A stretch of 64,000 bases of DNA from Paenibacillus taihuensis (GTDB taxonomy: Bacteria; Bacillota; Bacilli; Paenibacillales; Paenibacillaceae): the NCBI RefSeq assembly GCF_003386535.1, contig NZ_QTTN01000001.1, positions 62,001-126,000 of the forward strand, read 5' to 3'. Shown here piece after piece: positions 1-64,000 of this stretch. The notes beneath the pieces were generated by a model. It had not been told where the DNA came from and made no database searches. It worked only from the letters and a program-made list of their open reading frames with translations. The position numbers and the translations under genes are program-made. How positions within the stretch are numbered: the stretch's first letter is position 1; every line of letters starts with the position of its first letter.

Positions 1-1
1 G

Positions 2-931
2 CTCGCAGGCGGGAAGGTTCCAACGGATCCGGAGCTTGGCGATGTGCAGTCGAACTTGACGAAAGAGCAGTTTCTAGCAAACGTTGAGAAATCGAAGGAA
101 TATATTCGCTCAGGCGATATTTTCCAAGTGGTGCTTTCACAGCGCTTCAGCATTGAGACGGAAGTTGATCCGCTGCATGTGTACCGCGTACTGCGCACGA
201 TGAACCCTTCGCCATACATGTACTATCTGAAAATGGATGATGAAGTCATCGTCGGCACTTCGCCGGAAGCACTCGTGAAGGTGGACGGCGAACGCGTGGA
301 GACGCGCCCGATCGCAGGAACACGACCGCGCGGCAAGACGCCGGAGCAGGATCTTGCGCTCGAGAAGGAGCTGCTCGCTGACGAGAAAGAACGAGCAGAG
401 CATCTGATGCTCGTTGACCTGGGACGTAACGATATCGGCCGCGTATCGGAGTTCGGTTCCGTTCGCTGCGATTCTTACATGGATATTGAGCGGTACTCGC
501 ATGTGATGCATATCGTGTCCAACGTTTCCGGCAAGCTGCGGGCGGACAAAGATTTCTTCGATGCGTTCGTCTCTTGTATGCCAGCCGGCACGGTATCCGG
601 CGCTCCGAAGCTTCGCGCGATGGAGATTATCGCAGAGCTTGAGAATGAAGCGCGCGGCGCATATGCCGGTGCGATCGGCTATCTCGGCTTCGGCGGGAGC
701 TTGAATACGTGCATTACGATTCGGACGCTCATTTTCAAGAATGGCAAAGCTTACGTTCAAGCAGGAGCAGGTATCGTGTGGGACTCCATTCCAGAGAGTG
801 AGTACCAGGAAACTGTGAACAAAGCGATGGCAATGCTCAAAGCAGTTCGCGCGGCAGAAGCGATCTTCGCAGAGCCGAAGCGCGGCGTGAACATGATAAA
901 TATGGACTATTATGCGGGTGCGAAAGGGTGA
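2..931 (+). CDS. trpE: Anthranilate synthase component I (5' end outside the window)
   Basis: This is the C-terminal catalytic part of anthranilate synthase, which makes anthranilate from chorismate and glutamine-derived ammonia, the first step of tryptophan synthesis. The frame is open back to base 2, so the gene continues beyond the window; a GTG at 44 is internal. The chorismate-binding fold is clear: [35 protein letters not shown] and [17 protein letters not shown] are all present. The stop overlaps the GTG start of trpD (928-931), so the two are translationally coupled. The leader with any TRAP or T-box control lies outside the window. Confidence 0.97.
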
Positions 932-1989
932 GGAGCATGACAGTAACAAGCGAAATGATTACGATGCAGCGAGCTTTGACATCGCTGATTGGCGGTCGGG
1001 ACTTGACGCGTGATGAAGCTAGAGGTGTAATGGAATTAATTATGCGTGGAGAAGCGACAGACGCACAGATCGGCTCCGTCGCTACTGCACTCCGCATAAA
1101 AGGCGAGACGAAGGACGAAATTACGGGCTTTGCCGAAGCGATGCGCGCGCATTCCCATCATGTGCACACAGAGCGCGGCGGTCTGCTGGACACTTGCGGC
1201 ACAGGCGGCTCCGGCGTACACAAGTTTAATATTTCTACGGCTTCGGCAATTATTGCATCGGCGGCAGGCATTCGCGTGGCGAAGCACGGCAACCGCGCGA
1301 TGTCGGGCAAATCCGGCAGCGCGGATACGCTTGAAGCGCTGGGCGTCAATATTACGCTGACTGGCGAGCAAGCAGCACGCTGCTTGGATGCAATCGGCAT
1401 CTGCTTCATGTTCGCGCAGATCTACCATCCTTCGTTGAAGCACGCAGCTGCACCGCGCAGGGAGCTTGGTTTCCGCACGATCTTCAACATGCTTGGACCA
1501 TTGACGAATCCAGCGAATGCAGATCGCCAATTAATCGGTATCTATGACCGTTCGCGGACGGACACGATAGCTGCCGTTCTAGGTGATCTTGGCTTGCATC
1601 GCGCGATGGTCGTAAGCAGCCATGACGGGCTGGATGAAATCAGCATTTCGTCGCCGACCCAAATTTCCGAGCTGCTGAATGGCGATGTTCGCACGTATAC
1701 GATTACACCGGAAGAGCTCGGCTTGACGACGCGCTCTCTATCCGATATCATCGGCGGCGACGCGCAGGAGAACGCGCGTATTATCCGTACGATCTTCAGC
1801 GGCGAAGAGCAAGGCGCTTACCGCGATATCGTACTGGCGAACGCTGGAGCTTGCATCTATGTCGGCGGCAAAGCGAACTCGCTGCAAGAAGGAGTGGCTG
1901 TCGCGAAGAGCATTATTGATTCCGGCAAAGCAGCGTCGAAGCTGCAGCAGCTGATTGAAACGACAGGAGCGTTGAGCCATGTTTCTTGA
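928..1989 (+). CDS. trpD: Anthranilate phosphoribosyltransferase
   Basis: It transfers phosphoribosyl from PRPP to anthranilate, the second tryptophan step. The 353-residue length is normal. The glycine-rich PRPP/anthranilate loop [11 protein letters not shown] and the following [15 protein letters not shown] segment are intact. The start is either GTG 928, overlapping the trpE stop, or ATG 937; GTG 928 is kept because of the overlap. The last codons overlap the trpC start by 11 bases. It is part of the trpEDCFBA operon. Confidence 0.96.
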
Positions 1990-2773
1990 TAAAATCGTAG
2001 CTACAAAGCGCAAAGAAGTAGAAGCACTTGCAGCACAGTTCGACCTCGCTGCTGTTGAACGCCAAATCGCAGCGCTGCCTGCTTGCAGAGGCTTCGAGCG
2101 CGCATTAACCGAGCGAAACAATCGTCCGCTCGGCCTGATCGCCGAAGTGAAGAAGGCTTCGCCTTCCAAAGGGCTAATTCGCGCCGACTTCGATCCTGTC
2201 ACCTTGGCGAGGATCTATGAAGAAGCGGGTGCGGACTGCATTTCGGTGCTGACGGACGTGGATTATTTTCAAGGTCAAAATGAATACTTAACTGCGGTAT
2301 CGCAAGCCGTTCGTCTGCCGCTGCTGCGCAAAGACTTCACGATCGATTATCGTCAAGTCTACGAGGCACGCTTGATCGGAGCAGATGCGATCTTGCTTAT
2401 CGCCGCAATCCTTAAACCAGCCGAGCTGTCGGAGCTCTATGATATTGCGAAATCGATCGGTCTCGATGTGCTGGTCGAAGTGCATGACGAGCAAGAGATG
2501 GATGCGGTTCTTGAGCTGGATAAAGCGACGCTTGTCGGCATCAACAACCGCAATCTGCACACATTCGTGACTGACATTAAGACGACGGAACGGCTTATTG
2601 GTTTCGTTCCGCCAGGTATTACAGTGATCAGCGAGAGCTCTCTCGGCTCGCAAGAGGACATCGATTTTGTCCAATCGGTCGGAGCCAGAGGCGTACTAAT
2701 TGGCGAATACTTCATGCGTCAGCCGGATGTCGGCGCTGCCGTCTCTCACTTGATGGGACCGGTGAAGGTATAA
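1979..2773 (+). CDS. trpC: Indole-3-glycerol phosphate synthase
   Basis: It closes the indole ring, converting carboxyphenylaminodeoxyribulose phosphate to indole-3-glycerol phosphate. The 264-residue TIM barrel shows the family marks LIAEVKKASPSKG, RKDFTIDYRQVYEARLIGADAILLI (given here as two adjacent blocks around residue 120), GINNRNLHTF and ISESSLGSQEDI. ATG 1979 follows an AGGAG-type site inside the end of trpD. Its TAA shares a base with the trpF ATG (TAATG at 2771-2775), so translation is coupled. TrpC and TrpF are separate proteins here, not fused. Confidence 0.96.
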   Translation: MFLDKIVATKRKEVEALAAQFDLAAVERQIAALPACRGFERALTERNNRPLGLIAEVKKASPSKGLIRADFDPVTLARIYEEAGADCISVLTDVDYFQGQNEYLTAVSQAVRLPLLRKDFTIDYRQVYEARLIGADAILLIAAILKPAELSELYDIAKSIGLDVLVEVHDEQEMDAVLELDKATLVGINNRNLHTFVTDIKTTERLIGFVPPGITVISESSLGSQEDIDFVQSVGARGVLIGEYFMRQPDVGAAVSHLMGPVKV

Positions 2774-3441
2774 TGACGCGTGTCAAAATATGCGGTCTGC
2801 GCGACAGCGAAACGGTCCGTGGGATGGACGGTTTGCCTGTAGACGAGATCGGCTTCGTCTTCGCGAAGAGCAAGCGGCAAGTGTCGCCTGCACTTGCTGG
2901 CGAGTTGATCGGCGAGGTGAAGAAGCTTCGCACGTCGTCCGGTTCTTCACCGCAAACGGTTGGCGTCTTCGTGAATCCGACGCTCGATGACCTTCGCTCC
3001 GTGCTGGCAGAGGCTCCGCTTGATGTCGTCCAACTGCATGGAGAAGAAACGGCGGAGTTCTGCGCGCAGGTACGGAATCTCCTGGGCGTGAAGGCTTGGA
3101 AGGTGTTCTCGGTTACGGCTGAAGATAGCGACGGGACGGTATCGGACGGGCCTGCTCGACTTTCATCATTTGCAGGTGTTATCGACGGTTTCCTCATCGA
3201 TACGGCTGGCGGAGGCACAGGCGTTACGTTCGCATGGCATGTCATTGATCGATATGCGGAAGCTGCCGCGCAGATCGGCGTTCCGCTTTATGTTGCTGGC
3301 GGATTACACCCGGATAATGTTAGCGTGCTGCTTAGCGGATATACGCCGAGCGGGGTAGACGTGTCTAGCGGAGTAGAGACTGACGGCATCAAAGATATTC
3401 AGAAAATTCGATTGTTTGCAGAAAGGGTGAAAGGTGTATGA
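2773..3441 (+). CDS. trpF: Phosphoribosylanthranilate isomerase
   Basis: It carries out the Amadori rearrangement between the TrpD and TrpC steps. The 222-residue TIM barrel begins [10 protein letters not shown], has VQLHGEET after the third strand and [11 protein letters not shown] at the phosphate end, then [12 protein letters not shown] and the [10 protein letters not shown] phosphate-binding turn. The stop overlaps trpB by four bases (ATGA, 3438-3441). Confidence 0.95.
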
Positions 3442-4646
3442 TCGAAGTTCCAGATTTGAATGGCCGCTTCGGCAAGTTTGGCGGACGGTATGTACCAGAA
3501 ACGCTCATGAACGCACTGTTGGAGTTGGAGGAAGCGTACAAGCGCTACTCGCAGGATCCTGAGTTTATTGCGGAGATTCGTAATTTGCTGCACAAGTATT
3601 CCGGTCGTCCGACGTCGCTGTATCACGCTCAACATCTGTCTGAGCAGCTTGGCGGCGCGCAAATCTACCTGAAGCGGGAAGATTTGAACCATACCGGCGC
3701 GCATAAAATCAACAACACCATTGGCCAGGGCATTCTTGCGAAGCGCATGGGCAAAACGAAGATCATCGCCGAAACCGGCGCTGGTCAGCACGGTGTAGCG
3801 TCTGCAACTGTAGCAGCGCTGCTCGGCCTGGAGTGCAAAGTATTCATGGGCGAGGAAGATATGAAACGCCAAGAGCTGAACGTATTCCGGATGCAGCTGC
3901 TCGGCGCGGAAGTTGTTCCGGTTACTTCTGGCACACGCACGCTGAAGGATGCATGTAACGAGACGCTTCGCTACTGGGTTAGCCACGTGGATGACACGTA
4001 TTACATTCTTGGATCGGCAACAGGTCCACACCCTTACCCGATGATTGTCCGCGACTTCCAGCGCATTATCGGCGACGAAACAAGAGAGCAAATCGTGAAG
4101 GAAGCTGGACGTCTGCCGGATTATGTGGTCGCCGCAGTCGGCGGCGGAAGCAACGCAATCGGCATGTTCTATCCGTTCATCGGTGATGACAGCGTGAAGC
4201 TGATCGGTGTTGAGGCAGCAGGACGCGGCGTCGATACAGAAGAGCATGCGGCGACGATGACAAAAGGACGTCATGGCGTATTCCAAGGCTCGCTCAGCTA
4301 CGTGCTGCAGGATGACCACGGTCAAGTGCTGCCGGCGCATTCGATTTCGGCAGGCCTCGACTACCCGGGGATCGGTCCAGAGCATGCGTATCTGAAGGAT
4401 ACGGATCGGGCGAACTATGTACCGATTACCGACGCAGAAGCACTAGACGCGCTGCAATTGCTGTCCCGTACGGAAGGCATCATCCCAGCGCTTGAATCGG
4501 CGCATGCGATCGCAGAAGTTGTGAAGCTCGCGCCGAAACTGAGCCGTGAAGAGATCGTTGTTGTCTGCCTCTCCGGTCGCGGTGACAAGGACGTGCAAGC
4601 GATTATGGGTTACTTAAACGGAGGAGGCGTAAACAATGGCCATTAA
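3438..4646 (+). CDS. trpB: Tryptophan synthase beta subunit
   Basis: This PLP enzyme condenses indole, channelled from TrpA, with serine to give tryptophan. It has 402 residues. The PLP lysine sits in [11 protein letters not shown] (residues about 84-94), the phosphate loop is [10 protein letters not shown], and the C-terminal LSGRGDKD is conserved. ATG 3438 overlaps the trpF stop. The last 11 bases overlap trpA, consistent with matched synthesis of the two subunits. Confidence 0.97.
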
Positions 4647-5457
4647 TGCAATTGATGCGGCATTCCAGCGGCTCCTTGAGGAAGGCCGTACGGCACTAAT
4701 TCCTTTTGTAACAATTGGCGACCCTGACTTGGGGACGTCTGTAGATATCATTAAGACTTTAGAACAAGCAGGCGCGGATATGGTCGAGCTCGGCGTGCCG
4801 TATTCGGACCCGCTCGCAGACGGTCCTGTCATTCAGCGTGCATCGGAGCGGGCGCTATCGAATGCCAGCGTTACATTGGCGGACGTTATCGATGTGGCGG
4901 CGCAAGCGAGAGCTGCTGGCGTGCAGCTGCCGTTCATTCTATTCACTTACTTTAATCCGGTCTTGCAATTCGGCTTGGATCGTTTCTTCGACCTGATCGT
5001 TTCGAAAGGCATTAGCGGTCTCATTATTCCGGATTTGCCGATTGAAGAGGATGCCGAGCTTCGCGAAATGGCGGAGAGAGCCGACATTCACCTCATTCCG
5101 CTCGTTGCACCGACGTCGAATGACCGGGTAACACGGATTGCGGCGAAGGCGCGCGGCTTCGTCTACTGCGTATCGTCGCTTGGCGTAACTGGCGTGCGTG
5201 CGGACTTCCACAAGGGCATTGATGAGTTCCTCGCTACTGTTCGCAGTGCGACATCGACACCAATCGCAGTCGGATTCGGTATCTCGAACCGCGAACAGGT
5301 TGAGCGCTTCAGTAAGCAAGCGGATGGCGTTATCGTCGGCAGCGCGATCGTGCGCAAGATCGAAGAGGTTGTTCCATTGCTCCAGTCGCCGGATACGAAG
5401 CAGGCAGGGCTAGAGCAAATTCGCCAGTTCGTGAGTGAACTGAGCGGCCGAGCATAA
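4636..5457 (+). CDS. trpA: Tryptophan synthase alpha subunit
   Basis: It splits indole-3-glycerol phosphate to indole and glyceraldehyde 3-phosphate and partners TrpB. The 273 residues show the catalytic acid in [27 protein letters not shown] with the second acidic residue nearby, [12 protein letters not shown] and [13 protein letters not shown] 4636 follows GGAGGCG in the trpB coding region. It is the last gene before the terminator at 5498. Confidence 0.96.
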
Positions 5458-5497
5458 GTAAGCACTGGAAGATAAAAAGCATAGATAGCATAGGTAT

Positions 5498-5537
5498 AGC
5501 CCTCCGGCTGGCGATGAGCGCAGCGAGAGGGCTTTTC
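5498..5537 (+). terminator. Intrinsic terminator after trpA
   Basis: AGCCCTC (5498-5504) pairs with GAGGGCT (5527-5533), with an inner GCTG/CAGC stem, followed by TTTT. It separates trpEDCFBA from hisC-tyrA, although in related Firmicutes these genes are partly co-transcribed. I see no convincing promoter in the rest of the 229-base gap before hisC. Confidence 0.7.
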
Positions 5538-5686
5538 TGCCTTCACAGTGACGCTTCTATGCATAAAAGCTTAAAAGCACGAAAGAAAAGTTTGTGCAGG
5601 CTCTTTAAAATGCCAGCAAGTTGTGAGACAATGTTGGAATAACATTTGTTCACTATTCTACGCCACTAATTATGAGGTGATCTTGT

Positions 5687-6784
5687 ATGCAACCGAAACA
5701 AAGTATTGTGCACTTGCCAGTGTACCAGCCTGGTAAGCCGATTGAAGAAGTGAAGAGAGAGCTTGGACTCAAGGAAGTCATCAAGCTTGCTTCCAACGAG
5801 AATCCGTTTGGCAGCTCGGAGCATGCCAAGGCAGCGATTCAGAATGAACTTACGAACATTAGCATCTATCCAGACGGCGGCAGCGTTGAGTTGACGAGGG
5901 ATCTGGCAGCATATCTTGGCGTGACGCCGCAACAAATCATCTTCGGCGCTGGCTCCGATGAAGTCATTCTCATGCTGGCACGCGCTTATTTGACGCCTGG
6001 CGACGAGACGATTATGGCGGATGAGACATTCCCGCAATATAAGCATAACTGCGAAATTGAAGGCGCGACGATCATCGAAGTGCCGCTTAATAACGGAACG
6101 CATGATTTGAACGCGATGCTGGCGAAAGTCACGGATCGCACGAAGATCATCTGGGTGTGCAACCCGAACAACCCGACAGGCACAATCGTGCGCAAAGCCG
6201 AGCTCGAAGCGTTCATCCGCCAAGTGCCTGCGAATGTCATCGTAGTGCTTGACGAAGCGTATTTCGAGTATGTCATGGATGCAGAGTATCCGGACGGCAT
6301 TACGCTGCTCCCAGAATTTAAGAATGTGATCGTACTTCGTACGTTCTCCAAAGTTTACGGACTTGCATCGCTCCGAATCGGCTACGGCGTAGGTCACGCA
6401 GATGTGATCCGTTCGATCAATCAAGTTCGCGAACCGTTCAACACATCCCGTTTCGGTCAAGCTGCAGCGAAGGCATCGCTCGCTGACGTGGACTTCCTGA
6501 ACACATGCAGAACGCGCAACGCCGAGGGTATTGCATATTTGTACGAGCAGTTCGATCGTCTGGGCCTGAGCTATTTCGAAGCGCACGGCAACTTCGTCAT
6601 GGTCGATGTGAAGCTTCCGTCGCAGCAGGTATTCGACGGCTTGCTCCGCAAAGGCATTATCTCCCGTGCACGCTGGTCCTACTACCCGACATATATTCGG
6701 ATTACAGTCGGCAGCCGCGAGCAGAACGAAGCGTTCATCCGTGCATTGGAAGAAGTACTTCAAGAAGCGGCGGTGCTAGGCTAA
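5687..6784 (+). CDS. hisC: Histidinol-phosphate / aromatic aminotransferase
   Basis: This is a fold-type I PLP aminotransferase of 365 residues. In B. subtilis the enzyme in this position serves both histidinol phosphate and the aromatic keto acids phenylpyruvate and hydroxyphenylpyruvate; the double role here is inferred from position. SNENPFG near the start, FGAGSDEVI, CNPNNPTG and the PLP lysine in RTFSKVYGLASLRIGYG are visible. ATG 5687 follows GAGGTGATC. The tyrA start lies four bases downstream of the stop, so the two form a unit. Confidence 0.93.
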   Translation: MQPKQSIVHLPVYQPGKPIEEVKRELGLKEVIKLASNENPFGSSEHAKAAIQNELTNISIYPDGGSVELTRDLAAYLGVTPQQIIFGAGSDEVILMLARAYLTPGDETIMADETFPQYKHNCEIEGATIIEVPLNNGTHDLNAMLAKVTDRTKIIWVCNPNNPTGTIVRKAELEAFIRQVPANVIVVLDEAYFEYVMDAEYPDGITLLPEFKNVIVLRTFSKVYGLASLRIGYGVGHADVIRSINQVREPFNTSRFGQAAAKASLADVDFLNTCRTRNAEGIAYLYEQFDRLGLSYFEAHGNFVMVDVKLPSQQVFDGLLRKGIISRARWSYYPTYIRITVGSREQNEAFIRALEEVLQEAAVLG

Positions 6785-6788
6785 CATC

Positions 6789-7880
6789 ATGACAAAAATC
6801 GCGATATTCGGCGTCGGTCTGATCGGAGGCTCGCTCGCGCTTTGCTTCAAAGGCAAGCCGGGCATAACAGTTGTCGGCCATTCCGTACGCGAATCATCCG
6901 TAGCCAAGTACCTCGAGAGAGGCGTCGTCGATCATGCGACGACGTCACTCCGCGAGGCCGCGGAAGGCGCGGATTTTATTTTTCTATGCGTGCCAGTCGG
7001 ATCACTGGCGCAATATGTGGACGAGCTCAGCCAGCTCGAGCTGAAGCCAGGCTGCATTATTACCGATGTAGGCAGCACGAAAGCATCGGTAGCTGCATCC
7101 GCGCGTAACGCGAAGCTGGGAGATGCCGTATTCATCGGCGGTCATCCGATGGCGGGCTCCGAGCGTTCAGGCGTAGAAGCCGCATCCTTGTATTTGTTCG
7201 AGAATGCCTTCTACGTGCTCACACCAGACCCGGAGACGCCTCAATACTTCGTCGACCGGCTTACAGAGCTGCTCACGTATACCAAGGCACATATCGTCCA
7301 TGTACACCCGGAGGAGCATGACGAGATCGTTGGCGCGATCAGCCATCTGCCGCATATTATTGCGGTCGCGCTCGTTAACCTGGTTCGCGGCTACAATGAG
7401 GACAATTCATTGTATGCGCAGCTGGCAGCAGGCGGCTTCCGCGACATCACGCGGATCGGTTCCAGCGATCCTGTCGTCTGGCGCGATATTCTCGTGAACA
7501 ACCGCAGCGTACTGCTTAAGCTGCTACAGGAGTGGCAGGCAGGGACGAGCGCGTTCATTGAGATGCTGCAAAGCGAGGATGGAGAAGGAATCGAGAGTGC
7601 ATTCAAGAAGTCGGGACAGTTCCGCAGTACGCTGCCGGAGAGACGCAAAGGTATGATTCATTCCGTATTCGAATGTTATATCGATGTGCCGGACCATCCA
7701 GGCATTATTGGCAATGTAGCGACAGAGCTTGGCAACAGCTCAATCAATCTTAGCAACGTCCAGATTATTGAGAGCAGAGAGGACGTCCCTGGCGTGCTGC
7801 GGCTTAGCTTCCGCACACAGGAGGATCTGGACCGCGCCGTTTATAAATTGGGTGAAATTGGATATTCTGTACATTTTTAA
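6789..7880 (+). CDS. tyrA: Prephenate dehydrogenase with C-terminal ACT domain
   Basis: It oxidatively decarboxylates prephenate to 4-hydroxyphenylpyruvate for tyrosine synthesis. The NAD-binding motif GVGLIGGSLA starts at residue 8, GGHPMAGSE marks the active-site region and SHLPHIIAVAL the helical domain. The last 75 residues (from CYIDVPDHPGIIG) form an ACT domain, usually an amino-acid sensor for feedback inhibition. In B. subtilis aroE follows tyrA; here the operon ends with tyrA. Confidence 0.94.
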   Translation: MTKIAIFGVGLIGGSLALCFKGKPGITVVGHSVRESSVAKYLERGVVDHATTSLREAAEGADFIFLCVPVGSLAQYVDELSQLELKPGCIITDVGSTKASVAASARNAKLGDAVFIGGHPMAGSERSGVEAASLYLFENAFYVLTPDPETPQYFVDRLTELLTYTKAHIVHVHPEEHDEIVGAISHLPHIIAVALVNLVRGYNEDNSLYAQLAAGGFRDITRIGSSDPVVWRDILVNNRSVLLKLLQEWQAGTSAFIEMLQSEDGEGIESAFKKSGQFRSTLPERRKGMIHSVFECYIDVPDHPGIIGNVATELGNSSINLSNVQIIESREDVPGVLRLSFRTQEDLDRAVYKLGEIGYSVHF

Positions 7881-7909
7881 AATGGTTGTTACGAATATGA
7901 AAACGCTTA

Positions 7910-7938
7910 TTGACAGAATGAAAACGTATACATATAAT
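7910..7938 (+). promoter_or_regulatory. Perfect-consensus sigma-A promoter of the candidate small RNA
   Basis: TTGACA (7910-7915), a 17-base spacer and TATAAT (7933-7938) match the housekeeping consensus at all 12 positions. Transcription would start near 7945. No reading frame with a ribosome site follows before the terminator at 7995. Confidence 0.8.
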
Positions 7939-7944
7939 AAGAGT

Positions 7945-8023
7945 ACAGTATGGTTTCTCTCCACTCCTATCCAAATCCATCGCAGAATATGCGGGGCCGC
8001 CTTTATAGGGCGGTCTTTTTTTT
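7945..8023 (+). ncRNA. Candidate small regulatory RNA, about 79 nt
   Basis: The stretch lies between a perfect sigma-A promoter and a strong intrinsic terminator. The 5' half carries a single-stranded-looking pyrimidine tract, TTTCTCTCCACTCCTATCC (7958-7976), able to pair with AGGAG-type ribosome sites, then a weak CGCA/TGCG hairpin, then the terminator stem. This is the usual build of a Firmicute trans-acting RNA. It could instead be merely the tail of the tyrA transcript. No known family was recognised. Confidence 0.5.
7995..8023 (+). terminator. Intrinsic terminator
   Basis: GGCCGCCT (7995-8002) pairs with GGGCGGTC (8008-8015), loop TTATA, followed by eight T residues (8016-8023). It ends the tyrA transcript and the candidate small RNA. 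Confidence 0.9.
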
Positions 8024-8249
8024 GTCTAACTGTAACCTTTCGGTCGTTTCATTCGTTTATTGTTGTGGGTAATGACACTTCTGTCCAAAACTTTGAAAAA
8101 ATTTAACCCAGCATGGAAAGATTTCATGTTACAATATTGATTGTAAAAATGTGGATACGACATTCGTGTCGAAAATAGCAGGATTTTCGACTCATTTCAC
8201 GAAATTAATAGTGATCTTTATCATTAAATTTTTTTTGTTTAGGATCGCG

Positions 8250-8288
8250 CAACTTTTCACTCTCGATTCGGTACAATGTAATACCGAA
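8250..8288 (+). promoter_or_regulatory. Candidate ECF-type promoter with palindrome over its -10 region
   Basis: GCAAC near 8249-8253 followed by about 16 bases and GGTA (8270-8273) resembles the AAC ... CGTA pattern of ECF sigma promoters, suggesting autoregulation by the downstream sigma factor. A perfect inverted repeat TTCGGTA (8267-8273) / TACCGAA (8282-8288), 8-base spacer, covers the -10 element. TACAAT at 8272-8277 could alternatively be a sigma-A -10. The remaining 200 bases after the terminator at 8023 show nothing else clear. Confidence 0.4.
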
Positions 8289-8325
8289 CCGGGAGCACTC
8301 CTAAGGCCAAGGAGGGTCGCCCGCG

Positions 8326-8922
8326 ATGACGGATTCCCAGCTAATACGCGAAATTAAAGACGGAAACATACAGCTATATTCGGAATTGATGCGGCGCTAC
8401 CAACGTAAGATCCTTGCCTTCATCTACCACATGCTGAAGAGTGCGAAGCTTGAACTGTTGGCAGAGGATCTTTGCTCAGAAACGTTCTACAAGGCGTATC
8501 GAAGCCTGCATTCATTCCGAGAAGTCGATGCTTCCTTCTCTACGTGGCTGTACACCATTGCAAGAAATACGGTATTAAGTGAACTGCGCAAGCAGAAGGC
8601 AGGCAGCGTATCCTTCGATGAAGTTGGATACATACCTATTGCGCCGCCGGATGCCGTGCCTGAACATAGGCTGCTGCAGAGCGAACGAATGTCTATGGTT
8701 CGCGAAGCGATTAACAGCCTGCCGGAGAAACAGCGTTCAGCGCTTATTTTACGAGAGTATGACCAGTTGGATTATCAAGAGATTGCCAGCATTCTTGGTC
8801 AGACGGTCAGCTCGGTGAAATCGCTCCTGTTTCGTGCACGCAGCAGTGTCAAAGTTCAACTCGAACCGTATTTCGGGGAGTCGCCAATGCTGGAGGAATA
8901 CGAGGGGATGAAAATGCGATGA
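8326..8922 (+). CDS. ECF-type RNA polymerase sigma factor
   Basis: The 198-residue protein has sigma region 2 (residues about 8-85, with EDLCSETFYKAYRSLHSF and STWLYTIARN for core and -10 binding) and region 4 (about 120-178, LPEKQRSALILREYDQLDYQEIA then the recognition helix TVSSVKSLLFRAR). ATG 8326 follows CAAGGAGGG. The stop overlaps the next gene (ATGA, 8919-8922), a zinc-finger anti-sigma factor, so this is a classic sigma/anti-sigma pair. The inducing signal cannot be told from sequence. Confidence 0.93.
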   Translation: MTDSQLIREIKDGNIQLYSELMRRYQRKILAFIYHMLKSAKLELLAEDLCSETFYKAYRSLHSFREVDASFSTWLYTIARNTVLSELRKQKAGSVSFDEVGYIPIAPPDAVPEHRLLQSERMSMVREAINSLPEKQRSALILREYDQLDYQEIASILGQTVSSVKSLLFRARSSVKVQLEPYFGESPMLEEYEGMKMR

Positions 8923-9521
8923 AATGCCTTGAAGTCGGGCAATTGTTTGGCGTCTATTGGGATTTGCCGGAGGACGACATCGAACGCAAGTCCGTCGATG
9001 AGCATCTCCTTACCTGTGCAGCTTGCAGGGAGGAGTTTCAAATATGGGAAGAGAGCGAGCAGTTGATTCGCGTCTTCTCCGAGGATTCAGATGAAATCGG
9101 TCCGATCGATCACATGAACAACGGTGTCATGGACCGCATATATAACGAACAATCCTGGTACATGCCCGTACCGAACCGGAGCTACCAATTCTCGAAGTCG
9201 TTCCGCAGAAACGCAACGCTCATTATCGCTTGCTTCATGGCAATGTTCGTATGCGGCTTGTTCTACGTCGTTACGGGGGCGAACGATTCTTCTTCGGCCC
9301 AGGTGGCCAAGCTGACAGGGCTTCTCGAGACAGCGAATGCGGCGACAGACAGCTCAGTCATAAGTGCCGACTTCTACGCAGACGTGCCGGTTGCAAGCAT
9401 CAGCGACCCGATCGTGCTGAATATTGTGCCGACCGTTCCGCAATACTATGTGGCATTATCCTTGCTCGGCATCATTATGACGCTGCTCATCTTGAACTGG
9501 TTTTCCCGAACGCGCAATTAA
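8919..9521 (+). CDS. Anti-sigma factor with zinc-finger (zf-HC2) domain and two membrane segments
   Basis: The 200-residue protein begins with a zinc-binding anti-sigma domain, HLLTCAAC (HxxxCxxC) near residues 29-36. A first membrane segment lies near residues 96-118 (ATLIIACFMAMFVCGLFYVV), an extracytoplasmic loop of about 50 residues follows, and a second segment (LSLLGIIMTLLILNWF) ends the protein. It should hold the preceding sigma factor at the membrane until a signal reaches the outer loop. Two membrane segments rather than one is less usual for this family. Confidence 0.88.
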   Translation: MKCLEVGQLFGVYWDLPEDDIERKSVDEHLLTCAACREEFQIWEESEQLIRVFSEDSDEIGPIDHMNNGVMDRIYNEQSWYMPVPNRSYQFSKSFRRNATLIIACFMAMFVCGLFYVVTGANDSSSAQVAKLTGLLETANAATDSSVISADFYADVPVASISDPIVLNIVPTVPQYYVALSLLGIIMTLLILNWFSRTRN

Positions 9522-9595
9522 CTAATCGGATACATGCATGTTGAAAGCTCGCATACATATAATTCAGAATGCAAGGTAAAGGGGGGCGCGAAGAC

Positions 9596-10183
9596 TTGAG
9601 GATCGGACTCATTCGGCATGGCAAGACAGATTGGAATGCACTCGGCAAAATTCAAGGCCAAACCGATATCCCGCTCAACGAAGAAGGGATCCGACAAGCT
9701 AACGCGCTTGCCTATCGGCTTCAGCATGAACCGCTGAGATGGGACGCCATTATTTCAAGTGACTTGTCTCGCGCGATTGAGACAGCGACGATAATATCGA
9801 AGGCACTTCAAATTCCGCTGTTGCCGCCAGACGCCAGACTCCGGGAACGATTCTACGGAGAGGTAGAAGGAACAACGGAGGAAGAGAGACAGAAGCGCTG
9901 GGGACCGGATTGGAAGAAATGCGACTGCGGTCAGGAAAGCGATGCTTTGGTTCGCGAGAGATCGCTCAGTTTCGCCCAAGACACAGCAGATGCTAATCCA
10001 GACCGAAACATTCTTGTCGTCACGCACGGCAGCCTGCTCGCCCAGCTGCTGAAAGCGATGTGCGCTGATCTAGCTGATAAGCCGATCCACAATTTATCCT
10101 TCTCCATCATGGAACGCAGCGGTTCAAGCTGGAATCCGCTCCTTCATAACTGCACGCTACATCTGGAACAGCTGCAGAGCTAA
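9596..10183 (+). CDS. Histidine phosphatase (phosphoglycerate-mutase-like) family protein
   Basis: The RHG motif LIRHGKTDWN with the phosphorylated histidine is at the N-terminus, RLRERFYGEVEG carries the catalytic acid and VVTHGSLLAQ the second histidine. Members dephosphorylate sugar phosphates, nucleotides or cofactors; the substrate here is unknown. TTG 9596 is preferred over ATG 9569 because a GGGGGG ribosome site (9581-9586) is correctly spaced for it and the protein then starts at the conserved strand. It stands alone between a sigma operon and a terminator. Confidence 0.88.
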   Translation: MRIGLIRHGKTDWNALGKIQGQTDIPLNEEGIRQANALAYRLQHEPLRWDAIISSDLSRAIETATIISKALQIPLLPPDARLRERFYGEVEGTTEEERQKRWGPDWKKCDCGQESDALVRERSLSFAQDTADANPDRNILVVTHGSLLAQLLKAMCADLADKPIHNLSFSIMERSGSSWNPLLHNCTLHLEQLQS

Positions 10184-10197
10184 GAACTGAACAGAAC

Positions 10198-10240
10198 AGC
10201 CGTCAATCCTCTTATTCTAAGGGGGGCGACGGCTTTTTTT
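10198..10240 (+). terminator. Intrinsic terminator after the histidine phosphatase gene
   Basis: AGCCGTC (10198-10204) pairs with GACGGCT (10228-10234), followed by a run of T residues to 10240. Confidence 0.85.
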
Positions 10241-10248
10241 ATTGCTAA

Positions 10249-10257
10249 TGTTATAAT
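10249..10257 (+). promoter_or_regulatory. Extended -10 promoter candidate
   Basis: TG-T-TATAAT (10249-10257) is a perfect extended -10 element placed right after the previous terminator and about 64 bases before the start at 10321. No good -35 is visible. Confidence 0.45.
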
Positions 10258-10320
10258 TTTCGTCAATGTTCCCATAATGGTAGTAAACCTGTGAGAGGCG
10301 CTTGGAACGGAGGGCTGTAT

Positions 10321-11559
10321 ATGAATTTAGCAGATATGCTTAGCTATGCGGATATTGGACAGCTAAGCCGGATTGCGACGACCTATCAATGTGAATGCAA
10401 CGGAAACTCGAAAAATGATCTCATCCAGTCGATTCTGTCGACGGTGAATCGAAGAGATGTGTTTGAAGCGCAGATTGGCGCGATGAAGCTCGAGGATTTG
10501 AGGTTCATTAATTCGCTCTTATTCGATGCAAGAGACGCATTCAGCCTAGAAGAGCTAATTGCTCGTGTACAGCAGAGCCGATTTGCAAGCCCATCGGAAG
10601 AAGCGAAGCCAGAAGAAGAGAGCGCAAAATCATCAGCGGCAGCAGCGAAGAAGACCGAAGCTGCCAAGAGCAAGGCTGCGAAACTATCAAACAAAAGCCG
10701 GGCAGCCAAAGAGAAGCAAGTCCAGGAAGACGGGCCGCGAGATACGATCTCAAGGTTCAAGCAGTACGGCTGGCTGTTTAACGGATATGCCGGTCCGAAC
10801 CGTTATCTGTTCCAAGTGCCTACAGATTTAAAGGAAAGATTCAAAGAATCGATGGAGCGCAGACTTGCCTCCCAAGTCGTCTATGCTGGTGATGAGCCGC
10901 ATGCTTATCGCGACGAGCAGATGCTTATGGGCGACGATGTTGCCCAGCTGCTTACATACATTCACCTCAATGAAATTCCGCTCACTAGCGAAGGCTTCAT
11001 GTACAAGCGGAATGTCCTGCAGCTGCTGGAACTGTTCGGGGTGAAGGAGCAGCTTCCGGGCAAAGGAGAATGGCGCTTCGGATATGGCAGAAGAATGAAA
11101 GAATATCCGAACCGGCTCTCGCTTCTCTACGACTATTGCTACTATAAAGGATGGATTACAGAGACAGCGACTGGGCTGGAGTTGACACCACCCGGTCAAG
11201 AGCGGCAGGCGACGCGCGCAGCCGAGCCAACGGACAAGCTGTATCAGTTCTGGCTGAGGCTGTACAAGGGGCCGATTCCGAACATAAGAGCGATCGTTCA
11301 CTGGATCGATAAGCTCGGCAGCCGTTGGGTGAAAGCAGAGACGGTGCGTACGACATTAACGCCGTACATCAAGCCGTTCTATTATGATCAGCCAGAAACG
11401 ATTCTCGAGCATCGGCTGATTAGCATGATGATGCATCTTGGTCTTCTGCGTATTGGCGATCATCATGAGCATGGGCAAGTAATCCGGATGACGCCGCTCG
11501 GCCGCACGGTTGTTGCGGGTCAGAGCATAGATGACGAAGCGATTGTTTTGAACAGCTAA
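10321..11559 (+). CDS. Conserved protein of unknown function with Ala/Lys-rich linker
   Basis: The 412-residue soluble protein is not confidently recognised. Residues 1-80 form a SAP/winged-helix-like helical region (YADIGQLSRIATTYQCECNG, KNDLIQSIL). Residues about 85-140 are a low-complexity stretch rich in A, K, E and S. The C-terminal 270 residues look like two winged-helix modules (LLELFGVKEQLPG; YYKGWITETATGLELTPPG; MMHLGLLRI...VIRMTPLGRTV), a pattern resembling the XPB/Ssl2 N-terminal-type helicase-associated domain. ATG 10321 is chosen over GTG 10291 because of CGGAGGG upstream. Confidence 0.7.
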   Translation: MNLADMLSYADIGQLSRIATTYQCECNGNSKNDLIQSILSTVNRRDVFEAQIGAMKLEDLRFINSLLFDARDAFSLEELIARVQQSRFASPSEEAKPEEESAKSSAAAAKKTEAAKSKAAKLSNKSRAAKEKQVQEDGPRDTISRFKQYGWLFNGYAGPNRYLFQVPTDLKERFKESMERRLASQVVYAGDEPHAYRDEQMLMGDDVAQLLTYIHLNEIPLTSEGFMYKRNVLQLLELFGVKEQLPGKGEWRFGYGRRMKEYPNRLSLLYDYCYYKGWITETATGLELTPPGQERQATRAAEPTDKLYQFWLRLYKGPIPNIRAIVHWIDKLGSRWVKAETVRTTLTPYIKPFYYDQPETILEHRLISMMMHLGLLRIGDHHEHGQVIRMTPLGRTVVAGQSIDDEAIVLNS

Positions 11560-11785
11560 GCTAACCGGGTCAGTTGGACAAACATACCTGGGCAGAAGCA
11601 CATTTCTTGCATTCGGCAGGGCCATCGTCCCAATCGGGGGCTGGCGAGATGAATATGATAAAGTAGAGCCGGTTCGCTTAAGGGTAACAGATATAATTAC
11701 CCACCTATACGCTTTCACTTATTCGCCTGCGGGAGTCGTCACAGATCGGATGGAAAGCTATTGGCGCTTAAGGAAAGGTATATAG
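11552..11785 (+). pseudogene. Protein-like reading frame without a start codon (possible gene remnant)
   Basis: A frame open from 11552 to a TAG at 11783-11785 reads like real protein, for example RAIVPIGGWRDEYDKVEP and TDIITHLYAFTYSPAGVVTD, with ordinary local codon use. It has no ATG, GTG or TTG at a useful place. TTG 11574 in another frame begins M-D-K-H-T-W-A-E and would join it only by a frameshift near 11610. It may be a decayed gene or one read by frameshifting. I do not recognise the family. Confidence 0.35.
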
Positions 11786-11818
11786 GATCTCTTAAACGCG
11801 GTTTTGGAGGTGTATCCT

Positions 11819-12001
11819 ATGGACAAAATGAAAGTATCGTACGAAGTGATGCTCGGGCTCGCTGCTGAAATGTTACTGGATGAAGCTGTACTCAAATTCC
11901 GTAGGGATAAGCTTTATCAGGCCATTGACAGTGCGCTTGCGTCAGGCGATCGGGATACGTTCCAACGTTTGACTGACGAGCTGAAGACATTACACGCATA
12001 A
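11819..12001 (+). CDS. Small IDEAL-domain protein
   Basis: The 60-residue protein consists almost entirely of the IDEAL domain found at the C-terminus of YpiB/ReoY-like Firmicute proteins: a helical block ending LYQAIDSALASGDRDTFQRL. The UPF0302 part of YpiB is absent. ATG 11819 is selected by GGAGGTG at 11806-11812 over the upstream TTG 11804. In B. subtilis ypiB also lies just before ypiF and qcrABC, which supports the assignment by position. Confidence 0.75.
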   Translation: MDKMKVSYEVMLGLAAEMLLDEAVLKFRRDKLYQAIDSALASGDRDTFQRLTDELKTLHA

Positions 12002-12033
12002 TGGAGGCGGACGCGAACATCCGCTTAAACCAA

Positions 12034-12098
12034 AGCCTGTACAACCGAGTCGCGAAATGAGCAATTTCGTGAAGTCTCGGAACGTGCAGGCTGTTTTT
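12034..12098 (+). terminator. Long nested terminator hairpin
   Basis: AGCCTGTAC (12034-12042) pairs with GTGCAGGCT (12084-12092, one G-U), CCGAG (12045-12049) with CTCGG (12076-12080), and CGCGAAAT (12051-12058) with ATTTCGTG (12064-12071). TTTTTT follows. The single folded arm of about 59 bases is much longer than neighbouring terminators. Confidence 0.8.
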
Positions 12099-12179
12099 TG
12101 TGTTCCAGAATTGTGGTAGGATGGTAGAAAAGTGTTGGTTTTCGATATTTGCTACATAATAAGGACTGGTGAATGCACA

Positions 12180-12605
12180 ATGAAATTTAGCGAGTTAAGC
12201 GCGGACGGATGGGCAGAGCTTGCCCCTTATCTAGACACGGCGGTGCTGCCTGTATCCGGGCTGCAAGGAACAGAGATGCCGCATGAGGCTACGGCAGTGC
12301 TGGAACGACTGCGGGATGTACTCGATCTGATCGAGATTCCCTTCAAAGGAAGAATCGTTACATATCCTGCTTGCCAGTACGGAACTTGGACACCGGAGTT
12401 AAGCAGCCAACTGCAATCATTATCAAGCAATCTGCGTCAAGTCGGGTTCAAATACGTGGTTATCGTCATGGCCTTTGGAGCACCGTCTGAGGCGAAGGTG
12501 GAAACAGGGGCAGACCTCATCATAAGCCTGAGTGAACAAGGGGAATTGCCATCCGGAACCGATGTGAACGACGCCGTTCGACAACTTTGGCTTGGACGAG
12601 CGTAA
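12180..12605 (+). CDS. YpiF-like protein (DUF2487)
   Basis: This 141-residue soluble protein of unknown function matches YpiF by position, directly before qcrABC, and by general character: MKFSELSADGWAELAPYLDT, then a short alpha/beta domain ending in DAVRQLWLGRA. ATG 12180 is preferred to TTG 12132 because of GGTGA shortly upstream and because YpiF-like proteins start at this point. Any link to respiration is inference from neighbourhood only. Confidence 0.7.
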   Translation: MKFSELSADGWAELAPYLDTAVLPVSGLQGTEMPHEATAVLERLRDVLDLIEIPFKGRIVTYPACQYGTWTPELSSQLQSLSSNLRQVGFKYVVIVMAFGAPSEAKVETGADLIISLSEQGELPSGTDVNDAVRQLWLGRA

Positions 12606-12752
12606 GGTCCGGAAGAAGTACGTGGCAGAATACGCATAAGGTGACAGCGGTTGGGGAAAACCAATAGCCAGTGACAAAGGTTAAATGTGACAAAATGACA
12701 ACAAAATTGAGATTGCATTTTGAACTGATAAGCAAAAACGCCTGCCATATTC

Positions 12753-12781
12753 TTGACGCTCTATATGACCTAGGCTATTAT
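12753..12781 (+). promoter_or_regulatory. Sigma-A promoter of qcrABC
   Basis: TTGACG (12753-12758), a 17-base spacer and TATTAT (12776-12781) give a start near 12788 and a 75-base leader. Upstream, TGACAAA/TGACAAC occurs three times (12672, 12688, 12696), a possible regulator site. Nothing else is visible in the 258-base gap. Confidence 0.75.
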
Positions 12782-12863
12782 AGGTAATGTCCAAGTTCAA
12801 CGTGCGTTTTGCCTACTCCGGCAGAACACAAGATATGGCTCAGCAAAGGGGGTAGAACAGAAG

Positions 12864-13394
12864 ATGAGTAACCATGGAAAACAGGATAAAGCGAATAGTT
12901 CGGCTAAGCGCGGTATATCAAGGCGGCAGTTTTTGTCGTATACGCTCGGCGGCGCTGGCGCATTCATGGCTGCAGGCATGTCACTACCGATGATCCGTTT
13001 CGCGGTTGATCCGATTCTGCAAAAAAAAGCAGGCGGAACATGGATTAAAGTAGTTGAGGCAAGCAAACTTACGAATGAACCTCAAGAATTCAAGTTCAAA
13101 ATTCACCAAGTGGACGGCTGGTATGTCAGCGATCCGGAATTGACAGCTTGGATTTCCAAGGACGACAGCGGTAATGCTTTCGCATTGTCCCCTGTTTGTA
13201 AACACTTGGGTTGTACAATTGGCTGGAACACGGAGAAGAACAACGAGTATGTTTGTCCGTGTCACGGAGCTCACTACACGAAGGACGGCAAAAACTTGGT
13301 CGTAGCTCCGAAGCCGCTCGATGAATACGATTTGAAGATTGAGAACGATTGGGTGTATCTCGGCCCGATTAAAGCAAACACACGGGTGAAATAA
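12864..13394 (+). CDS. qcrA: Menaquinol:cytochrome c reductase Rieske iron-sulfur subunit
   Basis: The 176-residue protein has a twin-arginine-type N-terminus (SRRQFLSYTLGGAG) with one membrane segment and an exported Rieske domain whose 2Fe-2S ligands are in CKHLGC and CPCHGAH (residues about 112-136). It passes electrons from menaquinol to the cytochrome subunit at the outer membrane face. ATG 12864 follows AAAGGGGGTAG. It leads the qcrABC operon. Confidence 0.95.
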   Translation: MSNHGKQDKANSSAKRGISRRQFLSYTLGGAGAFMAAGMSLPMIRFAVDPILQKKAGGTWIKVVEASKLTNEPQEFKFKIHQVDGWYVSDPELTAWISKDDSGNAFALSPVCKHLGCTIGWNTEKNNEYVCPCHGAHYTKDGKNLVVAPKPLDEYDLKIENDWVYLGPIKANTRVK

Positions 13395-13410
13395 GGAGGC
13401 GTAAGCTCAG

Positions 13411-14082
13411 ATGATGAAAGGTGTCTACAACTGGATTGATGAACGTCTTGATATTACGCCGATGTGGAGGGACGTTGCGGACCACGAGGTTCCGGAGCAC
13501 GTTAACCCTGCGCATCACTTCTCTGCATTCGTGTATTGCTTTGGCGGATTGACGTTCTTCATCACAGTAATTCAAATTCTGTCGGGTATGTTCCTGACGA
13601 TGTACTTCGTACCGGATATCATCAACGCGTACAAGTCGGTCGACTATCTTCAGCACAAAGTTGCATTCGGCGGTATCGTTCGCGGCATGCACCACTGGGG
13701 TGCGAGCCTTGTAATCGTTATGATGTTCCTGCACACGCTTCGCGTTTTCTTCACGGGTTCCTATAAGGCGCCTCGTGAAATGAACTGGGTTGTCGGTATG
13801 TTGATTTTCTTCATCATGCTCGGACTTGGTTTCACAGGCTACCTCCTTCCTTGGGATAACAAAGCTTACTTCGCAACGAAGGTTGGTATTCAAATCGCTG
13901 AATCCGTGCCGTATATCGGTACATATATCAAAGAATTGATGCAAGGCGGAGAAATCGTAGGCGCTGAAACGTTAACCCGCTTCTTCGCAATTCACGTTTT
14001 CTTCCTGCCAGGTGCGCTTCTTGCGCTTCTTGCGGCACACTTCTTTATGATCCGGAAGCAAGGTATTTCGGGACCACTATAA
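13411..14082 (+). CDS. qcrB: Menaquinol:cytochrome c reductase cytochrome b subunit
   Basis: The 223-residue protein is a b6-type short cytochrome b with four membrane segments. Haem-ligand histidines are in MHHWGASLVIVMMFLHTLR and in FFAIHVFFLPGALLALLAAH, the two-pair pattern of b6. It holds the quinol-oxidising site with the Rieske protein. It starts 16 bases after qcrA behind AAGGAGGCG. Confidence 0.95.
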   Translation: MMKGVYNWIDERLDITPMWRDVADHEVPEHVNPAHHFSAFVYCFGGLTFFITVIQILSGMFLTMYFVPDIINAYKSVDYLQHKVAFGGIVRGMHHWGASLVIVMMFLHTLRVFFTGSYKAPREMNWVVGMLIFFIMLGLGFTGYLLPWDNKAYFATKVGIQIAESVPYIGTYIKELMQGGEIVGAETLTRFFAIHVFFLPGALLALLAAHFFMIRKQGISGPL

Positions 14083-14104
14083 GCCGAAGGGAGGCATATT
14101 GCGA

Positions 14105-14980
14105 ATGGCACACGGTCACAAATCGAACGAAAAAGTCGTATTCGTTGGTGATTCGCGGGTTCGTAAAAAAGCGAAGACAGGTCCGTCTATCCCTCCTGAC
14201 TATTCTTCCTACCCAGGCAAATCGGAAGCGTTTATTCCGAACTTCCTGCTGAAAGAATGGATGGTTGGTGTAGTAGTACTCGTCGGATTCCTAGTTCTGA
14301 CGATTGCCGAACCGGCTCCGCTTGGTTACCCTGCAGATCCTACGAATGCTGCGTTTATTCCGATGCCGGACTGGTACTTCCTGTTCCTGTATCAATTCCT
14401 GAAATTGCAATACGTATCGAAGGACTATGTCGTACTCGGTACGGTTGGTATTCCTGGCGTAGCTTTCGGCGCACTTCTGCTGGCTCCATTCTTGGATACA
14501 GGCAAGGAGCGTCGTTTCTACAGACGTCCAATTACAGCGATTCTCATGTTCATGTCGCTTATCTCTGTTTTCTATCTGACGAAGCAATCGTGGGATCACT
14601 ACCAGCACGAGCTGAAGCTGACGAACACGATTCCAGAGCATATTCTTCGTGAAGAGAAAGCGCGTGAAGCAGCAGAGAAAGGCCAAGAACCTGGCGGCGA
14701 AGCAGCTGCAGCAGCTGATATTCCGCTCGTTGATAAAGACGATCCTGCGGTTGAAATTACGAAGAAAGCGCAGTGCGTTGCATGTCACGGCGCTGACCTC
14801 AAAGGTAATGAAGGCGCAGGCATTCCATCGTTCCACGGAATCGGCGACACGTTCACGAAGGAAGAGCTTGTTGATATCGTAACTAACGGTAAAAACAACA
14901 TGCCTTCATTCAAAGACAAGCTGAGCCCAGAGGAAATCGATCAACTGACGACTTGGCTGGCGAAGCAGAAAAAAGCATAA
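14105..14980 (+). CDS. qcrC: Menaquinol:cytochrome c reductase cytochrome c subunit (subunit IV-cytochrome c fusion)
   Basis: Residues 1-165 match subunit IV of b6f complexes, with three membrane segments and the quinol-site motif PDWYFLFLYQFLKL. The C-terminal 80 residues are an exported cytochrome c domain with haem site CVACH and a methionine ligand in NNMPSF. This fusion is typical of Bacillus-type bc complexes. ATG 14105 is chosen over TTG 14099 because GGGAGG (14089-14094) is then properly spaced. Confidence 0.94.
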   Translation: MAHGHKSNEKVVFVGDSRVRKKAKTGPSIPPDYSSYPGKSEAFIPNFLLKEWMVGVVVLVGFLVLTIAEPAPLGYPADPTNAAFIPMPDWYFLFLYQFLKLQYVSKDYVVLGTVGIPGVAFGALLLAPFLDTGKERRFYRRPITAILMFMSLISVFYLTKQSWDHYQHELKLTNTIPEHILREEKAREAAEKGQEPGGEAAAAADIPLVDKDDPAVEITKKAQCVACHGADLKGNEGAGIPSFHGIGDTFTKEELVDIVTNGKNNMPSFKDKLSPEEIDQLTTWLAKQKKA

Positions 14981-14993
14981 TACGCACAAATAA

Positions 14994-15026
14994 AACCTGA
15001 TCGTTCAACGCGGTCAGGTTTTTTTT
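14994..15026 (+). terminator. Intrinsic terminator after qcrC
   Basis: AACCTGATCG (14994-15003) pairs with CGGTCAGGTT (15011-15020, one G-U), followed by a T run to about 15026. Confidence 0.88.
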
Positions 15027-15052
15027 CAAATTATTCAAGGGGTTGTTAGCAC

Positions 15053-15688
15053 GTGAATGCTGCAAGTGTATTAGTAAGCCGGGATCTGCTGACTAGCCGG
15101 TTCATGCTTTGGACGCTCTTCTGGGTTAACGCGGCTGGTACAGTGTATGGCTACATCTGGTACGGCCAGCAAATTGAATATACTGCACAGTATCAGTCGT
15201 TATGGCAAATTATTTTCGTACCGGACAGCCCGACGGCGAGCTTGTTCTTTACGTTATCGTTGCTGTTTCTGCTGTTTCCGAGATTGTCTAAGCCATCAGG
15301 CGTATATATCGGAGTGCGAACCATCGTTGAAGCGCTTGGCGTCGTAACATCGATCAAATATGGATTTTGGGCGGTAACGATGATATTGGCGGGCGGTGCG
15401 CAAGGTGACCCGCTGGAGTGGCAGCATTATATGCTGATGGTATCGCATCTTGGGATGGCGTTTGAAGCGATGCTGTTCATTCGTTTCTTCGTGTTCGGCC
15501 GTTTCGCTGCCTTTCTTGCGCTTATCTGGCTGCTGCTTAATGATACGATTGACTATACATATTACGTGTACCCATGGCTTCCTGATGTGCTCGAGAATGA
15601 TGTTTCTGCGATTCAATCGTTTACGATGGGCTTATCTATTGTCAGCACGCTGCTGACATGGCTGTTTATATCGCTTAGGAAGGTCTAA
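15053..15688 (+). CDS. YpjA-like membrane protein (DUF1405)
   Basis: The 211-residue protein has about six membrane segments (for example FTLSLLFLLFPRL, FAAFLALIWLLLND, LSIVSTLLTWLFISL) and no recognised catalytic motif. B. subtilis ypjA follows qcrC in the same way. The GTG start at 15053 follows AAGGGG. Function is unknown; the position suggests a membrane or respiratory role, but that is inference. Confidence 0.82.
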   Translation: MNAASVLVSRDLLTSRFMLWTLFWVNAAGTVYGYIWYGQQIEYTAQYQSLWQIIFVPDSPTASLFFTLSLLFLLFPRLSKPSGVYIGVRTIVEALGVVTSIKYGFWAVTMILAGGAQGDPLEWQHYMLMVSHLGMAFEAMLFIRFFVFGRFAAFLALIWLLLNDTIDYTYYVYPWLPDVLENDVSAIQSFTMGLSIVSTLLTWLFISLRKV

Positions 15689-15732
15689 GATTGGACATCC
15701 CCCCATAAATTGATTAGGGGAGGGATGAGAGC

Positions 15733-16665
15733 ATGAGAGCATCATCGTTGTTCGCGCTGTTCTGCAGCGCAGTGTTTATAGGATATTTGGCAATCGGCAG
15801 CTTCGCTGGGCTGTCAGCAGCCGTAGCATCGGCTGCGGCACCTACTCCGGCCGTCGAGACTTCGGCGGTGGACAAGCAGGCGGGCAGCGGGGTCGCCAAG
15901 CTGAGCCAGCTTGCAGACGAGCTGTATACGGCCGCAAACGATGCGAATCGGCAGGTCGTATATAATTTGCTGCAGCGAATGGAACAACTGTCCGAGCTGA
16001 AGGCGGTTCGCGCCAGCGGTACAGATGCGGGCTGGGCTGCTTACGACCAGACGGTGAAAGGGTTGAAGCAGGCGCTCTCGGAGAAAGGGACGAGCCAGCG
16101 ATGGTATATCGAGGCTGCGAAGCTGAAGCTTGCGAGCGATGCGCTCTATCGGCCGACAGTTCCGTTGTGGCTTCAGTATGAAGGCATATTGAAGGACGAT
16201 GAGAACCGGATCATGATCGCGTGGCAATCCCAGACAGAAGGGCGTTTCGATGCGGCTAAAGTGAACCTGGACATATATCGCGATCACATCGATCGGTTTG
16301 AAATAGCAGCGCTCATGCAGCGTGATGCAGGACAGCTTCAGGCGCTGAGAGATCAGGTAACGTATACGGAGCGGATATTAACTGCAGTAGACGGGGGAGC
16401 GGTGAAGCCGCAAGAGGTGCAGTTCGCGCTTGAGGGGCTTAATTCTGCCGCAAGCCGGCTGTTCCGTCTCTCGGACGGCCAGCCGGCTTTGGCCGAAGCG
16501 ATACCGCCTGGAACGACAATCGGCGAATATCGCAAGGGCAGCAGCCAAATCGTGGAAATGTTTATTGCGGCTTTCGTCATGGCGGTGCTAGGTTTCGCCG
16601 GCTGGCGCAAATATTCGCTCTACCGGAACGTTGGCGAACCGGTGTCACGCAATAAGTTCAAGTAA
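15733..16665 (+). CDS. ypjB: Sporulation protein YpjB
   Basis: The 310-residue protein has an N-terminal signal or anchor (SLFALFCSAVFIGYLAIG), a long helical extracytoplasmic region and a C-terminal membrane segment (MFIAAFVMAVLGFAGW). It matches YpjB in topology and in position after ypjA. YpjB is expressed during sporulation in Bacillus; its molecular role is not known. GGGGAGGG at 15716-15723 sets the ATG. Confidence 0.8.
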   Translation: MRASSLFALFCSAVFIGYLAIGSFAGLSAAVASAAAPTPAVETSAVDKQAGSGVAKLSQLADELYTAANDANRQVVYNLLQRMEQLSELKAVRASGTDAGWAAYDQTVKGLKQALSEKGTSQRWYIEAAKLKLASDALYRPTVPLWLQYEGILKDDENRIMIAWQSQTEGRFDAAKVNLDIYRDHIDRFEIAALMQRDAGQLQALRDQVTYTERILTAVDGGAVKPQEVQFALEGLNSAASRLFRLSDGQPALAEAIPPGTTIGEYRKGSSQIVEMFIAAFVMAVLGFAGWRKYSLYRNVGEPVSRNKFK

Positions 16666-16674
16666 GCGCGAGGC

Positions 16675-17541
16675 CTATCCGTCCTTGAAGCCTTCGCCAA
16701 TTACTTCGTGCACATCCGTAATAATGATAAAAGCAAGCGGGTCGATACTGCGGACAATCGTTTTGAGCTGCCGGAATTCATGGCGGGCAACGACGCAGTA
16801 GACGACCTCTTTTTGTTTGCCGGAGAAAGCTCCTTTGGCCGGGTAGATCGTTACGCCGCGGTCCAACGTTTCATTAATGAGCTTGCTCATTTCATCGCCA
16901 TGATCGGTGACGACAGAGAATGCTTTTGCCGCATATGCGCCTTCTTGAATGAAGTCGATCAGCTTGGACGCAATGAAGACGGCAACGAGCGTGTACAGCA
17001 CCTTCTCCTTCGGAATATACAATAATGAAAGCCCGATTACGATGATGTCGGATGCAAGGATGAATTGACCCATGCTCCAGCCTTTCAGCTTAGAGGCAAT
17101 CCGGGCGATGATATCGACGCCGCCTGTTGTTCCGCCATAGCGGAATACGATTCCGAGGCCTGCGCCAAGCGTAACGCCGGCATAGAGAACGGCAAGTATG
17201 TAATCGTTGGACGTTTTGAACGGCTCTATCCAACCGGAGGAGATCATTTTCTCCATTATAGCAAGGAATACGGAGAGCGAGACCGAGCCGAAGATGGTAT
17301 AACCGATATGGGATCGACCGAGCACCTTCCAACCGAGAAAATAAAGCGGAATATTCAATATAAGCGTAGTTACGGATAATGGCCAGTCAAAGGCGTAATT
17401 GAGCAAAATCGCGATACCCGTGACGCCGCCTTCCATGAGTTGATTCGGCAATACGAAGTACTGCAGGCCGAACGCGTAGATGGCTGTCCCCAGCATGACG
17501 AAAGGAAGCGTGCGCAGGAGCTGAGCGAGGTTTGTTTTCAT
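16675..17541 (-). CDS. YitT-family membrane protein (DUF161 plus DUF2179)
   Basis: The 288-residue protein has five or six membrane segments (residues 1-170, e.g. GTAIYAFGLQYFVLP, GITGVAILLN-like GGVTGIAILLNYAF, RYGGTTGGVDIIARI) and a C-terminal cytosolic DUF2179 domain (AFSVVTDHGDEMSKLINETL ... DVHEVIGEGF). It resembles YpjC/YitT. On the reverse strand AAAGGAG precedes the ATG by 12 bases, a little far. It is transcribed against its neighbours. Substrate or function unknown. Confidence 0.88.
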   Translation of the reverse strand: MKTNLAQLLRTLPFVMLGTAIYAFGLQYFVLPNQLMEGGVTGIAILLNYAFDWPLSVTTLILNIPLYFLGWKVLGRSHIGYTIFGSVSLSVFLAIMEKMISSGWIEPFKTSNDYILAVLYAGVTLGAGLGIVFRYGGTTGGVDIIARIASKLKGWSMGQFILASDIIVIGLSLLYIPKEKVLYTLVAVFIASKLIDFIQEGAYAAKAFSVVTDHGDEMSKLINETLDRGVTIYPAKGAFSGKQKEVVYCVVARHEFRQLKTIVRSIDPLAFIIITDVHEVIGEGFKDG

Positions 17542-17591
17542 CTAAGATGATGACTCCTTTCAAATGGTTGCAAAATGATAAAGGCTATAAC

Positions 17592-17620
17592 ATAGTATGT
17601 CTCTTTGCAGGGATTGTCAA
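17592..17620 (-). promoter_or_regulatory. Sigma-A promoter of the YitT-family gene
   Basis: On the reverse strand, TTGACA (17620-17615), a 17-base spacer and TACTAT (17597-17592) drive the gene at 17541. Confidence 0.65.
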
Positions 17621-17628
17621 AAGCATTG

Positions 17629-17657
17629 TTTTCAAAAGCGCTTTGATATAACATAAT
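17629..17657 (+). promoter_or_regulatory. Promoter candidate for the MazG-like gene
   Basis: TTTTCA (17629-17634), 17 bases, CATAAT (17652-17657). If used, the ATG at 17656 lies inside the -10 element and cannot be the start of the following gene. Confidence 0.4.
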
Positions 17658-17703
17658 GGGAAGATCAACTGATTGTCCAAGTGTCAGGAAAGGATGTTTC
17701 ACA

Positions 17704-18042
17704 TTGTCTCAAAAAACAATGGCAGACCTGCAGCGCGAAGTTGACGACTACATATCGCAGTTTAAAGAAGGCTATTTCAGCCCATTGTCGATGCTGGCAA
17801 GAATGAGCGAAGAAGTAGGCGAGCTGGCGCGGGAAGTGAACCACCGCTATGGCGAGAAGCCGAAGAAAGCCGATGAAGCGGATAATTCCATCGAAATGGA
17901 ATTAGGCGATATTCTATTTATCGTCATCTGTTTCGCGAATTCTATGGGTATCGATCTAGCTGAAGCGCATGACCGCGTGATGAATAAGTTTAATACTCGC
18001 GATGCAAATCGCTGGACGCGAAAAAACGTCGAACATAATTAA
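17704..18042 (+). CDS. MazG-like nucleotide pyrophosphohydrolase (YpjD-like)
   Basis: The 112-residue all-alpha NTP pyrophosphohydrolase shows the metal-binding acids in SEEVGELAREVNHRYGEK and in ELGDILFIVICFANS. Such proteins hydrolyse (d)NTPs, often damaged ones. TTG 17704, preceded by AGGAAAGGATG, is preferred to ATG 17656. In B. subtilis ypjD stands just before dapB; here a TPR gene lies between. Confidence 0.88.
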   Translation: MSQKTMADLQREVDDYISQFKEGYFSPLSMLARMSEEVGELAREVNHRYGEKPKKADEADNSIEMELGDILFIVICFANSMGIDLAEAHDRVMNKFNTRDANRWTRKNVEHN

Positions 18043-18092
18043 CGTCCTTACATATGCTGTACCATCAACCTGTGTACAAGGAGGATGGGCGG

Positions 18093-18638
18093 ATGGACGG
18101 AGATAGCAGCATTAAGAAAGCTTACGAAGCCATCCTGAGCGGCGATTTCGAACAGGCAATCCTTCACTTTGAAGAAGCGATTGCACTGGATCCAACGAAT
18201 GGAGCGGCATATTACAAATGCTCCATCACATGCGCCCGCAGCGGGAAATGGCAGAAGGCGCTCCAATATGCAGAGCAGGCAGTAAGCTTGAACCCGGAAC
18301 TAATCGAATACCAGTTTCATCTGGAGAATGTAAAAGCGAAAGCACTCGTTATTGAAGCAGAAGGCATCTTGTCGAATAGCCCGGCGCGGACTGAAGAGGC
18401 GGTTGCGATGCTCCTGGAAGCTTCGCGGCTGGACCCGCTTAATATCGAAGCGCTGCTGATGCTCGGCGCCGCATATGCGACACTGAGCCGATACGATGAA
18501 GCTGTCGTATGCGCTCGCGATGCGGTTCGGCTTGAGCCGGAGCATTCCGCAGCACGGCGGATGTTCGCCGATATGAGCCGCCGAAGCCGGATACTGCGGA
18601 CGAAGAGCGGGCGAACTAAACGGAAAAGGAACAGGTGA
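18093..18638 (+). CDS. Tetratricopeptide repeat protein
   Basis: The 181-residue soluble protein has at least four TPR units (for example YEAILSGDFEQAILHFEEAI, LQYAEQAVSLNPE, LEASRLDPLNIEALLMLGAA) and a basic tail (RTKSGRTKRKRNR). AAGGAGG at 18079-18085 selects ATG 18093 rather than ATG 18054. The stop overlaps the GTG of dapB. TPRs mediate protein contacts; no partner can be named. Confidence 0.85.
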   Translation: MDGDSSIKKAYEAILSGDFEQAILHFEEAIALDPTNGAAYYKCSITCARSGKWQKALQYAEQAVSLNPELIEYQFHLENVKAKALVIEAEGILSNSPARTEEAVAMLLEASRLDPLNIEALLMLGAAYATLSRYDEAVVCARDAVRLEPEHSAARRMFADMSRRSRILRTKSGRTKRKRNR

Positions 18639-19450
18639 AACTTGTGTCAAATGAACAAATTCGAGTTGCAGTAATTGGAGCAAGCGGTCGAATGGGCCGT
18701 GAAGTCGTAAAGATGGTGCTTCAAGATGAAATGCTGACACTGGCTGCGGCGGTGGCTCCTTCCGCTGGTCCGATCGATGCTGGCACGTTGGTCGGGCTCC
18801 AGCCATGCGGCGTTACAGTAAGCGCGGAACTCGACAGTGCGCTTGCTGAAGCGAACGCAGACGTGCTTGTTGATTTTACCGTTCCTCACGCTGCATATGG
18901 CAATACGAGAACGGCAATCGCCCACGGCGTTCGCCCAATCATCGGAACGACGGGACTTACGCCCGAGCAGATTACGGAATTGGACGAGCTGTGCAAAGAG
19001 AAAGGAATCGGCGGTTTGATCGCTCCGAACTTCTCAATTGGCGCTATTCTGATGATGCAATTCGCGGCGCAGGCAGCCAAATATCTTCCGCACGTTGAAA
19101 TTATTGAATACCATGGCGATCAGAAGCTGGATGCGCCATCGGGTACGTCCATTAAGACGGCTGAGCTGATCTCGGCTACACGCCAGGAACTGCGTCAGGG
19201 CAATCCGAAGGAAGAAGAAATTATCGACGGCGCACGCGGCGGTTATTATAATGGATTCCGTATACATAGTGTTCGTTTGCCAGGCGTGTTCGCACAGCAA
19301 GAAGTCGTATTCGGCGGTTACGGCCAGACGCTTAAGATTCGTCATGACTCCTATGAGCGTGCCGGATATATGCCAGGCGTTAGCGTAGCGTGCAAGAAAG
19401 TAATGACTTATACAGGACTTATTTATGGCTTCGAGCATCTAATGGACTAA
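18635..19450 (+). CDS. dapB: 4-Hydroxy-tetrahydrodipicolinate reductase
   Basis: It reduces the dihydrodipicolinate precursor to tetrahydrodipicolinate in lysine and diaminopimelate synthesis. The 271 residues show the nucleotide loop GASGRMGREV, VDFTVPHAA, GTTGL, and the catalytic region IIEYHGDQKLDAPSGTS. GTG 18635 overlaps the upstream stop; GTG 18644 is an alternative start. A 9-bp hairpin (19451-19472) follows the gene but lacks a T run. Confidence 0.95.
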   Translation: MKLVSNEQIRVAVIGASGRMGREVVKMVLQDEMLTLAAAVAPSAGPIDAGTLVGLQPCGVTVSAELDSALAEANADVLVDFTVPHAAYGNTRTAIAHGVRPIIGTTGLTPEQITELDELCKEKGIGGLIAPNFSIGAILMMQFAAQAAKYLPHVEIIEYHGDQKLDAPSGTSIKTAELISATRQELRQGNPKEEEIIDGARGGYYNGFRIHSVRLPGVFAQQEVVFGGYGQTLKIRHDSYERAGYMPGVSVACKKVMTYTGLIYGFEHLMD

Positions 19451-19516
19451 CAGCTTGCCGATTGGCAGGCTGCTTATAAGAGAGAGAAACCGCGGATACG
19501 AGAGAGGTGCGAGAGA

Positions 19517-19933
19517 ATGAACATCGCGTTTATTGCCCACGATCGAAAGAAAGACGAAATGGTCAATTTCGTCACTGCTTACGAGCATGTATTTGAAGGT
19601 CATACCTTATATTCGACAGGTACAACAGGTACGCGTATTATGGAGCAAACGAAGCTGTCCATCCACCGCTTCATGTCTGGACCGCTTGGCGGCGACCAGC
19701 AAATCGGCGCACTGGTTGCGCAGAACGAAATGGACCTTATTATCTTCCTGCGTGACCCGTTAATGGCACAGCCGCACGAGCCGGACATTATCGCACTGCT
19801 TCGCCTCTGCGACGTGCAAGGCATTCCGGTGGCGACGAATGTTGCAACAGGCGAGCTGCTTGTGCGCGCACTGCAGCGCGGCGACTTTGCTTGGCGGGAG
19901 CTCGTTCACAAATATAAGCCGGGTGAAAATTAA
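19517..19933 (+). CDS. mgsA: Methylglyoxal synthase
   Basis: It converts dihydroxyacetone phosphate to methylglyoxal and phosphate, bypassing lower glycolysis when phosphate is short. The 138-residue protein has [21 protein letters not shown], the phosphate loop [10 protein letters not shown] and the catalytic acid in FLRDPL. Its stop shares a base with the bshB1 start (TAATG). Methylglyoxal is detoxified through bacillithiol, and the next two genes make bacillithiol. Confidence 0.95.
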
Positions 19934-20628
19934 TGAGTACGGTTGATATTCTCGCATTTGGCGCACATCCCGATGACGTTGAGATTGGCATGGGCGGCAC
20001 AATCGCCAAGCATGTACAAGCCGGCTACAAAGTAGCCATTTGTGATTTGACGGAAGCAGAGATGTCTTCGAATGGCACCGTGGAGACAAGGCGGCAGGAA
20101 GCCGCCGAAGCTTCCGCGGTGCTTGGGTTATCTGACCGCTCCGTATTGAGACTGCCTGACCGAGGTCTGACAGGCTCTTCGGAGCAATTGGCTGCGATCG
20201 TCGCCGAGATTCGCCGCGTACGTCCGCGTCTCGTATTTGCACCATATTGGTCGGATCGTCATCCTGATCATGTCATCTGCAGCCGTCTGATTGAAGAGGC
20301 AGTGTTCAACGCGAAGCTTCGGAACTACTTGCCGGAGCTGCCGCCGGTGCAGGTCGAGCATCTATACTTCTACTACATCAATGATCAGAACGATGTGAGT
20401 CTGATCACGGACATTACGGAGCATATGGAAACGAAGATCCGTGCGCTGCAGGCGTACCGGTCTCAGTTCGCGCCTCCTGCAGAAGGTGAAGATCGCGTTC
20501 AGACACCTCTGACCGACCGTTATATTCAGCGTGTTGAGGCCAGAGATATGCTGACTGGACAGACGAGAGGTTTCGGCTATGGCGAAGGATTTGCAATTAG
20601 GCGTCCGCATGCGGTAACTTTATTTTAA
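19933..20628 (+). CDS. bshB1: Bacillithiol biosynthesis deacetylase
   Basis: This zinc LmbE-family deacetylase removes the acetyl group from N-acetylglucosaminyl malate. The 231-residue protein has the metal-binding AHPDDVEIG at residues 11-19 and HPDHVICSRL around residue 110. The order mgsA-bshB1-bshA-cca follows B. subtilis. It is coupled to mgsA by the TAATG overlap. Confidence 0.93.
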   Translation: MSTVDILAFGAHPDDVEIGMGGTIAKHVQAGYKVAICDLTEAEMSSNGTVETRRQEAAEASAVLGLSDRSVLRLPDRGLTGSSEQLAAIVAEIRRVRPRLVFAPYWSDRHPDHVICSRLIEEAVFNAKLRNYLPELPPVQVEHLYFYYINDQNDVSLITDITEHMETKIRALQAYRSQFAPPAEGEDRVQTPLTDRYIQRVEARDMLTGQTRGFGYGEGFAIRRPHAVTLF

Positions 20629-20705
20629 CATCATTGCACTTACTGAATTTATGCTTAATGGCATATACATAGGCAGTAGCGTTGTAACAACTGGGGGTGT
20701 GAAAC

Positions 20706-21866
20706 ATGGCTAAACGCTTGAAAATCGGCATTACCTGTTATCCGACATTAGGTGGTTCCGGCGTTGTCGCAACTGAGCTGGGGAAGCTTCTTGCGGAGAA
20801 AGGGCACGAAATTCATTTTATTACGCATAGTGTGCCGTTCCGTTTGGGTCAGTTCCAAAAGAATATTTTTTATCATGAAGTCGAAGTAAACGATTATTAT
20901 GTATTCCGTTATCCGCCTTACGATCTGTCACTTGCGAGCAAGATGGCTCAAGTCGCGAAGATGCAGAAGCTCGATCTGCTCCATGTTCATTATGCGGTGC
21001 CGCATGCGGTATGTGCATATTTAGCGAAGCAGATGGTCGGCGATCAATTGCGGACCGTCACGACGCTGCACGGTACTGACATCACGGTGCTTGCACAGGA
21101 TGAATCGCTCAAGGATCTCATCCGGATGGGTATCAACAAGAGCGATGCGGTAACAGCCGTTTCCAATGATCTCATTAAGGAAACGCGCGAGCTGCTCGAT
21201 ATCGATAAGCCGATCGAGTTAACTTATAATTTTGTTGATAAGAGGGTCTATTATCCCCGGGAATGCAGCTCGCTGCGCAGCGATTTTGCGAGCAAGGATG
21301 AGAAGATTCTGATGCATATCTCGAACTTCCGTCCGGTTAAGCGTCTTAACGATGTCATCGATATATTCGCCAAAGTCGTGAAAGAAGTGCCGAGCCGCCT
21401 GCTCCTCGTAGGCGAAGGGCCGGATCTGCCTAAGGTGCAGCAACGCATTCATCAATTGGGCTTGCAGGATCGCGTTCATTTCCTCGGCAAGCAGGACGAC
21501 GTCGCTCAGGTGATCTCGATTGCGGATGTCATGCTGCTGCCTTCGGAGAAGGAAAGCTTCGGCTTAGTCGCGCTGGAAGCAATGGCATGCGGCGTACCGA
21601 CAATCGGATCGATTGCCGGCGGCATTCCGGAGCTGGTCACGAGTGGCGAGACCGGTTTCCTGTCCCCGATCGGCGATACCGACGATATGGCGTACAATGC
21701 CATCAAGCTGCTGCGCAGCGAAGGCATGTATGGGAGATTCCGTGAGGCTTGCCTCAATCGAGCGCGGCGCGTGTTCTGCAACGATCTGATTACGGCGGAA
21801 TATGAACGAATCTATTACAAGGTGCTTGGAATTGAAGCTGACGTTCCAGTACCGGTCTGTGAATAA
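20706..21866 (+). CDS. bshA: N-acetyl-alpha-D-glucosaminyl L-malate synthase
   Basis: This GT4 retaining glycosyltransferase joins GlcNAc from UDP-GlcNAc to malate, the first bacillithiol step. The 386 residues show GITCYPTLGGSGVVATELG, HVHYAVPHA, LHGTDITVLA, NFRPVKRLNDVI and the EX7E motif in PSEKESFGLVALEAMACGVP. ATG 20706 follows CTGGGGGTGTG. Confidence 0.95.
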   Translation: MAKRLKIGITCYPTLGGSGVVATELGKLLAEKGHEIHFITHSVPFRLGQFQKNIFYHEVEVNDYYVFRYPPYDLSLASKMAQVAKMQKLDLLHVHYAVPHAVCAYLAKQMVGDQLRTVTTLHGTDITVLAQDESLKDLIRMGINKSDAVTAVSNDLIKETRELLDIDKPIELTYNFVDKRVYYPRECSSLRSDFASKDEKILMHISNFRPVKRLNDVIDIFAKVVKEVPSRLLLVGEGPDLPKVQQRIHQLGLQDRVHFLGKQDDVAQVISIADVMLLPSEKESFGLVALEAMACGVPTIGSIAGGIPELVTSGETGFLSPIGDTDDMAYNAIKLLRSEGMYGRFREACLNRARRVFCNDLITAEYERIYYKVLGIEADVPVPVCE

Positions 21867-21896
21867 GAAGGATGGTCTTTAAGGAGGGAGAGCCTG

Positions 21897-23252
21897 ATGT
21901 CATGGAGTGATGCGCTGACGAAGGCGCTCCCTCTATTGCATGTTTTGGAGGAGCGCGGCTTCGAAGCGGTGTTCGTAGGAGGCTGCGTACGCGATACGAT
22001 CCTCGGCAAAGAGCTGAAGGACGTCGATATTGCGACGTCGGCAGCGCCGGAGGAAGTCATTGCGGCATTCCCGCATACGATCCCTACGGGGCTGCAGCAT
22101 GGCACGGTCACTGTCGTCCATGAAGGCGAAACGTACGAGATGACGACGTTCCGGACGGAATCGGCGTATGAGCAGTTTCGGCGACCGACGCAGGTGCAGT
22201 TCGTGACGAGTCTTGAAGCGGATTTGCTGCGGCGGGACTTCACGATCAACAGCATGGCGATGCGCGCGGACGGCACGATTGTTGATCCGTTCGGCGGACT
22301 CGCGGATCTACGCCGCGGGTTGCTCCGCTGTGTTGGCGACGCCGATGCGAGGCTGCAGGAAGATGCGCTGCGCATCGTGCGGGCCGTTCGCTTCGCAGCC
22401 GCGTACAGGCTGCGGATTGCGCATGGCACTTGGCGAGCGATTCTGCGGCATCGCGGGCTGCTTGCGCATATTGCGATGGAGCGGGTCGGGCTCGAGCTGG
22501 ACAAGATGATTGCCGGAAGCGGGCCGCATCAAGCGGCAGCTTGGCTGGCTGCGAGCAGGCTGCTCGAGTATACAAAAGTGAAGCTGCCTGAACCTTTGGC
22601 GGCCGCAGCGGCACGTTATCGATCGGACGAGCCTATGCATGCCAATATGCAGACTGCAATCGAATCATTGATAGAGCTCTCGCAGCCGGAGGATCGCTGG
22701 GCTGCGCTTTGCATGGCGCTCTCGCTCAACGCGGAGCAAGGGACGGAGCTGTTCGTAGAGTTGAAGTATGCTTCCGCTCGAAGTTCCCAGCTCGCTGCGG
22801 TCATTGGGCTGCACCGAGAGATGCTAGATGTCTTCGAGAGCGGTATAGCTTCCGCTTCCAGCAAGCAATGGAGTAACCGATGGGTACGGTTGATTGTGGG
22901 CAAATACGGTGTCGCCGCTGCAAGAGAATGGCTGCGCGTGACGAGGGCACTCCCTATTCTAGTGCCGATGCTGCAATCGGACTCGGCAGATACTTCGCTT
23001 GCGCTTCTCGATGAACTCGAGCATCGTTTGAACACGCTGCCTGCTTTTATACTGAAGCAATTGGCGGTCAAGGGAAGCGATGTGCTGGCTCAACAGAAGG
23101 ACCGGCAAGCCGGACGATGGCTTGGCCAAACGATGAATGAGCTGCTGCTTGCCACCGCGCTTGGCGCAGTGCCGAATGAGAAGCAGGCCTTGCTTAATTT
23201 AGCTGACCGGATCATTACGCTCGGTTCAGCAGCTTACGAGGAGCCGTTATGA
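21897..23252 (+). CDS. cca: CCA tRNA nucleotidyltransferase
   Basis: It adds or repairs the 3' CCA of tRNAs. This class II enzyme of 451 residues has GGCVRDTILGKELKDVDIAT (catalytic DxD-type acids), the RRDFTINSMAM motif and DPFGGLADLRRGLLRCVGDA, then a helical tRNA-binding body. AAGGAGGGAG precedes the ATG. The stop overlaps birA by four bases. Confidence 0.94.
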   Translation: MSWSDALTKALPLLHVLEERGFEAVFVGGCVRDTILGKELKDVDIATSAAPEEVIAAFPHTIPTGLQHGTVTVVHEGETYEMTTFRTESAYEQFRRPTQVQFVTSLEADLLRRDFTINSMAMRADGTIVDPFGGLADLRRGLLRCVGDADARLQEDALRIVRAVRFAAAYRLRIAHGTWRAILRHRGLLAHIAMERVGLELDKMIAGSGPHQAAAWLAASRLLEYTKVKLPEPLAAAAARYRSDEPMHANMQTAIESLIELSQPEDRWAALCMALSLNAEQGTELFVELKYASARSSQLAAVIGLHREMLDVFESGIASASSKQWSNRWVRLIVGKYGVAAAREWLRVTRALPILVPMLQSDSADTSLALLDELEHRLNTLPAFILKQLAVKGSDVLAQQKDRQAGRWLGQTMNELLLATALGAVPNEKQALLNLADRIITLGSAAYEEPL

Positions 23253-24232
23253 ACAATCGAATTTTACAAATGCTCGAGCAGCAGTCGGAAGGCTATGTAT
23301 CCGGCGAGATGCTCAGCCAAGAACTGCAAATTAGCCGTACTGCAGTATGGAAACATATTAAGAAGCTGGAGTCGGAGGGATATCTGATCGAAGCTTCGCG
23401 CCGGCTCGGATACAAGCTCATCGGACGCCCATCCAAGCTGACGCTGCCAGAACTAACGCAGCAGCTTCAGCAGAAAGGCGCTCAGCTTGTACAGAGCGTG
23501 AAGCTGTTCGACTCCATCGACTCGACGCAGAATATCGCACAGCGGCTCGCTGAGGACGGTGCTCCGGAAGGGACGCTTGTCATCGCCGAGCAGCAGACGA
23601 GCGGCCGCGGGCGTATGGGACGTAAATGGGTGTCGCCATCGGGCAAAGGCATCTACATGAGCTATATTCTGCGTCCCGGTATCCCGCTGCAATTCGCGCC
23701 GCAGCTGACGCTGCTTACGGCAGTCGCGTTATGCCGCGCGCTCCGGAGCGTTGCTGCGCCGCTGGATATCGGCATTAAGTGGCCGAATGACCTGCTCATC
23801 GGCGGCAAGAAGATCAGCGGCATTCTGCTCGAATCGACAGCGGAGGACGAGCGACTGCGCTATGTCGTCACTGGCATTGGCATCAGCGTCAACTTGACGC
23901 GTGAGGATTATCCGCCAGAGCTGCATGATATTGCGACATCGCTTGCGATTGAGCTTGGCCGCACATTGGATCGTGCGGAAATCATCGCTTCGTTCTTCGC
24001 GCAATTCCAGCAGTTATACGCGGTATATCTGAAGGAAGGCTTCGCGCCGATCAAGATGCTATGGGAGGCGTTATCGGTCTCACTGCATAAGCCGAGGAAG
24101 CTGCTCGTTGCAGGCGGGGAGATTACTGCCACTCCGGTCAGCTTGAACGACCAAGGCGCTTTGATGGTCCAGAGTGAGGATGGGACCATTATCCCGATAT
24201 TTTCAGCCGAACAGATGCTTCAGCAGGGATAA
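23249..24232 (+). CDS. birA: Biotin operon repressor / biotin-protein ligase
   Basis: The 327-residue protein joins a winged-helix DNA-binding domain (residues 1-60, LQISRTAVWKHIKKLESEGY) to a biotin ligase domain with the biotinyl-AMP loop SGRGRMGRKW, IKWPNDLLIGGKKISGILLE and a small C-terminal domain. It loads biotin on carboxylases and, in the adenylate-bound form, represses biotin genes. ATG 23249 overlaps the cca stop. Confidence 0.95.
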   Translation: MNNRILQMLEQQSEGYVSGEMLSQELQISRTAVWKHIKKLESEGYLIEASRRLGYKLIGRPSKLTLPELTQQLQQKGAQLVQSVKLFDSIDSTQNIAQRLAEDGAPEGTLVIAEQQTSGRGRMGRKWVSPSGKGIYMSYILRPGIPLQFAPQLTLLTAVALCRALRSVAAPLDIGIKWPNDLLIGGKKISGILLESTAEDERLRYVVTGIGISVNLTREDYPPELHDIATSLAIELGRTLDRAEIIASFFAQFQQLYAVYLKEGFAPIKMLWEALSVSLHKPRKLLVAGGEITATPVSLNDQGALMVQSEDGTIIPIFSAEQMLQQG

Positions 24233-24239
24233 CCGTTCA

Positions 24240-24268
24240 TAGACGCCGAACCATTTTTTTGATATACT
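24240..24268 (+). promoter_or_regulatory. Promoter with extended -10 before the panB leader
   Basis: TAGACG (24240-24245), 17 bases, then TGATATACT with -10 TATACT (24263-24268). Transcription would begin near 24275, seven bases after birA ends plus the promoter itself. Confidence 0.6.
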
Positions 24269-24274
24269 CGCCTT

Positions 24275-24493
24275 ACTAGTCATGCTCCGTTTAAGGGCGG
24301 TATCGCTATTCGTAGCGAGCTGCACCAGTAAGTGGAGCTTTCAGCATGCGGTAATGTAACCTGTGTCCATTCATGTCACGCATTCTGCTCTGAGCCGTAG
24401 GGACCGAGACAGAAGGAAGCTGTATTTTAATATGGCGCAAGCACGTTCCTTTATGGATTGGAACCTTTTTAGCGGCGGCTAGAAGGTTTTTTT
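24275..24493 (+). ncRNA. Structured leader or small RNA ending in a terminator before panB
   Basis: About 219 bases between promoter and terminator, no reading frame of note. CATGCT (24281-24286) pairs with AGCATG near 24343-24348, enclosing CGCTA-ttcg-TAGCG and an AGCT-CAC/GTG-AGCT hairpin, which gives a three-way junction. A TTCTG/CAGAA hairpin with inner TCT/AGA follows. Just before the terminator GTTCC/GGAAC would compete with the terminator's 5' arm. It may be an attenuator of panBCD; the pan RNA motif known in front of panB/panC genes is one candidate class. It is not a T-box that I can recognise, and a stand-alone RNA is possible. Confidence 0.5.
24462..24493 (+). terminator. Intrinsic terminator upstream of panB
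   Basis: AACCTTTT (24462-24469) pairs with AGAAGGTT (24481-24488), with AGC/GCT inside and loop GGCG, followed by seven T residues. It lies 104 bases before panB, so either the leader is attenuated or panB has its own promoter in the gap; I see no clear one. Confidence 0.82.
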
Positions 24494-24596
24494 GTGCTGA
24501 TCACATAGGACTCCCCGCGTTCGTGAAAGCTTTAGGTAGGCATTCGCGACGATAATTCGGAGTTCGTCAAATCCAATCTATAAGGAGGACGGAGCA

Positions 24597-25502
24597 ATGA
24601 AACAACCGTTGACTATTACGAAGCTGAAAAAAATGAAACAGAGCGGCGAGCCAATTTCCATGCTGACCGCCTATGATTACCCTGGGGCCAAACTCGCTGA
24701 GGAGGCCGGCATCGATGTGATTTTGGTTGGTGACTCGCTCGGCAACGTCGTACTCGGATATGATACGACAATTCCAGTTACACTCGACGATATGGTTTAC
24801 CACACGCGAGCGGTCGCTCGCGGTGCTGCACATACATTTATCGTCGCAGACTTGCCGTTCATGACGTATCATCTCGGCAAGGAAACGACGCTTCGCAATG
24901 CGGCAAGGCTGCTGCAGGAAGGCGGCGCGCACGCTGTTAAGATGGAAGGCGGCGCTGAAATCGCAGAAGAGCTGGCGGCATGCGTAAGAGCCGGCATCCC
25001 GGTTATGGGGCATATCGGCCTCACGCCACAGTCCGTGCATCAGTTAGGCGGTTATAAAGTACAAGGCAAGGTCGAAGCGGAAGCGCGGCAGCTCATTGAT
25101 GACGCCAAGGCGCTTGAGGCAGCCGGCGCATTCTGTATCGTGCTTGAGCTTGTTACGGAGCCGCTTGCCGAAGCAATCACTTCCGCACTGTCGATTCCGA
25201 CGATCGGAATCGGCGCTGGCCGCGGCTGTGATGGGCAAGTGCTCGTGTATCATGATATTTTGCAATATGCATCGCCTTATCAGCCGAAGCGCATGGTGAA
25301 GACGTATGCGGACATTGGCAAGACAATTCGTGGTGCGATCAGTTCGTATGTGAGCGATGTGAAATCGCGGGAGTTCCCGCAGCAAGAGCATGCATTCCCG
25401 ATGGAGCAGGAAATTCTGCACAATCTGTACGGAAGCGGCAGCAGCGCGAGCAAAGTGGCGGCGACGAGCGAGCAGCCTGCCAAAGGAGGCGGCGTATCTT
25501 GA
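24597..25502 (+). CDS. panB: 3-Methyl-2-oxobutanoate hydroxymethyltransferase
   Basis: It makes ketopantoate from 2-oxoisovalerate and methylene-tetrahydrofolate, the first pantothenate step. The 301-residue barrel shows MLTAYDYPGAKLAEEAG, LVGDSLGNVVLGYDTT, VKMEGGAE, GHIGLTPQSV and IGIGAGRGCDGQVLVYHD. AAGGAGG sets ATG 24597. The C-terminal tail past residue 280 is low-complexity. It begins panBCD; translation of panC overlaps. Confidence 0.95.
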   Translation: MKQPLTITKLKKMKQSGEPISMLTAYDYPGAKLAEEAGIDVILVGDSLGNVVLGYDTTIPVTLDDMVYHTRAVARGAAHTFIVADLPFMTYHLGKETTLRNAARLLQEGGAHAVKMEGGAEIAEELAACVRAGIPVMGHIGLTPQSVHQLGGYKVQGKVEAEARQLIDDAKALEAAGAFCIVLELVTEPLAEAITSALSIPTIGIGAGRGCDGQVLVYHDILQYASPYQPKRMVKTYADIGKTIRGAISSYVSDVKSREFPQQEHAFPMEQEILHNLYGSGSSASKVAATSEQPAKGGGVS

Positions 25503-26467
25503 TTCGCTGCATGACTATAGAAGAGCTGCGCCAGCGTCTTGCTGAGCAGCGCAAGCAATTCCCGGAAGGCCGAATCGGACTCGTGCCGACGATGGGCTTC
25601 CTGCACGAAGGGCATGCCAGCCTCATGCGGCGCGCGGATGAAGAGTGTGATTTTAACGTGCTGTCTGTGTTCGTTAATCCGCTCCAATTCGGGCCGAATG
25701 AAGATTTTGACCGGTATCCGAGGGATATTGAGCGCGATGCGGCAATTGCGGAGAAGAATGGCATCGATATTCTATTCATGCCTTCGGTACAGGAGATGTA
25801 CCCGATGAAGCCGCTGACGAAAGTGCTGATCAGCGATGTGACGGATCGGTTGTGCGGCGCTTCGAGACCGGGGCATTTCGACGGAGTAGGAACCGTGGTA
25901 AGCAAGCTGTTCAATCTGGTGCAGCCGGACCGTGCATACTTCGGCATGAAGGACGCGCAGCAGGTTGCCGTTATTGAACAGATGGTGCAGGACCTGAACA
26001 TTCCGGTGCAGATTGTCCGCTGCGAAACGGTACGTGAAGCAGATGGACTCGCGATGAGCTCCCGCAATGTGTATTTGAACGAGGATCAGCGGCAGCAAGC
26101 CGTCGTATTATCCCGGACTCTACGTGAGGCGGGGTCGTGGCTTCAAGAGAAGGGCATGACAACGCAAGAGCTGACACAGCGGATTCGTGCATCGATTGAG
26201 ACGGCACCGCTCGCAGTTATTGATTATGCAGAAGTACTGACTTATCCATCCTTATCGGTCATTGCATTGAATCAGGACTTATCCCAATTATCCGGTAACT
26301 TAATTATTGCGCTTGCTGTCAAATTCGGCAGCACGCGTCTCATTGATAACCGTTTATTCGAACTGCAAGGAGGTGACGTTCATGTTCAGAACGATGATGA
26401 AATCGAAGCTGCACAGAGCAACAGTGACAGAGGCGAACCTCAATTATGTGGGCAGCATCACCATTGA
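25499..26467 (+). CDS. panC: Pantothenate synthetase with C-terminal overhang into panD
   Basis: It joins pantoate and beta-alanine with ATP. Conserved parts are [53 protein letters not shown] and the KMS-type MSSRNVYL. The TTG start at 25499 follows AAAGGAGG; ATG 25511 has no ribosome site. The family normally ends soon after TRLIDN, about residue 282; here about 40 more codons run on, and the last 86 bases overlap panD in a different frame. Confidence 0.92.
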
Positions 26468-26765
26468 TGAGGACTTGATGGAGCTTGCTGATCTTTTGCC
26501 AAATGAGAAAGTGCAAATCGTTAATAACAACAATGGCGCAAGGCTGGAAACTTACGTCATCACGGGTCCACGCGGCTCTGGCGTTATTTGCTTGAATGGC
26601 GCTGCAGCGCGTCTTGTTCAGCCTGGCGATAATGTCATCATTATCGCTTACAGCATGATGACGGATGAGCAAGCACGTTCTTACAAGCCGAAAGTCGTCA
26701 TTCTCGACGCGGCGAATAAGCCGGCACAAGTGCTTGGCGAAGAAATTCACGCTACAATTATGTAA
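26382..26765 (+). CDS. panD: Aspartate 1-decarboxylase
   Basis: This pyruvoyl enzyme makes beta-alanine from aspartate. The 127-residue precursor is self-cleaved between Gly and Ser in YVGSITID (Ser25), giving the pyruvoyl group; the later [11 protein letters not shown] and IIIAYSMM blocks are conserved. ATG 26382 follows AAGGAGGTG (26367-26375), which lies within the panC coding sequence. Confidence 0.95.
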
Positions 26766-26803
26766 GATATACCGATTGTACCGCCAGCCTTCATGCCAGT
26801 GTT

Positions 26804-26917
26804 GTGAAACGGTTGGACACGAGTATGAAAAGTCGCGCCGGGGCAAAGAATGAGCATAAACATCCACACTTTTATGATCACCATTACGGCGTGAAGGCGG
26901 GTGCGTACGATGTTTAA
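26804..26917 (+). CDS. Possible short His-rich peptide before the TPR gene
   Basis: A frame running from GTG 26804 (37 residues) or ATG 26825 (30 residues) to TAA 26915-26917 encodes a His-rich peptide (NEHKHPHFYDHHYGVKAG). It ends eight bases inside the next gene, the arrangement of a coupled short leader gene. No good ribosome site precedes either start, so it may be chance. Confidence 0.25.
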   Translation: MKRLDTSMKSRAGAKNEHKHPHFYDHHYGVKAGAYDV

Positions 26918-27755
26918 GCACGTATTTGCTACAATGCAGGAACTGCTGCAGGACATTATCATTCATTATCCTAATGCAAATGACACGCAGCGCAAGCAGA
27001 TGGATGAACAGCTTGCGACACTTAAGCAGTTCAGCGACAATTTCATTGAGCAATGGCTCCAGTTTGAAGAGAAAATGGCTGATTTCCGTGACATGCAGCA
27101 GGTTGTTCAGTCTCAGCAAGCTCAAAGTCAATCACAAGCACCAGCACAGTCGCAGGGACAATCTCCCCTTCATGGAGTGAAGAAAGACGCGGCCATTCCG
27201 CCGCCGATGCCGGGCTACCCGAAGATCATTTCCCAGCCTCCTGCTGGAACGATGAGACGACAGGCATCCAGCATGAAGCAAGCACATGTAAGTCCAGCGC
27301 CGCCACTCGCATCTTCGGTGTCAGGCAGCGAAGCTGGATTTGACGAAGCCGCTATAGATTTATGCCAGGCGATGTCGAAGGGGCAAGGTTATTTCAAATT
27401 GTTCATGTTCCGTGAAGCATCTAACCACTTCGCAGAAGCGGTCAGGATAGCGCCAGATGACAACCGTGCAAGGCTGTTTCTTGGCATGACCTATATGCAT
27501 CTGCAGGAATGGCATGAAGCGCAGCGCCACTTCCAGCTGCTCGTTGAAGTAACGGAGCATCCGAAGTGGAAAGCGCTCGGTTTGAACGCATTAGGCTGTA
27601 TCCAAGCCGTTCGCATGAATTTGGAGCAGGCGACCAGATATTTCGAGAAAGCGCATGAGGCAGATCCGGACTTTACGGATCCGCTGTCCAATATGAAATC
27701 ATGCGAGCAGCACAGCGGGCATCTATCCTTATATTTCGGGAGCGGCCAGCTATAG
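26910..27755 (+). CDS. Tetratricopeptide repeat protein with Q/P/S-rich linker
   Basis: The 281-residue soluble protein has a helical N-terminal domain (residues 1-65), a disordered Gln/Pro/Ser-rich linker (about 70-150) and a TPR array (about 160-270: LFMFREASNHFAEAVRIAPD, TYMHLQEWHEAQRHF, FEKAHEADPDF). ATG 26910 is taken instead of GTG 26901. Partner and function unknown; it lies between panD and dinG. Confidence 0.8.
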   Translation: MFKHVFATMQELLQDIIIHYPNANDTQRKQMDEQLATLKQFSDNFIEQWLQFEEKMADFRDMQQVVQSQQAQSQSQAPAQSQGQSPLHGVKKDAAIPPPMPGYPKIISQPPAGTMRRQASSMKQAHVSPAPPLASSVSGSEAGFDEAAIDLCQAMSKGQGYFKLFMFREASNHFAEAVRIAPDDNRARLFLGMTYMHLQEWHEAQRHFQLLVEVTEHPKWKALGLNALGCIQAVRMNLEQATRYFEKAHEADPDFTDPLSNMKSCEQHSGHLSLYFGSGQL

Positions 27756-27779
27756 ATTGATGAGAGGAAAGTTATCCGG

Positions 27780-30698
27780 ATGAATTATGCCGTACTGGAT
27801 TTGGAAACGACTGGCCATGGCGCCAGCGATGAAATGATACAGGTTGGTCTAGTGCTGCTGGATGAACAAATGTCGGTCATTCGAACGTATAGCACATTTG
27901 TGAAGCCTACGATTCCGATACCGCCGTTTATAACCCAGTTAACTGGCATTGATGAAGCGATGGTGAAGGATGCGCCGGAGCTTGAGGAAGTCCTATTGGA
28001 GTTGATTCCGCTCCTAGACGACGCGGTTCTCGTTGCACACAACGTCAGCTTCGATGCTGGTTTTCTGAATGCAGCGCTGGATCGCTCAGGCTATATGCCT
28101 TTTGACGGCAGACGGCTTGATACGATCGATCTGCTTCGCATACTTTATCCGACCTTAACGACCTATCAGCTTGGCGCCGTAACAGAACTGTTCGGCATCG
28201 AGCATGACCAGCATCACCGCGCGGACAGCGATGCGCTAGCTACGGCAGAGCTGTTCGCGGAATGCTATCGCAAGCTTGAAGGCTTGCCGCTGCTCACCTT
28301 GCAGCGGCTGGCCAGCTTGCTCGGCGATGAAATCGACGATCTTGGCTGGTTTATCGGATCCGTGGCACAGCGCAAGGAATCCATTACCTCCATCGATCTC
28401 GATGCATACCACTACTTCCGTCAGTTCGCCATGAAAGCAGGAGACTGGACGGACGAAGAGCATCCTCGCAGTGACGAAGATAATCAATCGGTTGCCGATT
28501 GGACCTTCCCGCAATTTCTAGCCCATATTAAAGCTGAAATATCCGCCATTATTCCGGGTTATGAAGAACGCGAGCCGCAAAATATGATGTTCCAGGAAGT
28601 CATCGACGCGCTGGATGAAGAACGCCATCTGCTCATTGAGGCAGGTACCGGCACCGGCAAATCGTTAGGGTATTTAATTCCAGCACTTTACTATGGTGTC
28701 CAGCATAACAAGAAGATAGTCGTCAGCACGCATACGATTAACTTGCAGGAACAGCTTCGGGCAAGGGATCTTCCGCTTCTTGCGGCCGTCATGCCATATC
28801 CGTTCAGGGCCGCCGTCTTCAAAGGACGCGGCAATTATTTATGCCTGCGCAAATTTGAAGGCAAAGTTAATATGCGCGACTTCGTGTCTCCGGCTGAGGA
28901 TCGAATTACAGCATCACAGATGGTTGTCTGGCTCAGCGAGTCACAGCATGGGGATCAAGAAGAGCTGAATTTCGGTAACCGCGGCTCCGATTTCTGGGGT
29001 ACGGTAGCGAGCGACGCAGATTCATGCTTGAACCGCAGCTGTCCATGGTTTAAGCGTTGTTATTACCATCGCGCGAAGCAAGAAGCTAACATGGCTGATG
29101 TTGTCATTACGAATCATTCAATGCTGTTCACCGATATTCGGGCAGATCATCGTTTGCTCCCAGGCTATGAGCATCTTATTCTCGACGAAGCACATCACCT
29201 TGAAGAGGTGGCCGGCAAGCATCTGGGCACGCAAGTGTCCTACTATTCCGTGCAGCATCCCGTAATGCGGCTGTCCAAGGATGCCCGTAACGGCCAACTG
29301 ATCCAATTGAAGAGCAGATTGGCTAACGAGAATATCGAGCAGACGCAGAAGTGGCGCGAGGAGATCGATGAAGTCGTGCCGGTCTTCGGCGATTTGCGAG
29401 ATGAATGGGATCGATTGTTCGACATGCTCTACTCGATGATGGTTCCTGGCGGAGGCGGCTTCGGGGCAGGCGGCGCGAGGAGCGCTGCGCTTGACAGCGG
29501 AGGCAGCGAGAGCGGCCAATATGTGCTGCGTCTGCGTGGCGGGAAGCTACCTGCGGCTTGGTCGGACGCTCAGCTCGTTGAAGAAGCCATCAATGGTTAT
29601 TTGAGCCGAATTGTGCGACCGCTCGAGAAGGTGTTCACGGCAATTAAGGATGAACTCGATGATCCGGGTATCACGGCGCTTGTGACCGACTTAAGCGGAA
29701 CAATTAAGGATTTGGGAAGAGCGAGAGACGATCTGCGTCAATTTATGAAAGCGGACAAATCCGATACGGTTTATTGGCTCGAAGCGAACAGCAACTCGCG
29801 AGCGAAGTCGGTTCAGCTGTACTCGGTTCCGGCGGATGTGAGCAACCAGCTCCGGACTTATTTCTTCGACGTGAAGAAAAGCGTTGTTATGACGTCGGCG
29901 ACATTGTCCGTGCAGAAGTCGTTCCAGTATGCATGCGAACAGCTAGGATTGAGTGCGGATGAGCGCGATGGAAGATTGAAGACCGTCCAGCTGCCATCCC
30001 CGTTCAACTATAGGGAACAGGCGCTTGTCATTATCCCGCGCAACTTCCCGGTACTGAAGGGCGCTTCGGGCGATCCTCTTTTTAACGAGATGCTTGTGAA
30101 ATCTTTAACAGAGACTGCGATCGAGACGAACGGGCGAATGCTCGTGTTGTTCACTTCCTACCGGATGCTGAAGCAGGTGTATGAACCGCTGAAAGAAGCT
30201 TTGACCGTGAACGGCATTCAAGTGCTTGGTCAAGGAATCGACAGCAGCAACCGCAGTAAGCTGACGAGAAGGTTCACGCAGCAGGATGCTTCCGTACTGT
30301 TAGGGACAAGCAGCTTCTGGGAAGGCGTCGATATTCCAGGCGATGCGCTTACGACGCTTGCAATTGTAAGGCTGCCGTTCCAGCCGCCGAATCATCCGCT
30401 CGTTGAAGCGAAGTCGGAGATGCTGCAGGAGCAGAATCAGAATCCGTTCATGAAGCTGTCCATTCCGCAAGCCGTCATTCGGTTCAAGCAAGGCTTCGGC
30501 CGCCTTGTCCGGACAGGGAACGACCGTGGAATCGTACTTATTTACGATACTCGTGTAATCGATACGTATTACGGCAAATACTTCTTATACTCGCTGCCAG
30601 GACCGAAGATCGAGACGATGCATCAGGATCAGATCGTTCCGAGAATCCGGGAATGGCTCTCGAAGGGTGAAGAAGGGATGGAGGAGGTGACGTCATGA
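27780..30698 (+). CDS. dinG: DinG-type helicase with N-terminal 3'-5' exonuclease domain
   Basis: The 972-residue protein starts with a DnaQ-like exonuclease (residues 1-165: VLDLETTGHG, NVSFDAGFL, HHRADSDALAT). An XPD/DinG-like superfamily 2 helicase follows, with Walker A EAGTGTGKS (about 288), DEAH box LDEAHH (about 468) and QGFGRLVRTGND near the end. Four cysteines, CLRK near 354 and CLNRSCPWFKRC near 416, keep the C-x4-C-x5-C spacing of iron-sulfur DinG proteins. It probably acts on recombination or damage intermediates. Its end overlaps rex. Confidence 0.93.
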   Translation: MNYAVLDLETTGHGASDEMIQVGLVLLDEQMSVIRTYSTFVKPTIPIPPFITQLTGIDEAMVKDAPELEEVLLELIPLLDDAVLVAHNVSFDAGFLNAALDRSGYMPFDGRRLDTIDLLRILYPTLTTYQLGAVTELFGIEHDQHHRADSDALATAELFAECYRKLEGLPLLTLQRLASLLGDEIDDLGWFIGSVAQRKESITSIDLDAYHYFRQFAMKAGDWTDEEHPRSDEDNQSVADWTFPQFLAHIKAEISAIIPGYEEREPQNMMFQEVIDALDEERHLLIEAGTGTGKSLGYLIPALYYGVQHNKKIVVSTHTINLQEQLRARDLPLLAAVMPYPFRAAVFKGRGNYLCLRKFEGKVNMRDFVSPAEDRITASQMVVWLSESQHGDQEELNFGNRGSDFWGTVASDADSCLNRSCPWFKRCYYHRAKQEANMADVVITNHSMLFTDIRADHRLLPGYEHLILDEAHHLEEVAGKHLGTQVSYYSVQHPVMRLSKDARNGQLIQLKSRLANENIEQTQKWREEIDEVVPVFGDLRDEWDRLFDMLYSMMVPGGGGFGAGGARSAALDSGGSESGQYVLRLRGGKLPAAWSDAQLVEEAINGYLSRIVRPLEKVFTAIKDELDDPGITALVTDLSGTIKDLGRARDDLRQFMKADKSDTVYWLEANSNSRAKSVQLYSVPADVSNQLRTYFFDVKKSVVMTSATLSVQKSFQYACEQLGLSADERDGRLKTVQLPSPFNYREQALVIIPRNFPVLKGASGDPLFNEMLVKSLTETAIETNGRMLVLFTSYRMLKQVYEPLKEALTVNGIQVLGQGIDSSNRSKLTRRFTQQDASVLLGTSSFWEGVDIPGDALTTLAIVRLPFQPPNHPLVEAKSEMLQEQNQNPFMKLSIPQAVIRFKQGFGRLVRTGNDRGIVLIYDTRVIDTYYGKYFLYSLPGPKIETMHQDQIVPRIREWLSKGEEGMEEVTS

Positions 30699-31354
30699 AG
30701 CCGATGAAAATATCCGAAGCGGTTGTTCGCCGACTTCCCGTTTACTTGCAAGTGCTGAACGACCTCAACATGCGCGATGTGCAGACGGTTTCGTCGCAGG
30801 AGCTTGGCAACAGGCTCGACCTGAACCCAGCTCAAATTCGCAAGGATCTGGCTTACTTCGGCGACTTCGGCCGCAAAGGAATCGGCTATGATGTGACGTA
30901 TCTCATCGAGAAAATCCGTCAAATTCTGAAGCTCGACCAGCCGCTGAATGTTGGCCTGGTCGGCGCCGGCAACCTCGGCAGGGCGCTGTGCAATTATAAT
31001 ACGTATTTGAAGGATAATATGAAGATTACGGCCGTGTTCGATGTCCATCCTTCAATGGTTGGCGCGTCGATAAACGGGCTCACCGTGCTTCCGATGGAGA
31101 AGCTGAAGGAAACGATAGCGGAGCGGAATATCCGAATCGGTATTATCACGGTGCCGGCAACCGAAGCGCAGAATGTCGCTGATAAGTTCTCCGAAGCTGG
31201 TGTGGATGGGATATTGAACTTCGCGCCTACCATACTGCGCGTACCGGAGCATGTGCGCATCCATTATGCGAATTTCACGACGGAGCTTATGAGCCTGGCG
31301 TATTATCTGGACGAAGAAGGGGACAAGGAAAACGATGAAACGGTTGTGGATTGA
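30695..31354 (+). CDS. rex: Redox-sensing transcriptional repressor Rex
   Basis: The 219-residue protein has a winged-helix domain (residues 1-75, LGNRLDLNPAQIRKDLAYFG) and a Rossmann domain (GLVGAGNLGRALCNY) that senses NADH/NAD+. It represses fermentation and alternative respiration genes when NADH is low. ATG 30695 overlaps the dinG stop and its own end overlaps mtaD by 20 bases. Confidence 0.95.
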   Translation: MKPMKISEAVVRRLPVYLQVLNDLNMRDVQTVSSQELGNRLDLNPAQIRKDLAYFGDFGRKGIGYDVTYLIEKIRQILKLDQPLNVGLVGAGNLGRALCNYNTYLKDNMKITAVFDVHPSMVGASINGLTVLPMEKLKETIAERNIRIGIITVPATEAQNVADKFSEAGVDGILNFAPTILRVPEHVRIHYANFTTELMSLAYYLDEEGDKENDETVVD

Positions 31355-32633
31355 GAACGGCACGTTCGTCACGATGGACGAGCAGCGTCCTGTGCTGAAA
31401 GGCCATATGGTAATCGAAGGCGATACCATTCTATATTTAAGCGAGCAAACGCCTGATCCGAAACCAGAAGGCGCAGAACGACTGGATGGTAAAGGTCTTG
31501 TGTTTATGCCAGGCCTTATCAATACGCACGGTCATGCAGCAATGTCACTCCTTCGCGGCTATTCCGACGACGAAGCGCTGCAAGTGTGGCTGGAGCAGAA
31601 GATGTGGCCAATGGAAGGCAAATATACGGACGAAGACTGCCGCTGGGGCACTGCGCTTGCAGTAACAGAGATGCTAAAATCCGGTACAACGACGTTCGTC
31701 GACATGTATGACCGTATGCACATCGTTGCCGATGTTGTTGAGCAATCCGGTATGCGTGGTCTGCTGACCCGCGGCGTTATCGGCCTCTGCCCGCCGGACG
31801 TACAGGAAGCAAAGCTGAACGAAGCGAAGCAATTCGTGCAGGATTGGAACGGACGTGCCAATGGACGGATCCGGACAATGCTGTCTCCGCACGCACCGTA
31901 CACGTGCCCGCCGGATTACATCAAGCGCATCGTAGATGCTGCTCATGAGCTGAACGTGCCGCTTCATACGCATATGTCCGAATCGGCTGCTGAAGTGCAG
32001 CAGAACGTGAATGATTACGGCTGCCGTCCTGTCGAGCATCTGGACAAGCTTGGATTCTTCTCCGGTCCGTCGCTCGTGGCACATGCTGTGCATCTGACGG
32101 ATGAAGAGATCGCATTGCTCGCAGATCGCGGCGTAAGCGTATCGCATAACCCTGCAAGCAATCTGAAGCTGGCGAGCGGTATCGCACGCGTCCCTGATAT
32201 GCTGAAAGCAGGCGTTACCGTATCGCTTGGTACAGACAGCGCTGCAAGCAACAACAATCTCGATCTGTTCGATGAGATTCGTCTGGCAGCATTGATCCAT
32301 AAAGGCATCTCCGGCGACCCGACGGCTGTTCCTGCATGGGAAGCCCTCAAGCTTGGTACGGTATACGGCGCTCGTGCCATCTGGCAAGAAGAGCAAATCG
32401 GCATGTTGAAGGAAGGCATGAAAGCCGACTTCATCGCAATTAATGTTGAGCAGCCGCACTTCTACCCGCAGACGGAAATCGTCTCGCATCTCGTATATTC
32501 CGGCTCCGGCCGCGACGTCGTGCATGTGTGGGTAGATGGCGAGCAAGTTGTGAAGGATGGACAATGCGTATTCCTCGATGAAGCGCAAATCCGTGCCGAG
32601 GCGCAGCGCTGCTTCGAAAGGCTGTTATCCTGA
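31335..32633 (+). CDS. mtaD: Amidohydrolase, 5-methylthioadenosine/S-adenosylhomocysteine deaminase type
   Basis: The 432-residue metal-dependent deaminase shows the HxH motif NTHGHAAMSLLRG, LHTHMSES, LVAHAVHLTDEE and the metal Asp in LGTDSAASNNNLDLF. Relatives deaminate methylthioadenosine or adenosylhomocysteine; guanine- or other purine-related substrates cannot be excluded. It begins inside the end of rex. Confidence 0.87.
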   Translation: MKRLWIENGTFVTMDEQRPVLKGHMVIEGDTILYLSEQTPDPKPEGAERLDGKGLVFMPGLINTHGHAAMSLLRGYSDDEALQVWLEQKMWPMEGKYTDEDCRWGTALAVTEMLKSGTTTFVDMYDRMHIVADVVEQSGMRGLLTRGVIGLCPPDVQEAKLNEAKQFVQDWNGRANGRIRTMLSPHAPYTCPPDYIKRIVDAAHELNVPLHTHMSESAAEVQQNVNDYGCRPVEHLDKLGFFSGPSLVAHAVHLTDEEIALLADRGVSVSHNPASNLKLASGIARVPDMLKAGVTVSLGTDSAASNNNLDLFDEIRLAALIHKGISGDPTAVPAWEALKLGTVYGARAIWQEEQIGMLKEGMKADFIAINVEQPHFYPQTEIVSHLVYSGSGRDVVHVWVDGEQVVKDGQCVFLDEAQIRAEAQRCFERLLS

Positions 32634-32635
32634 TA

Positions 32636-33157
32636 ATGCGCGCCAATCGTTCGAAACGCCCGTCATTCATGACGCCGTGGCGCTGGGTGCTGCTCGCGTC
32701 GCTTCTCGTTATCCTGATTCTTACTTCGCTTAACGTTTATTATCGGTCTGTTCAATCGCCTGTATGGGAAGAGGAACGGAATGCGGAAGACCAAGCGATG
32801 CAGCTTGGCAGTTTGAGCAGCGTGGACAACTCTTATCATTACGTGTGGGATGAGCCGGTGTGGGTGGTCAAAGGCAAAGATCACAACAACGATGTTACAT
32901 ACGTCTGGTTACTGAAGGACGGATCGATTACACTTCGCGCGGATCAAGGCAAGACGAAAGCCGAGGTCAAAGAAAGCTTCCTGCAGACCAAGCCGGATGC
33001 AGCCATTTCGCATATCAAGCTTGGGCTGCTGCGCGCCGAGCCGGTCTGGGAAGTTTTCTACGAACGCAATCAATCCGGCGTTGCGACGCATTTCTATGAT
33101 TTTTACCGATTCAGAGACGGCACCTTCTTCGATTCGTACAGATTGCCGACGCGTTAA
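32636..33157 (+). CDS. YpmB-like membrane-anchored protein (DUF5590)
   Basis: The 173-residue protein has one N-terminal membrane anchor (WRWVLLASLLVILILTSLNVYY, given here as residues about 16-37) and an extracytoplasmic part of two PepSY-like repeats (VVKGKDHNNDVTYVWLLKDG; EVFYERNQSGVATHFYDFYR). It starts two bases after mtaD. B. subtilis ypmB occurs in the dinG-asnS block likewise. No function known. Confidence 0.78.
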   Translation: MRANRSKRPSFMTPWRWVLLASLLVILILTSLNVYYRSVQSPVWEEERNAEDQAMQLGSLSSVDNSYHYVWDEPVWVVKGKDHNNDVTYVWLLKDGSITLRADQGKTKAEVKESFLQTKPDAAISHIKLGLLRAEPVWEVFYERNQSGVATHFYDFYRFRDGTFFDSYRLPTR

Positions 33158-33316
33158 TGGCGGTCAATGTAAGTAATCAGCATTGTCAGCACGATAAGCC
33201 ATAGTTCCCTTTTATTACACGCCCCCTCGATGTATAGGTTGTGATATACTTTCGTTTAGCAGCAGTTGATTGACGAAAGTGCTAGCAATCAGTATTGACG
33301 AAGGGGGCTTTTTGCC

Positions 33317-33853
33317 ATGAAATTCCGTATGATGCCTGCAGTCCTGACAGCTGTTATTTCAGCTGGAGTGTTAGTCGGCGGCTGGTTTACTTATCACAGC
33401 GTGGCAGCTGTAAAGCCGCTTGAACGAATTGTAGCAGGTACGCCTGGCGTAGTTGAATCGACACCTGTCATTAACCGGAACGCCGTTACGATAGATATGA
33501 AGCTTGACCGTGATGCCAATATCCGCGATGTATATGACCATATTGCGACTGAAGGAAACGATATTATAGGAGACCGCGAGCTGAAGCTTGATTTCGGCGA
33601 TACGAAACCGTCCAAGCAGCTTGAGGACGTATGGTCGTCGATGTTGTTCGATATCGCGCAAGCGATGGATCATCGTGAGTATGCCTCGATTCCAGAGGCG
33701 ATAAAGCAAGTGCAAGCGAAGCACCCTGGTGTTACGGCAACTTCGGAGATGGACGATGTTAATGTGTATATTACGCTGAAGGACGAAACATCTGTGAAGT
33801 ATATGGTTCTACCTCGCACTCCAAACCAGATGGGAGCGTGGCCTAATGTTTAA
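33317..33853 (+). CDS. Membrane-anchored exported protein coupled to the FtsH-like gene
   Basis: The 178-residue protein has one N-terminal membrane segment (PAVLTAVISAGVLVGGWF) and an exported domain. The exported part seems to contain a duplicated strand-helix unit: PGVVESTPVINRNAVTIDMK near residue 43 and PGVTATSEMDDVNVYITLKD near residue 136. GAAGGGGG sets the ATG. It overlaps the FtsH-like gene by eight bases, which suggests a shared complex. I do not recognise the family. Confidence 0.75.
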   Translation: MKFRMMPAVLTAVISAGVLVGGWFTYHSVAAVKPLERIVAGTPGVVESTPVINRNAVTIDMKLDRDANIRDVYDHIATEGNDIIGDRELKLDFGDTKPSKQLEDVWSSMLFDIAQAMDHREYASIPEAIKQVQAKHPGVTATSEMDDVNVYITLKDETSVKYMVLPRTPNQMGAWPNV

Positions 33854-35342
33854 ACAGTACGGCAAAGAAATGGTGATCGGCTTCGTGCCGATCTTTCTCT
33901 TATTTTTGCAGTTTTTCGTTGGTGTGAATACCATTCCGCTCGTGCTGCTCGGCGCGATTGTCGGCGGATTGCTTTATATGGCAAGATCCCGTGGTCACTT
34001 GGCGACTGTAGGCGGGGAGCGTAAGACGAAGTCGCGTCCGGCGAAGCCGATGTCGTTCGATCAGATCGGCGGGCAGGAGCGGGCGAAGCAGGAGCTCGTC
34101 GAAGCGCTTGATTTTCTTGTGAAAGTGGATCAGATTTCGAAGTTCGGTATCCGTCCGTTGAAAGGGATTTTGCTTACAGGTCCTCCGGGAACAGGTAAAA
34201 CGCTGCTTGCGAAGGCGGCGGCCTCGTATACGGATTCGATCTACCTTGGCGCATCCGGCTCGGAGTTCGTAGAGATGTATGTCGGTGTCGGCGCAAGCCG
34301 GATCCGTGATTTGTTCAAAGAAGCGCGTCAAAAAGCAGCGAAGCAAGGCAAAAGCAGTGCAGTTATCTTCATCGATGAGATCGACGTTATCGGCGGTAAG
34401 CGTGACGGCGGTCAGCAGCGCGAGTATGATCAGACGCTGAACCAGCTGCTCACTGAGCTTGACGGTATTCATACGTCGGACTCGCCGCGTATTCTGTTGA
34501 TCGGTGCAACGAACCGTAAAGAAATGCTCGATAGCGCGCTGCTTCGTCCAGGCCGTTTTGACCGTCACATTGGGGTTGACCTGCCGGATAAGAAAGGCCG
34601 CACGCATATTTTGAACATTCATGCGAAGAATAAGCCGCTTGATCTGGAAGAAGTGAATCTGGAGAAGATCGCGGAAGAATCGTTCGGCTTCTCCGGCGCG
34701 CAGCTCGAGAGCGTGATGAACGAGGCAGCCATCTACGCGATGCGTGAAGACGGAGAGTTGATTAGCCAGCGACATCTGTCGATGGCGATCGATAAAGTCA
34801 TGATGGGCGAGCGGACGGACCGTGAAGCGACGAAGGAAGAGCGGGAACGCGTCGCGCTGCATGAGCTTGGTCATGCGATTGCAGCTGAGCTTGTACGTCC
34901 AGGCAGCGTATCGCAGGTAGCGTTGCTGCCGCGTGGCCAAGCGCTCGGTTATGTTCGTCACAATCCGCAGCAGGATAAGTATCTGTATACGAAAGAGTTC
35001 CTGGAAGGTCAAATCATGATCGCGCTTGGCGGCGCGGCAGCGGAAGAAATGTTCTACGGCGACCGCAGCACAGGCTCGCGCGGCGACTTCGACCAAGCGA
35101 TGAACATCGTTCGTTCGATGGTCGAGTGCGGCCTTACAGAGCTTGGCATTATCGATCAATCGATGATGACGCCGGACAAATGGGCGACGATTACGCGCAC
35201 CATTCTGGACGAGCTCATGATCCGTATTAAGTCGATGCTTGAAGGACATCGTGACGTATTTACATCGTCGCTCGACGTGCTGACAAGCGAGGAAACACTA
35301 AGCGGCGATCGCTTCCGCAAGCTGCTCGCTGATGCGGCATAA
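33846..35342 (+). CDS. FtsH-like membrane AAA+ zinc protease without the external domain
   Basis: The 498-residue protein has two close membrane segments (residues about 9-46) with hardly any loop between them, then an AAA+ module (Walker A GPPGTGKT about 114, Walker B IFIDEID, SRH ATNRKEMLDSALLRPGRFDR) and an M41 protease domain with HELGH near residue 339 and a third acidic ligand in SRGDFDQA. True FtsH is about 100-150 residues longer and has an external domain between the membrane helices. It looks like a specialised FtsH paralogue working with the preceding protein. Confidence 0.88.
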   Translation: MFKQYGKEMVIGFVPIFLLFLQFFVGVNTIPLVLLGAIVGGLLYMARSRGHLATVGGERKTKSRPAKPMSFDQIGGQERAKQELVEALDFLVKVDQISKFGIRPLKGILLTGPPGTGKTLLAKAAASYTDSIYLGASGSEFVEMYVGVGASRIRDLFKEARQKAAKQGKSSAVIFIDEIDVIGGKRDGGQQREYDQTLNQLLTELDGIHTSDSPRILLIGATNRKEMLDSALLRPGRFDRHIGVDLPDKKGRTHILNIHAKNKPLDLEEVNLEKIAEESFGFSGAQLESVMNEAAIYAMREDGELISQRHLSMAIDKVMMGERTDREATKEERERVALHELGHAIAAELVRPGSVSQVALLPRGQALGYVRHNPQQDKYLYTKEFLEGQIMIALGGAAAEEMFYGDRSTGSRGDFDQAMNIVRSMVECGLTELGIIDQSMMTPDKWATITRTILDELMIRIKSMLEGHRDVFTSSLDVLTSEETLSGDRFRKLLADAA

Positions 35343-35349
35343 ATCTATG

Positions 35350-35384
35350 ACGGAGTTCGGGACTAACCCGGACTCCGTTTTTTT
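35350..35384 (+). terminator. Intrinsic terminator after the FtsH-like gene
   Basis: ACGGAGTTCGGG (35350-35361) pairs with CCCGGACTCCGT (35367-35378), loop ACTAA, followed by T residues. Confidence 0.92.
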
Positions 35385-35393
35385 AGTTGAACC

Positions 35394-35402
35394 TGTTATG
35401 AT
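35394..35402 (+). promoter_or_regulatory. Extended -10 promoter candidate for pcp
   Basis: TG-T-TATGAT at 35394-35402, just after a terminator and 33 bases before the pcp start. No good -35. Confidence 0.35.
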
Positions 35403-35434
35403 GGATATTATCCAATCATTGGAGGGATGGCTCG

Positions 35435-36040
35435 ATGAAGAAAGTGCTGCTTACCGGTTTTGATCCATTCGGCGGGGAAGCCGTCAACCCTTCCTGGGAG
35501 GCGGTCAGCCAGCTTCACCAAAGGAAGTTGGACGGAATTGAAGTGGAGGCCATTGAGCTCCCGACGGTCTTCGGTAAGTCATTTCAATTGCTCCAGCAAG
35601 CGGTTCTGGAGTTTAAGCCCGATGTGATCATCTGCGTCGGTCAAGCAGGAGGCCGCAGCGATATAGCACTCGAACGCGTAGCTGTTAATCTGGACGATGC
35701 CCGGATTCCGGATAATGAAGGAAATCAGCCGACCGATAAGCCAATCACTTTCGATGGACCGGCTGCTTATTGGTCTACATTGCCAGTTAAGGCTGTTGCA
35801 GCAGCAATGCGCGAGGAAGGTATCCCGGCGTCCGTCTCGTACAGCGCGGGCACGTTCGTATGCAATCATCTGTTCTACAATCTTCAGCACATGATTGCCT
35901 CATCGTCTCACGAGATGAAGGGCGGCTTCATTCACATTCCGTATCTTCCTGCCCAAGTCGCCGAACGCCCTGGCGTTCCGAGCATGAGCCTGGATGTCAT
36001 GGCAAAAGCGATTGAAATTGCAATTAAGTCAAGTGTATGA
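35435..36040 (+). CDS. pcp: Pyrrolidone-carboxylate (pyroglutamyl) peptidase
   Basis: This C15 cysteine peptidase removes N-terminal pyroglutamate from peptides. The 201-residue protein shows VLLTGFDPFGGEAVNPS, a catalytic glutamate region GQAGGRSDIALERVA, the catalytic Cys in SAGTFVCNHLFY and a His in GGFIHIPYLP. It is a single gene between two terminators. Confidence 0.94.
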   Translation: MKKVLLTGFDPFGGEAVNPSWEAVSQLHQRKLDGIEVEAIELPTVFGKSFQLLQQAVLEFKPDVIICVGQAGGRSDIALERVAVNLDDARIPDNEGNQPTDKPITFDGPAAYWSTLPVKAVAAAMREEGIPASVSYSAGTFVCNHLFYNLQHMIASSSHEMKGGFIHIPYLPAQVAERPGVPSMSLDVMAKAIEIAIKSSV

Positions 36041-36047
36041 ACTCACG

Positions 36048-36077
36048 GAGGGACTCAGGCGGAGTCCTTCTTATTTT
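36048..36077 (+). terminator. Intrinsic terminator after pcp
   Basis: GAGGGACTC (36048-36056) pairs with GAGTCCTTC (36062-36070, one G-U), followed by TTATTTTT. A TATAAT at 36091-36096 may be the -10 of the next operon. Confidence 0.82.
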
Positions 36078-36122
36078 TGTCCAAAAACGGTATAATAACT
36101 ACAGAACTATGGAGGTGGGAAG

Positions 36123-36998
36123 TTGACAGCAGTACGGAAAGCAGGCGTCGTAGGCGCCGGAACGATGGGTCAGGGCATTTGCGAAATGCTGGCCTTCAAT
36201 GGTCTTGAAGTCTACATGGTAGAACAGGACGAAGAAAAGCTTAACCAATCGCTCGGCATGATCGAGCAGAGCTTGGACAAGCAGATGGAGCGGTGGGCGC
36301 TCACTTCCGCAGAGAAGAAGCTGGTTATGAATCGGCTGAACAAGGCTGCAGAGCTGAGTGAACTTGCGGATTGCGAGCTCGTCATCGAGACCATCACCGA
36401 AGATTTGGACCGCAAGCGGGACATCTTCACGCAGCTGGACCAAATTTGCGCGCCGGATGTTATTTTGGCCAGCAATACGTCAACACTGAGCTTAACGGAG
36501 CTCGCAAGCGTAACCGCTCATCCAGAGCGGGTAATCGGCATGCACTTCGTCTACCCTGTGAGCAAGACGGACCTGGTCGAGATCGTGCGCGGCTTGAAAA
36601 CGTCAGATGAGACGTTCAATCGAACGAAGCATTTTGTCGAGAACATTATACATAAGAATGGCGTCATGGTATTCGAATCGCCCGGTTTTGTAACGACGCG
36701 GCTTATTTGTTTATTCATCAACGAAGCGATGCATGTCCTTGAGGAAGGTGTTGCCTCCGTTAACGATATCGATAGCGCAATGCGGATCGGCTATTCGTTC
36801 CAGCATGGCCCGTTCGAGATGGCGGACCGCTTCGGACTGGATTCGGTGTTAGCTGCACTGGAACGGATGTTCCGCGAATATGGCGAGCTGAAGTACCGGC
36901 CATCGTTTATTTTGAAGAAGATGGTTCGTGCCGGGCAGCTTGGCGCGAAGAGCGGCGCAGGTTTCTTTAATTACGATAAGGACGGAGTCCGTGTATGA
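36123..36998 (+). CDS. hbd: 3-Hydroxyacyl-CoA (3-hydroxybutyryl-CoA) dehydrogenase
   Basis: The 291-residue protein has the NAD-binding loop VVGAGTMGQGI, the catalytic Ser/His region ASNTSTLSLTELA and GMHFVYPVSKTDLVEIV, and the dimer domain GFVTTRLICLFINEA and GAKSGAGFFNY. It interconverts acetoacetyl-CoA and 3-hydroxybutyryl-CoA or longer acyl forms. The TTG start follows GGAGGTG. It overlaps ackA by four bases and no thiolase or crotonase gene is nearby. Confidence 0.9.
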   Translation: MTAVRKAGVVGAGTMGQGICEMLAFNGLEVYMVEQDEEKLNQSLGMIEQSLDKQMERWALTSAEKKLVMNRLNKAAELSELADCELVIETITEDLDRKRDIFTQLDQICAPDVILASNTSTLSLTELASVTAHPERVIGMHFVYPVSKTDLVEIVRGLKTSDETFNRTKHFVENIIHKNGVMVFESPGFVTTRLICLFINEAMHVLEEGVASVNDIDSAMRIGYSFQHGPFEMADRFGLDSVLAALERMFREYGELKYRPSFILKKMVRAGQLGAKSGAGFFNYDKDGVRV

Positions 36999-38197
36999 TC
37001 ATACTCGTTATGAATGCGGGGAGTTCCTCGTTAAAATATCAGCTCTACAATATCGAGAGCGAAGCCGTGCTGGCCGTTGGCCGGGTTGAGCGTATCGGAA
37101 TGGAAGATTCGATTCTGACGCATGAGCCGACTGGGGGCATCGAAGTGAACCGCGTGAGCGAAATTCTCGATCACAATGAAGCGGTGCGCAAAGTCATTGA
37201 TATGCTGACACACCGCGAGCATGGCGTGATGTCATCGATCTCTGAGATTAATGCGGTCGGCCACCGAGTCGTGCATGGCGGTGAGAGCTTCAAGCAATCG
37301 ACGCTTGTGACTGGGGAGGTGAAGCAGGAGATCAGACGTCTGTTCGATCTTGCACCGCTTCATAACCCGCCGGCGATGATGGGGATTACAGCTGTCGAGC
37401 TGAACTTGCCGGGCGTGCCGCAAGTCGTCGTCTTCGATACGGCATTCCATCAGTCGATGCCGAAGGAGTCGTTCCTGTATCCGATTCCGATGGTGCTGTA
37501 TCGTCGTCATAAGATAAGACGTTATGGCTTCCATGGCACATCGCATGATTACGTCAGCAAGCAGGCGGCCAAAGTGCTCGGCAGACCGCTTGAGGAGCTG
37601 AAGCTCGTTACCTGCCATATCGGGAACGGCGCAAGCTGCGCGGCGATTATGGAAGGCAAGACGCTCGATACGAGCATGGGCTTGACGCCGCTCGAAGGGC
37701 TCATGATGGGCACGCGCAGCGGCGACCTCGATCCGGCGATTGTTCCGTTCACGATGAATAAGGAAGAGCTGACGCTGAACGAAGTGAACTCGATGCTGAA
37801 TAAGCACAGCGGCCTTCTCGCGATAAGCGGCATTAGCAGCGATATGCGTGAGATCGTCCAGGCGATGAGCGAGGGCGACAGCCATGCGAAGCTGGCGTTC
37901 GATATGTACACGTATCGGCTGCGCAAGTACATCGGCGCTTACGCGGCGGCGATGGACGGCATTGACGCGATTATTTTCACAGCTGGCGTGGGTGAGAATT
38001 CGTGGCCGGTGCGCAAAGCTGTGTGCGAGAAGCTGACATTCCTTGGCATCGAGTTCGACGAAGAGCGGAACATGGAGAAGTCCAAGGAAGCGCGCTACAT
38101 CACGAAGGACGGCTCCCGTACGAGCGTGCTCGTCGTTCCGACGAATGAAGAGCTGCTTATTGCAAGAGATACGTTTGAAATCGTGAAATCATCATAA
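36995..38197 (+). CDS. ackA: Acetate kinase
   Basis: The 400-residue ASKHA kinase makes ATP and acetate from acetyl phosphate. VMNAGSSSLKYQLY, HRVVHGGE, YGFHGTSHDYV, HIGNGASCAAI, GLMMGTRSGDLDP and TAGVGENS are all typical. The length and motifs fit acetate rather than butyrate kinase. ATG 36995 overlaps the hbd stop. No phosphotransacetylase gene lies in the window. Confidence 0.95.
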   Translation: MIILVMNAGSSSLKYQLYNIESEAVLAVGRVERIGMEDSILTHEPTGGIEVNRVSEILDHNEAVRKVIDMLTHREHGVMSSISEINAVGHRVVHGGESFKQSTLVTGEVKQEIRRLFDLAPLHNPPAMMGITAVELNLPGVPQVVVFDTAFHQSMPKESFLYPIPMVLYRRHKIRRYGFHGTSHDYVSKQAAKVLGRPLEELKLVTCHIGNGASCAAIMEGKTLDTSMGLTPLEGLMMGTRSGDLDPAIVPFTMNKEELTLNEVNSMLNKHSGLLAISGISSDMREIVQAMSEGDSHAKLAFDMYTYRLRKYIGAYAAAMDGIDAIIFTAGVGENSWPVRKAVCEKLTFLGIEFDEERNMEKSKEARYITKDGSRTSVLVVPTNEELLIARDTFEIVKSS

Positions 38198-38238
38198 ACC
38201 TAGAATGATCAGGAAAATAAGTAAAGGCGGAATCGAAT

Positions 38239-39534
38239 ATGAAAACATTAACAACAATTAGCCAGCTGAAGGACAACGCTGGTCAATCCGTATGGATTGG
38301 ATGCTGGTTGAACAACAAACGTTCCAGCGGAAAAATCCAATTCCTCCAGCTGCGCGACGGCACAGGTTATGTGCAAGGCGTTGTCGTGAAGAGCGAAGTA
38401 TCGGATGAAATTTGGTCAGCTGCGAAGGAATTGACGCAAGAGAGCTCGCTGTATGTGAAGGGCATCGTGCGCGAAGAGCCGCGCAGCCAGTCCGGCTACG
38501 AGCTTACGGTTGAAGACATCGAGATCATCCAAGTGACGCAAGATTACCCAATCACGCCGAAGGAGCACGGCATCGACTACTTGATGGACCGCCGTCATCT
38601 GTGGCTCCGTTCGCCGAAGCAGCGCGCAGTTCTAGTTATTCGTGCGGAAATTATCCGCTCGATACAGCAGTTCTTCGACAACAACGGCTTCACGCTCGTT
38701 GACCCGCCGATTTTGACGCCTTCTTCATGCGAAGGTACGACGAACCTGTTCCATACGAAATATTTTGACGAGGATGCGTATTTGACGCAAAGCGGCCAGC
38801 TGTACATGGAAGCTGCAGCCATGGCGCTTGGCAAAGTATACTCGTTCGGTCCGACTTTCCGTGCGGAGAAGTCGAAGACGCGCCGCCACTTGATCGAGTT
38901 CTGGATGATCGAGCCGGAGATGGCGTTCGTCGATCATGAAGAGAACCTGCGCGTGCAAGAGCGCTTCGTCTCCTTCGTGGTGCAGAACGTTGTGAAGAAT
39001 TGCCGCAAGGAGCTTGAAGCCATCGGCCGCGACATCAGCAAGCTGGAGAACATTCAGGCGCCATTCCCGCGCATCACGTATGATGACGCGATCAAATTCC
39101 TGCAAGAGCAAGGCCAAGAAATCCAGTGGGGCGAAGACTTCGGTGCGCCTCACGAGACAGTGATCGCAGAGGCTTATGATCGTCCGGTATTCATCACGCA
39201 CTATCCGGCATCGTTCAAGGCGTTCTACATGAAGCCAGACCCGAACCGTCCGGAGGTTGTACTGTGCGCCGACATGATCGCGCCAGAGGGCTACGGCGAA
39301 ATTATCGGCGGCTCGCAGCGTATCGACGATCCGGAATTGCTGGCAGAGCGCTTCTCGGAGCATGAGCTGTCGACAGAGGCGTACCAATGGTACCTCGATC
39401 TGCGTAAATACGGCACAGTGCCTCACTCCGGCTTCGGACTTGGCCTTGAGCGTACAGTAGCGTGGATTTGCGGTCTGGATCACGTTCGCGAGACGATTCC
39501 GTTCCCACGTATGCTGTACCGTTTGTATCCATAA
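38239..39534 (+). CDS. asnS: Asparagine-tRNA ligase
   Basis: This class IIb aminoacyl-tRNA synthetase has an N-terminal OB-fold anticodon domain (residues 1-110) and a catalytic core with motif 2 ([21 protein letters not shown], given as residues about 210-230 in two parts) and motif 3 ([12 protein letters not shown]). The 431 residues are full length. The position before dnaD follows B. subtilis. Confidence 0.95.
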
Positions 39535-39558
39535 GTTGCGAGGAGAGGCTGAAGACCG

Positions 39559-40287
39559 GTGAAAAACGAAATGTGGAAAGCTTACGCCAGAGGCATGGCG
39601 GCGGCGATGAACGGCGGCGGTGTCGTCGTTCCCGCCGGTCTGCTGCGTGCTTACCGCGGCGTTGGTCTATCCGACACCGAGATGATGCTGATGGTACAGC
39701 TGATGATGTACCGGCAGCTCGAAGGGGTCGACTTTCCTACGCCGGAGCAGCTGGCGGAGCGCCTTGGTTTATTGCCGAAGGCGGCGCATCAGCTGCTCAG
39801 CCGCCTTATGAAAGAAGGGCTGCTCGCGATCGATGATGAGATCGATTCGGAGAGCGGCATGCAGATCGAGCGCTACAACTGGAACGGCTTCGTCATCCGC
39901 TGCGCCGAATGGCTGGCGGATGAAGCGAAGCAATCGTTCGAGGCAGAGCGCGAGCTGCAGCGCAGCACGAGTGCGGCGGCCGCAGCGGCAGCCACGCAGG
40001 CTGGCGCTGCCGAGTGGCCGAAGACGTCGGACCTGTTCACCGTGTTCGAACAGGAATTCGGTCGTCCGTTATCTCCGATGGAGTGCGAGACGATCAGCGC
40101 TTGGGTCGATCAGGACCGGTATCCGGACGAGCTGATCCGCTTTGCGCTGAAAGAGGCGGTATTTGCAGGGAAGCTGCATTTCCGCTACATCGACCGCATC
40201 CTGCTCGAGTGGAGCCGGAACCGGGTGACGAATACGGAAGAAGCAAAAGCACATACGCAGAAGTTTCGCGGCGGCCGCGGGTCTTGA
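39559..40287 (+). CDS. dnaD: DnaD-type replication initiation protein
   Basis: The 242-residue protein has an N-terminal winged helix (residues about 20-95, PTPEQLAERLGLLPKAAHQL), an Ala-rich linker (STSAAAAAAATQ) and the DnaD C-terminal domain (LFTVFEQEFGRPLSPMECE ... FRYIDRILLEW). DnaD acts with DnaB and DnaI to load the replicative helicase. GTG 39559 is used. The stop lies in the loop of the following terminator. Confidence 0.9.
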   Translation: MKNEMWKAYARGMAAAMNGGGVVVPAGLLRAYRGVGLSDTEMMLMVQLMMYRQLEGVDFPTPEQLAERLGLLPKAAHQLLSRLMKEGLLAIDDEIDSESGMQIERYNWNGFVIRCAEWLADEAKQSFEAERELQRSTSAAAAAAATQAGAAEWPKTSDLFTVFEQEFGRPLSPMECETISAWVDQDRYPDELIRFALKEAVFAGKLHFRYIDRILLEWSRNRVTNTEEAKAHTQKFRGGRGS

Positions 40288-40305
40288 TGACCCGGGCCGT
40301 TTTTT
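40272..40305 (+). terminator. Intrinsic terminator overlapping the dnaD stop
   Basis: CGGCC.GCGGGTC (40272-40283) pairs with GACCCGGGCCG (40289-40299) with one bulge; the loop TTGAT contains the start of the TGA stop; T residues follow. The stem therefore encodes the last residues of DnaD. Confidence 0.82.
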
Positions 40306-40363
40306 GTGTGTGGATATCTAACACTCAGCCCCTATAAGGCGCGGGATTTGGGGCTAGCGCTGC

Positions 40364-40435
40364 GAGAGAACATATACGTTCTCTCAGAGGCGTAAACGTG
40401 AGGAGATGGAGTTGAGAGCACATATGTGTGCTCTC
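40364..40435 (+). repeat. Two-hairpin GAGAG/CTCTC intergenic repeat, copy 1
   Basis: Hairpin I is GAGAGAAC-atatac-GTTCTCTC (40364-40385), hairpin II GAGAGCACA-tatg-TGTGCTCTC (40414-40435). The distance from the end of CTCTCAG to the next GAGAG is exactly 26 bases, as in the two copies downstream of the next gene pair. It lies between dnaD and the padR promoter. Confidence 0.75.
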
Positions 40436-40490
40436 GATATTTCCTCATTACTTGCGAAGTAGCATTGTTCATAAATTAGGATGGAAGGAC

Positions 40491-40519
40491 TTGTGAAAAG
40501 GGGCGTGAGCTTGTATGAT
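40491..40519 (+). promoter_or_regulatory. Promoter of the padR operon
   Basis: TTGTGA (40491-40496), 17 bases, TATGAT (40514-40519). Immediately downstream lie two copies of CATAGATATMCG (40524-40535 and 40539-40550, M is C or A), a likely site for autoregulation by PadR. Confidence 0.6.
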
Positions 40520-40579
40520 TATACATAGATATCCGATGCATAGATATACGAAGTATTACGGGCGGACGAGGTGTAGGGC

Positions 40580-40912
40580 ATGAAAGTGAACAAAGAGCTG
40601 ATGAAGGGCAGTACCGTCATCCTGATTTTATCGCTGCTCAGCAAAGCCGAAATGTACGGCTACGAGATGATCAAGGAGATCGAGAGGAAGTCCGACGGCG
40701 TGTTCTCCTTCAAGGAGGGGACGCTGTATCCGATCCTGCATTCGCTCGAGATGGAGCAATGTGTGGAGTCGTTCTGGGCGGAGGAGGGCGGACGCAAGCG
40801 CAAGTATTACCGGATAACGAAGCAAGGCCAAGCGATGCTGAAGGAGAAAGAGCAGGAGTGGTCCTTGTTCAGCTTGTCGGTCAATCGGGTCATCGGGGAG
40901 GAGAGGGCATGA
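40580..40912 (+). CDS. PadR-family transcriptional regulator
   Basis: The 110-residue protein is a minimal PadR winged helix: ILSLLSKAEMYGYEMIKEIE, GTLYPILHSLE (recognition helix and turn), YYRITKQGQAMLKE, then a short dimer helix. It overlaps the next gene by four bases (ATGA). PadR genes of this kind typically pair with a HAAS-domain membrane protein, as here. Confidence 0.93.
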   Translation: MKVNKELMKGSTVILILSLLSKAEMYGYEMIKEIERKSDGVFSFKEGTLYPILHSLEMEQCVESFWAEEGGRKRKYYRITKQGQAMLKEKEQEWSLFSLSVNRVIGEERA

Positions 40913-42240
40913 AGCCGAATCTGGAGGCGCATCCGCTGCTGCAGGCTTATCTCGATCAAGTCTGCGCTCATATTCGCATGAAGGAAGTGCATGATGCGAT
41001 TCGAGAAGAGCTGCTAAGCCATTTGCTCGAAATCATCGAAGCGAGAGGAACGCTTGAAGGCGAATCTGAGGATCAAGTTATTCAGGCGGCGATCCTGCAG
41101 ATGGGCAATGCCGATGTGCTTGGCAAGCAGTTCAATGGCGCGCATAAGCCGAAGAAGGATTACGGTATGATGGCACTTGTAGCTGGCATGATTCTGTTCG
41201 GACTTGTGACGTTATTCGCAGTGAAAGTATCGCTGGTTGATGGCATGCTGGAGTACAAATTGGTATATGGCGGAGTAGGAATTGCAGCGATGGTCGGCAT
41301 GTATTTCGCAGATTATCGCAAAATCCTTCATTTCGCTGAACCGCTCTACGCCGCTACAGTCGGCTTACTGATGGTTGCGCTTTGGCAAGGGGTCCATGTG
41401 AATGGGGCGAACCAGTGGATTATATTGCCGGGGCACATTTCCATTCCTGTATTTTCGATGTCGCCTTACCTGTTAATCATCGCGATTGCGGGCATGCTTC
41501 TGCAAGGAAACGAAGCTGCCGCGCATGTAAGCGGATGTCGAGCCGTGTGGATGCCAGTGAAGCAAGTCATCCTCTACATGGTGATTCCACTTATTTGTTA
41601 CATTAAGTCGCCAGCTCTTGTTCCATTAATTGTCTATGGTATAAGCCTTGCGTTGCTGTTGCTCGTCACTAAGAAGTGGAAACTGCTAGCTATATGCTGT
41701 ACTGGCGTACTGCTGATGTTCTTGTTACTCAATTTTACAGATCATATTGTCCATAGTTTTCTCTATATGCGATATACCGGCTTCCTGCATCCGAACTCAG
41801 AAACCTATTTTCTAACCGGACGATCGTTAGAAGCCATTCGAAGTGCGGGGTTATGGGGGCATGGCATCGATGTCGCAAATGACCGCTTGCCTTTTCAGAC
41901 AAATGAATTCGTATTCTCGTATTTAATCTATAGCTTCGGCTGGGTGTTTGGCTGGTGTGCTGGTCTGCTCGTGCTGCTCTTTATCGTTCGCATGTACAGG
42001 ATTGGATTACGAATAAATGACCGAATTAGCCGCGGGCTGTTCATAAGTCTAGGATCGGTCATTTGTCTGGAGCTTGCCTGGAACCTCCTGATGTGCCTCG
42101 GTCTGCTTCCCGTCGTCGGCTTGACAATGCCGATTGTGAACTGGAGCGCTAGCACGGTTATTGAGTTAGCTGCTGTCGGATTTGTCCTAGGCGTGTATCG
42201 TCGAAAAGATCTATCAGCGTCTCCAGGTTTGATGGTTTGA
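40909..42240 (+). CDS. HAAS domain fused to a divergent FtsW/RodA/SpoVE (SEDS) membrane protein
   Basis: Residues 1-80 form a HAAS-type helical domain (IREELLSHLLEIIEARGTLEGE), the usual partner of PadR. The rest has about ten membrane segments with SEDS-like features (NGANQWIILPGHISIPVFSMSP ... GRSLEAIRSAGLWGHG, quoted in parts). The motif TDFIF...EELG, bearing the catalytic Asp of RodA and FtsW polymerases, reads TNEFVF...YSFG. So it may not polymerise glycan, or do so differently. ATG 40909 is chosen by the overlap with padR; the frame itself is open further upstream. Confidence 0.82.
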   Translation: MKPNLEAHPLLQAYLDQVCAHIRMKEVHDAIREELLSHLLEIIEARGTLEGESEDQVIQAAILQMGNADVLGKQFNGAHKPKKDYGMMALVAGMILFGLVTLFAVKVSLVDGMLEYKLVYGGVGIAAMVGMYFADYRKILHFAEPLYAATVGLLMVALWQGVHVNGANQWIILPGHISIPVFSMSPYLLIIAIAGMLLQGNEAAAHVSGCRAVWMPVKQVILYMVIPLICYIKSPALVPLIVYGISLALLLLVTKKWKLLAICCTGVLLMFLLLNFTDHIVHSFLYMRYTGFLHPNSETYFLTGRSLEAIRSAGLWGHGIDVANDRLPFQTNEFVFSYLIYSFGWVFGWCAGLLVLLFIVRMYRIGLRINDRISRGLFISLGSVICLELAWNLLMCLGLLPVVGLTMPIVNWSASTVIELAAVGFVLGVYRRKDLSASPGLMV

Positions 42241-42247
42241 TAGCTGG

Positions 42248-42348
42248 CTACCGACGGTGGGTCGAGGAAGCTGAGTGATCCAAAAATGATCTCTCAGCTC
42301 TGAAAAGGGTAAGAAACTTATCTGAGAGTGCTAAATAGTCACTCTCAG
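42248..42348 (+). repeat. Two-hairpin repeat, copy 2 (tandem unit A)
   Basis: This 101-base unit is followed 12 bases later by a second unit of equal length; by hand count 81 of 101 positions match without gaps. Hairpin I is CTGAG-t-GATC ... GATC-t-CTCAG (42271-42297); hairpin II is CTGAGAGTG ... CACTCTCAG (42322-42348), perfect over nine pairs. Differences between units mostly keep the pairing. Confidence 0.8.
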
Positions 42349-42360
42349 ATAAAAATCCGG

Positions 42361-42461
42361 CGACCGCCGCCGGTTCGAGGAGGTTGAGAGCTCCGAAACG
42401 GATCTCTCAGCTCGGAAAAAGGCAAGAATCGTATCCGAGAGTGCTAAATTGGCACTCTCAG
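42361..42461 (+). repeat. Two-hairpin repeat, copy 3 (tandem unit B)
   Basis: Second tandem unit. Hairpin I is TTGAGAG-c-TCCG-aaa-CGGA-t-CTCTCAG (42384-42410), hairpin II GAGAGTGC ... GCACTCTC (42437-42459). Neither stem is followed by a T run, so they are not ordinary terminators. Confidence 0.8.
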
Positions 42462-42530
42462 CGATAGCTCCCCGCGGCCCGATGGAGGCGTAGCAACCTG
42501 AGCAATGCTCCAAGCGCTTTGCAATTTATA

Positions 42531-42559
42531 CTGGCATTTTGCGGAATGTCTGCTATAAT
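42531..42559 (+). promoter_or_regulatory. Promoter of the thiamine-precursor uptake operon
   Basis: CTGGCA (42531-42536), 17 bases, TATAAT (42554-42559) with TGC in front, an extended -10. The start would be near 42566, giving a 296-base leader with the riboswitch. Confidence 0.7.
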
Positions 42560-42587
42560 AGCGATGCAGGGCCGAACTGAATATGAC

Positions 42588-42680
42588 ATGGGGAGCTGGA
42601 CTGAGGCCGGCTGAGAGGAGATCCCTTCAATGATCTCGACCCTTTGACCTGATCTGGATAATGCCAGCGTAGGAATTGCG
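42588..42680 (+). promoter_or_regulatory. TPP riboswitch (THI box)
   Basis: The aptamer is recognisable by GGCTGAGAGGAGATCC in the P2/P3 arm and by GACCTGATCTGGATAATGCC followed by AGCGTAGGAA in the P4/P5 arm, close to the THI-box consensus. It binds thiamine pyrophosphate and, with the terminator at 42756, should switch off the uptake operon when TPP is plentiful. Confidence 0.93.
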
Positions 42681-42755
42681 ATTGTATGTGTTCACATTCG
42701 CCTTCGTGCTTACTTGCACAGGGCAATGGATGAACCGGTACACACAGCTATTTTG

Positions 42756-42786
42756 AGCGTCTTCCAGAGCGGGAGGCGCTTTTTCT
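42756..42786 (+). terminator. Riboswitch-controlled terminator
   Basis: AGCGTCTTCC (42756-42765) pairs with GGGAGGCGCT (42771-42780), loop AGAGC, followed by TTTTTC. It lies between the TPP aptamer and the first gene. Confidence 0.85.
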
Positions 42787-42861
42787 TATGGATTGGTTTG
42801 GTTTAGGTCATATTCATTCTGCCTTCGAAGTTTGTGCTAGCGATAGAGAGGAGTAAGGAAG

Positions 42862-43932
42862 ATGGAGAGAACGAAACGTAACAAAATGGCTTTGCTCACC
42901 CTTGCTGTTATGCTGATGGCAGCGCTTATGCTGTCGGGGTGCGGCTCGAAGACCGAGAACAAGTCGGCTACAGAGAGATCAGGTGCGAATACAGCTGCAA
43001 ACAGCGGTTCGGACAACACAGCTGCAACTGACCAGTTGAAAGAGATCAAAGTCGTGCTCGACTGGACGCCGAACACGAACCATACTGGTCTGTATGTTGC
43101 GCGGGACAAAGGCTTCTTCGAAAAGCATGGCCTGAAAGTTGATATCATCCAACCTGGCGAAGCGGGTGCGGATACGATGATCGCAACAGGCGCAGCGGAC
43201 TTCGGCGTCAGCTATCAGGAAGGCGTGACGCAAGCGCGCATTCAAGGCGTGCCGCTCGTTTCCATTGCGGCTGTCATCCAGCACAACACGTCGGGCTTTG
43301 CATCCCCGGCGGATAAGAACATTAAGACGCCGAAAGACTTCGTCGGCAAAACGTATGGCGGATGGGGATCGCCTGCGGAGAATGCCGTCATCGACTCGCT
43401 CATGCAGGAAGAGAAGAGCGATGCGAGCAAAGTGAACATCGTCAGCATCGGCGATGCGGATTTCTTCACGGCTACGAAGAAGAACATCGATTTTGCATGG
43501 ATCTACTATGCGTGGACGGGTGTTGAAGCGGAGCTGCGCGGCGACAAAATAAATATGATTTATTTGACCGATTATAGTAAAAAGCTCGATTATTATACGC
43601 CGGTGCTGGCGACGAACGAGAAGATGATCGCGGAGCACAACGATACGGTAAAAGAGTTCGTAGCAGCGGCAAGCGAAGGTTACCAATATGCTATTGATCA
43701 TCCGGACGATGCAGCAGAAGTGCTGATCAAGGCTGTGCCGGACTTGAACCCGGACCTCGTCCGTGCGAGTCAGAAATGGCTGAGCCCGCGCTACCAAGAC
43801 GATGCGAAGCGTTGGGGCGAGCAGAAGCTGGAAGTGTGGCAGAACTACGCAGGCTGGATGTTCGATCACAAGCTGCTGGATAAACAACTGGATGCCGAGA
43901 AGGCGTTCACGAATGAGTTTTTGCCAGAGTAA
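42862..43932 (+). CDS. ThiY-like substrate-binding lipoprotein (NMT1/THI5 family)
   Basis: The 356-residue protein has a lipoprotein signal (LSGCGS, lipid-modified Cys near residue 28), a Ser/Thr-rich linker and an NMT1/THI5-type domain: VVLDWTPNTNHTGLYVA, GEAGADTMIATGAADFGVSY, TYGGWGSPAEN. In Bacillus, ThiY binds N-formyl-4-amino-5-aminomethyl-2-methylpyrimidine, a salvaged thiamine breakdown product. The TPP riboswitch supports a thiamine role; the exact ligand is inferred. Confidence 0.92.
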   Translation: MERTKRNKMALLTLAVMLMAALMLSGCGSKTENKSATERSGANTAANSGSDNTAATDQLKEIKVVLDWTPNTNHTGLYVARDKGFFEKHGLKVDIIQPGEAGADTMIATGAADFGVSYQEGVTQARIQGVPLVSIAAVIQHNTSGFASPADKNIKTPKDFVGKTYGGWGSPAENAVIDSLMQEEKSDASKVNIVSIGDADFFTATKKNIDFAWIYYAWTGVEAELRGDKINMIYLTDYSKKLDYYTPVLATNEKMIAEHNDTVKEFVAAASEGYQYAIDHPDDAAEVLIKAVPDLNPDLVRASQKWLSPRYQDDAKRWGEQKLEVWQNYAGWMFDHKLLDKQLDAEKAFTNEFLPE

Positions 43933-43984
43933 AGCCGGAAGCGCCAGCTGAGGTATTGGGATCAATCAATGGAGAGGGGAACTG

Positions 43985-44293
43985 ATGAAGATGGCAAATG
44001 CATTGCTGAGCATTCAAATTATTCCGCGCACACCGGGCGGCGAATCCGTGATTCCGTATGTGGACCGCGCAATTGAAATTATAAAAGCATCCGGTGTTCC
44101 GTACCGGGTTGCTCCGCTCGAAACGACGATGGAGGGTGAACTGAATCACCTCCTGTCGATTGTACAAGAGATGAACGCAGCGATGACCGAGATGGGCTGC
44201 CCGTCCGTTATTTCGCAAATTAAAGTGTATTACAATCCTGCAGATGGCGCGTCGATGGATGTGCTGTTGGAGAAGTACCCGGATGGACAATAA
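43985..44293 (+). CDS. Thiamine-binding protein (MTH1187/YkoF-like, DUF77)
   Basis: The 102-residue ferredoxin-like protein (LLSIQIIPRTPGGESVIPYV, APLETTMEGELNHLL, VISQIKVYYNP) belongs to the small family that binds thiamine or thiamine-related pyrimidines in the cytosol. Its position inside the ABC operon suggests a carrier or sensor for the imported compound. ATG 43985 follows GAGAGGGG; ATG 43991 is also possible. It overlaps the permease gene by 11 bases. Confidence 0.85.
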   Translation: MKMANALLSIQIIPRTPGGESVIPYVDRAIEIIKASGVPYRVAPLETTMEGELNHLLSIVQEMNAAMTEMGCPSVISQIKVYYNPADGASMDVLLEKYPDGQ

Positions 44294-45083
44294 ACAGAAT
44301 CGCAAATTTCTTCCGCCAGTCATTGTACTGGCTCTTTTCTTGCTTATATGGCAAGCTGCGGTGCGGATCTTCGATATCGATGCTTACGTGCTGCCATCTC
44401 CGGCTTCAATCGTGAAGCAGGGGCTTAACGATTGGAGTTCGCTGCTGCAGCATATGAAAGCGACGCTCGGCATAACGCTGCTTGGCTTCGGTATCGGCGC
44501 TGTGCTCGGCTTCCTTCTCGCGGCGTTATTGCATATCATTCCAGGGGCAAAGGCGGGTTTCTACCCGCTCCTCGTCCTTACGCAAAATGTACCGCTCATG
44601 GCGCTCGGTCCGCTGCTCGTCATTTGGTTCGGCTTCGGCATGATGCCGCGTGTCGTTCTAATCACGCTGGTGACGTTCTTCCCTGTCGTCGTGGCGATGC
44701 TCACGGGACTGACGCAGTGCGATCCGAAGCTGATGAATTATATGCGGATGATTGGCGCGAAGCGGGCTCAGCTGTTCTGGCGTCTGGAGCTGCCGAGCTC
44801 GGTGCCGCATCTGTTCTCGGGCCTCAAGATTGCCGCATCGTACAGCGTCATCAGTGCGATCTACGCCGAGTCGATCGGCTCGAACAAAGGGCTTGGCTAC
44901 TACATATTGCTGAAGCAGCGCGGCTTCGAGACGGCGAAGGTATTCGCTGCTGTAGCGGTTATCGTGATGCTCAGCCTCATTCTGTTCGGTGCCATTACGC
45001 TGCTAGAGCGGATGTTCGTCCGTGGCCGCGTTCCATCGACCTCGTCGCGCCTGCGCCGCAAGAAAGGAGAGGAAGCGAGTTGA
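44283..45083 (+). CDS. ThiX-like ABC transporter permease
   Basis: The 266-residue permease has about six membrane segments (VIVLALFLLIWQAAVRI at the start) and the EAA-type loop MRMIGAKRAQLFWRLELPSS that contacts the ATPase. ATG 44283 follows TTGGAGAAG within the preceding gene. It ends in a basic tail and overlaps the ATPase gene. The homologous set is ThiXYZ. Confidence 0.92.
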   Translation: MDNKQNRKFLPPVIVLALFLLIWQAAVRIFDIDAYVLPSPASIVKQGLNDWSSLLQHMKATLGITLLGFGIGAVLGFLLAALLHIIPGAKAGFYPLLVLTQNVPLMALGPLLVIWFGFGMMPRVVLITLVTFFPVVVAMLTGLTQCDPKLMNYMRMIGAKRAQLFWRLELPSSVPHLFSGLKIAASYSVISAIYAESIGSNKGLGYYILLKQRGFETAKVFAAVAVIVMLSLILFGAITLLERMFVRGRVPSTSSRLRRKKGEEAS

Positions 45084-45862
45084 GCTATGCGCTAGAGATA
45101 TGCAAGCTATATAAGTCATTTCCCGGCGCACGTCGCGGGGATGAACCGAAGCAAGTGCTTGCGAACGTCTCCTTTCAGGTGAACGACGGCGAGTTCGTGT
45201 CGGTAATCGGGCCTTCCGGCAGCGGCAAGTCGACGCTGTTTCATCTCATTGGCGGTCTGGAGAAGCCGACCTCAGGTGATATTAAGATGCAGGGACGCAG
45301 CGTTGTTGGTGAGCAAGGGCATATTGCATATATGCCGCAGCAGGCGTCGTTGATGCCTTGGCTGACTGTAGCCGGCAACATCGAGCTGGCGTTAACGATT
45401 GCCGGAGTCGCCAAGGCGAAGGCTCGCGCGCAAGCGGAGGAATGGCTGAGCCTTGTAGGACTTGCCGGTGCAGCGAATGAATACTCGCATGTGCTCTCAG
45501 GAGGCATGCAGCAGCGCGTATCGTTCCTTCGCGCACTGCTCTCGCCGCAGCGCCTGATGTGCCTCGATGAACCGTTCGGCGCACTCGATGCGCTGACGCG
45601 GATGCATATGCAAACATGGCTGCTATCGCTGTGGGAGGCGGACCGCCGCTCGGTGCTGTTCGTCACGCATAGCATCGAGGAAGCGCTGCTCCTGTCCGAC
45701 CGCATTATTGTTCTCTCGGCAGCTCCTGCTTCCATTATCCACGAGCTGCATGTACCGTTCCCTCGCCCGCGGTCAGAAGCGCTGTGGAGCGATGCTGGTT
45801 TTGTAGCGATGAAGCAGCAGCTCTATGAGCTGCTGCGTCCGAAGTCGGAGGTGTTCACGTAA
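45080..45862 (+). CDS. ThiZ-like ABC transporter ATPase
   Basis: The 260-residue ATPase has Walker A GPSGSGKST (about residue 43), Q-loop YMPQQASLMPW, signature LSGGMQQRV, Walker B LMCLDEPFGALDA and the His switch VTHSIEEA. TTG 45080 is the likely start, with AAAGGAG ten bases upstream; the frame is open far upstream but only as an accident over the permease gene. Confidence 0.93.
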   Translation: MSYALEICKLYKSFPGARRGDEPKQVLANVSFQVNDGEFVSVIGPSGSGKSTLFHLIGGLEKPTSGDIKMQGRSVVGEQGHIAYMPQQASLMPWLTVAGNIELALTIAGVAKAKARAQAEEWLSLVGLAGAANEYSHVLSGGMQQRVSFLRALLSPQRLMCLDEPFGALDALTRMHMQTWLLSLWEADRRSVLFVTHSIEEALLLSDRIIVLSAAPASIIHELHVPFPRPRSEALWSDAGFVAMKQQLYELLRPKSEVFT

Positions 45863-46657
45863 ATGAGCTGGATTGATGCACATATCCACCTTGATTTGTA
45901 TGAAGAGCAGGACGGTCGCGGGCTGCTTCAGGAAGCATTCGAGCGGGATCAGGTGGATGCCGTCGTTGCGGTTTCGATGCATCTGAAATCATGCGAGCAT
46001 AACCGCCTCCTTGCGCAGCAATTCGAGGACCGCATTATGCCGGCGTATGGGTTTCACCCGGAGCAGCCGCTGCCGTCCGATTCAGAGCTGGATGCGCTCT
46101 TCGATTGGATCGAAGAGAAGCACCGGCAAGGCGAGAAGTTCGCCATCGGCGAGGTCGGCCTGCCGTATTATACCCGGACGGAAGCGCAAGAGAAGGGCGA
46201 GCATTTCGACGAGACGCCTTACTTAGCGCTGCTAGAGCGCTTCGCGCAGCTCGCTGCCAAGCTCGATCGACCCATCGTGCTGCATGCGGTATACGAGGAT
46301 GCGGATAAAGCGTGTGAGCTGCTCGAGCGGTACAATGTGAAGCGTGCGCATTTTCACTGGTTCAAAGGTGGATCAGCGACAATCGAGCGAATGATTGCAA
46401 ACGGCTATTATATATCCATTACGCCTGATGTCGCCTACGAGCAGGAAATCCAGCAGCTTGTCAGCAGCTATCCGGTAGAGCTGATGATGACTGAGACGGA
46501 CGGCCCGTGGCCATTCGAAGGACCGTTCGAAGGAAAGCAAACTCGGCCTTGGATGGTGCGATATGTAGTCGGAGCCATTGCAGAGTTAAAGGGAATGCCG
46601 CAGGAACAGGCAAAGCAGCAGCTTCGCCAGAATGCGGCCGATTTTTACGGAATATAG
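45863..46657 (+). CDS. TatD-family metal-dependent hydrolase
   Basis: The 264-residue amidohydrolase-fold protein has DAHIHLDLY at its start, YGFHPEQ, AIGEVGLPYY, IVLHAVYEDADKA and MTETDGPW near the end. TatD relatives are nucleases or small-molecule hydrolases. It begins directly at the stop of the ATPase gene behind GGAGGTG, so it belongs to the riboswitch operon and may act on the imported pyrimidine; this is inference. Confidence 0.85.
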   Translation: MSWIDAHIHLDLYEEQDGRGLLQEAFERDQVDAVVAVSMHLKSCEHNRLLAQQFEDRIMPAYGFHPEQPLPSDSELDALFDWIEEKHRQGEKFAIGEVGLPYYTRTEAQEKGEHFDETPYLALLERFAQLAAKLDRPIVLHAVYEDADKACELLERYNVKRAHFHWFKGGSATIERMIANGYYISITPDVAYEQEIQQLVSSYPVELMMTETDGPWPFEGPFEGKQTRPWMVRYVVGAIAELKGMPQEQAKQQLRQNAADFYGI

Positions 46658-46665
46658 ATCATGTT

Positions 46666-46713
46666 GAAGGAGACCTAGGGGCCTGCTATGCAGCTGGTTC
46701 AGGTCTTCTTTTT
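46666..46713 (+). terminator. Probable terminator after the thiamine uptake operon
   Basis: GAAGGAGACCT (46666-46676) pairs imperfectly with AGGTCTTC (46701-46708), with an inner CTGC/GCAG stem and trailing T residues. Confidence 0.6.
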
Positions 46714-46745
46714 GCTTAAAAAATGCGCAAGACTGTACAAAATTA

Positions 46746-46754
46746 TGCTACACT
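46746..46754 (+). promoter_or_regulatory. Extended -10 promoter candidate for the Fur-family gene
   Basis: TGCTACACT at 46746-46754 (-10 TACACT), about 50 bases before the start. No clear -35 and no recognisable Fur or Zur box. Confidence 0.35.
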
Positions 46755-46806
46755 AGTTATGAAGAACATGTTTGCGTAAGCGTGGTAAGGGAAGGACGAT
46801 TGGCTG

Positions 46807-47295
46807 ATGGCAGAACAGCATGCACACGCTCATTCGCATGAGCACTCGAAGTCTGCGGGAGCAGGCGACCATAACCATGATCCTGTGAAACAGATGATCC
46901 AGGTCATGACGACGAACGGCTGGCGCATTACCGATCAGCGCCGTGAGCTGGCCGAAATCTTCGCGCGGACGGAAGGTTACTTGTCGCCGAAGGATGTTTA
47001 TGATCAGATGACGGTCGTTTATCCGAGCGTCAGCTTTGATACGGTGTACCGCAATTTGCGCTTGCTGAGTGAGATGGGAGCGCTGGAGCAGTTTTATTTT
47101 ATGGACGGCGGCTTGAAGTTTCGGACGAGTTGTTTGTCTCATCACCACCACCACCTCATTTGCATCAATTGCGAGAAGACGTTGACGTTTGAATATTGCC
47201 CCATGGAGCAAACGCTGGATTTGCCGGGTTCGTTCAAAATCATCAATCATCGCTTTGAAGTGTACGGTGTGTGCGAGTCGTGCCAGAAGGAATAG
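46807..47295 (+). CDS. Fur-family regulator, probably zinc-sensing (Zur)
   Basis: The 162-residue protein has a His-rich N-terminal extension (HAHAHSHEH ... DHNHD, eight His in the first 25 residues), a winged helix (ITDQRRELAEIFARTEGYL, VSFDTVYRNLRLL) and a metal domain with HHHHHLICINC and CESCQ, the four-cysteine structural zinc site. The His-rich tail favours zinc or another divalent metal; Fur or PerR function is not excluded. GGGAAGGA sets the ATG. Confidence 0.85.
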   Translation: MAEQHAHAHSHEHSKSAGAGDHNHDPVKQMIQVMTTNGWRITDQRRELAEIFARTEGYLSPKDVYDQMTVVYPSVSFDTVYRNLRLLSEMGALEQFYFMDGGLKFRTSCLSHHHHHLICINCEKTLTFEYCPMEQTLDLPGSFKIINHRFEVYGVCESCQKE

Positions 47296-47307
47296 ATGCG
47301 TGATGTT

Positions 47308-47345
47308 AGAGGGAGTTTCGCCGCATTGGCGAAGCTCCCTTTTTT
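47308..47345 (+). terminator. Intrinsic terminator after the Zur-type gene
   Basis: AGGGAGTTTCGCC pairs with GGCGAAGCTCCCT (stem 47310-47322 and 47328-47340, one G-U), followed by TTTTTT. Confidence 0.92.
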
Positions 47346-47354
47346 GGTATGGTT

Positions 47355-48107
47355 CTATGCGGTTTGGATGAGTGCACGAATGCGGCCGTTCACGTCAGCA
47401 TCGCGATATAGCCCGCCATGGTAGCAGATAACCTGCCCGATGTCACAGGCTGCGAACTGCGCGAGCGACTTCGCGGCGGCTGCCTGATCGTAATTGAACT
47501 GGCCGAGCGCGAGTTCGCCGTCAATGATCGTCAGCGCATCCGCTGCAATCAATGTTCTGCTCGGAGCGTGATAGAGACTGACGTGGCCAGGCGTGTGCCC
47601 CGGAGTATCAATAACTGTGATGCCCTTGAAAGGATGCGCGTTCTCGCCGTATCCGATCAACTGATCGACTGTGCCGGTCGGCGGATGCTCAAGCGCGTAG
47701 CGGAACGCTTGTTTCTGAGTTTCGGGCATGTCTTGCGGGAGCGAAGCAACCGCTTGGTCGATACCGGCCTGGGTCACTTTGATCAGCATTTTATCGCCTT
47801 GAATGTAAGGTCTCTCGATTGCGGATGCCCACACTTGAACGGTGGAGCTGTTCGAGCCTCCCCTCAGGGCAGACAGACTGCCGATATGGTCAATATCTTG
47901 GTGGGTGATAAGGATGTCGGTCAGACGATCAAGCGGCAAGCCTTCATGCTGCAGCGCTTGCTCGATAAGTACGGCTTGACCGGGATAACCGGTGTCGATG
48001 AGGATGGTTTGTTCTTCGTTCCAAATCACAGTTGGGCAAATGGTGTTCGTACGTCCCATAATGGTTGCCGTAATTTCTAAGATGGCGATTCCCGATTGAA
48101 TTTGCAT
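47355..48107 (-). CDS. Metallo-beta-lactamase-fold hydrolase
   Basis: The 250-residue protein has ILIDTGYPG, the metal motif ITHQDIDHIGS (HxDxDH, with Asp in place of the usual second His), DTPGHTPGHVSLYH, AADAL and a final His in CYHGGLY. Substrates of this broad family include lactones and thioesters; none can be named. ATG 48107 with GGAGGG nine bases upstream is chosen over a start 36 bases further up. Confidence 0.88.
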   Translation of the reverse strand: MQIQSGIAILEITATIMGRTNTICPTVIWNEEQTILIDTGYPGQAVLIEQALQHEGLPLDRLTDILITHQDIDHIGSLSALRGGSNSSTVQVWASAIERPYIQGDKMLIKVTQAGIDQAVASLPQDMPETQKQAFRYALEHPPTGTVDQLIGYGENAHPFKGITVIDTPGHTPGHVSLYHAPSRTLIAADALTIIDGELALGQFNYDQAAAAKSLAQFAACDIGQVICYHGGLYRDADVNGRIRALIQTA

Positions 48108-48182
48108 CGTTCTAATCCCTCCGCTAGTGAAGTCTAACGACAATAATAGCGGACGAGTGACTTGCAGTCAAATAAATATTTT

Positions 48183-48211
48183 ATTATATCATATTTTTGT
48201 AATTATGTCAA
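48183..48211 (-). promoter_or_regulatory. Perfect-consensus sigma-A promoter of the MBL-fold gene
   Basis: On the reverse strand TTGACA (48211-48206), 17 bases, TATAAT (48188-48183) preceded by TGA. The 69-base leader contains CCGCTA ... TAGCGG (48152-48147 and 48126-48121), whose 3' arm runs into the GGAGGG ribosome site. Confidence 0.8.
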
Positions 48212-48296
48212 TATTAATTTTCGGACGCATAAAAATAGACCTTCGGGAAAGACCAAGAATATACAGCAGGCAGCTTTTCTGGAGGTGCAATAACGT

Positions 48297-48605
48297 TTGA
48301 GAAAGCAGCATTTAAGATACATATTACTCGCCGGCTCCGTGCTTGTCTGCCTGATGATTGCAGATACACAGACCGTATCCAGCAACTCGAGCACCTATAA
48401 CACGAATATGTATGGTGCCAAAACTGGCTTGAATCATGCCATGCCAAGCAAGTCGGAAGACGAAGTGAACGCAGAATCAACGGCGTTGCGGACGTCGTTT
48501 CTCGGACAGGACAATCCCCCTCGGAGCCGATATCCCGGCTGGCTCGGCCTGTTCGGGCTGCTTGGCCTCTTGGGCTTACGGGGGCGAAGCAGAGAGAAGT
48601 CTTAA
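48297..48605 (+). CDS. Small exported protein with WGxxG-like hydrophobic C-terminus
   Basis: The 102-residue protein has an N-terminal signal (YILLAGSVLVCLMIAD), a polar Ser/Asn-rich middle and a C-terminal glycine-leucine membrane stretch ending in arginines (YPGWLGLFGLLGLLGLRGR). That tail resembles the WGxxGxxG-type anchors seen in Bacilli. The TTG start at 48297 is supported by GGAGGTG (48281-48287). Function unknown. Confidence 0.72.
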   Translation: MRKQHLRYILLAGSVLVCLMIADTQTVSSNSSTYNTNMYGAKTGLNHAMPSKSEDEVNAESTALRTSFLGQDNPPRSRYPGWLGLFGLLGLLGLRGRSREKS

Positions 48606-48610
48606 CCGAT

Positions 48611-48657
48611 ACCCGCTTCCGTACTCTACCTAGATGTACTTACGGAAGCGGGTTTTT
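48611..48657 (+). terminator. Strong intrinsic terminator
   Basis: ACCCGCTTCCGTA (48611-48623) pairs perfectly over 13 bases with TACGGAAGCGGGT (48641-48653), followed by T residues. Confidence 0.93.
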
Positions 48658-48770
48658 GCTATATATACGTCACCTGCCGTTCCAACTCTATCGATCTATG
48701 CATATACAGGGAAGTAGATTAATAGATTCGTGTCCGTCTCTTACATGCGTGGAGGGAGGTGGTTGTAGAG

Positions 48771-49517
48771 TTGGACAAACAGTCATTTTTTGCATATTTA
48801 GTCCCAATCGTCAGGCAGCTGTACTTGGAAGGCTCACCGATCTATCCATCCGTACGGCTTGCGCAGAGCTGGCTTGAGACAGGCGGCAATCTTCCCTATT
48901 GGAACAATCTCGCCGGATATAAAGCAGGCGCAGGCGTCCCGAGCGGCTATTGGAAAGGTGCTGTCGTGAACAAGTCGACATGGGAGATCATTAACGGGAA
49001 ACGGGTCAATATCGTGGCGGCTTTCCGTGCGTATGACAGCATTTATGATTTCTTCAAGGATCAGGACCTGTTGTTCGCCACTAGCCGGTATACTCGGGTG
49101 CGGGAAGCGAAGGGACCTTTCGAGCAAGCTGAGATGCTTCTCGCATGCGGTTATGCGACGGATCCGACCTATGCGATGCAAATCATAGCGATTATCAACG
49201 CGAGTCAGTTATTGAAATATGACAGCATGAATGGGGGCGATGAGCCGATGACGGCAGACGAGAAGAAAGCATTTCAGGATTTGATGGATCAGGTAACAGC
49301 GCTAAGCGCTGCGCTGAATGCCCAATCAGCAGCAGTTCAGGCGCTTCAAGTACAAGCTGCCCAGCTGCAGGCACATGATCAGTTGGGATCGGTTCCGGCA
49401 TGGGCGAAAGAAGCCGTCGATGCGGCGGTTAAAGCAAAGCTGATCGATACGCCGGACGGAGGCAGCTTGGATTTCTACCGGCTGCTGACCGTGATGCACC
49501 GGAGGCAGCTGTTGTAA
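48771..49517 (+). CDS. Glucosaminidase-domain protein (peptidoglycan hydrolase)
   Basis: The 248-residue protein has a glucosaminidase domain (residues about 10-145: YPSVRLAQSWLETGGNLPYW, NNLAGYKAG, FRAYDSIYDFFKDQDLL), then a coiled linker (ALSAALNAQSAAVQALQVQA) and a short SPO/S-layer-like end (PAWAKEAVDAAVKAKLIDTP). No signal peptide is visible, as in phage-type lysins. TTG 48771 follows GGAGGGAGG. Confidence 0.82.
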   Translation: MDKQSFFAYLVPIVRQLYLEGSPIYPSVRLAQSWLETGGNLPYWNNLAGYKAGAGVPSGYWKGAVVNKSTWEIINGKRVNIVAAFRAYDSIYDFFKDQDLLFATSRYTRVREAKGPFEQAEMLLACGYATDPTYAMQIIAIINASQLLKYDSMNGGDEPMTADEKKAFQDLMDQVTALSAALNAQSAAVQALQVQAAQLQAHDQLGSVPAWAKEAVDAAVKAKLIDTPDGGSLDFYRLLTVMHRRQLL

Positions 49518-49535
49518 TGTTTTAATTTCACAATA

Positions 49536-49593
49536 GGAGAGGCTCATGTCGGAAAGAAGCCAGAAGCGGCCGCCGGTGGGCCTCTTCCTTTTT
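49536..49593 (+). terminator. Weak terminator candidate
   Basis: GGAGAGGC (49536-49543) pairs with GCCTCTTCC (49580-49588) with a bulge, long loop, then TTTTT. Confidence 0.45.
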
Positions 49594-49683
49594 GCGCATT
49601 AGCAACCAACCGTATGGTAAAACGTTAGGAATCAGGGAATCCTACAGACGACACCAACACTGTTCTGAAGGAGGACCCCGAGC

Positions 49684-51594
49684 TTGATCCATCACACGCG
49701 CATCATAGAAGTCGTTCTTGTCGTCATCGCCCTATTCGTGATGTGGTATGCGGTCGTCAATTTCAGCACGTTCAAACGTGTTGTAATCGGGCGGCCGATG
49801 CGTTCGAGGGAGCTGCATGAGCAGCATAACAAGCTGTTCTGGCTCATTGCCTTGCCGATTCTGTCAGCCGATTTGTACTCTTCCGTTGCTTACGGTCCTG
49901 AAGCGGGCTTAACGGAGCTTGCGAGTCTCGGCAAGTCAGCGCTCTGGCTCGTAATTCCGATTACAGCGGCGTCTGTCATCTTGCTATTCATTCTGATCCT
50001 CTCGTACATTATGGGGATCATCGCATATCCAAGCGGCGGCGGCGCGTACTCCATCGCCAAAGATAATTTCAAGAAGCCGTGGGCTTCGCTCGTAGCGTCA
50101 AGCTCGCTGCTCGTTGATTATATTCTCACCGTTGCGGTATCCGTATCTGCCGGCATTCAAGCTGTTGCGTCGGCTTATCCTGTGATAAAGCCTTATAGCG
50201 CTTCGCTCGCCATATGCTGCGTGCTCCTGCTCGTTATCGTGAATCTACGAGGTGTGGCGGAGTCGGCAACGATCTTCGCTTGGCCGACGTTCGTCTTTAT
50301 GGGCAGCATGATCACCATCATCATCGCAGGATTTTTCAATGAGTTCGCGCATGGCTTCGTACAGCCGGAAACCCCGTCTTTCGGTACGATCCCAGGCGGC
50401 ATTACGATACTCCTCATCCTGAAGGCGTTCAGTTCCGCCTGTTCCGCTCTGACCGGGATTGAGACGATTTCCAACGCCGTTCCGATCTTCCGGGAACCGC
50501 AGCAGCGGAGCGCGATTAAGACCTATATCGCTCTCGGAACCGTTACCGCGGTTACGCTGCTTGGGTATGCGTATCACCTCTACGTGCAGGGCATTGAAGT
50601 TCGGGAGGACGAGACGATGCTGTCTCAGCTGGCTGAGCAATATTTTGGCCATGGCATCGTGTATCAGATCATTATATGGTCGACGTTTATCGTGCTCATT
50701 CTGGCGGCTAACTCAACCTTTACAGGCTTCTCGCAGCTTTCCGCCATCGTCGCTCAAGACAGCTTCCTCCCACGTGCTTTCACGAATCGCGGCGATCGGC
50801 TCGGCTACTCGAACGGGATTATGTTTCTGGCCGGAGCTGCGGCTCTGCTGATCGCGATCTTCCATGCGCAGACGAACAGTCTGATCCCGCTCTATGCAAT
50901 CGGCGTGTTCTTGTCCTTCACCATCGCACAGGCGGGGCTGTGCAAACGCTGGATGAAAGTGAAAGGGTCCATGTGGAAGGTGAAGCTCGCGATCAACTTA
51001 TTCGGCTTCATCGTGACGGCCGTCGTTACGGCCGTCGTCGCGTTCACGAAGTTTCTGGAAGGGGCTTGGATCGTGCTCGTTATCCTTCCCTTGCTTATCT
51101 CGTTCTCCATTATGGTGAAGCGTCATTATGACAAGATTGCCGCAGAATTGCGGATTGATCCGAAGGAGACAAGGCCGCAGCCGCATGACCTGGTTACGAT
51201 CGTGCTTGTCTCTGGCGTTCATCGCGCCGTACTGCATACCGTATCTTTTGCCCAGAGCTTGGACAGCCGTGCAGTTGCCGTCTACGTTGGCTTCGATGAT
51301 GAGTCGATTGACAAAATGAAGCTGAAATGGGAGGAGTGGGGTGAGCCGTGCAAGCTTGTAACGCTTCGCGGGGAGTTCCGTTCGATTCTTGCGCCGCTTA
51401 GCCGGTTCATCGATCGGCTGGAGATTAACGAGTGCCAGTCATCGTCGAGCATTCATATCATCATGCCGCAGTTCGTGACGAAGAAATGGTGGCATAATCT
51501 GCTGCATAACCAGAGCGCGCTGCTCATCCGGGCGTGGTTTCTGCGTAATAAGGACGTTGTCATTACGACGGTGCCGTATCATTTGCAGAAGTAG
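49684..51594 (+). CDS. kimA: KimA-type potassium importer (KUP/APC superfamily)
   Basis: The 636-residue protein has 12 membrane segments (residues about 5-460) and a cytosolic C-terminal domain (about 475-636, LVTIVLVSGVHRAVLHTVSF). PILSADLYSSVAYGPEAG and YPSGGGAYSIAKDNF are typical of B. subtilis KimA, a proton-coupled high-affinity potassium importer inhibited by c-di-AMP. The TTG start follows AAGGAGG. No c-di-AMP riboswitch is visible in the 166-base gap upstream. Confidence 0.85.
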   Translation: MIHHTRIIEVVLVVIALFVMWYAVVNFSTFKRVVIGRPMRSRELHEQHNKLFWLIALPILSADLYSSVAYGPEAGLTELASLGKSALWLVIPITAASVILLFILILSYIMGIIAYPSGGGAYSIAKDNFKKPWASLVASSSLLVDYILTVAVSVSAGIQAVASAYPVIKPYSASLAICCVLLLVIVNLRGVAESATIFAWPTFVFMGSMITIIIAGFFNEFAHGFVQPETPSFGTIPGGITILLILKAFSSACSALTGIETISNAVPIFREPQQRSAIKTYIALGTVTAVTLLGYAYHLYVQGIEVREDETMLSQLAEQYFGHGIVYQIIIWSTFIVLILAANSTFTGFSQLSAIVAQDSFLPRAFTNRGDRLGYSNGIMFLAGAAALLIAIFHAQTNSLIPLYAIGVFLSFTIAQAGLCKRWMKVKGSMWKVKLAINLFGFIVTAVVTAVVAFTKFLEGAWIVLVILPLLISFSIMVKRHYDKIAAELRIDPKETRPQPHDLVTIVLVSGVHRAVLHTVSFAQSLDSRAVAVYVGFDDESIDKMKLKWEEWGEPCKLVTLRGEFRSILAPLSRFIDRLEINECQSSSSIHIIMPQFVTKKWWHNLLHNQSALLIRAWFLRNKDVVITTVPYHLQK

Positions 51595-51678
51595 CCGCAC
51601 TTAGTTGGACGGTTAATAATTTTTTAAGAAAATGATTCTATACTGGGTGCCTAAGAACGAGGAGGTGCCTTAACCATC

Positions 51679-52266
51679 ATGAGCAAGAAAATGAAAACAT
51701 GGCTTCCTGCGGTTATTTTCCTTGCAGCTGCAGCAGCCCTTGTCGTCGTGTACTTCGTTATACCCGAGCATCGAGAAATGCGCCGACGGGAGAATGACTT
51801 AGGCGACATCTTTACTACGCTTGGAACGATTGCCATTTATCTGGCAGCGGGCAGCTTCTCCTGGTTATGGTTCAAGCGCAAGCAGAAGTCTGCTTCAATG
51901 CTGGTGCGCAAGGTGGGCAAACTGTTCCATGCGTCGCATAAACCGCTCGGCTGGGTCACTTTGATTCTGGTCGCGGTTCATGGAACATATTTCTTGCTCA
52001 CGAAGCTGGACGATCATAAGATTTACAGCGGGCTTGCGGGATTCGTTCTGCTAGCCGCAATTGTCGGTTACGGCTTGTCCATTCACAAAGTGCGCAACAA
52101 ATGGATACGAGCTGTTCATCGGACATTAGGATTATTGTGGGTTCCGGTACTTTGGCTGCATGCCGGAGGCTCTGCCATAATCGCCGTGCTTGCGGCGCTT
52201 GCGGTCGGCGGAGCGGTATACATGCTAGAGAAGCGGGCGAGAGAAGCAGAGCAGCCGACGAGCTGA
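51679..52266 (+). CDS. Membrane protein with conserved His residues, possibly haem-binding
   Basis: The 195-residue protein has five membrane segments. Histidines sit near membrane faces in KLFHASHKPLGW, LVAVHGTYFLL, RAVHRTLGLLW and VLWLHAGG, a spacing like b-type haem proteins of the ferric-reductase or DUF4405 kind. The first segment and a basic loop (RREND) precede the core. It stands alone before a terminator. Haem binding is inference. Confidence 0.7.
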   Translation: MSKKMKTWLPAVIFLAAAAALVVVYFVIPEHREMRRRENDLGDIFTTLGTIAIYLAAGSFSWLWFKRKQKSASMLVRKVGKLFHASHKPLGWVTLILVAVHGTYFLLTKLDDHKIYSGLAGFVLLAAIVGYGLSIHKVRNKWIRAVHRTLGLLWVPVLWLHAGGSAIIAVLAALAVGGAVYMLEKRAREAEQPTS

Positions 52267-52272
52267 ACGAGG

Positions 52273-52301
52273 AAAAAGCACCTGAAAATGGTGCTTTTTT
52301 T
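52273..52301 (+). terminator. Intrinsic terminator
   Basis: AAAAAGCACC (52273-52282) pairs with GGTGCTTTTT (52290-52299), loop TGAAAAT; T run to 52301. Confidence 0.9.
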
Positions 52302-52325
52302 GTTGCCATGAATAGGGGACGCGGA

Positions 52326-52354
52326 TTGACGGATGCTGAGAATAAGGATATACT
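52326..52354 (+). promoter_or_regulatory. Sigma-A promoter of the DUF6530 gene
   Basis: TTGACG (52326-52331), 17 bases, TATACT (52349-52354). The start point would fall just before three tandem AATTTACT units (52363-52386). Confidence 0.75.
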
Positions 52355-52362
52355 AGTTTAGT

Positions 52363-52386
52363 AATTTACTAATTTACTAATTTACT
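52363..52386 (+). repeat. Three tandem 8-base repeats in a leader
   Basis: AATTTACT occurs three times in a row in the untranslated leader of the gene at 52420, flanked by GTTTAGT and AAATAACT so that the whole stretch is nearly palindromic. Confidence 0.75.
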
Positions 52387-52419
52387 AAATAACTGATTCG
52401 TAAAAAGGGAGAACGAACT

Positions 52420-52899
52420 ATGAAAATTCCGACAACGTTAAAACATAAACCAGTCATCGTTTCCGAAAATTACGAGCAAGTAGATGGCCGTGTCGCTGGC
52501 AACACAGATGCGAAGGGGCTGTCGCTAGGACTCGCGCAGTGGAATGACCGCGGAAAGGTCGATATCTCTGCGAAAGTATGGCGATATACAGGGGAGAAAT
52601 GGTCCCGCCAATCCGAGGAGCTGCCGCTGCACCGCGTGCTGGATCTCTCCATTCTCATCGCCCGCTCAATTGCACATTTTCGCGAAGGGTATCGGTATGA
52701 GAATTTCTACGATCCGGAGAATCCCGTTATCGACCGAATTGGTCTCCAAGGGGATGCGATGACCGTTGCCGTCTGCACGGATAATGACAAGATTAACGAA
52801 GATATCAAGCTGTTCGGCCAAGCGCTGAGCGATGACGATGAACTGATCGGGGAACGGCTGCGCACATTGTCGAGCGTGCTGAAGGAATTAGGTTACTAG
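52420..52899 (+). CDS. DUF6530-family protein
   Basis: The 159-residue soluble protein (PTTLKHKPVIVSENYEQVDG at its start, LPLHRVLDLSILIARSIAHF in the middle, LRTLSSVLKELGY at its end) resembles the uncharacterised DUF6530 family of Bacilli. There is no signal or membrane segment. AAAGGGAG precedes the ATG. It is probably co-transcribed with the GIY-YIG gene 30 bases downstream. Function unknown. Confidence 0.7.
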   Translation: MKIPTTLKHKPVIVSENYEQVDGRVAGNTDAKGLSLGLAQWNDRGKVDISAKVWRYTGEKWSRQSEELPLHRVLDLSILIARSIAHFREGYRYENFYDPENPVIDRIGLQGDAMTVAVCTDNDKINEDIKLFGQALSDDDELIGERLRTLSSVLKELGY

Positions 52900-52929
52900 A
52901 GGTTTGCGTAAAGGAGAGGAGTCGTACAC

Positions 52930-53292
52930 ATGGACAAGGAGAGACGGAAAGAGCTGCTCGAGGAATACAAAGAGATTAAAACCTATATAGGCGTCGTCCA
53001 AATTACGAATACCGCGAATGGTAAAGTGTTTATCGACAGTTTTCCGAATTTGAAGAACAAATGGATGACGATCAAGATGCAGCTCGATATGGGCAGGTTC
53101 GCGAACGCCCAGCTGCAGAAGGATTGGAAGGAGCATGGGGAAGCGGCATTCACCTTCGAAGAATTAGAACGCAAGGATGCGTCCGAAGTGAAAGATGTTC
53201 GCTGGGAGACGAAGCAGATGAAGAAGCCTTGGCTTGACCAGCTTCAGCCATATGGGGATAGAGGATACAACGTCCTTAAGGACAGTCAATAA
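52930..53292 (+). CDS. Small GIY-YIG-like nuclease family protein
   Basis: The 120-residue protein resembles the short Bacillus GIY-YIG family proteins: IGVVQITNTANGKVFIDSFP, then NKWMTIKMQLDMGRFANAQL, LQKDWKEHGEAAFTFEELE. The GIY motif is poor (YIGV), the catalytic Arg/Glu are not certain, so activity is doubtful. AAAGGAGAGGAG precedes the ATG. Confidence 0.72.
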   Translation: MDKERRKELLEEYKEIKTYIGVVQITNTANGKVFIDSFPNLKNKWMTIKMQLDMGRFANAQLQKDWKEHGEAAFTFEELERKDASEVKDVRWETKQMKKPWLDQLQPYGDRGYNVLKDSQ

Positions 53293-53339
53293 GCAGCCAC
53301 TACTGCTGCACAGTTGCAGGTGGCAACCGCTAATCTAAT

Positions 53340-53378
53340 GCCGCCGTCATGGATGATTCCATTCATGGCGGCTTTTTT
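53340..53378 (+). terminator. Intrinsic terminator after the GIY-YIG gene
   Basis: GCCGCC (53340-53345) pairs with GGCGGC (53367-53372), inner ATGG/CCAT, followed by TTTTTT. Confidence 0.88.
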
Positions 53379-53489
53379 GTGCCCATTTTGACGTGTCCAC
53401 GCATGTCCAAAAATTTCTTTCGAACGAAATGAACAATTCCGCTTGAACCGAAGTCTTTCCCTATATGAACAGAGAGGAGACTTTAATTT

Positions 53490-56400
53490 ATGAAAAGATT
53501 AATAGAAGCAGTCATGCAACGCTCCAGCATTATTCTTATCTGCGTTGTACTCATCTTAGCATTCGGTGCTGTGTCGGCAGTCCAGATGCAGCGCGATTAT
53601 CTGCCCGGCATTAATAATACGACTCTGATGGTATCGCTGCGTGCTTCGTCGTATCAAGCGGACCAAGTGAAGAGAGACATAACCGCTCCGCTTGAGGATG
53701 TGATTCGCAAGACGAATGGCATCGTCAATCTCGAGACGACCTCCTATGACGGCGGCGTTCTCATGAACATCGCTTATCCGATGGATTACGACATGAACAA
53801 GGCGGAGAATGATCTTAAACAAGCGCTTAATGACGCGGCGCTGCCAGACGGCGTGAACAAGCCGGCAGTCACTCGATTGACGTCGAGTACGTTCCCGATC
53901 TTGAGCTACAGCTTGGCTGCCGGCTCGAACAAAGTGGATGATCTGACGCTGCAATCTACGATTCAAACGGACATTGTCAATCAGCTTAAATCTGTTCCAG
54001 GCGTCTCCGATGTGCAAACGGTTGGCGGAGCGAATCGCGGATACGTCGTCGTCCTGCGAATGAAGGATCTCGTAGCGAACAACTTGACGCTGGATGACTT
54101 CAACAAGTCGATTACGGCGGATATTCCAAGCCTAACCGGCAATATTGCGAACGTGAAAGCCTCGTTCCCGATTCGAGTCGAGGGCTGGGAACTCACCGAA
54201 CAGCAGCTGAACCAGCTGGTCATTAAGAATAAGGACGGCCAAGGCGTTGCCTTGTCGGACGTCGCTTCCGTGCACCAATCGTTGACGGATGTGAAGACGG
54301 TCTCGAGAGCGAACGGCAAAGCGAACGTCATGCTTAATGTCATCAAGACGCCTACGGCTACCATCACTGGTGTGGCCAAGCAAGTCAAAGAGCGGGTTGC
54401 CGGCATTCCTGCGGTGAAGAGCGGAGACGTCACGATGTCGCTGCTAACAGACCGGGCTCAGGATCTGAACAGCTCCTTGATGGGTCTTGTACGTGAAGGA
54501 CTACTGGGCTGTCTATTCTCGATGCTGTGCGTATTGTTCTTCTTCCGCAATGTACGCTCAACGCTGCTGATTGCGGTCACGCTGCCAATCTCGCTGCTAG
54601 CGACGACTGCGGTACTGAAGTCGATGGGCGTGACACTTAATATCCTGACCGTATCTGGTCTGATTGTTGCGATGGGCCGTATTGTCGACGATGCGATCGT
54701 TATTCTCGATAATATGTACCGCCGTGTTCAGGAAAATAAGGACAAGCCGATTCTCCATGTGCTGTCTTCTTCCGTCGTGGAGATGCTGCCGGCAATCTTC
54801 GCGTCGACCGCAACGACGATCGCGGTATATGTTCCGATTGCACTCGTAGGCGGTATCATTGGCGCTTCCTATGCTGGATTCGCATGGTCAGTCGTTATTG
54901 CACTGGCAGTTTCGTTCCTCGTCGCTATGTTCGTCATCCCGGCTTTCGCGTTTATGGGCTGGAGACAACCGAAGACTGAAGCGGTAACGATCGAGCCAAT
55001 CATGAAGCCGCTGCTCCAAGGTGCTTTGAAGCATAATAAGACAGTTATCAGCATTTCGCTTATCATCTTCATCGCTGCCGCGGTGTTTGGCTCACAGCTG
55101 TCGTTCAGTCTGCTGCCTAGCTCAGCAAGCGGCCAAGTTGCCATCCAAGTCGAGCTGCCAAAAGGGACGCCATTGTCTGGCGTCGACGATGAGGTGAAGC
55201 AGGTTGAAGGCGTATTGCGCAATAACGCAGCCATTTCGTCCTATACGGCTACTTTTGGCTCGTCGTTTGCACCGACGGCAGATGACGTATTCGACCAAGG
55301 CGGCGGCTTCATTCAACAGCCGAATATCGCGAATCTCTCGGTGCAGCTGAAGAATAAGAAGGATGTCGATACGATCATCCCGGCATTGCAAGCGGATCTG
55401 AAGCAAGTCGCGGATGCGGGTCACGCCGCAATAAACGTCACGAACCAGAGCCTTGCAGGCGACGACTCCTTGATCAAAATCATGCTGACAGGCGCAGATC
55501 AAACCACATTGGAGCAAACCGCTCAGGATGTACGCAAGCAACTTACGTCCATCCAAGGTCTCGCTGTAACAGGTGCAACAGATTTAACGAATGGCATTCC
55601 GAAGTACGCCATTACGATCAATAAAGAAAAAGTACTTGAAGCTGGAGTAAATCCGGATGAGATCAACAAGCTGTTGGTTCGGTATACGTCGAAGGCGAAG
55701 GATTTTGACATTCCGGCCTCGACTTCTGCGAATGGCTCGATCCCGGTCGATGTCTATATCGATTCGGTGAAGAGCGGTACAGTGACTGACTCCTTGGTGC
55801 CCGTCTATACGCCGGAGCAAGTATTGGCGTCGATGGCAGCAGAGACGGTTAAGGGAAGCGGCGATAAGACGTATCGCCTCGATGAGTTCGCAACGGTTCA
55901 GAAGAGCAATTCGCTTGCTTCTATTCAAGAGCATGATGGGCAGCCATTCTCCGTCGTCCAGGTTCAAATTACTTCGAAAGACCTTAGCAAGGTGTCCAAG
56001 GAAGTGAATCAGACGCTCGGCAGCATGCAGCTTCCAAGCGGCGTAACGTATTCGCTTGGCGGCATCACGCAGCAGATCACGCAGATGATCATTGAAATTT
56101 CAATTGCCGTTGTCGTGTCGATCCTGCTCGTGCTGCTCATTACCAGCTTCGTGTTCAAAGGCTGGAAAGCGCCTCTAGCCGTGCTGCTAAGCATTCCGCT
56201 TGCTTTGTCCGGTATCGTGCTTGCTCTATACGCCGTTCATGGACAATGGAACTTGGCTGCTTTTATCGGTGTATTGATGCTTACAGGTATTGTTGTGACG
56301 AACGGAATCGTGCTTATTGATAAAATCGAACGTAACCGCAGAGAAGGCATGGGGCTGCGAGAAGCCGTCATGCAAGGCAGTCTGTCCCGAATTCGTCCGA

Positions 56401-56618
56401 TCTTCATGACAGCGGGGACGACTGTGCTTACCTTGATTCCGCTCGCGCTGTCGGGCAGTGCAGATACGGTTATTTCGCAAGTGCTCGGCATCGTCGTCAT
56501 TGGCGGTATGATTACATCGACATTGAATAGTTTCGTCGTTATTCCGATCATCTACGAGTGGATGCAAGGCAAGGCTGTACGCAATGCGGATCAGTCGCTG
56601 AAGACGATGCAAGGATGA
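53490..56618 (+). CDS. RND-family efflux transporter (SwrC/AcrB-like)
   Basis: The 1042-residue protein has the RND plan: a first membrane helix, a large external domain (residues about 40-330), six helices, a second external domain (about 540-840), and five more helices. The proton-relay acids lie in GRIVDDAIVILDNMYRRV near residue 400. In Bacillus SwrC exports surfactin and others; the substrate here is unknown. No membrane-fusion-protein gene is adjacent. GAGAGGAG precedes the ATG. Confidence 0.92.
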   Translation: MKRLIEAVMQRSSIILICVVLILAFGAVSAVQMQRDYLPGINNTTLMVSLRASSYQADQVKRDITAPLEDVIRKTNGIVNLETTSYDGGVLMNIAYPMDYDMNKAENDLKQALNDAALPDGVNKPAVTRLTSSTFPILSYSLAAGSNKVDDLTLQSTIQTDIVNQLKSVPGVSDVQTVGGANRGYVVVLRMKDLVANNLTLDDFNKSITADIPSLTGNIANVKASFPIRVEGWELTEQQLNQLVIKNKDGQGVALSDVASVHQSLTDVKTVSRANGKANVMLNVIKTPTATITGVAKQVKERVAGIPAVKSGDVTMSLLTDRAQDLNSSLMGLVREGLLGCLFSMLCVLFFFRNVRSTLLIAVTLPISLLATTAVLKSMGVTLNILTVSGLIVAMGRIVDDAIVILDNMYRRVQENKDKPILHVLSSSVVEMLPAIFASTATTIAVYVPIALVGGIIGASYAGFAWSVVIALAVSFLVAMFVIPAFAFMGWRQPKTEAVTIEPIMKPLLQGALKHNKTVISISLIIFIAAAVFGSQLSFSLLPSSASGQVAIQVELPKGTPLSGVDDEVKQVEGVLRNNAAISSYTATFGSSFAPTADDVFDQGGGFIQQPNIANLSVQLKNKKDVDTIIPALQADLKQVADAGHAAINVTNQSLAGDDSLIKIMLTGADQTTLEQTAQDVRKQLTSIQGLAVTGATDLTNGIPKYAITINKEKVLEAGVNPDEINKLLVRYTSKAKDFDIPASTSANGSIPVDVYIDSVKSGTVTDSLVPVYTPEQVLASMAAETVKGSGDKTYRLDEFATVQKSNSLASIQEHDGQPFSVVQVQITSKDLSKVSKEVNQTLGSMQLPSGVTYSLGGITQQITQMIIEISIAVVVSILLVLLITSFVFKGWKAPLAVLLSIPLALSGIVLALYAVHGQWNLAAFIGVLMLTGIVVTNGIVLIDKIERNRREGMGLREAVMQGSLSRIRPIFMTAGTTVLTLIPLALSGSADTVISQVLGIVVIGGMITSTLNSFVVIPIIYEWMQGKAVRNADQSLKTMQG

Positions 56619-56664
56619 TAGGGCTGTTTTAGGAAAACCTACGAGAAGAAAGGGGAGGTAAACG

Positions 56665-57954
56665 ATGGGCAATCTGACTTCTTGGCTTGAACATTACGGA
56701 TATGGACTGATCTTTCTGTCTTTATTTCTGGAGATGCTCGCTTTACCTCTCCCCGGCGAGATGATGATGAGCTATACCGGGCTGTTCGTCTTCGAAGGAA
56801 AGCTGAGCTGGCTGCTAAGTATGGTCTCTGCAGCTGGCGGCGTGATCGGCGGTGTCTCGTTATCGTATTGGATTGGATACCGGCTCGGTCAGCCATTCGT
56901 CGCCAAATACGGGCACCGCGTTCATCTTGGCGAGGCGCAGCTTGCCCGGTTAACGAAATGGTTCGAGAAATACGGAGAAAAGCTCCTGTTCATCGCCTAT
57001 TTCATACCAGGTGTACGGCATGTGACCGGCTACTTCTGCGGCGCAACCCGAATGCCGTTTCGCCGCTATGCGCTCTACGCGTATCCCGGGGCGATATTCT
57101 GGGTGGGCTTATTCATTACGCTTGGTAAAGTATTAGGGGCGAAGTGGGAAGAGTACCATACGACGGTCAATCATTATATGATTATGTTCGGCGTCGCTTC
57201 CGGGTTGCTTGCGGTCGTGATCTATCTGTACAAGAAGTATAAGGGCCTCGTTCAAGCTGCACTCATGGATTTGCTATCGAGAGGGGGCAGCCATTTTCAT
57301 TCCCTCGGCAAAGTAAAGTTCTTGCTGCTCGGCGCATTCGTGCTCCTGGCGGGGTTTGTTTCGCTCATGCTTGGCATGATTCAGGACTTTCTTGGCCATG
57401 AATTCAGCCAGTTTGATGAAGTCGCTTCTTATATCGTGCTGGCTGGCTTCGGCTCGGAGTGGCATGATCAGATGCAGCTGTTCGAGAAGCTGGGAACGTT
57501 CGCTTTCTATGGTCCGCTAATAGTGGTGACAGCCATTTGGATTCTATTCAGAGGGCATAACCGAGCGCTGGAGCTGATCTTCTTGATCTGGGTGGTGCTT
57601 GGCGGAGAAGTGCTTAATGAAGGGTTAAGAATGATTTTTCACCGTGCGGGTCCTACTGGAGTCGGCATTCCATTCTTGTACACGTTCCCGAGCAAAGAGA
57701 CGCTTACCTCGCTTGTCGTGTGCGGGTTTTCTGCGTTTCTGCTGCTGCGGCATTACCGGAATCACGCGGCTCATCTCGTTGTGCCTGCAGTCGTCATCCT
57801 GCTCTGCCTCATGATCGGCATCAGCCGGATTTATTTCGGAATGCAATATCCAAGCGACGTTGCAGCAGGCTATGTATTCGGAGGCGTCTGGGTTTGTCTG
57901 AACGTTATTCTGCTTGAAGTGCTTAGAAAGCTTCAAAATCAAAACGCTCGCTAA
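56665..57954 (+). CDS. DedA-PAP2 fusion membrane protein with degenerate PAP2 site
   Basis: Residues 1-200 form a DedA (VTT/SNARE-associated) domain with PLPGEMMMSYTG and the conserved FIPGVRHVTGYFCGATRMP, typical of polyprenyl-phosphate or lipid flippases. Residues about 215-420 form a PAP2 domain, but PSGH reads PSKE (FPSKETL) and SRxYxGxH reads SRIYFGMQ, so both catalytic histidines are missing. The first motif keeps HRAGP. The fold likely persists without phosphatase activity. GGGGAGG precedes the ATG. Confidence 0.88.
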   Translation: MGNLTSWLEHYGYGLIFLSLFLEMLALPLPGEMMMSYTGLFVFEGKLSWLLSMVSAAGGVIGGVSLSYWIGYRLGQPFVAKYGHRVHLGEAQLARLTKWFEKYGEKLLFIAYFIPGVRHVTGYFCGATRMPFRRYALYAYPGAIFWVGLFITLGKVLGAKWEEYHTTVNHYMIMFGVASGLLAVVIYLYKKYKGLVQAALMDLLSRGGSHFHSLGKVKFLLLGAFVLLAGFVSLMLGMIQDFLGHEFSQFDEVASYIVLAGFGSEWHDQMQLFEKLGTFAFYGPLIVVTAIWILFRGHNRALELIFLIWVVLGGEVLNEGLRMIFHRAGPTGVGIPFLYTFPSKETLTSLVVCGFSAFLLLRHYRNHAAHLVVPAVVILLCLMIGISRIYFGMQYPSDVAAGYVFGGVWVCLNVILLEVLRKLQNQNAR

Positions 57955-58002
57955 CGCGTAAAGACAACGACGGGTAGAGCGAGCTTGGTGTTTCAGTAGG
58001 AG

Positions 58003-58551
58003 TTGAAGAACGAAGTGGTGGACGAGGAGCTGCATGATACGATTCATCGCGCTAAGCAAGGCGATCAAGAAGCGTTTGCTGCACTTATAACGCGATATAA
58101 AGGCCATGTCTACCGCTACGCTTTCGGCATGCTCGGCAACCGAATGGATGCGGAAGACGCTGCTCAAGAGGCGTTTATTAAAGCCTATTATGCATTGGCC
58201 AAATTAGATAACGAATATGCCTTCTCGTCTTGGATCATCCGAATCGTCGCGAATGTATGCAAAGACCGGCTGGGAAAGCGTGCGAAGATTAACGAGCTGG
58301 AATCGATGGAGGAGCAGGATGAAGCGAAAGTCGCGGATATGCGTGCACCAGACACGTTGGAACAGCTGACGCTTGCAGAGGGGCTTAGCCGCTTGAGCGC
58401 AGAGCATCGAGAAATTCTGGTGCTGCATGAGATTCAAGGGTACAGCTACGAAGAAATTGCAGTTATCATAGAAGTACCGGTCGGGACTGTGAAGTCTCGG
58501 CTTCATGCAGCCCGGATGGGCTTGCGAAGAGAATTAAGGAGGGAGGACTAG
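58003..58551 (+). CDS. ECF-type sigma factor (SigW-like)
   Basis: The 182-residue protein has region 2 (residues about 17-90: LITRYKGHVYRYAFGMLGN, DAEDAAQEAFIKAYYALAKL, FSSWIIRIVANVC) and region 4 (about 125-178: LSAEHREILVLHEIQGYSYE, VPVGTVKSRLHAAR). TTG 58003 directly abuts TAGGAG, too close; GTG 58015, twelve bases from it, may be the true start. An anti-sigma gene follows at once. Confidence 0.93.
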   Translation: MKNEVVDEELHDTIHRAKQGDQEAFAALITRYKGHVYRYAFGMLGNRMDAEDAAQEAFIKAYYALAKLDNEYAFSSWIIRIVANVCKDRLGKRAKINELESMEEQDEAKVADMRAPDTLEQLTLAEGLSRLSAEHREILVLHEIQGYSYEEIAVIIEVPVGTVKSRLHAARMGLRRELRRED

Positions 58552-58553
58552 GC

Positions 58554-59039
58554 GTGCACAATCATCCGGAAGAACAGTTATCCGCCTACCTCGACGATGA
58601 ATTAGAGGAAGTGGAGAGGCAGCAGGTTGAAGCGCATCTCGAAACATGCGAGTCCTGTCAGGCTATCGTGGATGACCTGCTCGGCTTGAAGCATGAGTTC
58701 AGACTGACGTTTGCCGCAGTCGAAGCGCCGATGAACTTGGAGAATCGGGTTCTGCTCACGCTCCGCGAGGAAGAGACTCCGCAGAAGTCCGTCCGGTACT
58801 GGCTGGCAGCGATTCTTATTGCTATGCTTCCGCTGGCAAGTCTATATTTATTCGCTGGACCGATCGCCCTGAAGCTCCTTCATGGGGGATATAAGCTGAT
58901 CGTGACGCTGCTCTACATGGCCTCACACTTTATTCTCAGCGTACCTGTCTTGTCTGCGAGTACGATCATGCTTGCCATAATCATCCTTGTGACGAGCGGT
59001 TATTCATTAAAACGGCTGCTGCAAGCAAATGCCGGCTGA
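58554..59039 (+). CDS. Anti-sigma factor with zf-HC2 zinc finger
   Basis: The 161-residue protein begins with a zinc anti-sigma domain (LSAYLDDELEEVERQQVEAH, HLETCESC = HxxxCxxC near residues 28-35) and continues with about three membrane segments (YWLAAILIAMLPLASLYLF, LIVTLLYMASHFILSV, ASTIMLAIIILVTSGY). It starts with GTG two bases after the sigma gene and should anchor that sigma factor at the membrane. Confidence 0.88.
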   Translation: MHNHPEEQLSAYLDDELEEVERQQVEAHLETCESCQAIVDDLLGLKHEFRLTFAAVEAPMNLENRVLLTLREEETPQKSVRYWLAAILIAMLPLASLYLFAGPIALKLLHGGYKLIVTLLYMASHFILSVPVLSASTIMLAIIILVTSGYSLKRLLQANAG

Positions 59040-59053
59040 AAGGTTTGAATGGA

Positions 59054-59890
59054 ATGAGAAAATCGAGAAAATCGATCTTTACGATAAGCTTGCTTATGCT
59101 TCTCATGCTCCTTATCCCAGGGGTAGCGTCTGCCAAAAGCATATTCGAGCATCACAATACAACCGTGCCGATCGGGCAGTCCGTGGATGACGTTTACGTC
59201 ATCGGTGGTGACGCCGAAGTGCAAGGTCAAGTTCACGGCATCGTTGTCGTCATTAACGGCAATCTGCATTTAGCCAGCACGGCTACGGTTGACGGTGTTG
59301 TCGTCGTTATCGGCGGAGAAGTCGTTCAGGACAACGGGGCTATGCTTGGTGACGATATTTATACGATATCGCTCGATACGGCAACACAGAACAGCTTGCT
59401 GCTTGGAAGCGGGCTTGTGATGAGCTTGTGGGTACTTCAGCTTGCAGGCGGCTTGCTGATGGTTCTCATCCCGGTGTTGATCCGAGTGTTAGGAAAGCGG
59501 CGAATGGCTGAGTTCACGGAACAATACGAGCAATCTGCTATGGGAAGGCTTCTGTACACGGGCTTCTTCAGCGGTTTGTTAGTTGCGGCCATTAGTATGC
59601 TGCTGCTCGTAACCGTAATCGGCATCCCGTTCCTCGTGCTGATTCTGATCGCATTAATTGCTGCGATGGCACTCGGCTTCACCGTGATCAGCTATCGAAT
59701 CGCTGACCAGATCAAAGGCACGGAACGAATAGCCGATTGGTTGAAGGTGCTCATCGGCGCAAGCGTGTTAACCGCATTCACGACTATCCCGCTCGTTGGC
59801 TGGATGATCTTCATCATCGCGATGCTGATGTCGTTAGGCATCTGCACGCAATGGCTGGCGGGGAAGCGCAAGAAGAAACCGAAGAAGTAA
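59054..59890 (+). CDS. Exported polymer-forming-like domain with membrane segments (third gene of the ECF operon)
   Basis: The 278-residue protein has a signal (ISLLMLLMLLIPGVASA), a short beta-helical bactofilin-like region (residues about 38-95: VYVIGGDAEVQGQVHGIVVV, repeats of GxVxG type), then four membrane segments and a Lys-rich end (KRKKKPKK). It is a likely membrane-stress effector of the sigma operon. The stop falls in a 12-base repeat tract that would otherwise continue the KKP tail. ATG 59054 is preferred to TTG 59045. Confidence 0.78.
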   Translation: MRKSRKSIFTISLLMLLMLLIPGVASAKSIFEHHNTTVPIGQSVDDVYVIGGDAEVQGQVHGIVVVINGNLHLASTATVDGVVVVIGGEVVQDNGAMLGDDIYTISLDTATQNSLLLGSGLVMSLWVLQLAGGLLMVLIPVLIRVLGKRRMAEFTEQYEQSAMGRLLYTGFFSGLLVAAISMLLLVTVIGIPFLVLILIALIAAMALGFTVISYRIADQIKGTERIADWLKVLIGASVLTAFTTIPLVGWMIFIIAMLMSLGICTQWLAGKRKKKPKK

Positions 59891-59952
59891 TCGAAGAAGA
59901 AACCGAAGAAGAAACCGAAGAAGAGATCGATGACATAACCGAAGAATTAACA
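59869..59952 (+). repeat. Tract of 12-base repeats (GAAGAAGAAACC)
   Basis: About seven units run from 59869 to 59952: two exact GAAGAAGAAACC copies (59893-59916) and degenerate copies on both sides, including GAAGAAGTAATC (59881-59892), which supplies the stop of the preceding gene. In the current frame the units encode KKP, in another frame EETEEE. Confidence 0.85.
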
Positions 59953-59960
59953 GATGGAGA

Positions 59961-60020
59961 AGGGGCAATCCCTATGCTGCTGGCAGCTGGCCAGTGGTAT
60001 AGCGAGATGGCCCCTTTTTC
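59961..60020 (+). terminator. Terminator after the second ECF operon
   Basis: AGGGGC (59961-59966) pairs with GCCCCT (60010-60015), with an inner CTGGC/GCCAG hairpin, followed by TTTTT. Confidence 0.7.
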
Positions 60021-60162
60021 TTTATGCTTTTGTACTTTCGCTCGAAATCATTTACATGACCATTAATTGGTATTAGTATAAAAATAATTTTATGGCTCGT
60101 TTGGCATCCTGTATACATACTTATCCAACTGCATCCTAGAGTAGAAAGGAAGTTGTTACGCT

Positions 60163-62181
60163 TTGGAATTATTTCATGCCGTCTTACTGATGCTGCTCAT
60201 GATCGGGTTCTCCCACGTGATCAGCCGGTTCATACCGACGATCCCATCACCGCTTATCTTGATCGCGCTTGGCGCGGTCGTCGCTTTATTGCCGTCAGGC
60301 GTACATATGGAACTGGAGCCGGAGCTGTTCTTCATCTTGTTTATCGCGCCGCTGCTCTATAATGACGGCAAACATACGTCGCGCAGAGAGCTATGGCGGC
60401 TGCGGGCGCCGATTCTGCTTCTGGCGGTCGGGCTTGTGTTCGTCACGGTGCTGGTAGGCGGCTATTTCATTCACTGGCTAATTCCGACGATTCCGCTCCC
60501 GGCGGCTTTCGCGCTAGCCGCCATTCTCTCGCCGACTGATGCTGTCGCCGTTGGCGCGCTGGCCAAGCGAATCCATATGCCGGAGACGCTGATTCGCTTG
60601 CTCGAAGGCGAGTCGCTCATGAACGACGCCTCGGGACTCGTCGCGTTCAACTTTGCCATTGCCGCTACGGTGACCGGCGTGTTCTCGATGACGCATGCCA
60701 TCTTCAGCTTTCTCGTCATTGCCGTTGGCGGGCTGCTGGTTGGCGCCATTGTTGCCTTGATCATCGTTTGGTTCGGCGTCATGCTGCGTAGAGGCGGGCT
60801 GGAGGATGTTACGCTCCATATGCTGATTCAAATTTTGACCCCGTTCGTCCTTTATTTGATTGCGGAGGAGATCGGCGTCTCCGGTATCTTGGCTGCGGTA
60901 GCCGGCGGGCTTGTCCATGCTATTGAACGGGATCGGGTTGAATCGTCTATGCTGCGGCTGAACATCGTCTCGAATAATACGTGGTCAGTACTGCTATACG
61001 TACTGAACGGACTTGCCTTCCTATTGTTGGGACTGCAAATCCCGCATGTAACGAGCGTCGTCTGGCGCAATACGCACATTGACAATACGCAGGTGTTTAC
61101 CTACGCCTTTCTCATCTTTCTGCTGCTCGTCGTGCTGCGATTCGTCTGGACGTTTATCTTTACGCGCAATCAGCGGCTGTTCGGCGTTGAACAAGAGCAG
61201 GAAGTGCCCGATTACAAAATGCTCCTGCTCACCTCGCTTGGCGGCGTACGTGGGGCAATAACGCTCGCAGGCGCATTCTCGATTCCCTATGTGCTTCAGA
61301 GCGGGGCTTCGTTCCCGGAGCGGGACATGATGATATTTATCGCAGCGATTGTCATCTTGATTTCGCTCGTTGTCGCAAGTGCGCTGCTGCCTCTCCTCTC
61401 GAAGCCGAAGGATGCGCCTAGTACAGCAGAGCAGAACCGTCTGGAGCAGCGTGCTCGGGTTCGCATCCTGCAAGCCGCGATCGAAGCGCTGAAGACGGAG
61501 CAGAGTCCGGAAAATGAACCGGCTGCAATCTCCGTCATTACCGACTATCAGAAGTGGGTGCAAGAAGAAGCGATGATCTCGCATACCTATGATACAGGCC
61601 AGCCGCGATGCCGCGATACCGAAACCCAGCTGCGGCTGAAGGCAATCGATGCTGAACGCCGTTGCGTCAAAGCGATGGTCGAGAACGGTACCGCGGATCC
61701 GAAGCAAGCGATGAAAGTAACCGAGATGCTCGATCAGATGGAGCTCGTGCTGACCAAGCAGTCTCGCATGTGGCGTGCGCTAGTCAAGCTGTTCATGAAG
61801 AAGGTGTTTGCAAGAGATCACAAGCGTAATGTGAAGCATCACGAGGAGCGGGAAGCGATGAAGGCGCTCAAGATCTGTATGTGTCAATCTGCGATCGCTG
61901 AATTGGGTGTACAGAAACGACCGGAAATTGCCACCGAAACAAACTATGTCATCTCGCAGTATAAACAGATGCTCGGTCGATTGTCGCTCTTGCAGGGCTC
62001 TCGGGCATCAGAGGATCTGGAGCAGAGCGATATCAAGAAAGAGATGTACTGGGTTGCTATCCAAGCCGAGCGGGATATGGTTCAGACGATGTATGAAAGC
62101 GGCGAAATTACGCGGGAGCTTGCCAGTGATCTCAGAGGAACGATTCGTGATCGTGAAACGGCGATATCGGAGATTATGTAG
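60163..62181 (+). CDS. NhaP-type cation/proton antiporter with long C-terminal domain
   Basis: The 672-residue CPA1 antiporter has 12-13 membrane segments (residues 1-410) with the ion-site motifs LSPTDAVAVGAL and EGESLMNDASGLVAFN and GGVRGAITLAGAF, then a cytosolic helical domain of about 250 residues. Relatives exchange Na+, K+ or Li+ for protons. The TTG start follows GAAAGGAAG at about 11 bases. Confidence 0.9.
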   Translation: MELFHAVLLMLLMIGFSHVISRFIPTIPSPLILIALGAVVALLPSGVHMELEPELFFILFIAPLLYNDGKHTSRRELWRLRAPILLLAVGLVFVTVLVGGYFIHWLIPTIPLPAAFALAAILSPTDAVAVGALAKRIHMPETLIRLLEGESLMNDASGLVAFNFAIAATVTGVFSMTHAIFSFLVIAVGGLLVGAIVALIIVWFGVMLRRGGLEDVTLHMLIQILTPFVLYLIAEEIGVSGILAAVAGGLVHAIERDRVESSMLRLNIVSNNTWSVLLYVLNGLAFLLLGLQIPHVTSVVWRNTHIDNTQVFTYAFLIFLLLVVLRFVWTFIFTRNQRLFGVEQEQEVPDYKMLLLTSLGGVRGAITLAGAFSIPYVLQSGASFPERDMMIFIAAIVILISLVVASALLPLLSKPKDAPSTAEQNRLEQRARVRILQAAIEALKTEQSPENEPAAISVITDYQKWVQEEAMISHTYDTGQPRCRDTETQLRLKAIDAERRCVKAMVENGTADPKQAMKVTEMLDQMELVLTKQSRMWRALVKLFMKKVFARDHKRNVKHHEEREAMKALKICMCQSAIAELGVQKRPEIATETNYVISQYKQMLGRLSLLQGSRASEDLEQSDIKKEMYWVAIQAERDMVQTMYESGEITRELASDLRGTIRDRETAISEIM

Positions 62182-62211
62182 CGAAGCGTAAGATCAAGAG
62201 GGAGAAGCTAT

Positions 62212-63594
62212 ATGGAACCTATTGCACTAAGCAACAACGAGCAAACGGCTGTGAACCCCAAAGGCTACTTATTTTCCAATAGGGACCTGCTGAGGCTGTT
62301 TCTTCCCTTAACGGTAGAACAGGGGCTGGAATTTCTGGTCGGCATCATCTCATCTGTCATGGTCGCGTTCGTGGGAGAAGCGGCAGTGTCAGGCGTTTCA
62401 TTGGTGGAATCCGTCATGGCGCTGTTGATCAGTTTATTTGCAGCGCTCGCAACGGGCGGTGCGGTCATAGCCGGACAATACCTGGGCTCGAAACAGAGGC
62501 GAGAAGCACGCGAATCCGCGCAGCAAATGTTCTGGTTCGTTAGCATCATTTCCATCGTTATCATGATTGCTGTCTATGCGGCCAAGTCCTTTATCCTCTT
62601 TAACTTGTTTGGGCAGATATCGGATGAGGTGCGCAGAAATGCTGATACGTATCTGGTCTTCGTGTCGTTATCAATCCCTTTTCTAGCTGCCTACAACGCG
62701 GGAGCGGCGATTTTCCGCACAACCGGCAATGCGATCATCTCTATGAAAATCGCGCTGCTAATGAATTTCATCAACGTGGCAGGAAGCGCGATGCTGCTGT
62801 ATGGGTTTCATATGGGAACAGAAGGTGTGGCTATCGCAACGTTGATCTCGCGGATTATCGCTGCAGCAATCATTCTCGTTGTAGTTGTAAATCCGGATTA
62901 CAGCCTGCATATTCAGAGGAGCTTGAAGCATAAGTTCGATTGGCGGATGATCAAGCAAATCTTAAGCATCGGGATTCCATACGGACTGGAGAACAGCTTG
63001 TTCTTCATCGGACGGATTATTGTGCTGAGCCTCGTATCGACCCTTGGTACGGCAGCTATAACAGCGAATGCGATAGGCGGATCGCTTGCGGTATTCGAAG
63101 TGCTGCCAGGAGTTGCGATCAATCTCGGATTTACCGCGATCATCGCCAGATGCGTAGGGGCAGGGGATTACGAGCAGGCCAAATATTACACGAAGAAAAT
63201 CATGGCGATCGTGTATGCTTCGCAACTCGTATTCATCTCTCTGATTCTAGCTTTACTTCCGCTCATTATGAAAGTATACGGACTTTCTGAAGCTACTGCA
63301 GAGCTGACTCGACAGCTTGCTTGGTGGCATGGTGTTATCGCGATCATCCTCTGGCCGTTCGCTTATACGCTGCCGGTTACGTTCAGAGCTGCAGGTGATG
63401 CGAAGTACCCGATGGCCATCGGCATTATGGCGATGTTTCTGTGCCGGGTCGTGCTGGCTTACTTGCTCGGGGCGCATTTTCATATGGGCGTGTTCGGTAC
63501 ATGGATTGCGATGTTCTCGGACTGGGGTTTCCGATTCATCTTATTTACGTATCGATATTTCAATGGCAAATGGATGCGATACCGCGTCATTTAA
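62212..63594 (+). CDS. MATE-family multidrug/cation exporter
   Basis: The 460-residue protein has 12 membrane segments in two pseudo-repeats; MVAFVGEAAVSGVSLVES, GQYLGSKQRREARE and the second-half TAAITANAIGGSLAVFEVLP fit the MATE plan. It should export drugs or metabolites driven by Na+ or H+. AGAGGGAGAAG precedes the ATG, 31 bases after the antiporter gene, and both may be one transcript. Confidence 0.92.
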   Translation: MEPIALSNNEQTAVNPKGYLFSNRDLLRLFLPLTVEQGLEFLVGIISSVMVAFVGEAAVSGVSLVESVMALLISLFAALATGGAVIAGQYLGSKQRREARESAQQMFWFVSIISIVIMIAVYAAKSFILFNLFGQISDEVRRNADTYLVFVSLSIPFLAAYNAGAAIFRTTGNAIISMKIALLMNFINVAGSAMLLYGFHMGTEGVAIATLISRIIAAAIILVVVVNPDYSLHIQRSLKHKFDWRMIKQILSIGIPYGLENSLFFIGRIIVLSLVSTLGTAAITANAIGGSLAVFEVLPGVAINLGFTAIIARCVGAGDYEQAKYYTKKIMAIVYASQLVFISLILALLPLIMKVYGLSEATAELTRQLAWWHGVIAIILWPFAYTLPVTFRAAGDAKYPMAIGIMAMFLCRVVLAYLLGAHFHMGVFGTWIAMFSDWGFRFILFTYRYFNGKWMRYRVI

Positions 63595-63601
63595 GTAGTT
63601 G

Positions 63602-63631
63602 GACTGCTTCACTCCGGTGATGCAGTCTTTC
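63602..63631 (+). terminator. Intrinsic terminator after the MATE gene
   Basis: GACTGC-t-TCAC (63602-63612) pairs with GTGA-t-GCAGTC (63617-63627), loop TCCG, followed by TTTCTTC. Confidence 0.8.
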
Positions 63632-63727
63632 TTCATGTTTGGGCAATTTATTATTTTTCCGAACGACTATAGATTGCGATGAGCGGTAGCATATGATGGT
63701 TTATCCTGATAATCCGGAGAAGGTGGC

Positions 63728-63937
63728 ATGTTGTTTAATTCCCAATCAATCCAAATTTACTGCGTATGCTGCAAAGAAATTAGGTGGGCGACCACATGCC
63801 TACTCAAGAAACATGGTTATGAACATAGGAACCTCGAGCCTGAAATGTACCCCGTATCGGTATGCTTGGACTGCGAGGAAGAGATTGTGAATAGGCTGAG
63901 TTTGTATATGGAATCCCAAACGGATGAGGACGAATAG
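63728..63937 (+). CDS. Small protein with two CxxC motifs
   Basis: The 69-residue soluble protein has CVCC near residue 12 and CLDC near residue 47, a zinc-ribbon-like spacing, and an acidic end (SQTDEDE). GAGAAGGTGG precedes ATG 63728. The family is not recognised; the remaining 63 bases of the window show nothing. Confidence 0.65.
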   Translation: MLFNSQSIQIYCVCCKEIRWATTCLLKKHGYEHRNLEPEMYPVSVCLDCEEEIVNRLSLYMESQTDEDE

Positions 63938-64000
63938 GACAAGTTAAGGATAGCCCGCCCCCGCTTCTTGCTTCTAAAAGGATGTTTGAGCTGCGTTCAT

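Follow-up and report, generated by a model that had tools for sequence, protein, structure and literature searches.

A candidate small RNA beside tyrA with a near-invariant 5' segment and predicted CcpA control in Bacilli

Background

RsaI (RsaOG) of Staphylococcus aureus is a stand-alone, CcpA-repressed small RNA (sRNA) that pairs with the Shine-Dalgarno (SD) sequences of glcU_2 and fn3K (PMC9266662), and RosA (S345) of Bacillus subtilis is likewise a stand-alone sRNA repressed by CcpA (PMC8216469). These two are the nearest in logic to the sRNA gene described here, which lies beside tyrA; each of them has been described as limited to one group (PMC8216469). Sugar regulation in these bacteria rests mainly on CcpA. 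RsaI differs from the sRNA beside tyrA in being conserved in Staphylococcus and not in Bacilli and in having G-rich regions as well (PMC8216469), whereas RosA is rich in G, lacks a C-rich region and acts as a sponge of RoxS and FsrA (PMC8216469). RoxS/RsaE and FsrA resemble it as Firmicute sRNAs working via C-rich regions, which is in part documented (PMC8216469) and in part generally known; RoxS differs in being under the control of Rex (PMC8216469). SR1 of B. subtilis is also an sRNA under catabolite control but, unlike the sRNA beside tyrA, is longer and controlled mainly by CcpN. A transcriptome of P. riograndensis contained 27 small RNAs, three of which were given names (PMC5670726), and the sRNA beside tyrA could possibly be among the unnamed ones.

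A search of Rfam 15 gave no family for the sRNA at the gathering threshold, its best score being 22.7 bits against a threshold of 55; when extended to E = 10 it returned 17 matches, with no RsaOG, RsaE or FsrA among them. Membership in any Rfam family, including RsaI/RsaOG and RoxS/RsaE, was rejected because the covariance models were not matched. A 14-mer of the sequence was absent from the open-licence PMC text searched, and topic searches there found no description. Since neither a match to the RsaI/RsaOG model nor a description in the literature searched was found, the sRNA is treated here as a new family.

Promoter, terminator and predicted transcript

The stretch of DNA analysed, here called the window, is 64,000 nt long and belongs to a genome of 6.79 Mb. 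From 5' to 3', the locus consists of tyrA, a promoter, a predicted start at about nt 7945, a CU-rich 5' segment, a small stem, a terminator ending at nt 8023 and the gene for an ECF sigma factor (Table 1). The initial annotation had proposed a perfect sigma-A promoter (TTGACA-17-TATAAT) here, followed by a 79-base product ending in a stem and eight Us, with no gene in between. Promoter scoring upheld the first claim, giving 12/12 consensus positions and a 17-base spacer at nt 7910-7938; the product, nt 7945-8023, held as a prediction, a terminator-like stem being found at nt 7993-8017 with eight Ts at nt 8016-8023. The third claim held as well, in that the two open reading frames (ORFs) across nt 7945-8023, one of them a second tyrA frame that continues across the terminator and the other in antisense, were both unconvincing. 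Promoter and terminator are thus established by sequence.

Table 1. Features of the sRNA locus, with positions in the window
Feature	Position	Strand	Basis or remark
tyrA, prephenate dehydrogenase	6789-7880	+	Neighbour; conserved synteny
cre-like CcpA operator 1, TGAAAACGCTTATT	7898-7911	+	Touches the -35 box from upstream; 13/14 to a looser consensus and 12/14 to the published one, TGAAARCGYTTTCW
-35 box, TTGACA	7910-7915	+	Read in sequence; promoter scoring; kept in relatives
cre-like CcpA operator 2, TGAAAACGTATACA	7919-7932	+	In the promoter spacer; 13/14 to the looser consensus and 12/14 to the published one
-10 box, TATAAT	7933-7938	+	Read in sequence; promoter scoring
Predicted sRNA, 79 nt	7945-8023	+	Start inferred, about 7 nt past the -10 box
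Near-invariant 5' segment, GTATGGTTTCTCTCCACTCCTATCC	7948-7972	+	Conservation; largely single-stranded by prediction apart from a weak 3-bp hairpin
Inner 21-mer of the 5' segment, TGGTTTCTCTCCACTCCTATC	within 7948-7972	+	Conservation across the class
Stem 1 (CGCA/UGCG)	7981-7993	+	Copies differ in sequence, most retain the stem
Intrinsic terminator, 10-bp stem and 8 Us	7994-8023	+	Terminator scan; folding
ECF sigma factor gene	8326-8922	+	Frequent other neighbour

Scanned with up to 2 mismatches, the window contained 14 promoter-like matches, compared to a shuffle mean of 3.54. Exact 12/12 promoters were two, the one at nt 7910-7938 (+) and another at nt 48183-48211 (-); the latter is situated upstream of a gene for a metallo-beta-lactamase-fold protein (nt 47355-48143, -) and resembles an ordinary gene promoter.

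The transcript of nt 7945-8023 was predicted to fold with -21.5 kcal/mol (z = -1.88), and its folding alone is unremarkable because 14 of 200 shuffled sequences were as stable. It is conservation, not folding, that lifts the candidate above chance. The sRNA gene is thereby confirmed at the level of sequence, while transcription itself is inferred from sequence alone.

Distribution and conservation

Each of the 59 genomes in the relatives sample (own genome counted; 31 genera and 11 families of the order) held the gene, as a single match. Class-wide, 157 of 398 genomes, representing 66 of 146 genera and at least 29 family labels, matched at up to 3 mismatches, compared to a single genome of the 398 for the reversed pattern. 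In a phylum sample (n = 299, up to 2 mismatches) all 5 matches fell within the window's own family, and no match was found in genomes labelled only as belonging to the same phylum. The exact 25-mer occurred in at least 118 loci of the named genome collection; carriers included Paenibacillus, Cohnella, Brevibacillus, Aneurinibacillus, Thermoactinomyces and Melghirimyces, as well as Shouchella, Halalkalibacter, Alteribacillus, Marinococcus and Geomicrobium. Identity within this set is biased upward because only exact matches enter it. Members that differ at more than 3 of the 25 positions may have been missed, since no covariance model was built. The surroundings of aroA in 28 genomes without a match (30 loci with about 1.5 kb of flanking sequence) contained no counterpart, the best candidate having 7 mismatches in 21; in two of these genomes, aroA itself was only weakly matched (identities of 26 and 33%).

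Two matches per genome were observed in two genomes of one genus (G260 and G296; family f32, genus g74), and one copy of the latter (L257) differed in its promoter and had only one hairpin.

In 59 copies, the mean frequency of the commonest base was 0.997 within the 25-mer at nt 7948-7972, versus 0.442 at positions -100 to -60, 0.556 at -60 to -45 and 0.578 directly past the core. The conserved part exceeds the CU tract, also taking in ACAGUAUGGUUUCUCUCCACUCCUAUCC and the promoter spacer. Several divergent copies retained the inner 21-mer with altered bases around it, and a few were altered inside.

Copy-level statistics were based on 208 distinct copies of 223, duplicates and copies with short flanks being excluded. 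A promoter of at least 11/12 preceded the core in 190 of the 208, versus none when the same test was applied about 60 nt upstream. A two-hairpin fold past the core was predicted in 183 of the 208, with 80 distinct stem-1 sequences. When the stem-1 region of 188 copies was compared with shuffled sequences, the mean z was -2.27 and 101 copies were below -2; this is a fairer test than swapping the stem arms, which was partly circular because the arms had been drawn from the folds. RNAalifold on a MAFFT alignment gave only 3 weak pairs.

Neighbouring genes

At 164 of 207 loci, tyrA, hisC or aroA (EPSP synthase) was among the two nearest same-strand upstream ORFs. The other side was occupied by genes for an ECF sigma factor, a TPR protein, or unnamed proteins, one of them without a Pfam match. 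The arrangement was inverted at 19 of the 207 loci, including those of P. terrae, Shouchella and Halalkalibacter, where tyrA or aroA came next downstream on the opposite strand. Its reversed orientation relative to tyrA or aroA at these loci makes the sRNA gene a unit of its own. Having its own promoter and terminator and being independent of the neighbouring genes, it qualifies, as far as sequence goes, as a stand-alone sRNA gene.

Inspection by eye indicated that the ribosome site of the ECF sigma factor gene (window nt ~8295-8328) is flanked by inverted repeats, CTCCT...AGGAG, and inverted repeats, CAGGTGAGGAGGTTCGCCTG, were also seen at sigma-factor starts in other genera. Possibly, these repeats hide the ribosome site of the sigma factor gene in a hairpin.

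cre-like operators

Two cre-like sequences are located at the promoter (Table 1). Scored against the published consensus (PMC3463425), cre sites of at least 12/14 were found in 51 of 59, 77 of 108, and 20 of 41 copies in three sets, for which shuffling predicted 0.6, 1.8, and 0.2, respectively; their presence is thus shown. With the looser consensus, a cre of at least 12/14 lay in the spacer at 157 of 177 loci, and 8 of the 177, including Aneurinibacillus, Pseudalkalibacillus, Melghirimyces and Thermoactinomyces, had no cre by the same test.

In the copies examined from Halalkalibacter, Alteribacillus, Geomicrobium and Brevibacillus, the cre was 56-66 nt past the core start, in the terminator stem, and some of the terminator-cre copies carried a promoter cre too. 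For five copies (L084, L085, L092, L130 and L155), the cre palindrome at about +57 to +72 from the core start was seen to form part of the terminator stem. The terminator-stem cre suggests that a single palindrome may double as DNA operator for a protein and as RNA terminator, which is a possibility inferred without experimental data. Labels of cre position were assigned from fixed coordinates, by which four copies with a longer leader and a promoter further upstream (L188-L191) were misplaced; by eye, their cre overlaps the -35 region.

That the same operator is kept at differing places favours real CcpA control, and its location in the promoter spacer implies repression, by inference. The sites are placed, by sequence, to control the promoter; there are no data on CcpA binding. 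Both binding and repression of the sRNA by CcpA are therefore inferred, and ccpA itself was not sought in this genome.

Candidate targets

The 5' segment is CU-rich and complementary to SD-type sequences, and could pair with ribosome sites of the AGGAGUGGAGA type. When an 18-nt complement of the core was sought in the 59 genomes at up to 3 mismatches, 178 non-self matches were found versus 176 for the reversed control, self accounting for one per genome. Because long complements were not enriched, no single conserved antisense partner is indicated at that length. Near-complete antisense pairing to rRNA or another conserved RNA was rejected on the same equality of matches and reversed control.

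The target pattern AGGAGTGGRG before ATG gave 116 matches versus 39 for the reversed control in the 31 genera, and the pattern search in 35 other carriers gave 134 versus 32; the reversed controls of both searches were not matched for SD content. The first reading covered 110 distinct sites, drawn from the search of the 31 genera with some added from a separate search, and 23 of them were dropped for an ORF shorter than 60 aa. The search of the 31 genera yielded ten related pairs, with cggR occurring in two genera and with glyS and hisI pairs also recurrent.

The gene cggR encodes a regulator of glycolysis (Pfam CggR_N). Its SD region held GGAGTG in 17 of 27 Paenibacillales, and in 15 of 25 with the two genomes that had suggested cggR removed; three of the 30 Paenibacillales loci surveyed (L388-L417) had no start and were left out, and one genome (G045) had no locus. 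The background frequency of GGAGTG was 62 in 1044 ORFs (5.9%), a set that includes cggR and carriers outside Paenibacillales, and four neighbour-gene families had it in 0/33, 0/33, 0/26 and 1/21; gapA, next in the cggR operon, had GGAGG-type sites. Outside Paenibacillales, GGAGTG preceded cggR in 1 of 29 other carriers and in 0 of 28 non-carriers, and the mean duplex energy for cggR was -15.2 in Paenibacillales, -10.8 in other carriers and -10.7 in non-carriers. The signal does not track the presence of the sRNA, and cggR as a universal target is weakened. As a second candidate, ptsI failed, having GGAGTG in only 1 of 30, with a mean duplex energy of -14.05 that was hardly weaker than that of cggR in Paenibacillales.

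The second reading comprised 70 of the 134 matches, of which 30 loci were taken automatically and 40 were picked mostly because an A follows AGGAGTGGAG; 59 of the 70 sites came with an ORF of 60 aa or longer. Among these usable sites from the 35 other carriers, acyl-CoA dehydrogenase occurred five times in three families, although two of the five proteins were 91% identical and not independent. Also recurrent, by eye, were ABC ATPases (5), HAD-type hydrolases (3) and short-chain dehydrogenases (3). Acyl-CoA dehydrogenase suits a glucose logic poorly because the sRNA would be made during the use of other carbon sources. A thiolase site (L549) was dropped as evidence since it lies inside a gene. 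In this genome, the strongest duplex among the sites read was that at a site preceding a gene for an FMN oxidoreductase (L370, -29.7 kcal/mol). Target sequences within one family are not independent. No common target with pairing conserved across carriers was found, only lineage-specific candidates; cggR in Paenibacillales and acyl-CoA dehydrogenase in other families are thus leads for single lineages, inferred from sequence alone.

Proposed model

The favoured reading is that of a stand-alone, CcpA-repressed, trans-acting sRNA of Bacilli, about 80 nt in length, which blocks SD sites in the manner of RsaI. We consider this likely (probability about 0.72), in the absence of any RNA or protein data. 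The initial annotation had also proposed a candidate undescribed sRNA of trans-acting type with a CU tract complementary to ribosome sites. The complementarity held, but the tract is only part of what is conserved; an independent sRNA of this type is supported as the best reading, its action on ribosome sites being inferred and no transcript data being at hand. Promoter, CU tract and terminator were kept together across relatives, and the pattern named as refuting, a terminator kept with the tract lost, was reversed, the tract being most conserved and the stems varied. Candidate SD targets turned out to be lineage-specific with none in common. The two cre boxes at the promoter and the class-wide spread had been missed.

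According to the model, the presence of a preferred sugar would lead CcpA to bind the cre boxes of the sigma-A promoter, or a cre located in the terminator stem in some lineages, and so to shut the sRNA gene off. Upon exhaustion of the preferred sugar the sRNA would be made, and its exposed near-invariant 5' segment, UGGUUUCUCUCCACUCCUAUC, would pair through UCUCUCCACUCCU with the SD regions, the candidate pairing stretch of the sRNA being UCUCUCCACUCC. Such pairing, which is inferred in its mode as in its targets, would hide the SD regions from the ribosome and adjust central carbon metabolism. If true, the model would extend CcpA control in Paenibacillus, Brevibacillus and alkaliphilic Bacillaceae by an RNA arm. 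Counting against the model, the near-invariant 21-mer is longer than SD pairing usually needs, and it invites the question of what keeps the segment fixed.

Alternative explanations

The alternative that survives best takes the 5' segment mainly as a site that binds a protein or sponges up another RNA, and not as a seed for antisense pairing with many mRNAs. In its favour, the 21-nt segment is almost fixed across the class, beyond the usual needs of a seed, there is neither a shared target nor an excess of long complementarity, and RosA, also a CcpA-repressed sRNA, is a sponge (PMC8216469). Against it, the segment is CU-rich and complementary to SD sequences, unlike the G-rich regions of RosA, and recurrent SD matches were found. 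This explanation remains possible.

It is also conceivable, but unlikely, that CcpA activates the sRNA or that the effect of cre differs by lineage. CcpA can act either way depending on the position of its site (PMC3463425), operator 1 lies directly upstream of the -35 box, and other copies have a cre in the terminator. However, CcpA bound at operator 2, in the spacer separating the -35 box from the -10 box, should keep RNA polymerase off the promoter, and a cre in the spacer is the rule at the loci scored.

According to a third explanation, the element is only the 3' end and terminator of tyrA with a chance promoter, or the leader of the sigma factor gene, as might be supposed from its position between these genes on the same strand in the window and likewise in many relatives. 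Both versions were dropped and are all but excluded: they are contradicted by the inverted loci and by the pattern of conservation, in which the downstream genes vary while promoter, core and terminator stay together. A tiny peptide from the ATG at nt 7950, 5 nt past the predicted start, is likewise all but ruled out and was dropped, since third codon positions are equally fixed, 7 of 208 copies have another codon in place of the ATG (CTG in four, GTG in two, TTG in one), and the frame runs on differently from copy to copy.

Beyond the favoured reading of a CcpA-repressed, SD-blocking sRNA, a bolder one can be put forward, namely an ancestral glucose-exhaustion sRNA of Bacilli. This would be an ancient RNA branch of control by CcpA in which the 21-nt segment was kept while the operator moved between promoter and terminator and the targets changed by lineage. 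Lines such as those of B. subtilis and Staphylococcus, from which RosA and RsaI respectively have been described, may have lost it; this loss was not tested by name, and the bolder reading is considered less likely than not.

Elsewhere in the window, a TPP riboswitch was detected at nt 42579-42692 (+) with 63.8 bits, above its gathering score.
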